Origin: Quercus robur
Taxonomy: Eukaryota > Streptophyta > Magnoliopsida > Fagales > Fagaceae
Reading direction: 5' to 3'
Assembly: GCF_932294415.1 (NCBI RefSeq)
Contig: NC_065543.1
Location: forward strand, 21,652,508 to 21,716,507
DNA length: 64,000 nucleotides
In this document: piece after piece, positions 1 to 64,000 of the stretch
Position numbering within the stretch: the first letter of the stretch is position 1
Layout: each line of letters starts with the position of its first letter
Translations under genes and position numbers: made by a program
The notes under the pieces: model-generated
What the model was told of the DNA's origin: nothing
The model's database searches: none
Seen by the model: only the letters and a program-made list of their open reading frames with translations

Positions 1-2515
1 TTGAATCAGTCCATTAAATGCGTCTTTAATCTTCTTGGATCTTGCTTTAGTAAAAGGCTCAACTGGAACATGCAATGGATCCTTGAATGCTTGTTGATTC
101 TCATCAATATTCTTTTTGCCCATGAAATTATAGATACTCTAAAGAAGAAGAAGGGTAGAAATATAGGATATGGAGTTCTAAAAGTTGACATGTGCAAAGC
201 TTATGATAGGATAAGTTGGAATTTTCTTAAGGCAGTTTTGATCTCAATGAATTTGGCAATTATTGGGTCCACAGGATTAAGGAATGTGTTTCCTCAATGC
301 AATATGCTCTACTCCTAAATGGAAGTCCTACACAAACCTTCCTTCCTACTAGAGGAGTCAAACAAGGGGACCCAATCTCCCTCTATTTGTTCTTGTTATG
401 TGCCAATATTCTGTCAATTGCACTCATACAGGCTGCAAGCCAAAAGAAAATTAAAGGAATCAAATTAGGTAGAAATGGACTCTCTTTCACACATCTCTTC
501 TATGTTGATGATTCCTTATTTTTCTTCCAAAATGATAGACAATCTTTGAACAATTTGAAGGTCATAATTCTTTGGTATTGCCCCCTCTCAGTTCAAAACA
601 TCAATTTCACAAAATCTGATTTGTTTTGCTCCCCTAATATCCCTTCTTCTATTCAGGAATCCTTAGCTGATGCCTTGCGGGTAAACTTAGTTCAAAATCC
701 TAGCAGATACCTAGGTTTGAACTTTAAGTTAAGAGGTAGGATAGTAGCAGATTTTGAGGATTTGGTAGAGAGACTACAAGCAAAACTTCAGGGTTGGAGT
801 GCAAAATTGTTTTCTCAAGCAGGCAGAGCAACTCTAATATCATCAGTGCTTTAGTCCAGGCATTTATACACCTTTTCCTACTTCTAAGTTCCAGAAGCAA
901 TTTGTAACAAACTAGATGCCATGATTAGAGACTTCTGGTGGGGGCATAACAATGGTACTAGGAAAATGCATCTAATTAGGTGGAACAAAATATGCAATCC
1001 TAAGAGTAAGGGAGGACTTGGTTTCAAAAGATTCAGTGATTTTAACCATGCAATGCTAGCCAAACAGTATTGGAAAATTCACAACAACCATAACTCCCTA
1101 CTAACTAGAACCTATAAAGCCAAATACTTCCTTAGGACCCCTATAAAAGAATATGCTCCCAAGTCATATCATTCTTGGACCTGGAGGGCCATTGCAAATC
1201 CTCAAAGTATAGAGCTGCATCAAGGAAGATGGATAGTGGGGGCAGGGCACCAAATACCTCTCACCCATCCTAACTGGTTTCAAGCTCCAAGTAATACCTT
1301 AAGGGAGCACAATTTGACCAATGGAACAGTGGCTGACCTTATAGCTCCTAATCCTAAGTCCTGGAACTGTAACCTTATAAGAAAACTATACCCACACCCT
1401 ATCTGCACAGAAATTATGAAAATTCCTATTCCTAAAACAGGTGACAACCCTGATAAGCTAGTTTGGAAATTCTCAAAATCAAGGGATTATAGTGTGGCTT
1501 AGGCTTACTCTCTTTTACAGCAACTCCAAACCACATCCACAGTTAGTAATCCTAGTCCCCCACAAATATCTCAATCCAATTGGAAGCTCTTCTGGAAGGT
1601 TAAACTGCCTACTAGAATTCTCACTTGTGTTTGGAAAATTATGTAGGACAACTTACCTGTGTTTGAGATCCTTCATAGGAGAGGTGTCATGAACACTTCT
1701 AGCTGCCTGATGTGTGATTCAGAGGTGGAGTCTACCTCTCATCTTTTCTTACAGTGCAATTTTGCAAGAGCTGTTTGACATGGCTCAACTCTTGGAATCA
1801 TAACAATAGAGCTAAATAACTTATCAGTTAAGTAGTGGATATGGAATCATATCAACAGAAATTGGATCACAATCAGTGTAAAGATGGAGCTTTTGTAGGC
1901 TGTGTTCACAAACCTCTGGTCAATTTGGAACCATAGAAATATGGTTCTTCACAAAAGAAGGGTCCCAAACCCATTGGAAGTTGTGCTAATGTCCCAATCT
2001 CTTATTTGCAGGTACAGAAAGGTGTTTCAAACTCACCAGGATCAGAGGTAAAGATACAATCCAAAGCCAAGTATTTCCAATCTCACTCAAAATTGGCAAG
2101 TCCTCATTAAGGTGGTAGCTTCCAGGAATAGGAGAGCAAAAAGATGTGGCTTTGCATTTAAAGCTAGGAGGATGGATGGTGCTCTACTAGTTAGAGGTGG
2201 TGCTAGCTGTGGAAGACCAACTCAATATCCTGTAGCTCAAGAAACTCTAGTGGAGGCTCTGATCAAACCAAGCCTTGGCAATGGATCCTCAAAATCTTCA
2301 CCAACAGGGTCTAATCACTCATTTTTTTGTTAGTTCCTAATGTAGTGATAGGCCAGGTTTTGTATCTAGCTGGGAAAGCCACAAAATTCCCTGTCTAATG
2401 CTTCCAGCAATATATGTCTCTTAATGACTAATCCTTGTAGTTTGACTAAACTTTGTAGTCTCTAACTTTTATCTTATAATAGCTGTTGACTCAGTTTTTA
2501 CCAAAAAAATAATAA
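1..2515 (+). pseudogene. Decayed L1-type LINE, 3' part (RT, zf-RVT, RNase H-like)
   Basis: Remains of LINE ORF2, cut by the left window edge and broken by several stops and frameshifts (for example near 315, 855, 1500 and 1625). In order: RT core (KVDMCKAYDRISW at about 183-222; TRGVKQGDPISLYLF at about 349-393; YVDD in place of the usual FADD at about 503-514), the thumb-like ARYLGL/GWSAKLFSQAGRATL region to 850, a zf-RVT region with FWWGHNNGTRKMHLIRW (about 933-985) and CLMCDSEVESTSHLFLQC (about 1705-1755), then a short RNase H-like remnant (2100-2330). It ends in a polypyrimidine/TACCAAAAAAATAATAATAAT tail at about 2500-2515. The order and motifs are those of plant L1 elements. It cannot be active. 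Confidence 0.85.
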
Positions 2516-2776
2516 TAATATAGAAAAAGAATATCAACACTTTAATTAAATAACTTTGGGAGAAACTCTTGTAGTTGTTGTATGACATTAGGTTCAAGAT
2601 AATGAATCACTACTCTTGTAGATATTTTATGACAATGGGTACAAAATCAAATTTTTATTAAAATAAGAGGAATGAACGATCACCAAGGAAGGTGAGTATG
2701 AAACTAGTTGGGTTCTGTGATTAGTTAATATAAGTCATTCTCTAATCTATGGCTTCACTTTAGCATAATTACTTTA

Positions 2777-2955
2777 AGTATTTTTATTTTTATTTTTTTG
2801 ATAACAGAAAAACTAAAAATGCGAAGAAATAGAAATGGGTGCAACATGAGGACTTCCCAAGAGGTCACCCGTCATAGTACTACTCTCACCCAAACACGCT
2901 TAATTGCGGAGTTCTAACGGGATCTAATGCATTAGTACTGGTATGATCACACCCG
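2777..2955 (-). mobile_element. 5S rRNA-derived SINE with target-site duplication
   Basis: Read on the minus strand, the element starts exactly at the 5' end of a 5S rRNA sequence (2954), runs through all 118 nt of it, continues into a short unique tail (2800-2836) and ends in TTATCAAAAAAATAAAAATAAAAA (plus strand 2781-2804). It is flanked by a perfect 11-bp direct repeat TAATTACTTTA at 2766-2776 and 2956-2966. A 5S-initiated body, an A-rich 3' tail and a target-site duplication are what LINE-mobilised SINEs look like. The TTATCAAAAAA end matches the 3' ends of L1 copies elsewhere in the window (about 43830 and 50200). Recognition of 5S rests on known plant 5S sequence; the SINE status is inference. 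Confidence 0.75.
2837..2954 (-). pseudogene. 5S rRNA sequence (retroposed, decayed)
   Basis: The reverse complement reads as a full-length plant 5S rRNA, from GGGTGTGATCATACCAG to CTCATGTTGCACCC, 118 nt. Box A reads AAGCGTGTTTGGGTGAGAG and box C keeps GGGTGACCTCTTGGGAAGTC. Many differences from the usual plant 5S sequence are C-to-T or G-to-A changes at former CpG sites, as expected for an old methylated copy. It is single, not in a tandem 5S array, and bounded by target duplications, so it is a retroposed copy and not a working rRNA locus. Confidence 0.85.
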
Positions 2956-2966
2956 TAATTACTTTA

Positions 2967-3280
2967 GTCTTTAAGTATTATATTGGTGAGGTTCGTGATC
3001 TTATATTAATATTCTCTCATGTCTAAAGTTTGATCCCCTCCTGACTAGTATGACCTACCCCTAACAAAGTATTTTGTTAAAATATATTAATCGTTTGTGC
3101 ATTTTTAATAAAATAATTAGAGTCATTAGAAGGAGAATGGTAAATGATTAGGAAAATTAATAAGCAAATGATAAATGTCATGGTAAACATTACGACATAC
3201 AAATAATTAGATATAGTTCATGCATCTACTAGTTTTGGCCTGTTGAAATGTTAAATTTTCAACCAAAAAAAAATGGTTAC
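2967..3280. other. AT-rich intergenic DNA
   Basis: No coding frame or recognisable element was seen between the 5S-derived SINE and the left end of the CACTA element. Confidence 0.6.
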
Positions 3281-3283
3281 TTT

Positions 3284-3700
3284 CACTACAAGAAAAATGG
3301 GCTATTGCGGCGGTCCAGAACCGCCACTAAAGCCCCAAAAAGGGCCGCAAAAGGTACATTCGACCTATAGCGGCGGGCCGTTCCGTCGGTGCTGCAGTGC
3401 CACTATAGGTCAATTGCGGCGGTCGCAAAAAGCGCCACTTTAGATGTACCTTTTAGCAACAGGTGAAGGTTTATTGCGGCGGGCATAAAACCGCCGCAAT
3501 ACGTCTTTAGAATTCGTGGGATTGACTTTTAGCGGCGGGCAAAAAACGCCGCTATAGACAATCAATCAGAACAGCTAAATGTAGTTTTAGCGACAGGCAT
3601 GTTTCAACTTTTAGCGGCAGGCGATAAGCGCCGCTATAGGTATTTATTTAAAACATAAAATGTGAACCTTTAGCGGCGCTTTTTGACCGCCGCTATAGGT
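3284..3700. repeat. Left CACTA terminus and subterminal GCGGCGG array
   Basis: The terminal CACTACAAGAAAA is followed by repeated TATTGCGGCGG, TATAGCGGCGGGC and their complements (CGCCGCTATAGG), spaced about 40-70 bp apart. Such arrays are the known transposase-binding type of subterminal repeat in CACTA elements. The array ends at a T-run at about 3700-3718. Confidence 0.8.
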
Positions 3701-3719
3701 TTTTTTTTTTTTTTTTTTC

Positions 3720-4237
3720 CAGTGGGTTTTAAAACTGCTGTTTGCTAGTAAATAAATGGTTCACAAACCTGTTACAAAGGACCTGTAATAGTTTTAGCTC
3801 TACTAACACAATACCACAAATGTAATTAATTAAAAACACAACAAATGTCTTGAAACTAATGTAATATTAACATAGAAATATATTATCAAATACATAATAT
3901 ATTATCAAATACATAATATTGTCTATAACCACCATCTTAAAATTAACAAAAAAAAAAAATGTGTTCATTTGAATAAAACAACCGCTGAAATTAATCTAAT
4001 ACTATAATCAAAATTCTAAAGTGTGAAATAAAATTCTAAAACGTTCTCAAAACAACATATCTTATATTGTTTTTAAAGATTATGAAATAAAATTCATTTT
4101 AACAAAAGGGAAATCCCTTGTGTAATCTGTAGCATATCCATGTCAAACTTGTAAGTTTACCCTCAACCTTTAGTCACGTAGAAAGCATCCTTAAATAACA
4201 AGGTGCTTTGAGTTCCATATAATTCAAGCATAAGTTG
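3720..4237. other. AT-rich DNA inside the CACTA element
   Basis: No coding sequence was recognised. A 21-bp unit (ATATATTATCAAATACATA) is repeated twice at about 3887-3920. Confidence 0.5.
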
Positions 4238-4247
4238 GCCAACAATT

Positions 4248-4330
4248 TTTCTTTTTTTTTTGATAAGTAACAAAAATTTTATTAAAAAAAATCAAAACTA
4301 AGTACAGCGGTGGTGTACTCAAGGAGAAAA
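4248..4330 (-). mobile_element. 5'-truncated L1 tail insertion (83 bp)
   Basis: On the minus strand this is only the last part of an L1 3' region (AGTACACCACCGCTGTACTTAG, then TTACTTATC and poly-A). It is flanked by a perfect 10-bp target duplication GCCAACAATT at 4238-4247 and 4331-4340. It is nested in the CACTA element. Confidence 0.8.
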
Positions 4331-4675
4331 GCCAACAATTATGATGGAAGATAGAAGCCAAGACAAGTCTACATAATCTTACCTTGATATCTAATTATGA
4401 AATTAAATGCAAAATATCACAGAAGACAGTAATAATCTAAAACTTTTGAAATGTCCTTGAGCACTTGGGCAACACACAACTGTGATTTAAAAATTTTGAT
4501 ACATAAAAACTGTTAATTTCTTTTACGCAAAAGAAAACAAATTGCAAAGTAGACAAACTTGCCAATACTATTTTCCAACTAGTATAGTGTAAATATATAA
4601 AGTCCTAAGACATTCATCTTGAAAGACATATAGTCCCACATTACTAATCAAGCAAAGAAAAAATTTTAGGACTAA

Positions 4676-4988
4676 GGCTGGGTTTGGATACGCGTTTGCG
4701 TTTTTGCTGCTGTGCGTTTCTGCGTTTTCCCTTTCTTTTTTTTTTTTTTCACGAGATTTTCCCACAAGCGGCTACTGTTCATGCAACAGTAGCCGCAACT
4801 TTTGACCGGTTTTATGTGAACAGTGCATTTGTGCACTGTTCACGGACCCACAAATTTCATTTTTTATCAACTTTTTCATTAAAAATGGGTCCCACGGTAC
4901 TATTCACACATTTAAAAATTATTTTGCTACAGTGTTTTCAGTTTTCAGTTTTCAGTTTCAGCAAAATAAGTTCTATCCAAACACACCC
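4676..4988. mobile_element. PIF/Harbinger (Tourist-like) MITE
   Basis: Terminal inverted repeats GGCTGGGTTTGGATA and TATCCAAACACACCC agree at 13 of 15 positions. A 3-bp target duplication TAA (4673-4675 and 4989-4991) flanks the 313-bp element. It is non-coding, contains the paired motifs GTGAACAGTGCA/TGCACTGTTCAC, and is nested in the CACTA element. Confidence 0.8.
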
Positions 4989-5529
4989 TAAGTAATAGCT
5001 AAGGTTTCTGCACCAAGTCATGGTTATAAGTAACTTAACCAAAGTCTAGTTTTTCCCAATGGAGAACCAAATCTAACAATCTACATGAAAACTTATACTT
5101 ACACAAAGTAGGATCCTCTCTCTGAAAATGATTCAAAGCCTTTGAAAACTATCAAAAAAGAAAACAAGAAGATTGTCATGTAACATTGGACACTAACAAA
5201 TACAACATGCACACATATAGGCACACTTAAACAAACCACTCACTTGTCCTCCTGAATCTTTTGAAACTGGTTGAACGGCTAAAGACATCATTGGCTTAGG
5301 GACATTCATAGAAGTCATTCTGGATTTAACTGACCCATCAGTAAATGTATATCCTAATCACACAAAAAATGCATAAGTTGAGAAAAATCAGAAAAGAAAA
5401 AGAAAAAAGCAACTAGAAAAAAAAAAGTCATAATCATCAGATTTCAAAGCCTCATGCCCTCATCTCAAATATTAGCAGTCTAAGTAATTATACCCATTCT
5501 GAAAACCATTATTATTTTCATACATTTCA

Positions 5530-5620
5530 ACTTGGGGAAGGGAGACTCGAACCCTAGACATCTCAGTTGCAAACTATAGGGAATGTCATTTTACTTAGAG
5601 GTCATGGGCTTGAATGTCCA
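5530..5620 (-). mobile_element. tRNA-type SINE fragment
   Basis: The minus strand contains a pol III box B-like GGGTTCGAGTCTCCC (plus strand about 5541-5555) in a short tRNA-like context. It lies between EF-G-like exon blocks. No target duplication was found. Confidence 0.4.
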
Positions 5621-6589
5621 TTTTGATATTTTCCTCTCACTTTTAGAAACTTCAACTTGCACTGGCTCCTCACTTCTCACTTCGATCCCCATTCTATTCA
5701 GACAATTATGGAAAACAACACAGAAACATAAATTATTGTGTACACAAGTGCAAAGGGATAAGTGGGACTTGATGCACAATCCACACCAAATACAGCAACT
5801 ATTTGCCCAGCATGTGCCTCTTGAATATCCTGTAGATATAAAAAAGAAAATCAACAACAAAAACCCAAGAAGGAAGAAGAAAAAGAGTAAATTAGTTTGG
5901 ATAGAAAACATATGACTTGAAACCCCAATCTATTAATTTAACACAAATATTATTTTGTTCTGAAAGATTAGAGTGCAACCTACCCCAACTTCACCCCTAC
6001 CCCTTTACCACCTAAGCCACAGCATGGGGACAGGTAGAAGACATTGTAGAGATAGTTGGTTCGCAAAATTTGATTTCATGTATAAAAAAATCTCAATCAT
6101 ATCATTAGAATTAATTACTAAGATGAATGTCAAAGCAAAACTAACCTCCATCTCATCAGAATGCATCCAAACCAAGCGAGGAATCTGTACCAGGAAGATA
6201 ATATATCCTTAACTATTAAATTTAATTTAGAAATTTAATCAGTATCAAAGCGCTGATAGCATGATAAAATGGGCATGCCGGAAAATTCATTAACAAAATA
6301 TAACTATTTTTCAAATTTTAATGGATGTAATTGTCCAAATTATATCATTCATAAAAGCACAAGTGCATAACACACATACAACATGTCTTACCATATTGAA
6401 CCATAATAACGAGCATTGCAATCAGATAAAAATAGAAGCTTGGTCACCTTGCAGTACTTACTGAAACGATCATAACATATGCAAACACCAGTCTATCCCA
6501 TACACTTCCTCTGTCAAAATGTTAGTCCCTTTTCCAATTTTAAGATGTTCCAACAGGGATGTCCCAAAATTGATGTCCAATTTGAAAAT

Positions 6590-6690
6590 TCATTTTTGAT
6601 TGGTAAGTTACACATGCAACTGATGGGTTCTGAACCATGACCTAACCTTCCACCTTCCTCTTACAAGGGGAGGAGGAGCATCATATTCAC
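6590..6690 (-). mobile_element. tRNA-type SINE fragment
   Basis: The minus strand carries a box B-like GGTTCAGAACCC (plus strand about 6625-6636) after a purine-rich stretch, and then GTAACTTACCAATCAAAAA. Family context is inferred from similar copies at 42182 and 61814. Confidence 0.4.
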
Positions 6691-7460
6691 CACTCAATGT
6701 GATTCAAGTTTCTCCAAAAATTATTTTTATATGGTGTACCATAGAATGTTACAAATTGCAATATTTTCAGGCAGGAACACATTATAGAAGGATAAGTTTT
6801 GAGAAACAAAAATTTGCTGACATTTGCATGTTATCTTCTTTCAAATGACACTGAAAGATGCTAAATGGATTAATTAACAGGATAACTCAAAACAAAAGAT
6901 CTCAAGCCCATAAGCGAAACTTCAACCGAAAATAAACAAGCTAATAAATTACACATCTTGAACTGACCTTAGCCTTCTTTCCTGTATTTATGTTATGTAT
7001 AAAATCACCCTTCCGAATGACACATTCATAGATTCTTCATTTAAAATACAATAAAAAACCATGTTAGTATAATGGCTCATCTACATGTCTGAGTACTAAC
7101 ATTGCCACTACATGAATGAAATAATAAGATAGTTGGACTATCAAGAAAATGAAAATATACCTCTTAGACAGGCATACCTCAGATATGTCAACTGACCAAA
7201 GCACCCTTCCTCCAATTTAAAAGCTAACACCACAAGAGGCCCATCTGGAGTTCCAGACAATGTGACCTTTACGAGAATAAAATATATCAATTCCCCAGTC
7301 AGGTTATAAAACAGATGATTGTACAAAATATTTTTTAGATAAGAGATGAAAGTACAGAAGATTCAGAACAAAAATTTATTTTCATCAACCCAATACCTTC
7401 TCTTCATTCTTACTTTGGCCAAGAGCATAGCTACTGACTTCAGTTGGGCAAGGCAAATAA

Positions 7461-7546
7461 CTAAGTACACCATCCAAAAGTGGTGTACTCCAATTATGAA
7501 AATTATACATATCAACAATACATTTAATAGTTTATCAAAAAAAAAA
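7461..7546 (+). mobile_element. Truncated L1-type 3' tail
   Basis: AAGTACACCATCCAAAAGTGGTGTACTCC is followed about 45 bases later by TTTATC and a long A-run. The TATC-poly(A) end and the TGTACT/AGTACACC motifs resemble the L1 tail at 4248-4330. It abuts the first EF-G-like block and may mark that block's truncation. Confidence 0.45.
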
Positions 7547-7700
7547 AAAAGAAAAAAAGAAACACATTGAACAGAAACCGTAAAAATAAAAACTCAATCA
7601 AATATATTACATTTACCTAAACATATTTACAAATAAAAATGCCTAAAACAAACAAGAATTAAGAAAGAAAGTCAGGAATAGAATAGAATAGAATACTTAC

Positions 7701-7762
7701 AACAAATTCAAAAAAGCGTGGCATAAATTTGGATACTCCTCCAGTAATCTTTTTCCAATACC
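7701..7762 (-). other. Possible exon of a second captured gene (unrecognised)
   Basis: A 62-nt block on the minus strand is bounded by a TTTTAG acceptor and a GTAAGT donor. It has an open frame reading GIGKRLLEEYPNLCHAFLNL. It does not resemble the expected upstream part of EF-G. It may be an exon from another captured gene, or chance. Confidence 0.25.
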
Positions 7763-7865
7763 CTAAAATTCAAATCCCCAAAAAAAGAAAATAATAATAA
7801 TCAAAACCAAACGAAACCAGGAAATCTGAACCAGCACGAACAAGCTAAGAAATCGATTCGACAAA

Positions 7866-8262
7866 CCAACGGCAACACTTCAGCGTCGCGATCGGCGAGC
7901 TGAGCGTCGCGTTCGCGATGCTGAAGTGCTGCCGTTGAGCTTCAGCTCGCCGACGAAGCTCAACGGCGAGTTGGGCGTCGCGATCGGCGTCGTTGTTGAG
8001 CTTCAGCTCGCCGATGAAGCTCAACGGCGAGCTGAACGTCGCGATCGCGACGCTGAAGCATCGCCATTCAACTTCAGCTCGCCGATGAAGCTCAACGGCG
8101 ACGCTTCAACGTCGCGATCAGCAAGCGAAGCGTCGTATTCGCGACGCTGAAGCGTCGCCGTTGAGCGTCAGCTCACCGATGAAGCTCAACGGCGACGATT
8201 TAGCTCGCCGAAGCGTCGCCGTTGAGCTTCATCGACGACGGTTGGCTCAACGGAGCTCATCG
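7866..8262. repeat. GC-rich, CpG-dense palindromic repeat cluster
   Basis: About 400 bp built from alternating modules, CTTCAGCTCGCCGATGAAGC + TCAACGGCGA and GCGTCGCGATCGGCGAGC/CGCGACGCTGAAGCGTCGCC, repeated about four times with partial inversion. CpG density is far above the surrounding AT-rich DNA. The open frames through it are a by-product of base composition. It could be a CpG island brought in with a captured promoter, or a CACTA-internal repeat. Confidence 0.6.
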
Positions 8263-8567
8263 GTGAAGGTTTTTTTGTTTGGGTTTTTTTGGTCCAGATG
8301 GTTTTTTTTTTTTTTTTTATTGAAATGCTTGGGTTGAAATGTTTTGAGGTGGCTGCTGGCTGGGTATTGTATTCAAAAATAATTATAAATTTTTTTTTTT
8401 TTTTAGACCTCACATTAGATTTTTTTAATATATAAAAAAAAGGACTCACTTTAAGTTTCAATACAAAGAAAAGTAAAAAGAAAGACTCACGTAAAAATAA
8501 AAAAATAATAAAAAAATAAAAAATAATAAAATAATAAAAAAAATAAAAAAAACTTTAGAAATTCACA
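8263..8567. other. Low-complexity A/T stretch
   Basis: T-runs, A-runs and AATAA-type simple sequence. No gene was seen. Confidence 0.6.
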
Positions 8568-11500
8568 TTGAGGATAATGTAATGTAACGGAAGATTTGTC
8601 AAAATTCACATTGAATTAAGAAATATAGAGTTGGGTTCAAGTTCCACTTGATGTAACTCTAAAAACTTTTATACCAACTAATAACTTATTGTTGAATTCA
8701 TATTTTGAAAATCCAACCGTTGGATCACATTTTCTATTTGCTCTTAACATGCATGTCAATTTTCTTGCCAATCGGATGTAATTTACCCTTTGATCTTTAA
8801 ACTTATCTTTTATGCCTTATTTTAAACTACGAAAACTTGAATTAAAACAATTGATTAATGACATGGCTATTAATCTTTGATCACTGTGAAATTTTTTAAG
8901 AATGAAAAATATATGAAGATAATGTAATCCAACGGTAGATTTGTCAAAATTCACATCAAATTAAGAAATATAGGGTTAGGTTCAAGTTACACTTGATGTA
9001 ACTCTAAAAAATGTCACACGAACCAATAACTTATTGTTGAATTCTTATTTTGAAAATCCAACCGTTGGATCACATTTTCTATTTGTTCTTAACATGCATG
9101 TTAATTATCTTGCCAATCGGATGTAATTTACCCTTTGATCTTTAAACTCATCTTTTATGCCTTATTTTAAACTACGAAAACTTGAATTAAAATAATTGAT
9201 TGATGACATGGCTATTAATCTTTGATCACCGTGAAATTTTTTAAGCATGAAAAATATATGAAGATAATGTAATCGAACGGTAGATTTGTCAAAATTCACA
9301 TCAAATTAAGAAATATAGGGTGGGGTTCAAGTTACACTTGATGTAACTCTAAAAAATGTCACACGAACCAATAACTTATTGTTGAATTCATATTTTGAAA
9401 ATCCAACCGTTGGATCACATTTTCTATTTGCTCTTAACATGCATGTCAATTTTATTGCCAATCGGATGTAATTTACCCTTTGATCTTTAAACTCATCTTT
9501 TATGCCTTATTTTAAACTACGAAAACTTGAATTAAAACAATTGATTGATGACATGACTATTAATCTTTGATCACTGTGAAATTTTTTAAGCATGAAAAAT
9601 ATATGAAGATAATAAAATCCAACGGTAGATTTGTCAAAATTCACATCAAATTAAGAAATATAAGGTTGGGTTCAAGTTACACTTGACGTAACTCTAAAAA
9701 ATGTTACACCAACCAATAACTTATTGCTGAATTTACATTTTGAAAATCTAACCGTAGGATCACATTTTCTATTTTTTCTTAACATGCATGCCAATTTTCA
9801 TGCCAATCGGGTGTAATTTACCATTTGATCTTTAAATTCATCTTTTATGCCTTATTTTAAATTACAAAAACTTGAATTTAAATAATTGATTGATGACATA
9901 ACTATTAATCTTTGATTACCTTGAAATTTTGCATGCGTAAAAAATATATGAAGATAATGTAATTTAACGGTAGATTTGTCAAAATTCACATCGAATTAAG
10001 AAATATAGCGTTAGGTTCAAGTTACCTTTGATGTAACTCTAAAAAATGTTACACCAACCAATAACTTATTGTTGAATTCAAATTTTGAAAATTCAACCGT
10101 TGGATCTCATTTTCTATATGTTCTTAACATGCATGCCAATTTTCATGTCAATCGGGTGTAATTTACTATTTGATCTTTAAACTCATCTTTTTTGCGTTAT
10201 TTTAAATTACAAAAACTTGAATTTAAATAATTGATTGATGACATGACTGTTAATTTTTTATCACCTTGAAATTTTGTATGCTTGAAAAATATATGAAGAT
10301 AATATAATCTAAAGGTAGATTTGTCAAAATTCACATTGAATTAAGAAATATAGGGTTGGGTTCAAGTTACACTTAATGTAACTCTAAAAAATATTATACC
10401 AACCAATAACTTATTGTTGAATTCATATTTTGAAAATCCAACCGTTGGATCACATTTTATATTTGTTCTTAACATGCATGCCAATTTTCTTGCCAATCGG
10501 GTGTAATTTACCATTTGATCTTTAAACTCATCTTTTATGCCTTATTTTAAATTACAAAAACTTGAATTTAAACAATTGATTGATAACATGACTATTAATC
10601 TTTGATCATCTTGAAATTTTGTATGCATGAAAAATAAATGAAGATAATGTAATCTAACGGTACATTTGTCAAAATTCACATCGAATTAAGAAATATATCG
10701 TTGGGTTCTAGTTACACTTGATGTAACTCTAAAAAATGTTACACCAACCAATAACTTATTGTTAAATTCACATTTTGAAAATCTAATCGTTAGATCACAT
10801 TTTCTATTTGTTCTTAACATGCATGCGAATTTTCATGCCAATCGGGTGTAATTTACCATTTGATCTTTAAACTCATTTTTTTTGCGTTATTTTAAATTAC
10901 AAAAACTTGAATTTAAATAATTGATTGATGACATGACTATTAATCTTTGATTACCTTGAAATTTTGTATGCTTAAAAAATATATGAAGATAATGTAATCT
11001 AACGATATATTTGTCAAAATTTACATTGAATTAAGAAATATAGGGTTGAGTTCAAGTTACACTTGATGTAATTCTAAAAAATATTATACCAACCAATAAC
11101 TTATTTTTGAATTCATATTTTGAAAATCCAATCGTTGGATCACATTTTATATTTGTTCTTAACATGCATGCCAATTTTCATGCCAATCGGGTGTAATTTA
11201 CCATTTGATCTTTAAACTCATCTTTTATGCGTTATTTTAAATTACAAAAACTTGAATTTAAACAATTGATTGATGACATGACTATTAATCTTTGATCACC
11301 TTGAAATTTTGTATGCATGAAAAATAGATGAAAATAATGTAATCTAACGGTACATTTGTCAAAATTCACATCGAATTAAGAAATATATCGTTGGGTTCTA
11401 GTTACACTTGATATAACTCTAAAAAATGTTACACCAACCAATAACTTATTGTTGAATTCACATTTTGAAAATCTAACCGTTAGATCACATTTTCTATTTG

Positions 11501-12928
11501 TTCTTAACATGCATGCCAATTTTCATGCCAATCGGGTGTAATTTACCATTTGATCTTTAAACTAATCTTTTTTGCGTTATTTTAAATTACAAAAACTTGA
11601 ATTTAAATAATTGATTGATGACATGACTATTAATCTTTGATCACCTTGAAATTTTGTATGCTTGAAAAATATATGAAGATAATGTAATTTAACGGTAGAT
11701 TTGTCAAAATTCACATTAAATTAAGAAATATAGGGTTGGGTTCAAGTTACACTTGATATAACTCTAAAAAATATTATACCAACCAATAACTTATTGTTGA
11801 ATTCATATTTTGAAAATCCAACCGTTGGATCACATTTTATATTTGTTCTTAACATACATGCCAATCGGGTGTAATTTACCATTTGATCTTTAAACTCATC
11901 TTTTATGCGTTATTTTAAATTACAAAAACTTGAATTTAAACAATTGATTGATGACATAACTATTAATCTTTGATCACCTTGAAATTTTGCATGCGTAAAA
12001 AATATATGAAGATAATGTAATCTAACGGTAGATTTGTCAAAATTCACATCGAATTAAGAAATATAGCGTTAGGTTCAAGTTGCCCTTGATGTAACTCTAA
12101 AAAATGTTACACCAACCAATAACTTATTGTTGAATTCAAATTTCGAAAATCCAACCGTTGGATCTCATTTTCTATATGTTCTTAACATGCATACCAATTT
12201 TCATGCCAATCGGGTGTAATTTACCATTTGATCTTTAAACTCATCTTTTATGCGTTATTTTAAATTACAAAAACTTGAATTAAAACAATTGATTGTTAAC
12301 ATGACTATTAATTTTTGATCACCTTGAAATTTTGTATGCTTGAAAAATATGTGAAGATAATGTAATCTAACAGTAGATTTGTCAAAATTCACATCGAATT
12401 AAGAAATATAGCGTTGGGTTCAAGTTACACTTAATGTAACTCTAGAAAATGTTACACCAACCAATAACTTATTGTTAAATTTATATTTTAAAAATCCAAC
12501 CGTTGGATCATATTTTCTATTTGTTTTTAACATGCATGCCAATTTTCATGTCAATCGGGTGTAATTTACCATTTGATCTTTAAACTCATCTTTTATGCGT
12601 TATTTTAAATTACAAAAACTTGAATTTAAACAATTGATTGATGACATGACTATTAATCTTTGATAACCTTGAAATTTTGTATGCATGAAAAATATATGAA
12701 GATAATGTAATCTAATGGTACATTTGTCAAAATTCACATCGAATTAAGAAATATATCGTTGGGTTCTAGTTACACTTGATGTAACTCTAAAAAATGTTAC
12801 ACCAACCAATAACTTATTGTTGAATTTAAATTTTCAAAATCCAACCGTTGGATCACATTTTCTATATGTTCTTAACATGCATGTCAATTTTCATGCTAAT
12901 CGGGTGTAATTTACTATTTGATCTTTAA
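8568..12928. repeat. 345-bp tandem (satellite-like) array, about 12.6 copies
   Basis: The marker TTAAGAAATATA recurs at 8616, 8961, 9306, 9651, 9996, 10341, 10686, 11031, 11376, 11721, 12054, 12399 and 12744. Every step is exactly 345 bp except 11721 to 12054 (333 bp), caused by one 12-bp deletion in the segment after AACATACATG. Copies differ by scattered substitutions only. The three left copies form a distinct group (GCCTTATTTTAAACTACGAAAAC against GCGTTATTTTAAATTACAAAAAC to the right). There is no coding capacity. The array stops abruptly at 12929, next to the CACTA right subterminal region. Confidence 0.95.
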
Positions 12929-12959
12929 ATGGGAAGACGAAAAAATAGAGGGAAATTTA

Positions 12960-13352
12960 AATGTCTATTGCGGCGGTCCAACCCGCCGCAAAAAGGAATA
13001 CATATTGACCCATCGCTAATTGACCCGCCGTTATATCTAAGATTAATGCCGCTAAAACAGGTCTATTGCGGCGGGTCATTCGCCTGCCGCTGTAGTCTGC
13101 CGCAAAAATACTTGAGCTATTGCAGCGGTTCATTGACCCGCCGTTATATCTAAGTTGAGTGCCGCTAAAACAGGTTGCAGCGGGTCATCAGCCCGTCGCT
13201 GTAGTACGCCGCAAAATACTAGAGTTTTTGCGGCGGGCATATGGAACGCCGTAATAGATCTCATGTACAGCGGCGGGCCAAAAAAGCACCGCAATAGGCG
13301 ACATATAGCGGCAGTTTTTCACCTGCCGCAATTGCTCAGTTTTCTTGGAGTG
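12960..13352. repeat. Right CACTA subterminal GCGGCGG array and terminus
   Basis: Repeated TATTGCGGCGG(G/T), CCCGCCGC and TATAGCGGCAG motifs run up to the terminal GCCGCAATTGCTCAG then TTTTCTTGGAGTG. This is the inverted counterpart of the array at 3284-3700. Confidence 0.75.
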
Positions 13353-13393
13353 TTTTTTTTTTTTTTTTTTTTTGGAGGAAGAACGTAACTTAT

Positions 13394-16300
13394 TTTATTA
13401 AGAAAAACTGGCTATGTCAGCCAATACAACAGGAAATAAAAGTGGTGGAACATCCTTCATCCACACTACAACATTCGTAACACAAATAGCATGACAAGCT
13501 AACTTGTGAGCAACAATATTACCCTCCCTCTTTACATGAGAGTAGTGTAATTCATTAAAAAAATTAACCTTATGTCTAATCTCATCCAACATTAAGCCCA
13601 CGGCTGATAGGAACTCTGCATCATAATGCGAAGCCTTCACCAGCACAAGTGAGTCAATCTCAAGGATGGCACATTGAAGTCCTAGGCTTGAAGCGAACTA
13701 CATTGCAGTTGCGACAGCCATCGCTTCAATTTCCAGAGGGCTGTATGCCTGGGAAATCTGCTTAGAAAGTGAGCCCAAAACCAAGCCTTCACTATTACGT
13801 ATGACCACCCTAATCTATTCTCCTTTGTGAACCTAGCCCCATCACAGTTAATCCTCACCATTCCGTGATCAGGTGGTTGCCATTTCTGCATCGTGGGAGG
13901 GACAATCTAAATTGAAGAAGGGTGCGGATTAACTGCTTGGAATTGCTGAAGTCATTCCTTAGCCAGTTGGGTGATTAGATGCGGACTGCAGCTGGGTTTA
14001 TTAAGTCTAACCTAGTTTCGTTGTGTCCAGATAGACCAAGCTGTGACCGAGAAGAGCTCTAGTTGGTGCTAGTGTTTGATTAGCCATCATAGCAGCTCTT
14101 TGAAGGTAATAAAGCTGAGTGAATTACGACAACTCCACAAGGTTAAGTCCTCCCAAACTACATCCAATTCACCATAGGACCACAAAGCATGGAGGGCAAA
14201 TTCATTAGCACAAGAACAACGATCACAGAAAGGATTTTCAATAACGGTTCGACGTATCAAATTTTTCTTGGTGGGCAGAGAGTTTCGGCAAGCCCTCTAT
14301 ATGAAATTTTTAACTTTGTTTGGTACCTACAGTGACCAAATACCTCCGGAAATCTGCTTAGAAAGTGAGCCCAAAACCAAGCCTTCACTATTACGTATGA
14401 CCACCCTAATCTATTCTCCTTTGTGAACCTAGCCCCATCACAGTTAATCCTCACCATTCCGTGATCAGGTGGTTGCCATTTCTGCATCGTGGGAGGGACA
14501 ATCTAAATTGAAGAAGGGTGCGGATTAACTGCTTGGAATTGCTGAAGTCATTCCTTAGCCAGTTGGGTGATTAAATGCGGACTGCAGCTGGGTTTATTAA
14601 GTCTGACCTAGTTTCGTTGTGTCCAGATAGACCAAGCTGTGACCGAGAAGAGCTCTAGTTGGTGCTAGTGTTTGATTAGCCATCATAGCAGCTCTTTGAA
14701 GGTAATAAAGCTGAGTGAATTACGACAACTCCACAAGGTTAAGTCCTCCCAAACTACATCCAATTCACCATAGGACCACAAAGCATGGAGGGCAGATTCA
14801 TTAGCACAAGAACAACGATCACAGAAAGGATTTTCAATAACGGTTCGACGTATCAAATTTTTCTTGGTGGGCAGAGAGTTTCGGCAAGCCCTCTATATGA
14901 AATTTTTAACTTTGTTTGGTACCTACAGTGACCAAATACCTCGCCATAACTCCCTATCTTCCATAAACAGGGCTGAAATATCAGTAGATTCTTCCTCCAA
15001 CTTCAAGAACCAGTACCCTGACTTACTTGTATATGTCCCAGTTTAAGTGAATGGCCAAAAAAGTTTGTCCTCCACCCCTTGTTGTGGCAACGGCATGGAC
15101 TTGATCAGTTCAGCCTCTTCAGGAATGAAAACACCATCAATGACTGAATGGTTCTAGCGGTGTGTCGTTTCATCTATCAACATTTCAACCCTTACATCTG
15201 CCATGGAATCAATGATGGGAGAAATTACCTTGGTTGGGTGTTTTCGTGGCAGCCATGTATTCTACCAAATGTGCACAGACCTCCCATTTCCCACCCTCCA
15301 CCTACATCCTCTAAGTAGCACATCTTGCCCATGTAAAATACTCATCCATGCATAGGACCTTGTGGATGATTCTTTAGCCTCCATTATGGAACAATTTGGG
15401 AAGAACCGGGCTTTGAAAAATTTATAGAAGAGCGAGTCTAAATTTGCAAGAGCCTCCAAGCATGTTTTGCCAACAAAGAGTCATTGAACATTGCTAGGTC
15501 CCTAAAACCCATACCCCCCTCCATCTTTGATTTTGTCATTTCCTCCAATTTCAACCAATGAATTTTTCTTTTATCTCCTCTTTAACCCCACCAAAATTTT
15601 CTAACCATTGATTCAATCTCATGGCAAAGTCCCAACGGAATTTTAAAGCACCCCATAGCATATGTTGGAATTGCCTAAATGACTGCTTTAATTAAGATCT
15701 TCCGCCCCACTTGAGATAAAAGCTTCCCTTCTCAACCTTATAATTTCCTCCAAACTTTTTCCTTGATGAAATTGAAGCTCTCCTTCTTTTTCCTTCCCAC
15801 TAAAGATGGCAACCCAAGGTATTTATCATAATGTACAATTTCTTGTAAGCCCAAAACCTCCTTAATCTCGACCTTAGTGCCTTTCGGAGTGGATTTACTA
15901 AAGAAAATGGTAGTTTTGTTTTTGTTCACCTTTTGGCCTAACCCCTCCTCATAAATCTCCATATTTTTTTGCACTCCTCAATGGTTGCCCTGTAAAAAAA
16001 AAAAGAATATCGTCTGCAAACTATATGTGTGTTAGTTAAGGGCCATTTCGGCTAATGGATAGCCCTTTTAACTCCCTCACTCTCACAAATTGTTGTATGA
16101 GTCCATGTAAACCTTCCGTGCACAACAAGAAGAGAAAGGGAGAAAGTGGATCCCCTTGTTTAATCCCTCTCGTTGGTTGGATGGGGCCTTAGGGTTCGCC
16201 ATTGACTAGGATAGAGTATGTCACTGTTTTTATGCACACCATAATTAAGCCAATCCACTTCTCACTGAACCCCATTTTTCTCATGACATTCTCCAAATAC

Positions 16301-18104
16301 ACCCACTCCACACGGTCATAGGCTTTGCTCATATCTATCTTTACAGCCATGTAGCCTGTTTTCTGTGTTCTCATATTATTCATATAGTGAAGTGACTCAT
16401 AAGCAACAAGGATATTATCCGTTATCAACCTATTTTTTTGTAAAGGCTGATTGGTGTTTAGATATAATACTTGGTAAAATTTTCTTTAATCTATTGGCTA
16501 ACACTTTAGAGAAAATTTTATACAAGACATTACATAAACTGATGGGGCGATAATCACTCACACTTTCAGGGTTTTTAATTTTTGGGATAAGGGTGATAAA
16601 AGTGTGGTTTAACGGATATGGGATGGTACCTGAATTGAGCCGAGATAAAACTGAATTTGTGACATCGGCATCTACCACTCCCCAAAAATGCTAAAAGAAC
16701 AAAGGCGACATGCCATCAGGACCCGGGGCTTTGAGAGGTGCCATCTGTTTCAAGGCTTCTTTTACTTCGAAAGCTGTAAAGGTATCAGTTAGAGCTGAGT
16801 TCATTTCTTCAGTAATCATCGAAGGAATGTGCTCTAATTGAGGCCATTAGGGATTCGACCTTGAGGTAGAGAAGAGCTCCCTGTAATAGTTTACCAACAC
16901 CAGATTTATCTCCTATGATTCTACTCTCCATGTGTTGCTCTCATCCATAATTCTCCGGATTTTATTTTCCCTATGTCTCTTAATAGCCCAACAATGGAAG
17001 AACTTAGTGTTGTTATCCCCATTTTTTAGCCAAAGAGTACGTGATCTTTGGCTCCACATTCTTGCTTCTCTATCTAGCAGGATATTGATCTCCTTCTTTA
17101 ATTCTCTAACCCGACCATTTTGCCCACTTACAATAGCAGTAGATTCGGCCTTCACCGAGAGAGCTTTTTTGTTTATTAATTCCTTCCTCACATTGCCAAA
17201 AATGTTGTGGTTCCACCATGCTAGATCCCTGCCACAAAATCTCCACCCTTTTTAGTATATCACTGTCACAATGCCCCACGGAGTAGGAAGACCAAGATGC
17301 TTCCACCATTTCTGTACAGCGTTCATCTGATAGCCACATTTCCTCAAACCTGAAAATTCTTTTTTTGGGGGGAGGATCTAAACCCAACAGGTTGATCAAA
17401 AGCAGATAATGGTCAGAGGAGATACTTTGTAGATGTTGAACAATCGAACCCGGGATTTTCAGAAACCAAGCGTCATTAGCCAAACCTTGGTCAAGTTGTT
17501 CCCAAATTGAATGTCCATCCTCAAAATGTTTGCTCCATGTGAATCGATTACCCATAAATCCAAGGCCCAAGAACCCACATTCATCAATAATATCTCTAAA
17601 GAGTTGCATCTACCTATGTTGTCTGATAGCCCCGCCTAGTTTCTCCTCCTGCCAAGTGAGTTCATTGAAGTCACCTGCACATAGCCACAGGGTTTGTGGA
17701 TGGTGGTTTAAAGTTCGCAAATTGTCCCAAGCTTCAATTCTTTATGATGTATCTGGTTCCCCATAAAAACCAGTGAACCTTCACTCATGTTCAGAACCCC
17801 TATCAATCCAAGTGTTAACGTAGTATTGTGATGAATCTATCACCTCCAAGTTTACTATTGATTTCCAAAATAGAACAAGACCACCTCCACGGCCTTCCTT
17901 CGGTACTACCCATTTGTGTTCATAATCAATGCTTCGTTGAACTGTATCTAGCCTTGCTTTGTCTGCCAATGTTTCGGCTAAAAACACGACAGAGGGGTCT
18001 TTTGCCCAAGTCATATCTCCAAGCTCCTTCTCTGTACGTTGGTTCCTAAGCCCATGACAGTTCCAAATTAAGCAATTCATTGTGATTGGCAGGCTGAGCA
18101 TCAA
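13394..18104 (-). pseudogene. L1 ORF2: endonuclease, reverse transcriptase, zf-RVT, RNase H (broken)
   Basis: Blocks in order on the minus strand: an EEP endonuclease start (NCLIWNCHGLRNQRTEKEL, about 18080-18024); the endonuclease C-terminal part (GFMGNRFTWSKHFEDG, about 17558-17510); an RT linker with SRTLWLKNGDNNTKFFHCWA (about 17050-16985); RT motifs FITLIPKIKNPESVSDYRPI (about 16600), DMSKAYDRVEW (about 16340), GIKQGDPLSPFLFLL (about 16170) and FADD (about 16020); KYLGLPSLVGRKK (about 15820); zf-RVT fragments (15460-15260); and an RNase H start (GMVRINCDGARFTKENRLG, about 13860) running to 13394 (HVKREGNIVAHKLAC). Many stops and frameshifts interrupt it. The RNase H start occurs twice because of a local duplication. 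Confidence 0.85.
13752..14943. repeat. 596-bp tandem duplication inside the L1
   Basis: Sequence 13752-14347 is repeated at 14348-14943 with only a handful of substitutions (for example GGGCAAATTC against GGGCAGATTC, and GATGCGG against AATGCGG). The junction at 14347/14348 reads ATACCTCC then GGAAATCTG. It duplicates the RNase H start and the preceding zf-RVT end. Near identity shows it is far younger than the decayed LINE. Confidence 0.95.
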
Positions 18105-19680
18105 CCTCCACCAATATCATTTTTTGTTCTATTGCTTCCTTTGAAACCTGTTGACGTTTGTTTGGTAACACAAGAAAGCATTCAGCTTGCATGGGTGTTC
18201 TTTTTCCTAAGGTCAGGGATGTATGGGCGGGGTTAACTAAAGTTTGGTGGTTTGGTCTCTCAATCCTGGTCCATTTCGGTTTAGGTGGCTGTGGTGAGAC
18301 CTTAGGGTTTTCAGGTTTGGCACATGGTGTAAAGGGGTCACGTGTTGGGGTTAAATTTGGGGTAGGGTCCGGAGTGAAAGGTTGTGGGATATTTCCATTT
18401 TGGTTAAGGTTATTTGAGTGAGGAGCACGTGTTTCTTGGTTATCATTTATGGAAGTGAGTAAAAGACTTGAAACCGAGGTTGAAGGTGGTAATGAATCTC
18501 CTTTTTGGTTCGGGTGAGCTGGATTGATATTAATGGTTAGGGTTGAAATCATGGTTGAAAAAGGTAAGGAAGTTGTATTTAAAGGCTGTTTGACATTACC
18601 TGCTTGGCTAGGAAATTGCTGGTGATTATTTTCATTTAATGCATTGTCTGAATCAGTTACTTTCCATTCAAAGCTTCGTGTGGCTGGAAGAGAGGTGCAG
18701 CTGGCAGGGGATTGACTATGGTCTGTTAGAATCTTATGATTATTGCTTTGAATGCTTATAATTAATACCTTCGATGACATTGATTCCTTCATTCCCTCTC
18801 CGTCTATACTGCTACTTGTCTGCTCCGGAGTAGTTGAACCACCCATTTTCTACTTTTTCAACTCAACCATGGATGGTGGGGCTGACTTTGGGATTGAGCA
18901 TTGCCTTGACTTGTAAAAACCTAGGACCAAGACAACCTGCTTTCTTGATGGGAAAAAAGGTGTTGCTCTAAGACTTGGACCAAACTGCCCTTGCTCTAGT
19001 GTGAGAGTGCCTTCACTGTTGAACCACACCTCACAATCCTTATCATTATGACCGAAATAGCCGCACCAATAGCAAATGTTTGGCAACCTTTCGTATTTGA
19101 AGCTAACCCACACTTCCTTATCTCTTCTTATAAAAACCAATCACCCTCTACACAAAGGAGTAGTGACGTCCAAAGACACTCTAATAGAAAGAAGTTGCCC
19201 CCCTCAGTTTTCTGCTGATTGGTAGAAGGTAACACCGTTCCTAAGGCTTCACAAATTTTCGCTGCAACCTTCGCATTCATAAACTTTATTGGGAGGCCAT
19301 GAACTTGCACCCAAAAAGTAGTCCTGTTGAATTGAAGCTCCTCGACTAAATTGTTCTTATCATGCCTTTCTAGAACCATTAAGTGTTTGTTGAAACTCCA
19401 CGGTTCACTCTGAATCACTTTCTGGACCTCTTCTTTGTTATCAAACACAAACAATACCATATGGTTACCCAAATTACGGACTTGAAAACCATTCCTTGAG
19501 CGCCAAAGTGGAGTAAAATTTTTTGCTATGGCATCCACATTGACCGCCCTCTTAGTTAAAAACTTAGTAGCTAAGGAAAACTCTTGGGAGCTCAATTCAT
19601 CATCAAGACAACAACCTGGTCCCTCCCTATCTGAAAGGGTCAGACGATTCCAATTGGAAGTTAACTCATCCATGGTAGCT
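18046..19680 (-). pseudogene. L1 ORF1: DUF4283 domain and CCHC zinc knuckle (broken)
   Basis: On the minus strand it starts near MDELTSNWNRLTLSDREG (about 19672) and has the DUF4283-type block (VFDNKEEVQKVIQSEPWSFN, about 19450-19390). A frame break near 19140 leads into a knuckle CYWCGYFGHNDKDC (CX2CX4HX4C, about 19076-19036). A stop near 18848 is followed by a proline/serine/threonine-rich tail that ends as ORF2 begins. This is the nucleic-acid-binding ORF1 of plant L1 elements. Confidence 0.8.
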
Positions 19681-20132
19681 GGAAGTGAAAAAGAAAATAG
19701 AGATATTGAACACAAAACACACAAAAAAAAAAGGGTTTCCCACAAATCCCACAAAAAGAGGAACCCCATAAGCTTTGAACTAATGTTGTTAATTCAAAGA
19801 AAGACTAAAACACCTCCATAAAGGAAAGTGATCCCCTATTCTACTGTCTAAGAGAGAGCTAAAGAGAGCTTTCTTCGAGAGACAGAGAAACACATGCCAT
19901 AACAAATTTATATATAAAAAAATGTCTAAGCAAGATTTATAAAAATTTATATATAAATTTTGGACAATATTGTGGGACCAAAAAATAAATAAATAAACGC
20001 CCTCTTCAAAATTAACAAAGCCAAAGCTAATTAATACTGCCACAATGTGCCCATTAAATAAAATAAATAAATAAAGAGAAATGGGAAAGAATGCAGTCAT
20101 GCAGGTGGGACACGGCACCATTTAGTCAAATA

Positions 20133-22184
20133 TCTATACTACTATTTAAGGGGTTTCTTCCGTTTGGATTTCTCATTTTCATAGTTCTAAAATACCCCTA
20201 TATCATTCACTTACAAGTTTTCAACTAACAGGAATAAATATGTAAAATAAAACTTTTTTACTTTAATAACCCACAAACCCACGTACGCTTTGCCAGTTTA
20301 CAACCCAATAACATCTACTCTCATTCTTCTTCAAATTACACACATTCAGTCTCATCCTCTTCTTTCTTCTTCTTCTATTTCCAGATTTGGGTTCTAAACA
20401 ATCCAACATAATTTACACAATTCAAATGGCTTTTCAAGTTCTATCTTCTGCATCTCTAATCTAAATTGCAAGTTATTCTTTCTTTTCTTTTATTTTCTTT
20501 TCTTTATCATTGACTATTGTTTGAGTTCTTACCTTCCATGGCTACCAATGATTTAGAATTTGAGGTGTACTTACCTGTGGGTAAATGAGATTTTTATAGG
20601 GATTCAATGGTATTTGACTATTGCTTATTACCTGTGATTGACTTCAATATCACGTGCCTCAAAATCTTTTTTTTTTCTTATATTTTCCTTCTTCTTTTTT
20701 GTTCCTTTGCACCAACATGTATTTGTTTTTCTTTTTCTTTTCTTTTTTTCGTTATCTTTTCCTCTTTTTCTTTTTTCTTTTTGTGTGGATATTTTCAAAC
20801 TTTTAAGTTTTAAGTTTTAACTCACACAAATTCTTTTTTTTTTTTAAAGTTGTCTATACGTATAATAAAGCCCAAAAGGAATCACTCTGGCATAAAACTC
20901 TATTTGAGTGTTTGTTGTATACCTTTGTCATTTGCATCTATGTGTATCAGTTTTTTTTCTTTTTCTTTTTTTTTCTTTTGCTTATCTTTTCCTTTTGTTT
21001 CAAACTTTTCACTCAAACAAAAACTCTTTTTAAAGATTTGAATCTGAGAAGTTTATCAATAACGAATTGATGATTATCACTTTGTTTTAAATTCAATTAT
21101 TTTTGTTTGCTTGCAAAAAAAAAATTATTATTATTTTTGTTTGAGATTTAAAAAAAAAAATCGTGATTTTGAGAGGAGAATTTTTTTTCTTTCTTTTCTT
21201 TAAAGTAACCCAACATACTTCCCTAAAAAAAAATAATAATAAAATTTAAAAAAAAAAAAAAGTAACCAAACAATTAAGAGTATTTGAGTTTAAAAAAAAA
21301 AAAAAAAAAAGGAAGGACCAAGAAGTAACCAAATACAAATAGAAAATATACTTATCTACGTGTATCAAATTTCTTTTTTTTTTTTTTTTTTTTGGGCTTA
21401 TCTTTTCCTTTTGTGTGTGGCTATTTTCAAACTTTTCACTCAAACACAAACTCTTTTTAAAGGATTTGAATCAGAGAAGTTTATCAATAACGAATTGATG
21501 TTTATCACTTTGTTTAAATTCAATTATTTTTGTTTGAGATTTTAAAAAATCGTGATTTTGAGAGGAGAATTTTTCTTTTATTTTTTTGACATTTTTTTCT
21601 TTCTTTTTTTTAAAGTAACCTAACACACTTCCCTAAATGGTTCCAAAAAAAAAATGTACTTCCCCAAAAAAAAAAAAGAAAAAAAAAAAAAAGTAACCGA
21701 ACAATTAAGAGTATTTGAGTTTAAAATAAACAAAAAACAAATTAAAATAAAAAAGAAAAGAAAGGAAGGACCAAGAAGTAACCAAATTCAAATAGAAAAT
21801 ATACTTTTCAAATAGGGAAGAAGAGATTTAGAAAAAAAAAAAAAAAAAATTAAAGTGAGAATTGAAATTTTAAAGAAACAGCAATTTTTTTAAAATAAAG
21901 GGAGAGATAAAAGAGGTTAGAATTTAGGATTTGATGAAAAAAAGAATAGTTTAGTTTTATGTGGGAGTTAAAAATATATTTTTACTAAATTATCTTCAAG
22001 TTTTGTTTGTGTTTGAATTCCTATATAAAAATAAAAAGGGAAAACTTTTGAAAATACGTTAGTGAGAGTTTGTGTTTGAAATGCTATTAAAAAAAGCACA
22101 AAGTTTAAGTATAAAATTAGTTGTAACCTAAGACTACAACTATATTCAATAAAATAAACACTAGCCTCTTTGAGGCTCTTCTAT
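20133..22184 (+). mobile_element. Helitron-like element (candidate)
   Basis: The 5' end TCTATACTACTATTTAAGGG follows an A and resembles plant Helitron 5' termini. A similar end occurs at 24213, with further shared words (TTCTAAAATACCCC against TTCAAAAATACCCC). Near 22163-22177 a 6-bp stem (AGCCTC-TTT-GAGGCT) is followed by CTTCTAT, which is close to, but not, the required CTRR end. The interior is AT-rich and non-coding. No Rep/helicase was seen. Confidence 0.35.
20937..21810. repeat. Degenerate tandem duplication (about 425-450 bp period)
   Basis: Blocks such as TTTATCAATAACGAATTGATG (about 21052 and 21480) and GGAAGGACCAAGAAGTAACC (about 21311 and 21764) recur in order. The copies differ mainly in poly-T/poly-A lengths. 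No gene; the frames are T-run artefacts. Confidence 0.7.
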
Positions 22185-22192
22185 TTTTTTGG

Positions 22193-22376
22193 AAAGTTAA
22201 TAATTTGCATTCATTATAATTTGGAATTACTACATTTTCCAATTACAAAAAAATCTGGAAGTGTGATGAGTATTATGAGTTTGCAAGTGAAATAAATTTT
22301 CATCACCCGTAAATTTTTTTGTGATTGAAAAATGTAGTAATACAAAATTATAATGGGTGCAAATTATTAACTTTTT
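22193..22376. mobile_element. Hairpin MITE (long imperfect inverted repeat)
   Basis: Left arm 22193-22256 (AAAGTTAATAATTTGCATTC then ATTATAATTTGGAATTACTACATTTT) pairs with right arm 22311-22376. The arms are about 60 bp and the loop about 55 bp. The superfamily is unclear and no convincing target duplication was seen. Confidence 0.6.
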
Positions 22377-23097
22377 TTCAAAAAATAAAGAAGTGCCTTT
22401 GAGCATGCACTTATAAGAGAAGTGTAAGCCACATGGAAAGTGTGATGACACAATTAGGAAACAAGGAACACAGCTTAATGGTGGGGCCGGCTAAAATTTA
22501 AAAAAAAATTCAAAAATAAAGTAAAGCTGAAAAGTTGAAAAGTGGGGATGACACAAACGAAAAATAAGACATAACAAACAAAAAAGGAGCAAAAAGCTTA
22601 ATGGTGGGCACGAATGAACACAAAATAAGGAACTGCTGAAAAGAAACTGACGCAAACTACTCCATGAATTGATTAGTTAAAAGAAAAAAAAAGGGGGAAA
22701 CGGTTTTTCAATTCCTCTATTAATTAAAGAGACTTCAGCAGGTTTCAAAAAAAGAAAGCAAGCACGTAGATAGAGAGAAAACACACGGCAACAATATAGA
22801 GAGAAAAAGAAGAAGAAGAGAGACATAGACAGAGATAGAGAGCAACAAGCAAAGGAGCAACATGCATTAGGTTGGGATTTTATCAGTCCCTTTTCTACGA
22901 AAATCTCTCCCTCTCCCTCTCCCTCCCCCTCTTCTTCAAATCTGAATTTTTGTTTGGTAAAACAAATAGGGTTGGGTTTCATGAGGAGTTCCTAACTCCA
23001 TACATAAAGCCTTGATACGAGTCCCTTATTTGTAAATCCTATTTGAAAATTATCAAATAAAAATTCTCTCAAGTTTTAGTTAAGTGTTTTCTAAACT
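22377..23097. other. AT-rich intergenic DNA
   Basis: Purine-rich tracts and a CT-rich stretch (about 22905-22935, CTCCCTCTCCCTCTCCCTCC). No gene was supported. Confidence 0.5.
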
Positions 23098-23327
23098 GAG
23101 TCTTTGAATCTACCAAATTAATAGTCCTTGACTCAACACAAAATTAAGTAAGTCTTTGACTCTACGCCAAATTAATAGAGTCTCTTACTTTTCCCAATTA
23201 ATGGAGTCCTTGACTCTACCATATTAATGGAGTCCTTGACTCTACCATACTTTAATCGAATCCTTGACTCTACCAAATTAATGGAGTCCTTGACTCTACC
23301 ACATTTCAATGGAGTCCTTGACTCCCA
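23098..23327. repeat. Minisatellite, about 30-bp unit, eight or nine copies
   Basis: The core GGAGTCCTTGACTCTACC, followed by A/T-rich AAATTAAT, recurs with unit lengths of about 27-36 bp. Copies diverge from the edges toward the centre. No coding frame. Confidence 0.85.
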
Positions 23328-24212
23328 AAATTATTTTAAATAAAGTGGGGATTCTAATTCCTTCAAATTCCAGCATGACTAATTCTTTGACATTCCTAAT
23401 TTCTTAATCAATATTGGAGTTAATAATTCACAAAATAAAATGACCATAAAAATTGATTCGAGGAAACTTTTCAATTCCCAATTCCTAAAACATGTTCATA
23501 AAAAATAAAATTCCTAAAACAAAGGAGTTCTCTTTCCCTTAATTAAATTTGGGAACCTCAATCAAAATATCATTAAAATTCCTACAAAGAAGCAAATGAA
23601 AGAAAGGGAAAATTGCTTGGACATTCGACTTCTCAAAGAGGGAATCCTTGGTTCAATTTCCATAAAAACATGACTTATCCTTGAGATTAAAACCAATTAT
23701 CTCACCCAAAAGCAAAATTAAGTCAATACTTAATTAAACACCAAGTATTTGACTTAAATGTCCATTATTTAAATTGGGAAAAATCATATTTGAGGATTTT
23801 AAATCTAAAACCTCACATTAAGAATTACGAATTGGCTTGATCTCTGTCAAGGGTACGTAAGCAACCTAAATAAATTATTAGGTGCAGCCACAAATAAATA
23901 AAAACACATATCCCCTTAAACATGAAAATAAATAAACTTATGTACAAAGACAACGTGGTTGGAATCAAAGAGTCTTCTCTTGAAACAATGGATTGTAATT
24001 AAGAGACACATTATCTTGAATGGATGCTACTTACATCAATAAAACTCATATGCCAAAAGGTCTATGGGTGAAATTATGTTTGATGAATTTGACTAAATAA
24101 CAGTTCTTGTTAAACATAATTTGACAATGTTTGTTAAACATAATTTGACAATATTTGTTAAACATGGGTTAACAATTTTCGTCAACATGGCCCTTTTGAG
24201 ATTCAAATATTA
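23328..24212. other. AT-rich intergenic DNA with a short tandem repeat
   Basis: No gene was seen. A 24-bp unit (TTGTTAAACATAATTTGAC + AATGT) occurs three times at 24107-24178. Confidence 0.55.
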
Positions 24213-24452
24213 TCTATATTATTTATAAGAGGATTCATCTCTTTGAATTGGATTTTTATGCAGTTCAAAAATACCCCATAAACCTTTCTTATCAAAAAAA
24301 AAAAAAAAAACCCTTAACCTTAGGTTTAATGGAAAAAAACTTGAGGACAACAACTTAATATGCCTACAAAAATATGACACTCTCCTACTAATTTATGCTC
24401 CAAAACAAACTTATCCAAAAAAAATTTAAAAATGAAAATTACGATAATAGAC

Positions 24453-24484
<32 letters not shown>

Positions 24485-25403
24485 CATCACACGTGCAAAT
24501 ATATAATATAATTAGATATGATATGATATAGATCAACAATTATTTATGAAATTTGAATTATTGCCATAAATAGATAGATAGATAGATAAATAAATATCTT
24601 TTAAAAAAAAATAGATAAATAAATAGAAAAAGATAGATATCCTTCCTTCTTCTGTATTTTCTATACAAGACAAGATAGGTATCCTTCCTTCTTCTGTATT
24701 TTCTACACGTGAAGGTCCGGGAAAAGGTGAGGAAACTACCCAAATTTGAAAATTTCCCCCAGATGACCATGTCCCCCTTTGCACTCTCTATTATTAAATT
24801 TTATTTTTATTATTATTATTATTAAAAAAAAAAAAACAAAACAAAACAAACAAACAAAAAAGGACTTGCCTACCGGTTGTGTATGCAGGCAGGCCCAGTT
24901 GGGCCAATAATTCTGGAAAAACACGTATGACTTTGGTGTTGAGGCTAATCATGTAGTGCCACAACAGCAAGTTATGATGCACATTCAAATTACACAATTA
25001 TCCTTATTTAAAATTTTTTTTTAAAAGTATTCTCAAATCAAATCAGAGGACTGTACAGTATACGTATTTAAATATATATTTTGAATTTTTAAAAAACATT
25101 ATACATATTTTTAAAAAATACAAATAGATTAATCTAACCAAACGGGCTAATCTCTTAACTCCACCTGATTTGTAACCGACTGAAAAACTGAAACCCAACC
25201 AACTAATAATCGACAAAAAAAATCCCATTTTTCTCTTATTAAAAAAAAATTCCCATATTTATTTATTGAAAAACCCAAAAAAGAAAGTCAGAAAGTCAGA
25301 AAGTCAAATCTGTCCAACCGGTCCACTCCTCCCTCTCTCTTTTTAAATTTCGCAGAAGAAGAAGAAGAAGGAAGCAAGAGCAAGAGAGAGAAGGAGAAAA
25401 AGA
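24213..25403. other. GFAT upstream region with Helitron-like 5' end and microsatellites
   Basis: TCTATATTATTTATAAGAGG at 24213 resembles the Helitron-like end at 20133. Then follow a long A-run (about 24453-24480), (ATAG)n and (ATAA)n at about 24567-24630, and a duplicated TATCCTTCCTTCTTCTGTAT block (about 24647 and 24688). The last 80 bases before the GFAT start are a GAAGAA/GAGA-rich leader. A TTTTTAAATTT at about 25340 is TATA-like, but I cannot assign a promoter firmly. Confidence 0.45.
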
Positions 25404-32856
<7,453 letters not shown>

Positions 32857-34299
32857 ATTTCTGCTGACCAAACTCATGCGTCTTTGACTCTTACACAATG
32901 AGAGAATTCAGGATCCCAGCTGAAACCAAACGGCACCTTTAGAATTTTTTTTTTTTTTTTGTGTGTATATTTTTGGCTATGTAAACGGCAACACAGATGC
33001 ATTTTCTGGTATTTATGCTGAGGTTATAATATGGTATTGTAAATTATCAGAAATAGGATCATTAAAACAATCAAATGATGCTATTTTTTGGTCACATTCC
33101 AACAATGAGTTCTATACAGTCAAATCTAGTTATTATGTAGCTAAGATCATGGCAGTAAGAGAAAATTTAATTTAGAGCTCAAATGGGGCATAAGCAAGTG
33201 TGGTGAAAGTCTTGAAGATTTGAAAGTTTATAGTGTTAGCTTTGCTGCCTCCATCCCTAGGTTGGGGGCTCACATGTTGTGAGTGTGTTGTTGCATATAT
33301 CTGAAACGTTAGATACTTTTTTTCTGGAAACCAAAAAAAATACTTTTTTTCTGGAAACCAAAAAAAATATAATGTGGTTTTATTTTTTAATTCAGCTACT
33401 CATCTAGACAGACTAGACTTCCACTGTGGGAACTTATGCTGGAAGGTATTTGATGTTTTAGTAGATGTTATGTGTGATACCTCACAAATAGACAAAGCAC
33501 AACGTAAGAGAGAAACAATCTGTTTCCTTAAAGGGAAACTATCATTAAAAAGTGAAGAGTAATGCAAAAGTCACAAATTATTTTACAATATTTTTACAAA
33601 ATGTTAATATGGTCAACCTTTTATTGGTTTTTATCTAGGCTCATCATTAATATTAATTTTTCATTTATCAATAATTACTCACTACATCAGCAATTTGTAA
33701 AATAGTTTGTATTCCGAGCATTATTCAAAAGTAAATCCTCATGGATAAGTTTTATGAGTTTACATTATTATTTCAACGTCAAGCTATATTATTAAATGGC
33801 TTTATATGATAAGCATGTTCAAATTTATAAAGAAATACATCCTTGTCTACTACAACTATGTATGCAAAACTAACTTATTTATCCTTCCTTTATCTAAATT
33901 TGGGATGCAAAATGATGCATAATTGTTGATGAAGGATTGTTCACAAACATGGCCGAGTTGGGGCTTGTCTATGTCGCTAACATTGTGGCGTAAGCCCTAA
34001 AAAGTGTGATATATTCATTATTATCTCATCATAATTTATATATTCAAAATATTTAAAGGCAATAATACAACACACTAATATAAACACCTTGAAGAGCTTC
34101 TTAGAATAATTAATATAACATACAGAAACACACTTTAACATAAAAGGTCTAAGCCCAATGAGTATATTCTCGATTATATTATATTAACTACTCATTCTTC
34201 TCATTATTATTCAATATGGAACTTCACTCACACATGTATACCCAACAAAAAGGATTACAAGCTTCAATTTCAAAAGGATTGTCCATATGCTCACTACAT
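32857..34299. other. GFAT 3' flank and intergenic DNA
   Basis: The GFAT 3'UTR is expected in the first few hundred bases; no single polyadenylation site stands out. A 27-bp unit (ATACTTTTTTTCTGGAAACC + AAAAAAA) is repeated twice at about 33311-33368. Apart from the LINE scrap listed separately, nothing is recognised. Confidence 0.5.
33030..33175 (+). pseudogene. L1 zf-RVT scrap
   Basis: The translated stretch DAIFWSHSNNEFYTVKSSYY resembles the D-x-x-x-W-x-x-x-x-x-G-x-Y/F-S/T-V-K-S-x-Y region before the LINE zf-RVT domain. It is short and isolated, with no tail visible. Confidence 0.45.
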
Positions 34300-35082
34300 T
34301 TATTGTTAATGTAGCTTGCAATTGGCATGAGAAGTTATCAACATTTGTCACAATATTTTTTTTACTAAATTGACTTCAATTGTCAATGTTATTAGTGCTT
34401 TATATAAACATAATGAGCAATTAGAAGTTGCCAAAAGATGATGAAGTTGAATATATAGTTGGTATTGATGAACTTGATGGATTTAATGGACTTAATCAAA
34501 GTGATGAACTTGGTGAACTTAATCAAATTTGCACTTTACAACAAGTTATGGATTCTCGTTGGAGTTCTTACTTTGGGTCGGTTTCTATCTTAATAAAAAT
34601 GTTAAGTACATGTGTAGTTTTACTCAAAATCATTAATAAAGGAGTTATTCCTTCAAAATGAGAAGTGGACTCAGATTAAGAGGCATTGACTTTATTTGAA
34701 GTTGTGTTCATGTTGCATCTCATGAAAGAAATTTTGGAGATTATTGATATACTTTTTCAAACTTTGTAGTGCTAATCAAGGCCTTTTAAATGATATGTAT
34801 CTTGTTTCATATGCTAAAGAAACCATCCAAAATTTCAAAGATGATTGATGTGATGATTTACTTACCAGTGTGGTATCATTTTGTGTGGCATGCAATATAT
34901 ATCCCAAATTTGAATGTTCATTATGCCAAGAGACAATGTCAAGCTTGTCATCAACAAGATGATTATACAATTGAGTATTATTATCGAGTAAACATTTTTT
35001 ATGCTATAATAGATTTTCGATAATAGGAATTAAATCATTGGTTTAATGAGTATGCTATGAAGTTACTATAGACATCTTATTT
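34300..35082 (+). pseudogene. hAT transposase pseudogene, part 1
   Basis: Fragments in several frames match the plant TTF-zinc-finger/hAT transposase family: NVISALYKHNEQLEVA (about 34387-34434), LQQVMDSRWSSYFGSVSILI (about 34539-34598, the T/DRWSS block), LMKEILEIIDILFQTL (about 34716-34763), and YYRVNIFYAIIDFR with ELNHWFNEYA (about 34979-35057). Stops lie between blocks. The reading frame is cut at 35083 by an inserted LTR and resumes at 36726. Confidence 0.75.
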
Positions 35083-36720
35083 TGTACCCCTTACAATCCA
35101 AGTCCTCGTTCTCCAATAACGACATCACTCAAAGGCCCACAATTGATTTAGGACCCAATCTTGTGAAACTTTGACTTGAAGGATGATTTTGGTAAAGAAA
35201 ATGTGCAGGGCAAACCCTAAGCATGCGTACGCATACACGCATATGCACATGCATGCCTTTAAGTATCCATACGTATACATGGAGCATGCACATGCATGCC
35301 TCGAGTATGCGCACGCATGTAGGATTTTAGAATACTTGTAAGGAAAGTTTTTGGACATAAAATCGTGTAGAGTGAATCCCACATCTTCTGAGAGCTGCTG
35401 TACAACCCTATATGATCACTATAAAAGGCCCCAAAGGCTCTTTTTCGATATACACCGAATTCACTATAAAATAGTGAATTAAAGAGAGAGTTTTTATACT
35501 AAAACATCCTCAAGTTAAAGTTTATTTAGTTGGGACTTATTTTGGTCTTGACCTTTGAGTTTTTAAGCTTACTTGTTTTCTTATTTTTGTTCTTGATTAG
35601 ATTGACTGAGGGAAACAGTCAAATCAAAGTTCTAAAAGAGTTTTAGTGTTGAGGTAAAGGTTCAAACTTTGTCTTTTCATTTTTTTTTTTTAATTTTCTT
35701 TTGTATTATATTGCTTTAATATCTTTTTTGTTAGTTTAGGTTGTTTAGTTTTCATATTAGCAGCATGATAGGCTATTAAATTTCCAATTTTAATTATTTA
35801 TTCTATGTTTTTTAGGTTTGTGTTTTTAGGCGTGTATGCGTGCGCATGCTTCATGCATGCATACACATGCACATGGGATGTGCACGCATACCTCGTGCAT
35901 TCGCACGCATGCTCGTGTCTAAAAAATCAAAATTAGGGTTCTTCTAGTTTTATTTTCTTTGATCAGTTTCTTTCACATGTTTTGTTCCTGTTTGGTTTAG
36001 TTTTGTATGTTTAGGTCTTTAGGTCAGTGAGATAACATTTCTTTTGGTTTATTTGTTAGATTATGGATTAGGGTTTCACATGCTTGAATAATAACATGAA
36101 CATGCATTGATGCATAGGTGCTGTGATGTAGTAAGGTAAGTGAGGTGAGTCATGCATACAAATATGAGCATGCATCTTTCTTTGAGTAATGAGCGTGACA
36201 TGAATGATATCTATGTTTGAAGGCTTTGATGCCTTGCTTGGATGTTGTATATGTTTGATTGAATGCCATGATCATATGATGTTGCCTTATTGATGTTGTT
36301 GCCTTGATTGATGTCTACTGCCTTTGGAAAATACATGAATTGATTGGGTGAATGCTAGGACTATACCATGTGATGCAATGGGATGAAATGCCATGTTGAA
36401 TGCTTAGATACATGTTCAAGTGTGTGTGAGTCTAGAATGACATGTTAGAAAGCCATGTGATGGGACTAGGATTTGGAACACAATGAGTGGAGTTGACCTA
36501 TGAGTCAGGTGAGGTTAGGTGCTTAACACCTTCCCATCTCCATACCTAAATTTCGGATGCGTGTTTTGGTAAAGATTAGTCCTTCCACAAGGACGCTATA
36601 TCTATGGTTCTTAGACCTAATCTAGGTACCAACTCCATTTACACCCTCCACCTGGTCCACCCTAGACCGAGGTGTACTTCCTACTAGGATACCCAAACTT
36701 GTCGCGAGCATTTGCGCCCA
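35083..36720 (+). mobile_element. Probable solo LTR (Tat/Ogre-like) inside the hAT pseudogene
   Basis: It begins TGTACCCCTTACAATCC and ends TTTGCGCCCA (TG...CA), with near-matching 5-bp flanks TATTT (35078-35082) and TAGTT (36721-36725). It contains a TATA-like CACTATAAAAGGCCCC (about 35418). GTGCTTAACACCTTCCC (about 36519) recalls Tat/Ogre LTR families, from memory. There are no internal genes and no second LTR. Homology of the hAT sequence on both sides supports an insertion. Confidence 0.55.
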
Positions 36721-36725
36721 TAGTT

Positions 36726-37205
36726 ACTTGTACTTATATTGACTCTAGATCCTTGAGAGGCACATGAATATTTTAGATTTTATAATATATGCTTGTTCGT
36801 AAACAAGTTTTAATCTCAAGGCTTCACAAATAATAATAAATAAATAAATAAAAAAGCATTAGAAATGGAACTTCATCAATATGAGCATAATGTAGTTTGG
36901 CATTAGAACTTCAAAAATTTGTCAAGTATTTTTGAATTATGCCAATGGGTAGGAGGGCCTGAAGACTAAAAGTCTACCAACTTGCTTATAGAGTAGTTAT
37001 ACTTTTGCTTGCATTTAGTTTCTACTACAACTACAAAGTGAGCATTGAAACTATGAATATTATCAAAATTAGGTTTCGTACAAAAAATGGAAGATGATAT
37101 TTCAACAAACTCTTTGATTTTATACATTGAAAGAGAAATTGTAGTAACATTTAATATAGAAGTAATCATAGATTATTTACGAGATTTAGAAGAACAAACT
37201 CTTTG
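36726..37205 (+). pseudogene. hAT transposase pseudogene, part 2 (dimerisation region)
   Basis: It continues the family order beyond the LTR: a YPLVYLLLKLAL-like block decayed at about 36971-37010, MNIIKIRFRTKNGR (about 37051-37092, matching the usual MNIIKNRLRNRMGD block), then SLILYIEREIVVTFNIEVII (about 37110-37170). Frames shift between blocks. This is the C-terminal hAT dimerisation region. Confidence 0.65.
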
Positions 37206-38640
37206 ATTTGATGTGTTGTACCTATGTCGCTATACTAAAAGGAAGCTAAACCCATTAAAATAATATCATCATTAGGGTGTAATAGGTTATTTATTTATTT
37301 ACTATTATTGTGCTTATTAGAGCACTCACATGTCACACCAAGCTCAAAAAACTAAAAATTTTGAGGTAAAATGTAGCTAAACTCACCTAAGAAGCTCTTA
37401 CATTAGGCTAAATAAGCTTTAGTCAAAAAGTAATTTGTGAACAGTAACTCAATATATTGAGTTATTGTAGCCCAATATCCCCTTTTTTGTTATTATATAT
37501 TTTCCCTAATCTCTCTCTGATTCACCATCACCAACCAAATCAACCATCAGCAATTCCATGCAATGGCTATGGCACCTCAAATCATTGGTCCCCTCCACAT
37601 AGTTTGCTGTAGAGGTAGCTACACACGCATTTGCACCAATTGTGTCCTAAAAACCAACAATCCTTCTTTTGCCATCTTTGCTAGGGTGTTTGAAAAAAAT
37701 GCCTCCCTCTTTACCTATTGATCATCTCATCTATCTCAATTGACCTCCCATCACCCATTGCTCCTACATCCCGTGGACTCCTCCGCTACTTTCCTTATCT
37801 TAAAAAATCACAACAACAACAACATCAAAGACAAAGACAAACAATATTTGCAATAAAGATAGTGGCAAAAATGGGGAGAAAAAATTGTTAAAGTAATTTT
37901 AACTTGATGGAATATGATTGGAAGTTCAGAAGAACAATTGTTGAAATTGGAGGACGACATGAAGGAAAAAAATATTAATATATAGACAGAGAAAAAAATA
38001 ATAATATTTAAATAAAATAGAGATAAAGTAAAGAGGTATATATATATCCTTCCTCCAAACATAAAAGACCAAATAAAGACCTTGACCCTTGAAGTCAGAT
38101 CCAAAAAAATCATTAGAGTCCTGTATAATTACCTTAAGGAACACCACGATCACTTTCTTGCTATTTATCCTGACTTAGACCAACCATGGAGAACCTCTTT
38201 TGCCTTTTGGATAACCAACTGGACTGTCATACATTATCTTTACATGTGATATTTGCTCAATGAGTATTACTTGTGTTTTCATTTTAAATCAGGGTTTTAT
38301 AGACTTTTATACATATATGTATGTATGTGTGCATATATATATATATATCTAAATATAAAAGATTAGTTAAAATAGAAGCAAAGTGGAGTTTTTGGATTAG
38401 ATTTCTCTAAAACTCTTTTTGAAATTAGCTGCTTGTAAGTTGTAAAAGAAGAAAAAAGAAAAAGAAAAGAGAAAAGTGGAAGTTTGCCCCTTGGTTTTAA
38501 AAATTGGATTGGATAAGCTGGTACAAACCAGACCCTAAACCGGTCCGGTAAAAACTGGGAACCGGATCCTTTTTCTGGTCATGGTCTGCCCACAAAGCAC
38601 GGTTCAATTATACCCGACTGCAGCCATCTCATTGTAACCG
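37206..38640. other. Intergenic DNA
   Basis: No gene was recognised. It has AT-rich sequence, (TATG)n/(AT)n at about 38312-38350 and a purine tract at about 38445-38480. The promoter of the HDC1-like gene should lie in the last few hundred bases; no definite elements were assigned. Confidence 0.5.
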
Positions 38641-38769
38641 AAACGGCGTCGGATTAAAAGGTCAGATAAAAATGTTGTGTGTCCTGCGCTCGCACTCTCA
38701 AACACACAACACGCAAAGACAGAAAGAAAAGAAAGAGTCACAGAGACCGATGATCGAGAAACAGGTCAC

Positions 38770-38806
<37 letters not shown>

Positions 38807-38895
38807 GCACACTCTTTCTTATTCAATTCATTTTTTCTAGGGTTTCCTTCTGCTCTAAGCGCCTTAAAACGATACCGTTTCATTCATTCTCTATT

Positions 38896-38939
<44 letters not shown>

Positions 38940-39521
38940 AGCTTCTTGAAGATCTGAGAGTAAAAGGTTAAAATTTTCTTTTAGCAATGTCCCTTTTATT
39001 TTTCTTCTTCCTATTTCAATTGGTTTAATGCTCTTTTTGCAGCCGAGAAAATAGCTCGGAAGTTGGAATGAAAAGCATCTGCTTCCCTACCTTAGTAAAG
39101 GGATTCTATTAGGCAATTGTTTTGTTTTCCACAATGTGTAAAAAGGTTTTTTTTTTTTTTTTTTTTTTTAATTTTCTTTGTGAGAGAGAGAAAGTGGTAT
39201 CCTTGAAGAGAATTCGTTATTCCTCTGTTTGGTTGCTGAGGAAAAAAAGTACGGTAGTATAATGTTTTAGGTCGATTGGTCACAACGGAAGCTAAAAATT
39301 AAAACTTTAAGAGTTTACAATTCATGCAATTTTTGTTTAATTGTGAATGATTTTTACTGTAATGTGAAGTTGTTTTGACCTTATTAGACTTTTTTTTTTT
39401 TTGGCTTGTAGGTGGTAATTATCAAATTCTCCGAATATTTGAGAAGTAAGAGAAGCTGATTTAGTTTTGGCTGTTGTGTTGGATAAAAGATTGATTTGTG
39501 TAATTATACTGGAAATTCATT
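38641..39521 (+). promoter_or_regulatory. HDC1-like 5' leader with CT and GT/TA microsatellites
   Basis: Non-coding leader before the start at 39522. A CT run lies at 38774-38803 and a GT run followed by a TA run at about 38897-38932. AG acceptor-like ends (TTTTTGCAG at about 39035-39043 and TTGGCTTGTAG at about 39402-39412) suggest a spliced 5'UTR; which one is used cannot be told. CT-rich leaders are common in plant housekeeping genes. Confidence 0.5.
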
Positions 39522-42500
39522 ATGAGTGGAGTTCCTAAAAGAACTCATGAAGAGAGTGGTCATTCCTCGTCCTCGAAATACCCACATGAGGATTCGGGCG
39601 GATACCCTAAGTTGTCATCTACAGTTTCAGGTGAGTACCATTCTCCATATGAGATGGGTCAAGATGCTCGGATGCCTAAGATTCCCCGGACTGAACCTCG
39701 TGATGTGGATAGAAGATCTCCTCTTCGTTCATCGCATTGGATGCAACCTCCTTTGAATGATTCACATGTAGATCATCCTGAAAACAGGTTGGAGTTGGGG
39801 GATTCCAAGGATAGTAGAGATGTACAGTTTGAGAACCGAGATTTAAAGACTGATACGAGAGAGCCGTATTGGGTGACGAGGGACGCTGTGATTGCAAAGA
39901 GTGAAAAGGATGTAAGATTTGAAAGTAGAGGGGATGATAATAAGGAAACAAGATATGACAGGGAAAGTTATAATGATCCTAAAGGTGATGCAAAGATGGA
40001 GAAGGATGGTTATGGTGCAGCAAATAGTCACTTGAATAGGAAAGAATCAAAAGAACACCACAGGGGAAAAAGATATCCTGATGCCCCAAGTGGAGTTAAT
40101 TTAAATTTTTGGACTGGTCCACGTGGTAATTCAGAAGGCACCATTGAGGCTGGAAAGGAAGGATCAGCAACTGAAGAGAGGGATTATGTGGAAGCTCATG
40201 AGGCTGTTGGGGAAAACAAAGTTGATTCAAAGGGTGAAGAGAAATTGAAAGATAAGGATAGAAAGAGGAAAGATGTGAAGCATAGGGATTGGGGAGAAAG
40301 AGATAAGGATAGAAGTGATCGTAGGAGTGGTATGCAAGTCGCTAATAGCAGCAGTGAGTACAAAGAATCAACAAAGGAGGAAAGAGATGTAGAGAGGTGG
40401 GAGAGGAAGGATTTTTCAAAAGACAGGGAAAGGCTAAGGGAGAGAGAGAAGGATCATACCAGGAGAGACTCATGGAATGGAGTAGACAAGGAGAGTTCTC
40501 AGAATGAGAAGGAATTAGGGGATGGATCTTTAAGAATGCCTGAGCAGGAAAATCCGGCATCAGAGCAGAAGAAGCAGAAAGATTTTGATAACTGGAAAAA
40601 TGTTGATAGGGAAGCAAGAGAGAGGATGAAAGAAAGCAATGATATTGAAGGAGATAGAACTGAAAAGCGTAGGTGTGATGATAAAGAATCAGATGACGGA
40701 TGTGCAGAAGGGGAAGGGGCAACTGAAAGGGAAAGGGAAGTCTATAATTATGGAGTTCAACAACGTAAGAGGATGCAGCGGCCAAGGGGCAGCCCTCAAG
40801 TGGCAAACCGTGAGCACCGTTTTAGGTCTCGTGGTCCAGACAATGAAGGGTGTGTCATACTATTTTCCTTGGTTGCTGTCTTACTTGCAAGCTTATTTAT
40901 CTTAAAAGAATTTCTTTTGTATTCCTAAAAATTGTATGTGAAAATGAGCTCTACATATCCATTCATGCATGCACAAACTGTAATATTGGACCTAAATTTG
41001 TTAATAAACCACATTTGTCAATCAACATTTTAACTTCAGAAAAGTGGGTATTATGTATTTTATAATTCAATTATGCGAATATTACATTAATATTGCATCT
41101 AAATTTGTTAATAAACCTTGTTTGTCAAGTCAACCCTTCAACCATATAAATCAATGATGTGAATACAATGCTTTTCCTCATTTTACTAATTTATTTGCAG
41201 ATGATGTTACATGTATACTCTCTTTGATGGATACTTATTATTGTTCAATGGAAATCTTAATATTGTTTTTTTTCCCCATGGTGGTTAAACACATTTTGAT
41301 TTTGTTTGCCTTGTTTTGTTTTTCAGGTCTCAAGGTAAGCTGCTTTGTTCTGTCTTGTCGAATGGAACTTCTTTTCACTCACTCTAGTAACAGAGTTTGT
41401 GTGCTGGTGAATGAATTCAAATTTCTACAGAAGTTACTCTTATTTGTGCAGCTCCAATATTACCTTGCATGTTGTGATAATTTTATTTGCATTAATATCT
41501 GTACTTCTAGTTTTTACTTTGGGCTTTAGCATTTAATTTTATCTGAGAATTAGAATACATATGATACTAAGCAAGCTTTTCCTCTGTGTGCTAGTCTTGA
41601 TATCTATTGTTTGATGCATATCTGTTATCTTTTTGGAATATAATTTACTATTATTACAATTGTCTTAGTGATGATATTGCAAAACTAGGGAATGCGCATC
41701 CTTGTGAATGGGTGTGCATGCACAGCATTATCTGAGTTCTGATTGCAGCTGTTGACGCTTTGGGAGATGCTATCCAGTAAACCTAAAAATTCAGCTCCAG
41801 TAAAGCTTATCCTGAGTTATCAACTATGTTGTTGCCTTCTGTTTTTGTTTGGGGTGGGGGTCTTGGGAGGTGGTTTGTGGAGTGATAGAGGAAAAATCTT
41901 TATCAAATTCATTGTTATTGAAACCTGAAAATTCAGCCAAAAAGTAAATTTCTTTTTTTCTAAGCATCCATAATTCTTCCAATATTTAAATTATACCTTT
42001 TCTTTCCTTACTAGCTGAATTAAACTATTTTTAGAACTAGGATATGTAAATATCTATCCTAGAATTTGGAAATATTAAGCAATGAGAGAATGTACTTTGG
42101 AGAAGATCTTTGAAGCCACTCAAACTAAAGAAGAACAAATTCCTATTTATAGTCTTCAATCTTCCGCAAGGGAGACCAATAAGCTCTAGCTCAAATGGCA
42201 CTTACTTCTTTCATAAGAATATTGAAGAGTGAGGTCATGGGTTCAAAACCCACTAAGTCTATGCAAATCTTAATCATTTTCTTCTTCAATGCCCTACAGC
42301 TTTTCAGCTGTGGACGATGGTGTTTTGTTTATTTGGACTTCAATGGATTATGCTGAAGAGAGTTATTGATAAGTTCGCAGCTTGGAAGGGTTCTTTTTGC
42401 AGACATATAAACATAGCTTTTTGGAAGGCTGTGCCACATTGCATTATGTGGTGTCTTTGGCTAGAACGGAATTCTAGAAGTTTTGAGGGACATGAGCGGA

Positions 42501-45500
42501 CTATCCTTGAATTAAAGCCTTTTTCTTCATTCTCCTCAATGTATTACTCTTTTAGATATATTTGAGCATTTTAATCTGAATTAATTGTACTTTTCCCTGA
42601 GTACACCCCCAGTGTACTTGGTATGTTTTCTTTTAAAATATATTTTTCATTACTTATATAAAAAAAAAAAATTCTGAACAATTGAGACCTTTGAATATTG
42701 GTGCCATTTAGAAAATTCTCTTAAATTAAACACACACACGACATTCCTGTGCTCCTCTCTTTTGTAGCTTCAGGTTCAATGTTATATTTTGATGTAGTTA
42801 GTGAATTCCTTAACTTCTTTCTGTTGGTGGTGATCTAGAAAGCACGGACGCGGCTGGGAGGGTGCTGCACCTGTGTCCGACGCGGCCCGACGTGGGACGC
42901 TGCGTCCGACGAGGTTGCCCGCGCGTCGGTGCCGCGTTTGAGTTTTTTTTTTTTCTCAGATTCGGGCCGACTCGGCTCGATTCGCGCTGACGCGGCTTGA
43001 TTCGCGCCGAATCGGCTTCGATTCGCTTCGAACTAGGCTGATTCGGCTGGAATCGGGCTGTATCGGCCATATCGGGTCGTATCAGCCGGCGACCGATACG
43101 GCTGAAACATGCCAAAAAAGGCCGAAATCTGCCTTGAATCTGGTCGGAAAATCCGAAATTCTCACCTTAGAGGCATATTAATGTGTTTCTTGCCTTCTTC
43201 TTTCTTTGTTTTGTGAATCAAAGTATAGTAATGTGTTTTTTAAAAATATTATAATAGTAAAAATATATAGAAAATATGAATGAAAATATTTTTAATAATT
43301 TTTTAATCGCCGAGTCCTGCCGCACCCGCACCCTACTTTTTCAAAAATTGCCAAGTCTTGCACCCGCACCCGCATCCGCACCCGCACCCGAGTCCCGAAA
43401 CGCACCCGTGCTACATAGGTGGTGATCCTTGTCTCACTGGTAGTCTCCATATTTCTTTCAAATAAAGTAGAATTTCATTTTTGATTGCTCTCATAACAGA
43501 CCTACTGCTCATCAATGATCTTGCCTTTTTTTTTTTTCACACGACTTATGATTGGTTAGTCTGAAGTTGTATCATTAGTGAAGCACCAGCAGGATTGAGA
43601 CTTAGAAGACAGGATTCTTCTGCTGATACATATTTGAAGGATTTTTATTTTATTTTTTAATTTTTTTTATCAATTGGTTGAAGGCAATTGGGGGTGTCAA
43701 TTGTTCTCATTTCTGGAATTTTAGGTGTTTGTAATTTTTCATATTAGTTATTTTTCCTTCTACTTTTCTTATGCTAGGATCTCACTCTTTTCTTTCCTTT
43801 TATAAAAATTTTACTATTCATTTTTTTTTTTTTGATAAGTAATAAGAATATATTAAAAAGAAGAGGGGTGTCACCTGAGTATACAGGAAGTATACATCAA
43901 GAAGTATACATCAAGGGCATATACAAATCAAGTGCCAAAAGTCAAAAGTCCATGAAACCATGGATTGAAGAAAAAGAACGAAAACCAAACACTGTAACCC
44001 AATCCAGAAGAGTCTTAAGGAAGAAGAGTTTAAGATCTGCAATTGATCTCTCTAAGTCCTCAAAATGCCGGTTATTCCTCTCCCTCCAAATGCACCACAT
44101 CAAACAATGGGGCAAAGTCATCCAAATAGCCGAATTCCGATGCCTCCCCCAACTTTCCTTGCCAACAAGCCAATAGATCCACCACTGTTTTCGGCATGAC
44201 CCAATGAATGCCAAATAGAGTAAACACCATAGACCATAAATCAAAAGCAATAGGGCAATGGATAAGGAGGTGGTCAACAGATTCTCCATTTCTTTTACAC
44301 ATACAACACCAATTCAAAATCAAAATCTGCCGTTTCCTAAGATTATCAATAGTCAAAATATTCCCTAAAGCTGCAGTCCACACAAAAAAAGCAACTCTAG
44401 AAGGGACCTTAGACTTCCAAACAGTCTTCCAATGGAAAGACTGATCGACACTATTAGTCAGCACCTGGTAATTGGAACGAACAGTAAAACCTTTACCCTT
44501 AGCAAGATTCCAACACATCTTATCGTCCCCAACTCCTTTCAAAGAAGCTCCATAAATCCTAGACATTAAACTGTAGAAGGATTCCAAATCCCAATCTTCG
44601 CTGTATCTTCTAAAAGTTAGATCCCAAAAAATAACACCATTTGGGAACTTCATCAACTCAGCCACAGAGGCCTCCTTATTTCGACTTAACGAAAAAAGTC
44701 TTGGGTAGAGCACACACAAAGAAGCGTCCCCACACCAAATATCCTGCCAAAATCTAACAGTAAAACCGGCCCCAACCTCAAATTGGATGTGACGAACAAA
44801 AGATGGCCAACCACGACTAATAGACTTCCACAAGCTTACACCATGAGGGCCAATAACAGGAAGAGTGCACCAACCTCCCCCTTCACAACCATATTTTGCC
44901 CCTATCACTCTCCTCCACAAGGCCTGTCGCTCATTCCCAAATCTCCATAACCACTTTCCGAACAAGGCTTTATTAAAAGTTCTCAGACTTCTAATAGCTA
45001 AACCTCCAGAATGAAGAGGAGTGCAAACTGTGGCCCATTTCACTAGGTGAGTTTTCTTAACATCCCCTATACCACTCCAAAGAAAATTTCGTTGAAGTTG
45101 CTCAATATGGTTCGCAACCTCCACAGGGATAGGAAACATAGAGAGAAAATAAGTTGGAAGATTGGACAACGTACTCTTAATAAGAGTAACTTTATCTCCT
45201 TTTGAGAGATACATACATTTCCAACCTGCTAACCTCCTCTCCACCTTCTCCAAAATTGGATTCCAAACAGATCTATCTCTGACATTAGCACCCAAAGGAA
45301 GACCTAGGTACTGCATTGGAAAGGAGCCTTGCTTGCACCCTAGCACATCCACCATATCTACTAAATTAGGAACCACACCCACGGGGACCAAGTCAAATTT
45401 GCCCATATTAATATTCAGCCCAGAAACTACTTCAAACCAAAACAGCACCAGCCGGAGAAACAGAATCTGACCAAGATCAGCATCACAAAAGACTAGGGTA

Positions 45501-48500
45501 TCATCGGCGAATAGAAGATGGGACACCTGCAAAGAGTTCCCTGTAGGACCCACCCTAAAACCATACATGAGCCCATCCCTCACTGCCTTATCCAACATTT
45601 TACTAAAAGCATTCATAACAATGACAAACAATAATGGGGACAATGGATCACCTTGTCTTAAACCTCTAGAGTTATCAAAAAAACCACATGAAGATCCATT
45701 AATGAGAATGGAGAATTTAACATTAGAGATGTAGAAGAAAACCCATCTTCTCCATTTATCATTTTAGCCACAACGATCCAACATATAAATGAGAAAATCC
45801 CAATTTACATGATCATAAGCCTTCTCTATGTCCAGCTTACACAACACCCCAGGAACTCCTGACTTTAGCCTACTATCTAAGCATTCATTGGTAATAAGAA
45901 CAGAGTCTAAAATTTGTCTTCCTTTGACAAAGGCATTTTGAGATTCGTGAACAATATCCCCAAGCACCATTTTCAACCTGTTAGCTAAAACTTTAGCAAT
46001 AATTTTGTACACTCCTCCAATTAAACTAATAGGCCGAAAATCCCTTACCTCCATTGCATCAGCTCTTTTAGGAATTAAAGAGATGAAAGTAGCATTCAAG
46101 CTTTTCTCAAACTGAGCATTATCAAAAAAAAATTGAAAAACCTCCAAAAGATCAGTTTTGATAATGGCCCAACAAGCCTGAAAAAACGTCATAGGGAATC
46201 CATCAGGTCCAGGAGCTTTATCACCATCAAAATCCATGACCACTCCAAAAATCTCAGCTTCCTCAAACGGTCTTTCCAACCAGCCAGCCTTATCCTCAGA
46301 ATCTTCGAAAAATTCAGCACATCCGGATGAGGACGAATGTGCTTATCTTCCGAGTAAAGACTTTTATAGAACCGAACAATACCCTCTTCAATAACTTCCT
46401 GATTAGATGTCAACACTCCACCAAAGATTAAACTGCCAATACTGTTACTCCTTCTATTAGAATTAGCTATTTGGTGAAAGAATTTTGTATTGCTGTCCCC
46501 CTCCTTTAACCATAGCACCCTTGATTTTTGTCTCCAACTAATCTCCTCCAACAACACCATCCTCTCAATCTCCAAGCGAATTCTCTCTTTATCGCGCTTC
46601 TCATCATCAGAAAGAGATACCCTCTCCTCTTTAGCATCCAGAGCAAGTGCAATCGTCAGTAATTTTTTTTTTCCTCACTTTCATATTTCATTTGTCATAA
46701 CACATTATGAGCCATTATTGTATATATTGGAAGTTGATTGATTTTGACCAATGTAGGTATTAGATAGGGTTCCTTTGCATGTCTATTATATTCTAAAATC
46801 TGGGAGTGTTTCAGGTAAAGCTGAAGTATCTTCTGTTGTTTATAAAGTTGGCGAATGCATGCAAGAACTGATAAAGTTGTGGAAGGAGTACAAAGCATCA
46901 CAAGCTGAAAAAAATGGAGAAAGCTCTTTAAACGGTCCTACGCTTGAAATCCGGATTCCAGCTGAGCATGTTACCGCTACAAATCGCCAAGTAAGGTCAA
47001 ATGCTTCATGTGTACATGACATTGATTAATAGCTTTTTGTAACTTGCATAAGGTCATTTTCAAAATGTTCTGCAAACTCTTTACTGGTTACAATTTTTTA
47101 CTTTTGGGAATCTTATGGGCTTTATTTTAGAATGTAATGGGTCAATTGCCTGTAGGTTTTATTGGTTATAGGCAAGTCCAAAGGGCTCATCATTAGAAAG
47201 GTTCCCTACATTATCCAAAAAAAAGTCTAGATCATCATTCCGTCTATCATGAGGAGATCTTGATAATCATAAACTTGTAAAAGTGTCCACAGAAAGCAAC
47301 TCACTCAAAGCTAAAATGCTAAAACTGTTGATAGAATACTTGTAGTATCCTGAGCTAACTAGCTAACCAGTTAGTCTATTCCATGCCTTCAAAATATTTG
47401 TATGTTTGGGGGTGGCTGTTAACCAAAGCCAGCAAAGAGTGTAAAATAAAACTGAAGACCTCTATACAAACTAGATAAAACATAAAATAAAATACTAAGA
47501 ACCTAATTAACTACACTAAGCTCCTATTCTTGTACTTTCCCTTAATCTTAGGCTTCCAAAGAGGATATTTTCCTCTAACCACACTATGGTTGTGCCATAA
47601 CTCTGTGTCTACCTATTTTCAAGGATCATTGCCTTTTGTTTTGGTTCTGTAAAGAACAAGAATTTTGTATGACAGGAGTCTTTAAAATGCAGAGAGATTA
47701 TGGTAATCTGATCAAACAGCTTGAACAGTAATCTGGCCAGTTCCCATTTGAAAGTGAAAATAAAGGCTCATCATTGGTATGAGTAGTCTGGAATTATTCT
47801 AAGTTTTAGTAGCTTGTGGAGGCTAATGGAATTTTATATCCACAAATTAAAGGATGTATAGAACTTGGTATTGGGTTCTTCTATGGGTGCACTGATCTTC
47901 AACTGGAGTTGCACACATCCTTTGCTGAATGGAAGGGTTCAGTTAGGAGATGATTCTACTTAAAACATTATGCATATGAGCTCTAGTTCAAATGGTACCT
48001 TCCATTGTTCAAGTAAGGTGGAGGGTGGCCAAGAGTCTTGTTGCTCAAATGGGTCCTGGTGTTTCCAAGTGAGATGTCCATTGTTCAAATCCCTCCACCC
48101 CCAACTATAAAATTATTAAAAAAGAAGGTAAGCTGGAGGGTGAGACTGTGGGTTCAAGATACGCCAGGTGCATCTGTGACTTACTAATAAAAAAATATTA
48201 CTTGAGGCATAATATGATCCTCCTTATGACCTATTCCTCTTTTCTTTGGCATATTGTATTGTTTGAAGGACTCCTTGGCTATTCTTCCTTTTGTTTATTG
48301 CTTTTTCCTAAAACAAAAAAAGAAAAAGAAAAAAAGAAAAAGAAAAAGAAAAGAAAAATGTATCAACTGCACAAGTAGTTATAATGTATCATATGTGGCT
48401 TTGATTTTCTCAAGGAGAATCTCTCTCGAAAATTTGTGTTGGACAAGGAGTTTGTGTACGCTTGTTAAGTTGGCTAGAAACAGAAGAATCCTTCACTGTG

Positions 48501-51500
48501 ACGCAATGAATCCTGTCTGGAAAAGGGTGACATTGACAAACCCATCTTGCACCTACCAAGGGGCAAGGCAGAACCATGAATCTGCTGCATGGAGCAGGGG
48601 CCCTTGGGCATTAAATCTAAACAAAATTATAACCAAAATATGTTGGTGCAGTACACTTTATGTAGTGGGTTTGATGTGTTCTTAGTGGTCTGTTGTGGGT
48701 TTGATGGTTTTGAAGATTAGGATTTTATCTTCACCATTGCATATATTGGTGCCTTATGATGTAGAACAATAAACTCTGAAACCAAATTGATGAATGACAA
48801 AAGCAAAATGGATACAAGAAAAATTGAATAACAAAAAATAAATATAGAAAACCTAGAAGTCGCACCAAACAAGAAATAAACCTAGGAGTCAACATTTAGG
48901 GTTGGTCAAACTAAGCACTTGACCATTTTAAAAATTGCAAGAGAAGTTTTTTAATTAATCAAACTTGTCTCCATAGTAGTACAATAGCACACTTATATAG
49001 ATTACTAGGACTATACCCTAATTCCAGTTTACCTAAGAAAGTTAATTATTGAATTACAAAACTACCCTTGGCTCTACTTGGGAAGTGGTTATGGAGATTT
49101 GAGATTGAGAAGGATGCCCTTTGGAGACAAGTGATAGAGTTGACATATGGATGTTTGGTGGGGGGGGGGGGGGATGGTGTACCAGATCTGTTAATGGTCC
49201 TTACGGTGTTGGTTTATGGAAGAGTATCAGTCAGGGATGGCCTTCTTTCTCTCGCCATATTCTGTATGATATTGGTGATGGGTCTAGGGTGAAGTTTTGG
49301 CAAGACCGTTGGTGTGGAGAGACACCTCTTGTAGTTAGCTACCCTAAACCTGTTCAGATTTTGCAGGAATAAGGAGGCTAGTGTGGCTGAGCTTATGAAA
49401 CCCCCAATGGAGTCCTTTTTTGGGATGTGAGTTTCTTTAGGGGTGTGCATGTTCGGGAATTAGAGGCTTTGTCAAGCTTCATGGAAACCATATACAGTTC
49501 TTCAATAAGGGGGTTTGGTGAGGATAAGATGTGTTGGATTCCTAGCAAAGATAAGGGGTTCTTGGTGAAAGATTATTATAGAATTTTAGCTAGTCCTACT
49601 ATCTTTGGTTTTCCTCGGAGAAGTATTTGGAAGCAGAAGATTCCCTCTAGAGTAGCTTTCTTTCTATGGTCTGCTGCCTTAGGGAAATGCTTGACGATTG
49701 ATAATTTGCAAAAAAGGAAGGTGTGGATTTTGGATTGGTGCTTCATGTGCAAGAGTAATGGTGAATCGGTTGACCATCTCTTCCTTCACTGTCCCGTAAC
49801 TTCCGTTGCTATGGATCTATGGTCTATGGTTTTGGGTTTATTTGGAGAATCTTGGGTTATGCCTTGTACTGTTTTGGGGCTGTTAGGGTGTTGGCAAGGC
49901 AGCTTTGGTCGTCATCGAAATGGTTATATATGGTCCATCGTTCCTCATGGCTTAATGTGGTGTCTTCGGAGGGAGAGAAATAGTCGTTGTTTTGAAGATA
50001 TTGAGAGATCTATTCCGGACCTCAAGCTATTCTTTTTTAGAATTTTGTTGGATTGGTTGTTTACTTTGCAAAACAAATCTTTCCTTGCTTTTATTGATTT
50101 CCTAGATTCTTGCAATTTTTGTTTTTGATTTGTTGTCCCCTTGTTCATTCCCTGAGTACTAGGGTGTTTCCCTTTTGATATCAATATATCTTACTTATCA
50201 AAAAAAAAAAAAAGAAAAAAAACTATTTTGGTCCCTAAACTTTGCCAAAAGTTTGTTTTTAATCCCTAAACTTTAAAAAGTTCTTTTCTCATCTCTAAAC
50301 TTTGTAAATAATTTTTTTCAATAGTTTAGGGATGAAAAACAAACTTCTGGTAAAATTTAAGGATATAAATAAAATATTTTCAATAGTTTAGGGATGAAAG
50401 ATGAACTTTTTAATAGTTTAGGGATGAAAAATGAACTTCTTAAAGTTTAGGGATGAAAAACAAACCTTTGGTAAAGTTTAAGGACTAAAAATAGTATTTT
50501 ATCATAGAAAAAATGTCTTTTGATAAGTAATAATAATTTGATTGAAAAAAGGACTACTTCATGCAAAAAGGATGAAATAGCCCAAAAAAAAAATATATGT
50601 ACAAGTAACAAAAAAAGAAATTATGTACAAGAGAAAAGAGAGTCTGAACATTGGAATGAAAATCACTAGAAATGAGTCCCCAAGTGCGAGATGCCGAGAC
50701 CAATGAAACAAAGTGCCTGCAAACAATGCTATGAGCTGGTCCTTTGAACTCTCCAAATCCTCAAATATATGATTATTACACTCCCTCCAAATGATCCACA
50801 CCATGCACTGCGATACCAAGTTCCAAATATTTGATGAATGCTTCCCCAAGCAATTTCTCCACCCAACCAACAGATCAAAACATCCTCTTAGGTAAGACCC
50901 AAGAGACTTCAAAAGATTTAAAAGCAGAACTCCATAACTGGGAAGCAGCCTCACAATGAATCAATAGATGGTCAACATCCTCCCCACTACACAGGCACGT
51001 GCAACACTAATCCACTATTGTGAAACCTCTTTTCCTCAAATGATAACTTGTGAGAATCTTCCTACATGCGGCCATCCAAAAAACAAAGGAAACCTGACGT
51101 GGAGCCTTCACACCCCAAATGCCATTCCAAGGGAAACAGGCAAAAAAGGATCCCCTCAAAGTACCATAAAAAGAGTGAATGTCAAAATCTCCATTCTTCT
51201 TCAAGCTTCACCTCATTCAATCCCCATCCTCATTTAGAGGAGTATGAGACTCTAGCTGGTGAACAAAAGTCCTCACTAACTTTACCTCCCTATTTTCACA
51301 TCCCAATTCTGCCTTTCCCTCACAGTCTGCCTCACAAAAAAGTATCATTAAGACCTAAAAATAAAATCCAATTGACCAGTAAAAATACAATTAACTCCAA
51401 AGTGAAATAAATCTAGATTAAAATAAAAATGTCTTTCCGATTCCTGCATCACAGCTCTATGGAAGATCGGGCTGGCCAAAGTTTTTACTGTGGCAACTAA

Positions 51501-54500
51501 GAGCCGTTAAGAGTATTCTTGCTTCTTGTCAATAGTCTTTGGGTGAAATGACATATCCCCCCATATTGGAAATGGTTGGAGGGTGAGTTCAAAGGTTCAA
51601 TTTGGTATGGCTGCATGAGTTGTGCAACCCATCAAAACAAGGGAATTTTTGCTCTTCTTTTATGAAATTAATTAATTGCGGTGAAAGAATGACTTTTTTT
51701 TTGCTCCTTGTGGATCAATATCTTTCTTTGCTCTCTTCCCATTATTGCCAGTATCAGAGTTTGGGGTTGCAACTTCAATATACGCTTCTGTTAGCCATGC
51801 TGTATATTCATTCTTAGTTATTTAAGCCATTATGTGCAGGTCAGAGGTGGCCAGCTATGGGGGACAGATATATACACTGATGACTCAGATCTTGTTGCTG
51901 GTATGTGGTACTATGAATAGCCATAGAGTTGGTACTGTTCATCATTGAATATGGTGAATGCGAAAACTGATTTTGAAGTTCTTGTATTCCAGTTCTGATG
52001 CATACAGGTTATTGCCGCCCTACTGCTTCCCCTCCTCCACCTGCTATCCAAGAGTTGCGTGCTACAATCCGAGTGCTACCTCCACAAGATTGTAAGTCTA
52101 TATTCAATTCTACCTTGATTTTCTGCATAAATTAATGTTTGAAACACACTGTAGTCCTGTAATACATGGGAGTTTGACAATATGAGTGAGATGCAGATAC
52201 TGTAGTGCTTTAAGTTTATACCTGAAGGTTTAATTGGTTATTCAGGTCAGGAAAATGTAAGTGTTTTAGGGATTTCAAGGCTGTAAGAGAAGTTTTATGG
52301 GATTCTGATCAAATCTGGCAAGAGAAGAATTATTTTAGAAGCTTATTTTCTCCAGGTCTGGTTATAGGTTGAAATGGTTGCAGATAGTGCAGATTTGAGT
52401 AGAGAGGAAGAATGAAAGAGAGGTTTCCAATATCACACATTAATGGAGTTTCCAGTTATAAATTTCAATAGAACAAAATTTAGGTATAGTACCTTAGGTG
52501 TTTCTTAGCCCTTCTTAAGATTTAGACATGTGGTTACTTAACTAAAAAATACACTTTCATTTCATAAAAAAAAATTCACGTGGTAGAATCTTAAGAGTTT
52601 AAGGAACAGCACTTAAGTATTGTATCTAAGTCTTGCCCATTTCAATTACACTCCTATCCTCAAATGTGGGAGAATTGTAATATAGATTGGAAATCTTCTA
52701 ACCCTTTGATCAAGCAGGTCCTGTTCCTACATTATGGTTGTCACTTGGTAACCTCTGGCCCTCCTGGCTTGAGGCTTCAGTTTTAATTATATATGAAAAT
52801 TAGATTCCTAATCTGTAATTGTAAGCAAGTTCCTAAAATTCAGTTGTTATTATTATATTTACGCTCCATTTATTTCACTGTAAAATATATTCAGATGTAA
52901 AACCACCACCAACCACCCAAAAATCCAGATCAGAAAGCCAAAAAAAAAAAAACCCACAAACCCTGATCGGAAACCCAAAAACCCAGATGATCTGAAAATC
53001 TAACAACCCAGCAAACCCAGCAGCAGCTAGATTGGCGAGATTGAAGCAGCCACCAAAAACCCAAGACAGCTGCTCACCAGTCGGATCCCAAGGGACTCTG
53101 CAAGAGAGGAGAATGGATAGTAGAAGGGTTTGTGCAAGGAAGAGGCGGTGATGAAGGTTGGTAGCGCTAATGATGGTGGGTGGCATCAGTGGAGATGGTT
53201 GGCCTGTGTGAGATGCGTGAGAGAGCTGAGAGGGTTATGCAGGAGCTGAAATATGGGTGAGAGAGCCAAGAGGGTGAGAGAGCTGAAATATGTAAAATGT
53301 TTTACGTTCATTTTGAGCGCAAGCGTTTTACATGTTTTTTTTGCATTGGGTTTTACCATTGACTGAAAATATTTTACAGTTGACCAACCATTTTACAACA
53401 AAACAAACACTGTAAAATGTGTAAAATATTTTACTAAAAACATTTTACAGCGAAATGAATGGAGCATTTATTAAATTTAGGTTTTACCTTATTCCTGCCA
53501 TTGCAATTTTTATGTTTATCTTTTGATCAATTCTACTCATGTTTTGTTTGTGTAATTCTAACACTTTACTACTAACTTTTTTATTAGGTTACATTTCCAC
53601 TTTGAGAAACAATGTTCGTTCACGTGCTTGGGGTGCGGCAATTGGTTGTAGTTACCGTGTTGAGCGTTGCTGCATTGTGAAGGTTGTAAAAAGTCTAGTT
53701 AGATTCTCTGTTTTTTCTGTTGTTGCCCTCTGGAGTAGTTATGGAATTCCTGTAATGCTTCTTGATTTAATTTCAATGATGATTGTATAAATTTTTGGTT
53801 TAATGTTAGTTTTATTTGACTCTGTAAATGGTATCTCTATTTTTAATCAGTAATCTAAACACACAGATCGGCAATTTAGGAAATTATTGCAATATTGTTG
53901 GCCTGGAAATCTTGATGTTTTATCTTACATTTTTTTTTTCTTTTGATTTCAGAAAGGAGGAGGAACGATTGATCTTGAGCCTTGTCTTACACATACATCA
54001 ACAGTGGAGCCTACCCTTGCTCCAGTGGCTGTTGAGCGGACAATGACTACTAGGGCCGCAGCTTCGGTATTACCTGACAGCTTCTCTTCAACTAACTTTT
54101 TGGACTTATGTTCTTAGTTGATTTTTCTGCATGTTAGAACTTCTTTTACATGGCTGCCTACATTATCAGGATTTTATTTTATTTTCAACATTTCTACTTT
54201 TATGCTAGTGTAGAGCAAAAGGTTTAACAGTGGGTCCATAGCTCAGTGGTTGAGCATTTGACTGCAGATCAAGCTAGTGTTGATGCGGGAGACGCAAGAA
54301 GATTATTATTTAGTATTATTTATGTTTGCAAGTCAATTGTATTTTTATGTTTTAGGTCCTAGTAGTTTATTAGGCTATTAGTATTTTAATTTGGAAGTAA
54401 GGTTATTTTTGTAATAAGGCAATTAGGGTTTCCTAGTCAATTAGAACTAGGGTCTAGCAATCCTTTATAAGCAACCTATTGTACTCCTTGAGAAGATAAT

Positions 54501-57500
54501 TGATATTTTGATAAATGAAAAAAATGGACGTTTGGTTTCTTTTGGTCTAGTGCTAACTCCAGGTTCACCCTAGGTGTTGACTTCTAGTGGTTTCCTCGCT
54601 TGGTGTTGACTCCAAGCAAGGCTTAGGTGCTGACTCCTAGGTCATATCCCTCTATTTATTTATTTTTGTTTAGTTTTGTTCTGGTTGTCTTGTGTCATAT
54701 TTGGTATTAGAGCAAACATCGATCTGTCTGAAGCATCCCGTAGTCAATCCGGAACTAGAAAAATCACAAAAAAAAAAAAAAAAACCCATCACTGCCGTGT
54801 TTTCCACCACTAGAAAGTTATCTTTGTCATTTCCCTATTTAGTACCAAAAAGCTGTCCTATAGTTGTGCTATCCATCAGAAGACCAGATATTCAAGCCAA
54901 CCAAAGACTCCAATCCAAAAACCCACAATCAAGTCTCCAAATCCCTTGCGACCACAAACATAGAGAGGAGAAATAAGAGTGCTGCAATTGTGCCACACTA
55001 CCATCAACAAGCAACCACGTTCAGATTTGGTTGAATCCTTTCACGACAGTTGCTGTGCATGCCACCACCACCACCTCTGTGAGCCGCCGCTTTGACTGGT
55101 CCTCACCGTCACCTCTGTTCCGCGCCGCCACGATTTTAGTTTTGCCCAGTGTCACGCCACTGCAATCTCATCAGCCTCCATCGATCCGATCTCATGAGGT
55201 AACCCACTAGCCTTGTCTAAACCCATTCTCATTTAAAAAAAAAAAAACCATCAAGCTGGCCCGACCCACTTTTATAACCTAGACCATTTCCTAATTCGAC
55301 CCATTTGTTAATCAAGTTCCCCTCTCTTGCTTTCAACACATCCAATTAGGAAGCCTTTTTTGATTTTAGTATTCCCTGACCCAGTTCAATTAAAACGAAC
55401 CAACCAAAGTCATTTTTAAACCCAAGCCTTTAAGTGAGTGCCCACTACTAGCCCAAAAAAAAAAAAATCAAAACCAATTAACTAAACAGCCCAGTCCTAT
55501 ACCCATCCATTGCAAAACCCACCCTGGCTCAATTTAAAAAACATATAAGCAGTCATATTAACCCATTAAACCCAAAAGCCATCCTGTGCACATCAAGTGT
55601 TCTTCAACTTCGAAATTTTCCATATCGATGTTTTGTGACTCCAAGTTTGAGCTGAAAATGATTGCCATTGATAGAGAATTTGAGAAGGAGATTAAGGAGG
55701 CTGGGAATACACTCCTTAACCCTCCTTCCTCCATTGATGATCTCCTCACTCTTCTTGATAAAGTTGAAAATTTGTTTATGTGGAGAAAGAACCATCCAAA
55801 TCAATGTGAGATGCACTTTTACCCTCAGTGAAGGCACTAATCACTAATAAACTTTTGTGACATGTTGAAATGGATGTGAAGGTTTTAGTTTTATCTTGCA
55901 TTATTGAGATTACAAGGATAATAGCACCAGATGCCCCATATAAGGATGAGCAAATGAAAGAAATATTTCAATTGATTTTGACAGCATTTGAAAATATGTC
56001 TCATGTGTCTACTTGCTCTTGTAAGAAGGTGGTTTCAATTCTTGATAACATTGCAAAGGTTAAGTTATGCTTGGTGATGCTGGATCTTGAGTGATGCATT
56101 GGTTGTTGAGATGTTTCAAAGTTTCTTGAAGATAATTAGGTCCAACCATCCACTTGTTGGACTTTCAGCCATAGAAACAATTATGAATCTGGTCATAGAT
56201 GAAAGTGAAGACATTTCCTTGGATCTTCTCAGTTCACTTTTTGCTAGTGTAAAAAAGGAAAATCAGAATGTTTCACCTATTTCGTGGAAACTGGGAGAGC
56301 AAATAATCACTAGGATTAATGCCCAACTAGAAAAGATAATGGCATCCACCCAAAAACTACCCAGCAAGCTGGAGGGTGCACATGATGTGAAAATTGAAGT
56401 AGTTGAATGTGCTTCTAATCAACCCTCCATAGTGCTTAAAGATCTACATCTTGGTGAAGTCGAAGAGGTTAAAACTACATTGTTTCCTATGGTTCATAAG
56501 GTTCAAGATGAGATTAAATTGATTCCACACATTGATTTTGTTATTCCAAATGAGTTTGATGTGGTGGAATTCAAGGTTTTTTTTTTCTCCGTGCTCCCTA
56601 AGGTGATTCCAGACTTGAAGCAAGTGTTACTTGTCAACATTCTACTCCTTCAATGCTTTAAAACTCGAGGTTGAGTTTTCTCCAACCAGAGGAGAATGAT
56701 GTAGGAGACGCAAGAAGATTATTATTTAATATTATTTATGTTTGGAAGTCAATTGTATTTTTATGTTTTAGGTCTTAGTAGTTTATTAGGCTATTAGTAT
56801 TTTAATTTGGAAGTAAGGTTATTTTTGTAATAAGACAATTAGGGTTTCCTAGCCAATTAGAATTAGGGTTTAACAATCCTTTATAAGCAACTTATTATAC
56901 TCCTTGAGGAGATAGCTGATATTTTGATAAATGAAAAAAATGGATGTTTGGTTTGGTGCTGACTCTAGGTTCACCCTAGGTGCTAACTTCTAGTGGTTTC
57001 CCCGTTTGATGTTGACTTCAAGCAAGGTCTAGGTGCTGACTCCGAGGTCATATCCCTTTATTTTTCTGTTGTTTAGTTTTGTTCTGGTTGTCTTGCGTCA
57101 AGTGTAGACCAGAAGTTTAAGTTGTAAATAAGTTTATATTTGGGTCTGGGGTTTCTCATATCTCCAAGCTTGCAGTGCACTAGGATAATCTTTTTCTTCT
57201 TGTATAAGTGACACTTGTGAAAAATGATTTGCATGGACTATCTTAGAAGGCTTAAAACTTATTTGTTTCTTTGAATACACTAAGCTTGGATGAATTTTCT
57301 TAATTATAAATGTATTCTTGGGTAGTGGTAAATATTATTATTGCATTTTTTATAAGTATATTATTTTTGCATGGCGAATGCAGTTTTTAATTATGGTGGT
57401 ATGAACTGTGGATTGTGGAAAGGGCGTGGTGTGAAAGAAGTGTAATCCATATCCAATGGTGGACACTGACAAATCTTATAGTCTTTCTATTTTTAAGTTT

Positions 57501-60500
57501 TCAATGGAATTTTCATGAAGCAGAGGTCATTAGTTTGAATCTCCAATTCCACCTCTACTTAGGGCTAAAAACTCACTTATAAAAAAGTTAAGTGGTATAT
57601 AATATTTGCTGTATATATGTGGCTGATTACTTCTTTGGAAGATTTAAATGTAAACTAGATGAAGAGATGTAATATAATGAAGAGCATAATCCAAAAATGG
57701 TAGTCAAAATTCTCAATACTTTTTTTAAGGTTCTTCATCTGGGGGTTTATATGTGCACTCTTGTTACAGTTATTTGAGACCTCCCAGTCAAAAATGGGTC
57801 TTTCCATATTGGAAATCATTTGTCTCAAAAGCATTAACCAGGATTGAAACTTACTCAGAAAGTGACTAGTCACTTCTCACACATACTACTCAGGGAGATC
57901 CATGAAGCCTAAAATGGCCAGCAAAGAAAGAAGTCAGGCAGCTCTTAGATCCTCAATACAATTTAATGAGGCAAGAAGGGTCAGAAGATGGTCTACTGTT
58001 TAGAAACTTTTCACATTGATTAGTAATTGTCTGCTCTATTATTCAAATGATTTCTAGAACTCTCTAGAGTTATATTGTGCTCTGTTAGGTAAAAAGAGAA
58101 GCAATAAGGCATGGAAGCATCACCAAACAGTAGAAATCTTACCTTTGCATAATTGCAATTTGTTCATTTGTTGGGATAAGTTTTGGTTCAAGGAGAGAGG
58201 GAAGGGGAAATTCAAACTAGTGACCTCTGTGATATGAAGTGTGGTCCCAAGTTGATTGTGCTACTCCTTGGGATGCAATTTGTTCAATTCAAAATACAAA
58301 ATTATTGGATATGAATTTTCCTGATTATTAGGAAAATTATTGGATATGAATTTTACTGATTATTGTCATGCTTTCATTCTTCAGAATGCATTGCGGCAAC
58401 AGAGATTTGTACGAGAAGTTACGATACAGTACAACCTCTGCAATGAGCCCTGGTATACTCTCTCTCTCTCTTTGAGCATGACACTAAGTTAATACTTTGA
58501 GATGCATTTATATCCAGTTGAAAGTATCTATTCTAAAATTTAGTTTGTGTGCTTGTGCTTTTGTGTGTTTGTGTGTGTGACATATTTGGAGTAGTAGCCT
58601 TTTTTTTTGGTAGGGAATCTATTTCCATAAAAGAAAATGTGGGTGACTGTCTGGTCAAAGTATATTTATGTGACCATCTTCATATGTTTATAAACCATAT
58701 CCCACCCTCCATATTGATACTTATTTATTAATGAATTCTTTGGGTCTTTTGTGAACTCTGTTTCCTTTATTCAGTCTGGAAAGAGGCTTCATAGTAGGCT
58801 GGCACATTTCAAAATGATAATTGTGGATCTTCAATCAAGCTGTTATTGTTTTGATCTGAGCGGAATTAGAACATATAATTTTTAAGCTATAAATAAAAAT
58901 TTTAACTTTTCTCAATGGGTGCTTGTTGACATTCATATATTGTGCATTGCTTTATATACATTGTTGGTGATTATGGTTTATCTGCTTTGAGGTAACTAAC
59001 TGTAGCTTATTTGCTATGATTTTTTGTTAATGCAATCATCTTTTAATTGGTCACAAATAGCAATGTCTAATAACGGAGGATCAAAGCTCAAGACTTGAAC
59101 TTAATTTCTGTTTTGCACTCATAACAACTGCTTGTAGATGCAGGACTTCATTTAGTAGCTTCTATTGTTCTTGCTGCAGCTTCTTTTGTTGTTTGTTTTG
59201 TAAGCCTTTAATGCTCAACTCACAGTCTATATATTGTGAATTTCTTCAGGATTAAGTACAGTATAAGCATTGTTGCTGACAAGGGTCTGAAAAAACCCCT
59301 TTATACATCTGCAAGATTGAAGAAGGGAGAAGTTTTGTATTTAGAAACACATTCATGCAGGTATTCTTTTTATTAAGTTCTTATGCAGCTTGATTATCAA
59401 TATATTGGATTTCATGTTTTCAGAGACCTCATGGTTTATGGCTATTATATTATGGTATATACCTTCCCCCCCGGGGGGGGGGGGGGGGTGGATGACTTTA
59501 ATGGATAAGGAACCTGAGTTCATGAAGGTATTTTCTTTTTTTTTGGGGCCAATTTCTAGCTTGGTTTCTCCCATCTGATCCTCTTTCTCAAGTTTAAAAT
59601 GCAAATTCGCATTTGTTCTCGTTGCTTTATAAAATTGGCTGGAAGATAGCTTTCAAAATTCTATATTTGCCTGATGTCAAAATTCAAATGGTAGAAAAGG
59701 GTTATTAATTCTGTTGATTGCCTAGATACTCTTTATGGTATTGTAGACACATAATTTCTGGAATTTTAAGGTACTGGAGGTTGAAGTCCATGTGGTGACT
59801 TCTAGGTTTCTCTCTTATGTTTTTTTATTTTATATTTGAATATTATCTGAAGGTACGAGCTCTGTTTCACTGGAGAGAAAATAGTCAAAGCTATACCGGC
59901 ATCTCAGATGCATGACGTGGAGACAGAGAAGTCCCAGAATCATCACCCGCATCCCGCAAATGGTGAAAAAAATGATTGTGATAACATGGTCATTGATGTA
60001 TTTCGATGGTCTCGCTGTAAGAAGCCCCTTCCTCAGAAAGTCATGCGGTCCGTTGGGATCCCACTTCCGCTTGAACATGTGGAGGTAACCCTCATCTCCA
60101 ATTTTCTTTTTTGATTTCCCTCTCTCTCTCTCTCTTATATATACACCTGATATAACTCTAATAAGTAATATTACACCGCTTAATAACTTTTTATTGGATT
60201 AAATATTTAAAAAATCCCATTGTTGGATTACATGTTCTCTATATTCTTAACATGCATGGCAAATTTTGTGTTCAACGGTGGATTTGTTAAGATTCACATC
60301 CAATAAAAAAATATTGAGTGATGACACATAGCTTAAAGCTTCACCAGGTGTATCTTGAATTTATGTATATATACACATACAATTTAGTGTCTGTTTGATG
60401 GGAAGAAAAATGGAAGGATAAAAAAGTGGAAGGATGGAGAAGATATCAAATTTCCTTCTTGTATGTTTGGTAGAAGAGGGAAAAAGTGAGAGGTTAGAAA

Positions 60501-63500
60501 ATAGATATGATGCTCATTTTTTGGTTCCAAAGAAAAATTTTGAGGAAAGAAATGACAACTTATTATTTTACCCTTACTATATAATAAATGAAATATACAG
60601 TCCAAAATATGTTTTGGTCCCTCTTAGTTTGGGTTTGCTGTCATTTTGGTCCCTTATGCTCTTCAAATGTCAATTTACCCTATCAACTTCGAGAGCACAC
60701 CTAATGTGCCCATTCCATCCATATTTGTTAAAAGTTTTCCATTAACTTCACTTTATCATTACCCATTCTTAAAACATGTTTACCCAGCATGAAATTGGAA
60801 CCCGAACTCTTAACTTATTCCAGGTTAAGAGTTTTTTGACCCTTACAAACCACCATATAAACCACTAAGGAGAAAAGTGCAAAAACATAGCCAAGCTTCA
60901 TTCAAATCCTCTTCTTGACTTGAAACTCATACCCAAACCATCAAACCCAGCTAAAGATTACAATTATTATTAAAAAAAAAAAAAAACTTCTATATTCAAA
61001 ACTTACAGTTTCCTATCCTTATCAGTTCCCTTAGCAATCAAATGAACAGAAATGAAACAAATGAGATATGTGTTTATTACTTTGTATTTTCTTCCATTTT
61101 TGAGCAATCAATGTAAGAATCTAATCTCTCTTTCCAAAAATTGCTCTTAATTTGAGCAATTTTGTTTTTCATAGAAATGGTTTCAGATTCCTTCTAAAAA
61201 GCTGCTCAAATCTCTCGGAAATGTAATCTGTACATCTGCTATACACAAATTGAACACAAACAAATGTTTTATTATCTTGGATTATAAAATCACACAAAAA
61301 AGAGAAGAAATCAAACTCTTTTAAATTTGAAATCTCTAAGATTGAAAATTCAACACCTCTCTCTAATTCTTGCTTTCAAGTGAAAATTAACCCAATCTTC
61401 TTCGCAATCAGCTACAGAAACCACGTTCTGAACTCTGAAACAAAAATTTACTCCAAAAATAAGTTATCATTTGAAGAGTAATATTAAAAGTCAGGTATAG
61501 AATTGAACTTGTACTTAATTACAAACCTCTCTCTCTCTCTCTCTCTCTCTTTATGGGGTTCAGAATCCAGATCCTCAGCCTTTTTGATACTGGTGGGTAA
61601 AAATAAAATTAGTGAAGTCAACGGAAAACTTTAACAGATGGGTGGAAGGGGCATATTGAGTTTGCTCTCAAAGTTGAGGGTGTACTGTAAATTGACAATT
61701 TTAGAGCACAAGGGGCCAAAATGACAGCAACCCCAAACTGAGGACAAAACATATTTTTACTATATGTATATCACAATGCTTGAATTCTTGTTTGAGCTTA
61801 TTTTTAGATGGTCAATGGGCTCTAGCTCAGATGACAGTTCCTCTCCGCTTGATAATGAAATGGAGAGTAAGGTTGTGGGCTCAAGTCCCATGGGGTGCGT
61901 AACTTATGTGATGGCTGTCTTCAAGCATTTTCACAGGTATTCAGTTTTTGAAAGGTCTCTTAATGCTTCTTTCCTCACACTTATTCCTAAGAAATCTGAT
62001 GCTGTCAATATTAAGGATTTTCGGCCTATTAGTTTGGTTGGCAGTGTTTACAAGTTGCTGTCTAAGGTGTTGGCGAATAGGCTGAGGGTGGTTTTAGACA
62101 GTTTGATCTCGGAGACCCAAAATTCCTTCGTTGGTGGAAGACAAATTTTGGACTAAAAGTGTTAATTGCGAATGAGCGCCTGGACAGTAGATTGAAGTGT
62201 AATTCCCCGGGTGTAGTTTGTAAGCTGGATATAGAAAAAGCTTATGATCATGTTAATTGGGATGCCTTGCTTTATTTGTTGAATAGGATGGGCTTTGGGT
62301 TGAAGTGGAGGAAGTGGATTAAGGCTTGCATTTCTATTGTTCGCTTCTCAGTTCTTGTGAATGGTTCTCTGATAGGCTTTTTGGGAAGCTCTCGTGGGTT
62401 GAGACAAGGAGATCCTCTGTCCCCTCTTCTTTTCCTCTTGGTTATGGAAGTTTTATCTCGGATCCTTAAGAAAACCGAGGATAGTGGTCTGCTTCGTGGT
62501 TTTCATGTGGGACCTGTGAACTCTATCGGGGTTCGCATATCTCATCTGCTTTTTGCAGACGATATTATTTTGTTCTGCGATGCTTCTAGAGATCAGTTGT
62601 TGGCTATTAGACTGGCTATGTCTTGCTTCCAAGCCTTTACTGGATTAAAGGTCAATGTGGGGAAGAGTGAGATTGTCCCGGTGGGGGAGGTTGGTAATAT
62701 TGATGCTTTGGCTAATATTCTTAGTTGTAGGGTGGGTAGCTTGCCCATGAAATATTTGGGCATGCCTTTAGGCACCTCGTACAAGACTGCATCCATTTGG
62801 AACCCTATTTTGGAGAAGAAGCTGGCTGGTTGGAAGCGTCTATATTTGTCTAAGGGTGGTAGGCTTACTCTCTTGAAGAGTACCCTCTCCAATCTTCCCA
62901 CATACTATCTATCCTTATTTACCATCCCTGTAGCTGTGGCTAACAGATTGGAGCGTATTCAGAGGAAATTCTTGTGGGGGTTTTCGGAGGAGTGTTTTAA
63001 ACATTCTTTGGTACTAGTCTTTGACCGAGGGTTATTGCCACCAAATATGGTGAGGGTCAAGGGGGGTGGACTACTAAAGCTTGGAGAAGGGCACACGGGT
63101 GTGGCCTTTGGTGTAGTATTAATGTCGGTTGGGAGAGGTTCTCCAAACACTTAGCTTTTGTGGTGAGTGATGGTTCTCGTATTTGTTTTTGGCATGATAG
63201 GTGGGTGGGGGATTTCTCTCTTAAATTGCTCTATTCTCAGTTATATGCGTGTTCTTGTGACAAGGAAGCCTGTATTTCTGACTTGTTGGTTCATTAGGAG
63301 GATGGGAGTGGTAGATGTTGGAATGTGAGATTTTTTAGGAATTTTCATGAGAGGGAATTTGAGGCTGCCTTCTCTTTCCTAGAACTCATTCAATCTTGGA
63401 TCCCAAGAGGTATTGGATGGGATAGACCCCATTGGTGCCTCAATAGGAATGGTTAGTTTGATACTCGGTCCTTCTATCATAAGATCAAGGGTTCAGCTCC

Positions 63501-64000
63501 TTACTTCCCATGGAAGGGGATTTGGAAAGTCAAGGTGCCTAAGAGGGTGGCTTTCTTCTTTTGGACCGCAGCACATGGCCGGATTCTTACCTTGGATAAT
63601 TTGATGCTCCGGGGCCTTCCTTTGGCGAATAGGTGCTGTATGTGCTGCTGCTCTGTGGAATCTGTGGACCATCTTCTCATTCACTGTCTGGTAGCTTATT
63701 CTTTGTGGGTGCAAATGTTACAAGCTTTTGGGATTCAATGGGTCATGCCAAGTTCTGTGGAGAGTTTGGTGTCTTGTTGGAGTAATTGGTTGGGAAAATA
63801 TGCTTCGGATGTTTGGAATATGGTTTGTGGTTGTTTGGTGTGTGTTGTTTGGTTGGAAAGAAACTGGTGCTCTTTTGAGGTTTTGGAGAGAACGCTTGAT
63901 CAGTTACAAGCACTCAGCCAAAATACTCTTTTTGAATGGGCTAAGTGCTGGGGTTATTCAAACTGTTCTTCTGCTCTGGAGTTCTTTTCTACCCTTAGTA
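39522..64000 (+). CDS. HDC1: HDC1-like histone deacetylation complex subunit (Rxt3 domain), partial at 3' end
   Basis: Homologue of Arabidopsis HISTONE DEACETYLATION COMPLEX 1, a nuclear scaffold of HDA6/HDA19-type complexes. Coding exons: 39522-40849, 41337-41344 (8 nt), 46815-46990, 51840-51900, 51993-52091, 53588-53682, 53953-54066, 58385-58452, 59250-59360, 59853-60084. All have GT-AG borders and one frame, 764 residues so far. Residues 1-443 ([20 protein letters not shown] onward) are highly charged, rich in K/E/R/D and likely disordered. The conserved Rxt3-type C-terminal part starts at [20 protein letters not shown] and includes [60 protein letters not shown] and [20 protein letters not shown]. 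It ends in frame at HVE with donor GTAACC. About 35-40 more residues are expected from exon(s) beyond the window. Introns are swollen by TEs, but no coding exon looks damaged. Confidence 0.88.
41337..41344 (+). other. 8-nt microexon of the HDC1-like gene
   Basis: GTCTCAAG is bounded by TTTTTCAG and GTAAGC. It joins exon 1 (phase 2, ending GAAGG) to exon 3 (GTAAAGCTGAAG) as GG-G TCT CAA G-GT, giving G-S-Q-G-K. This restores the frame and the conserved order of the family. Without it the frame shifts. Confidence 0.75.
42182..42290 (+). mobile_element. tRNA-type SINE
   Basis: Box A-like TAGCTCAAATGGC (about 42187) and box B-like GGGTTCAAAACCC (about 42239) lie about 50 bp apart. The context is like the copy at 61814. 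In intron 2 of the HDC1-like gene. Confidence 0.5.
42295..42672 (+). mobile_element. 5'-truncated L1 fragment
   Basis: Encodes the end of ORF2 ([20 protein letters not shown], then [20 protein letters not shown]), followed by a 3'UTR with AGTGTACTTGGTATG and TTACTTATATAAAAAAAAAAA. Same L1 family as the copies at 43820 and 49050. In intron 2 of the HDC1-like gene. Confidence 0.8.
42836..43417. mobile_element. MULE-type MITE with 10-bp target duplication
   Basis: Perfect 10-bp duplication GGTGGTGATC at 42826-42835 and 43418-43427. Ends TAGAAAGCACGGACGCG and CGCACCCGTGCTACATA are imperfect inverted repeats (AGCACGG..GCG core). The left third is very CpG-rich with repeated GATTCGCG(C/G)CGA-type words, and the right end has CACCCGCACCCGCA repeats. 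The 9-10-bp duplication suggests Mutator-like mobilisation. In intron 2 of the HDC1-like gene. Confidence 0.8.
43820..46655 (-). mobile_element. 5'-truncated L1 in HDC1-like intron 2 (RT and zf-RVT)
   Basis: Minus-strand ORF2 from about 46650 ([20 protein letters not shown]), through [11 protein letters not shown] (about 46225), [20 protein letters not shown] (about 46040), [15 protein letters not shown] (about 45840) and [14 protein letters not shown] (about 45515), to zf-RVT ([17 protein letters not shown], about 44305-44255) and [20 protein letters not shown] (about 44090). Tail ATTACTTATC and poly-A lie at about 43843-43820. Few breaks: stops or shifts near 45650-45760 and 46260. The RT frame from 45643 to 44072 is open for 523 codons, so this is a fairly young copy. 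The endonuclease and ORF1 are missing. Confidence 0.9.
47978..48119 (+). mobile_element. tRNA-type SINE
   Basis: Box A-like CTAGTTCAAATGG (about 47982) and box B-like TTGTTCAAATCCC (about 48083), with a tail ACTATAAAATTATTAAAAAA. In intron 3 of the HDC1-like gene. Confidence 0.45.
48128..48200 (+). mobile_element. SINE 3' fragment
   Basis: Box B-like GTGGGTTCAAGATACGCC followed by GACTTACTAATAAAAAAATA. It lies directly behind the previous SINE, so it is a tandem or nested insertion. Confidence 0.35.
49050..50217 (+). mobile_element. 5'-truncated L1 in HDC1-like intron 3 (ORF2 end)
   Basis: Starts within ORF2 at [20 protein letters not shown] (about 49071). Includes [32 protein letters not shown], then an open zf-RVT stretch 49427-50128 ([39 protein letters not shown]). 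The 3' end is ATATCTTACTTATC plus an A-run at about 50200. A 14-G run at 49160-49173 shifts the frame. Same family as the copy at 43820. Confidence 0.88.
50222..50495. mobile_element. Short inverted-repeat element (TTTTGGTCCCTAAACTTT type)
   Basis: Left end ACTATTTTGGTCCCTAAACT and right end AGTTTAAGGACTAAAAATAGT are inverted repeats continuing for about 50 bp (TTTGTTTTTAATCCCTAAACT against AGTTTAGGGATGAAAAACAAA). Internal copies of TTTAGGGATGAAAA repeat several times. It abuts the poly-A tail of the L1 at 50217. No clear target duplication. Confidence 0.65.
50517..51330 (-). mobile_element. 5'-truncated L1 in HDC1-like intron 3
   Basis: Minus-strand ORF2 end: [17 protein letters not shown] (about 51200-51150), [20 protein letters not shown] (about 51105-51045), then [20 protein letters not shown] (about 50830-50770) and a 3' end AATTATTATTACTTATC at about 50530-50517. 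Degenerate, with stops between blocks. It faces the L1 at 49050-50217 tail to tail. Confidence 0.8.
52863..53465. mobile_element. MITE with 24-bp inverted repeats in HDC1-like intron 5
   Basis: Left GCTCCATTTATTTCACTGTA (AAAT) and right ATTTTACAGCGAAATGAATG (GAGC) match at 22 of 24 positions. The flanks share TTTA/ATTTA, so the target duplication could be short, but it is not certain. The interior is non-coding. Confidence 0.75.
54232..54273 (+). pseudogene. Retroposed 5' half of tRNA-Cys(GCA)
   Basis: GGGTCCATAGCTCAGTGG followed by TTGAGCATTTGACTGCAGAT and CAAG covers the acceptor 5' strand, D arm and anticodon arm of plant tRNA-Cys (anticodon GCA in CTGCAGA). The sequence then stops, with no variable loop, T arm or 3' strand. 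It is flanked by a direct repeat: left GCTAGTGTAGAGCAAAAGG (54204 on), right GCTAGTGT (54273-54280) which, after the inserted LTR element, continues AGACCAGAAGTTTAA at 57106-57120. This is read as a tailless retrocopy of a tRNA fragment with its target duplication. Confidence 0.7.
54281..57100 (+). mobile_element. Non-autonomous LTR retrotransposon carrying a PDS5 gene fragment
   Basis: 5' LTR 54281-54697 (TGATGCGGGAGACGC...CTTGTGTCA) and 3' LTR 56697-57100 (TGATGTAGGAGACGC...CTTGCGTCA), closely similar. A perfect 5-bp target duplication AGTGT lies at 54276-54280 and 57101-57105. A primer-binding-like TTGGTATTAGAGC (initiator tRNA-Met type) follows the 5' LTR at about 54701, and a purine-rich AGAGGAGAA precedes the 3' LTR. 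The 2.0-kb interior has no gag, protease, RT or integrase. It holds a PDS5-like stretch and a tail (about 56345-56690) of unknown origin. It is inserted in intron 7 of the HDC1-like gene. Confidence 0.9.
55670..56340 (+). pseudogene. PDS5-like cohesin-associated gene fragment inside the LTR element
   Basis: Translated blocks match the N-terminal HEAT region of plant PDS5 sister-chromatid cohesion factors: [20 protein letters not shown] (55679 on), [13 protein letters not shown] (about 55818), [20 protein letters not shown] (55873 on), [40 protein letters not shown] (about 56100), [20 protein letters not shown] (about 56206) and [13 protein letters not shown]. The blocks are continuous without introns, so the source was probably spliced RNA. 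A frame break near 55820, a stop at about 55853 and a 2-nt loss near 56092 disable it. The family assignment is from memory of conserved PDS5 sequence. Confidence 0.85.
57515..57590 (+). mobile_element. SINE 3' fragment
   Basis: Box B-like TTAGTTTGAATCTCC followed by AAAACTCACTTATAAAAAAG. The left end is not defined. Confidence 0.3.
58190..58280 (-). mobile_element. Possible SINE fragment
   Basis: The minus strand shows AGAGGTCACTAGTTTGAATT then TCCCCTTCCC, a box B-like context similar to the other SINE scraps. No tail or target duplication was found. Confidence 0.25.
59466..59488. repeat. C7-G16 homopolymer junction in HDC1-like intron 9
   Basis: Seven C are followed directly by sixteen G, giving a perfect CCCCCCC/GGGGGGG palindrome in an otherwise AT-rich intron, about 365 bases before the next acceptor. 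Confidence 0.9.
60141..60353. mobile_element. MITE-like copy related to the 345-bp array monomer
   Basis: Ends ATACACCTGAT and ACCAGGTGTAT form an 11-bp inverted repeat (10/11). The interior shares ordered words with the array monomer at 8568-12928: TAACTCTAA, TTACACC, AATAACTT, TTGGAT-ACAT, TTCTTAACATGCATG, CAACGGTGGATTTGTTAAGA and TTCACATC. It lacks the monomer segment between GCCAATCGG and the ATGAAGATAATG words. In the last intron of the HDC1-like gene visible here. Confidence 0.65.
60603..61758. mobile_element. Long inverted-repeat element (about 147-bp arms)
   Basis: Left arm 60603-60750 (AAAATATGTTTTGGTCCCTC, GTTTGCTGTCATTTTGGTCC, GTCAATTTACC) pairs with right arm about 61612-61758 (GGGGCCAAAATGACAGCAAC, AAAACATATTTT). 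The interior (60751-61611) is AT-rich and non-coding, with a CT run at about 61529-61550. Long arms suggest a Mutator-like non-autonomous element, but no target duplication was found. Confidence 0.7.
61814..61920 (+). mobile_element. tRNA-type SINE
   Basis: GGGCTCTAGCTCAGATGACA (box A) and GTTGTGGGCTCAAGTCCC (box B) lie about 55 bp apart, followed by GTAACTTATG. No A-tail remains. It is followed at once by L1 ORF2 sequence. Confidence 0.55.
61925..64000 (+). mobile_element. 5'-truncated L1 in the last HDC1-like intron, runs off the window
   Basis: ORF2 from the RT fingers ([20 protein letters not shown] at about 61950, [31 protein letters not shown] then a break at 62157), [20 protein letters not shown] (62222 on), [20 protein letters not shown] (about 62398), [14 protein letters not shown] (about 62549), MKYLGMPLG and [20 protein letters not shown] (about 62856), then a decayed zf-RVT ([20 protein letters not shown] and [20 protein letters not shown] at about 63545-63700). 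Breaks occur at 62157, about 62985 and 63295. Same broad family as the copies at 43820 and 49050. Confidence 0.9.

Follow-up and report, generated by a model that had tools for sequence, protein, structure and literature searches.

PDS5 is a host regulator of cohesin, the rings that hold chromosomes together, and in a stretch of 64,000 nucleotides of Quercus robur DNA (the window) a part of it lies between two long terminal repeats (LTRs). How did a spliced piece of a cohesin regulator come to lie inside a retrotransposon, and is it of any use to the element? Our results support the reading of this region as a single LTR element that has captured a fragment of spliced PDS5. With a probability of roughly 0.7, we regard it as a dead copy of a non-autonomous Fagaceae LTR retrotransposon family that has the N-terminal portion of a PDS5 mRNA from the host in a gag-like slot, and in which capture of the mRNA was followed by amplification and selection and was likely of use to the element.

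The element and its PDS5 fragment

The element is complete and 2820 bp long, and all features claimed for it in the original prediction are present at slightly moved coordinates (Table 1). The LTRs lie in direct orientation with TG...CA ends, differ by 27 transitions and 4 transversions in an alignment of 403 sites (K2P 0.083) and share one 5-bp target-site duplication (TSD), as expected for LTRs of one element rather than of different ones. Together with the polypurine tract and the primer-binding-like site, which we take to be an initiator tRNA-Met type match, this makes it an LTR retrotransposon. It is not an autonomous one, which would have gag and pol genes: as predicted, neither was found in the element, where the sole stop-to-stop frame of at least 120 residues (56078-56674) consists of PDS5 and tail. 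Pfam identifies PDS5 in this frame. The C-rich segment at 54965-55633 gave only short low-complexity matches to two gag-type siblings (L061 and L062, see below) and to the DNA upstream of native PDS5. An Rfam tRNA match at 54232-54345 (29.7 bits) proved to be a tRNA-Cys-like 5' half running into the LTR; ARAGORN found no tRNA gene and none was accepted. A scan of viral contigs gave 28 pattern matches, none of them a relative.

Table 1. Positions in the window of the LTR element, its parts and its flanking duplications.
Feature	Position	Strand	Evidence
Target-site duplication, left copy AGTGT	54276-54280		sequence; flanks computed
Complete LTR element	54281-57100		
5' LTR, TGATG...TGTCA	54281-54697	+	direct repeat
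5' leader, in part common to both gag-type siblings	54698-54964	+	blastn against L061/L062
Primer-binding-like site TGGTATTAGAGC	54702-54713	+	sequence
C-rich segment without clear match to siblings or native upstream DNA	54965-55633	+	blastn
24 nt homologous to native DNA directly upstream of the PDS5 ATG	55634-55657	+	blastn to native locus
Spliced N-terminal part of the PDS5 coding sequence (native residues 1 to ~221), pseudogene here	55658-56312	+	tblastn; Pfam; exon map
Linker past the capture junction	56313-56371	+	outside nucleotide matches to native exon 5 and to gag-type siblings
3' tail common to gag-type siblings (LEGAHDVK...CFKTRG)	56372-56696	+	sequence comparison
Polypurine tract AGAGGAGAA	56688-56696	+	sequence
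3' LTR, TGATG...CGTCA	56697-57100	+	direct repeat
Target-site duplication, right copy AGTGT	57101-57105		sequence; flanks computed

The interior had been described as a collinear, intron-free PDS5 N-terminus with frame breaks, and its match to PDS5 was confirmed both by Pfam and by alignment to the native gene. PF20168 (PDS5) was detected in two pieces of the window copy (4e-26 and 3.4e-8), with no Pfam match for its third piece (56 residues), and scored above cut-off in four relatives as well. By tblastn, native residues 1-227 are collinear with 55658-56332 in three pieces, and the window copy is dead: its reading frame shifts twice (near 55780 and 56092) and is interrupted by two in-frame stops. 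Exon mapping, which had been proposed as a check, showed that four introns of the native gene in the same genome (~2.4 kb, 143, 1891 and 80 bp) are all absent from the element. At the nucleotide level the homology to the native locus breaks off at ~56312, midway through exon 5 of the native gene and at about residue 221 of 794, so that the element falls short of a full-length PDS5; the profile matches likewise end at 201 of 1053 in the window copy and at 201-237 in the four relatives. The captured part is the Wapl-docking N-terminus, and the remainder of PDS5 is missing. An AlphaFold model of poor quality (mean pLDDT 51) had Pds5 (5frp, E 0.017) as its best PDB match, which is weakly in favour of the PDS5 reading. 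Host PDS5 C/D-type genes are the source type of the captured part: the window copy is identical to one of them, Quercus lobata LOC115989526 (P0124), at 165 of 219 residues, but unlike these genes the element keeps only the N-terminal residues, joined to an element tail.

A family of copies and its gag-type siblings

Other copies had been predicted, and a genome search in which 108 of 723 candidates were scored gave 113 matches, at least 18 of them (the window copy included) near-full-length copies with the same PDS5-tail fusion. Among 30 PDS5 loci examined, all nine copies with both LTRs delimited, again including the window, have a 5-bp TSD, showing that the spliced host sequence lies within LTRs at several loci. 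The loss of introns, taken alone, would be compatible with an ordinary processed PDS5 pseudogene between LTRs of different elements, but the matching duplications around paired LTRs with PDS5 inside and the repeated fusion refute this explanation, to which we give practically no weight. Because the introns are lost and the junction falls in mid-exon, we propose a capture by template switch: LTR-driven transcripts of the element would be packaged and reverse transcribed by proteins of another element, and a switch between element RNA and spliced PDS5 mRNA would produce a chimera, the subsequent amplification of which as a family is evident from the copies.

In three copies the LTRs differ by 0.2-1.0% and PDS5 is free of stops; L037, L035 and L032 have the youngest LTR pairs (K2P 0.0024, 0.0073 and 0.0097). 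Nine of 17 near-full copies are free of stops over PDS5 residues 5-222, one of which (L039) is out of frame at the start, and eight contain a stop in PDS5.

The two siblings fetched, L061 and L062, have the LTR, parts of the leader (alignments up to element position 504, and at 600-684) and the 3' tail in common with the window element by blastn, and in both a gag-like frame of 382 residues occupies the PDS5 slot. The first 104 residues of this frame match PF03732 at E 0.0058, which is below the Pfam cut-off, and for the frame as a whole Pfam gives nothing at E 0.01; the database name 'Retrotransposon gag domain-containing' is attached to two tail-bearing relatives from beech. Since the tail, which continues the PDS5 frame in open copies, is common to the gag-type siblings, sequence comparison assigns it to the element. 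TR-GAG and LARD non-autonomous elements are likewise short, with LTRs and without pol, and L061 and L062 keep a gag-like frame only; the PDS5 element differs from these in having a host domain in place of that frame.

Selection on the PDS5 codons

In a codon model of 16 copies, dN/dS (w) of PDS5 was 0.454 on inner and 0.911 on end branches; setting the inner branches to 1 gave a 2dlnL of 10.7, as compared to 0.35 for the end branches. Among 80 neutral simulations none had an inner w of 0.454 or less, and one reached a 2dlnL of 10.7. Two 14-row subsets, which overlap with each other and with the 16-row set, gave an inner w of 0.434 and 0.437. The tail of 14 copies gave w of 1.15 and 0.92, and no protein-level constraint was found in it. 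When decayed fragments were included (28 copies) the inner w was 0.68 and the 2dlnL for inner branches at 1 was 4.3, a marginal value. The mean NG86 ratio of 136 pairs was 0.56 in PDS5, against 0.75 in the tail. These tests come from one genome and one tree, with recombination between copies likely; the window copy (L049) was left out of the codon sets for its frame shifts, L044 and L046 out of the 16-row set, L044 out of the 28-row set, L046 out of the NG86 pairs and L047/L048 out of the tail set. Taken together, PDS5 was under purifying selection as a protein while the copies were mobile, and decayed about neutrally after insertion, with a weaker signal in the 28 copies. The low inner-branch dN/dS in PDS5 next to an unconstrained tail therefore makes PDS5 behave like a gene of the element, and it seems that the fragment remained functional as the element proliferated.

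A constraint on RNA or DNA rather than on the PDS5 protein, such as a packaging signal or camouflage from siRNA through an essential donor gene, could also keep sequence unchanged. The available parts of a review (PMC13317346) consider whether important genes that plant transposons have captured may serve them as camouflage, and the tail is common to both sibling types although it lacks protein constraint. However, between L032 and L035, which represent two young groups, changes at codon positions 1, 2 and 3 number 4, 3 and 16 in PDS5 as compared to 16, 7 and 9 in the tail, a protein signature confined to PDS5; this is a single pair and the third-position excess over all pairs is mild. We hold such a constraint to be improbable.

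A further alternative is a chance mRNA capture spread by hitch-hiking, with the protein unused and the open frames belonging simply to young copies. Gene capture is common among plant LTR elements according to the parts of the same review available, and the broken window copy, the stops in other near-full copies and the weaker signal in the larger set all fit a passive passenger. The low inner w in three near-full sets (0.43-0.45), unmatched in the simulations, the in-frame tail at w ~1 and the probable additional captures of this domain in beech (see below) speak against it, leaving it rather unlikely, though less so than a constraint on RNA or DNA. Because PDS5 was constrained as a protein during mobility, the fragment most likely gives the element some advantage.

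Probable repeated capture and possible function

Beech proteins with the same tail contain PDS5 with other 3' junctions, and in one of them PDS5 derives from another paralog, pointing to some three captures. A joint clade of oak-type and beech-type PDS5 had an AU p of 0.43, in a tree with 7 of 55 rows dropped (recombinant, partial or chimeric) and the native Fagus row masked at 40 columns. The two rows compared, one oak-type and one beech-type, are 70% alike, compared to 77% and 85%, respectively, with the native gene, and separate captures therefore seem likelier than one.

As for the activity, the retained N-terminal module may, as the likeliest possibility, occupy Wapl or another PDS5 partner and thereby weaken host control of cohesin. 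The APDAP motif varies among the copies (TPDAP, APNAP, TPTAP and others); a role of the APDAP loop is treated in the available parts of two papers (PMC4793087, PMC10656103). More speculatively, and with less confidence than we place in an advantage as such, an oak-beech retrotransposon lineage might repeatedly have taken the Wapl-docking PDS5 module (three 3' junctions, two paralogs) and retained it in the role of an accessory gene, a cohesin decoy favouring integration or escape from silencing. If true, a captured cohesin regulator would have been turned by a transposon against its host. With the PDS5 elements one can ask directly if disturbing cohesin is of benefit to a retroelement. Yeast cohesin mutants show increased mobility of Ty1, as stated in the accessible part of one study (PMC4378997).

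Here a single host domain in a gag-like slot was amplified with the element, its constraint falls chiefly on inner branches, and more than one capture is probable. A large share of the host sequence that plant transposons take up is finally reduced to pseudogenes. Bs1 of maize, in the portions of the review at hand (PMC13317346), is also a plant LTR element with host pieces, from three genes, and later formed a chimeric gene that is transcribed and translated; the PDS5 element has one domain of one gene, many copies and purifying selection between them. Host genes were likewise captured by LTR elements in large numbers in rice and sorghum (PMC13317346; PMC7264820, both in the parts available), and since most of the ~1,235 rice captures are under negative selection per the review, selection on captured sequence has a precedent. 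Those sets, as described there, are single-gene catalogues, whereas here one domain was amplified with its element and constraint is confined to inner branches. MULE transposons that captured an Ulp1 domain (KIU/Vandal) also retained an apparently useful host-derived domain, as far as the review's available text goes (PMC13317346); they combine a DNA transposon with a protease domain, whereas here a piece of a cohesin regulator is carried by an LTR retroelement. Public gene models of Fagaceae call for caution, as some of those of oak, chestnut, stone oak and beech contain the element PDS5.

The window element and its PDS5 part

The stretch at 54281-57100 had been predicted to be one LTR element, and this was borne out, as paired LTRs (417 and 404 bp, with TG...CA ends), an AGTGT target duplication and a purine tract were all found, together with a primer site that we take to be of tRNA-Met type. 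The element is complete (2820 bp), and its LTRs have diverged by a K2P distance of 0.083, with 27 transitions and 4 transversions in an alignment of 403 sites. The sole stop-to-stop frame of at least 120 residues within it lies at 56078-56674, and the first part of this frame was assigned to PDS5 by Pfam. The segment at 54965-55633 is C-rich, with no clear source in two gag-type sibling elements or in the upstream region of native PDS5.

Native PDS5 C/D-type proteins of chestnut and oak are collinear with 55658-56332 in three pieces, which in the window copy are split by two frame shifts and contain two in-frame stops. We located the native gene in the same genome and compared its first part with the element. 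Four introns (~2.4 kb, 143, 1891 and 80 bp) interrupt its coding stretch from exon 1 to exon 5, and those of 143, 1891 and 80 bp have GT-AG ends. All four introns are absent from the element and the exons abut, in agreement with the original prediction of a collinear, intron-free and frame-broken PDS5 interior. Homology starts 24 nt upstream of the ATG and ends in the middle of exon 5. These limits and the missing introns fit a template switch on spliced PDS5 mRNA, which would have given rise to the captured fragment.

A tRNA half at 54232-54272, presumably the 5' half of a tRNA-Cys-like sequence, is flanked by imperfect direct repeats of ~24 nt (GCTAGTGTAGA...), read by eye in 54204-54280 and 57106-57125. 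It resembles a tRNA retro-copy that lacks its 3' part and is bounded by a target duplication of its own, and as judged by eye the LTR element would have been inserted later, into the right-hand repeat of this copy. Other features of the window are listed in the table.

Other features in the window
Feature	Position	Strand	Evidence
5S rRNA gene or copy	2836-2954	-	Rfam 84.5 bits, full model length
LINE-type (non-LTR) reverse transcriptase-like fragment	231-1502	+	by eye
LINE-type (non-LTR) reverse transcriptase-like fragment	44072-46674	-	by eye
LINE-type (non-LTR) reverse transcriptase-like fragment	61725-63154	+	by eye

The family in the oak genome

The oak assembly searched comprises 786 Mb in 42 contigs. 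The window LTR gave at least 46 matches (40 scored of 737 first-look candidates) and P0255, a database protein of 381 residues, at least 113 (108 scored of 723 candidates). Further copies had been anticipated, and at least 18 of the P0255 matches, the window copy included, cover nearly the whole P0255 frame. About 60 or more, counted by hand, begin only at residue 217-250, in the element-derived coding stretch that follows PDS5 (the tail). Among the 30 PDS5 loci examined, both LTRs could be delimited in nine copies, all of which have a 5-bp target duplication, with LTR K2P distances from 0.0024 to 0.113. PDS5 residues 5-222 are stop-free in 9 of 17 near-full copies, one of which (L039) is yet out of frame at the start.

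Two gag-type siblings, L061 and L062, were drawn from the tail-only places. Each has a 382-residue frame with a gag-like start and the same tail at its end. The LTR pair of L061 is 100% identical over 162 bp, where the 3' LTR match ends, and that of L062 is 99.4% identical over 330 bp and 98.6% over 69 bp. Pfam gag matched the first 104 residues of the sibling frame with an E-value of 0.0058, which falls short of the curated cut-off, and the whole 382-residue frame matched no Pfam family at E 0.01. The database names of two beech relatives with the tail include 'Retrotransposon gag domain'. Since positions 1-504, 600-684 and 2092-2820 of the window element align with L061 and L062, the alignment places PDS5 in the slot of the siblings' gag-like part.

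In two further copies, L047 and L048, PDS5 is flanked by LTRs unlike the window LTR (~434 bp in L048). Their branch length is 0.35 for the tails and 0.02 for the PDS5 parts; against seven other copies, dS is 0.34-0.56 in the tail and 0.14-0.19 in PDS5. With tails far diverged and PDS5 parts so close, PDS5 may have passed between subfamilies through recombination.

Six LTR copies (L002-L007), 91-92% identical to the window LTR, occupy one strand of a 1.25-Mb stretch (contig C38, 3.12-4.36 Mb), an arrangement that suggests segmental duplication. Seven decayed PDS5-like places are clustered at ~25.03-25.24 Mb of contig C40, six with 58-61% identity to the native protein and the seventh with 73% across a shorter stretch of it; together they may represent a duplicated or an older array.

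Selection and possible function

By NG86 (136 pairs of 17 copies), PDS5 has a mean dN/dS of 0.56 and the tail one of 0.75. Across 120 pairs, the per-site difference at the first, second and third codon positions was 0.080, 0.059 and 0.092 in PDS5 and 0.151, 0.109 and 0.140 in the tail. With a codon model (our own MG94-type script), 16 near-full PDS5 copies gave a dN/dS (w) of 0.454 for inner branches and 0.911 for end branches; 2dlnL was 10.7 for inner w fixed at 1, 0.35 for end w fixed at 1 and 6.0 for a single w. Neutral simulations on the same tree gave an inner w of 0.454 or less in 0 of 80 (lowest 0.47) and a 2dlnL of 10.7 or more in one of 80. Two 14-row subsets gave inner w of 0.434 and 0.437, and 28 copies, fragments included, gave 0.68 (end 0.89; 2dlnL 4.3 for inner w of 1). 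For the tail (14 copies) w was 1.15 on inner and 0.92 on end branches. Compared with the native gene, the 16 copies have dN/dS of 0.36-0.55 and dS of 0.20-0.27. We read the PDS5 pattern as that of a mobile-element gene, constrained while mobile and nearly free after insertion.

The captured part spans the N-terminal HEAT region including the APDAP loop, without the rest of PDS5. According to two papers (PMC10656103, PMC4793087), a Wapl motif docks at this loop in a crystal structure, mutating the loop of Pds5 in yeast weakens or eliminates its association with Wapl, Sororin docking at the loop is an AlphaFold prediction, and a Pds5-SA-Wapl complex via the Pds5 N-terminal domain is predicted for Arabidopsis. 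Ty1 mobility is increased in cohesin mutants (PMC4378997). The likeliest role of the element PDS5 would be that of a decoy aimed at Wapl or at some other partner of PDS5, a reading weakened by the variation of the APDAP loop sequence among copies.

Relatives and number of captures

Plant LTR elements are well known to capture genes, and negative selection has been noted for most of the captured genes in a large rice set (PMC13317346, PMC7264820). Titles and abstract beginnings in the literature on PDS5 in Quercus and Fagus, on captured PDS5 in LTR elements and on captured LTR genes in Quercus, mostly outside subscription papers, contained no report of a PDS5-carrying LTR family.

The first protein search gave 298 matches; among the 120 listed, most are unnamed metagenome proteins, and the named members come from Lithocarpus litseifolius, Quercus robur, Q. 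suber and Q. lobata. Castanea members were found in further protein searches. In Fagus sylvatica, where the relatives are known here from their proteins, some proteins have the same PDS5 type with a longer captured part and a homologous tail, others carry a second PDS5 paralog, likewise followed by a homologous tail, and mosaics of the two kinds exist. In the tree, 18 oak-type rows form one clade (100/100), 7 beech-type rows form another (100/99), and the second-paralog row P0254 groups with a Q. rubra paralog (95/90); this tree does not fix how the oak-type and beech-type clades are related. Three distinct 3' junctions, read by eye among the relatives, lead us to favour three captures of PDS5.

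Element-type PDS5 also occurs in public gene models, namely a Q. robur 'PDS5 homolog D-like' (P0018), a Q. suber receptor-kinase fusion (P0134), a chestnut protein with PF00982/PF02358 (P0211) and a beech RT/FF-domain fusion (P0146), which may stem from misannotation or from insertions into genes.
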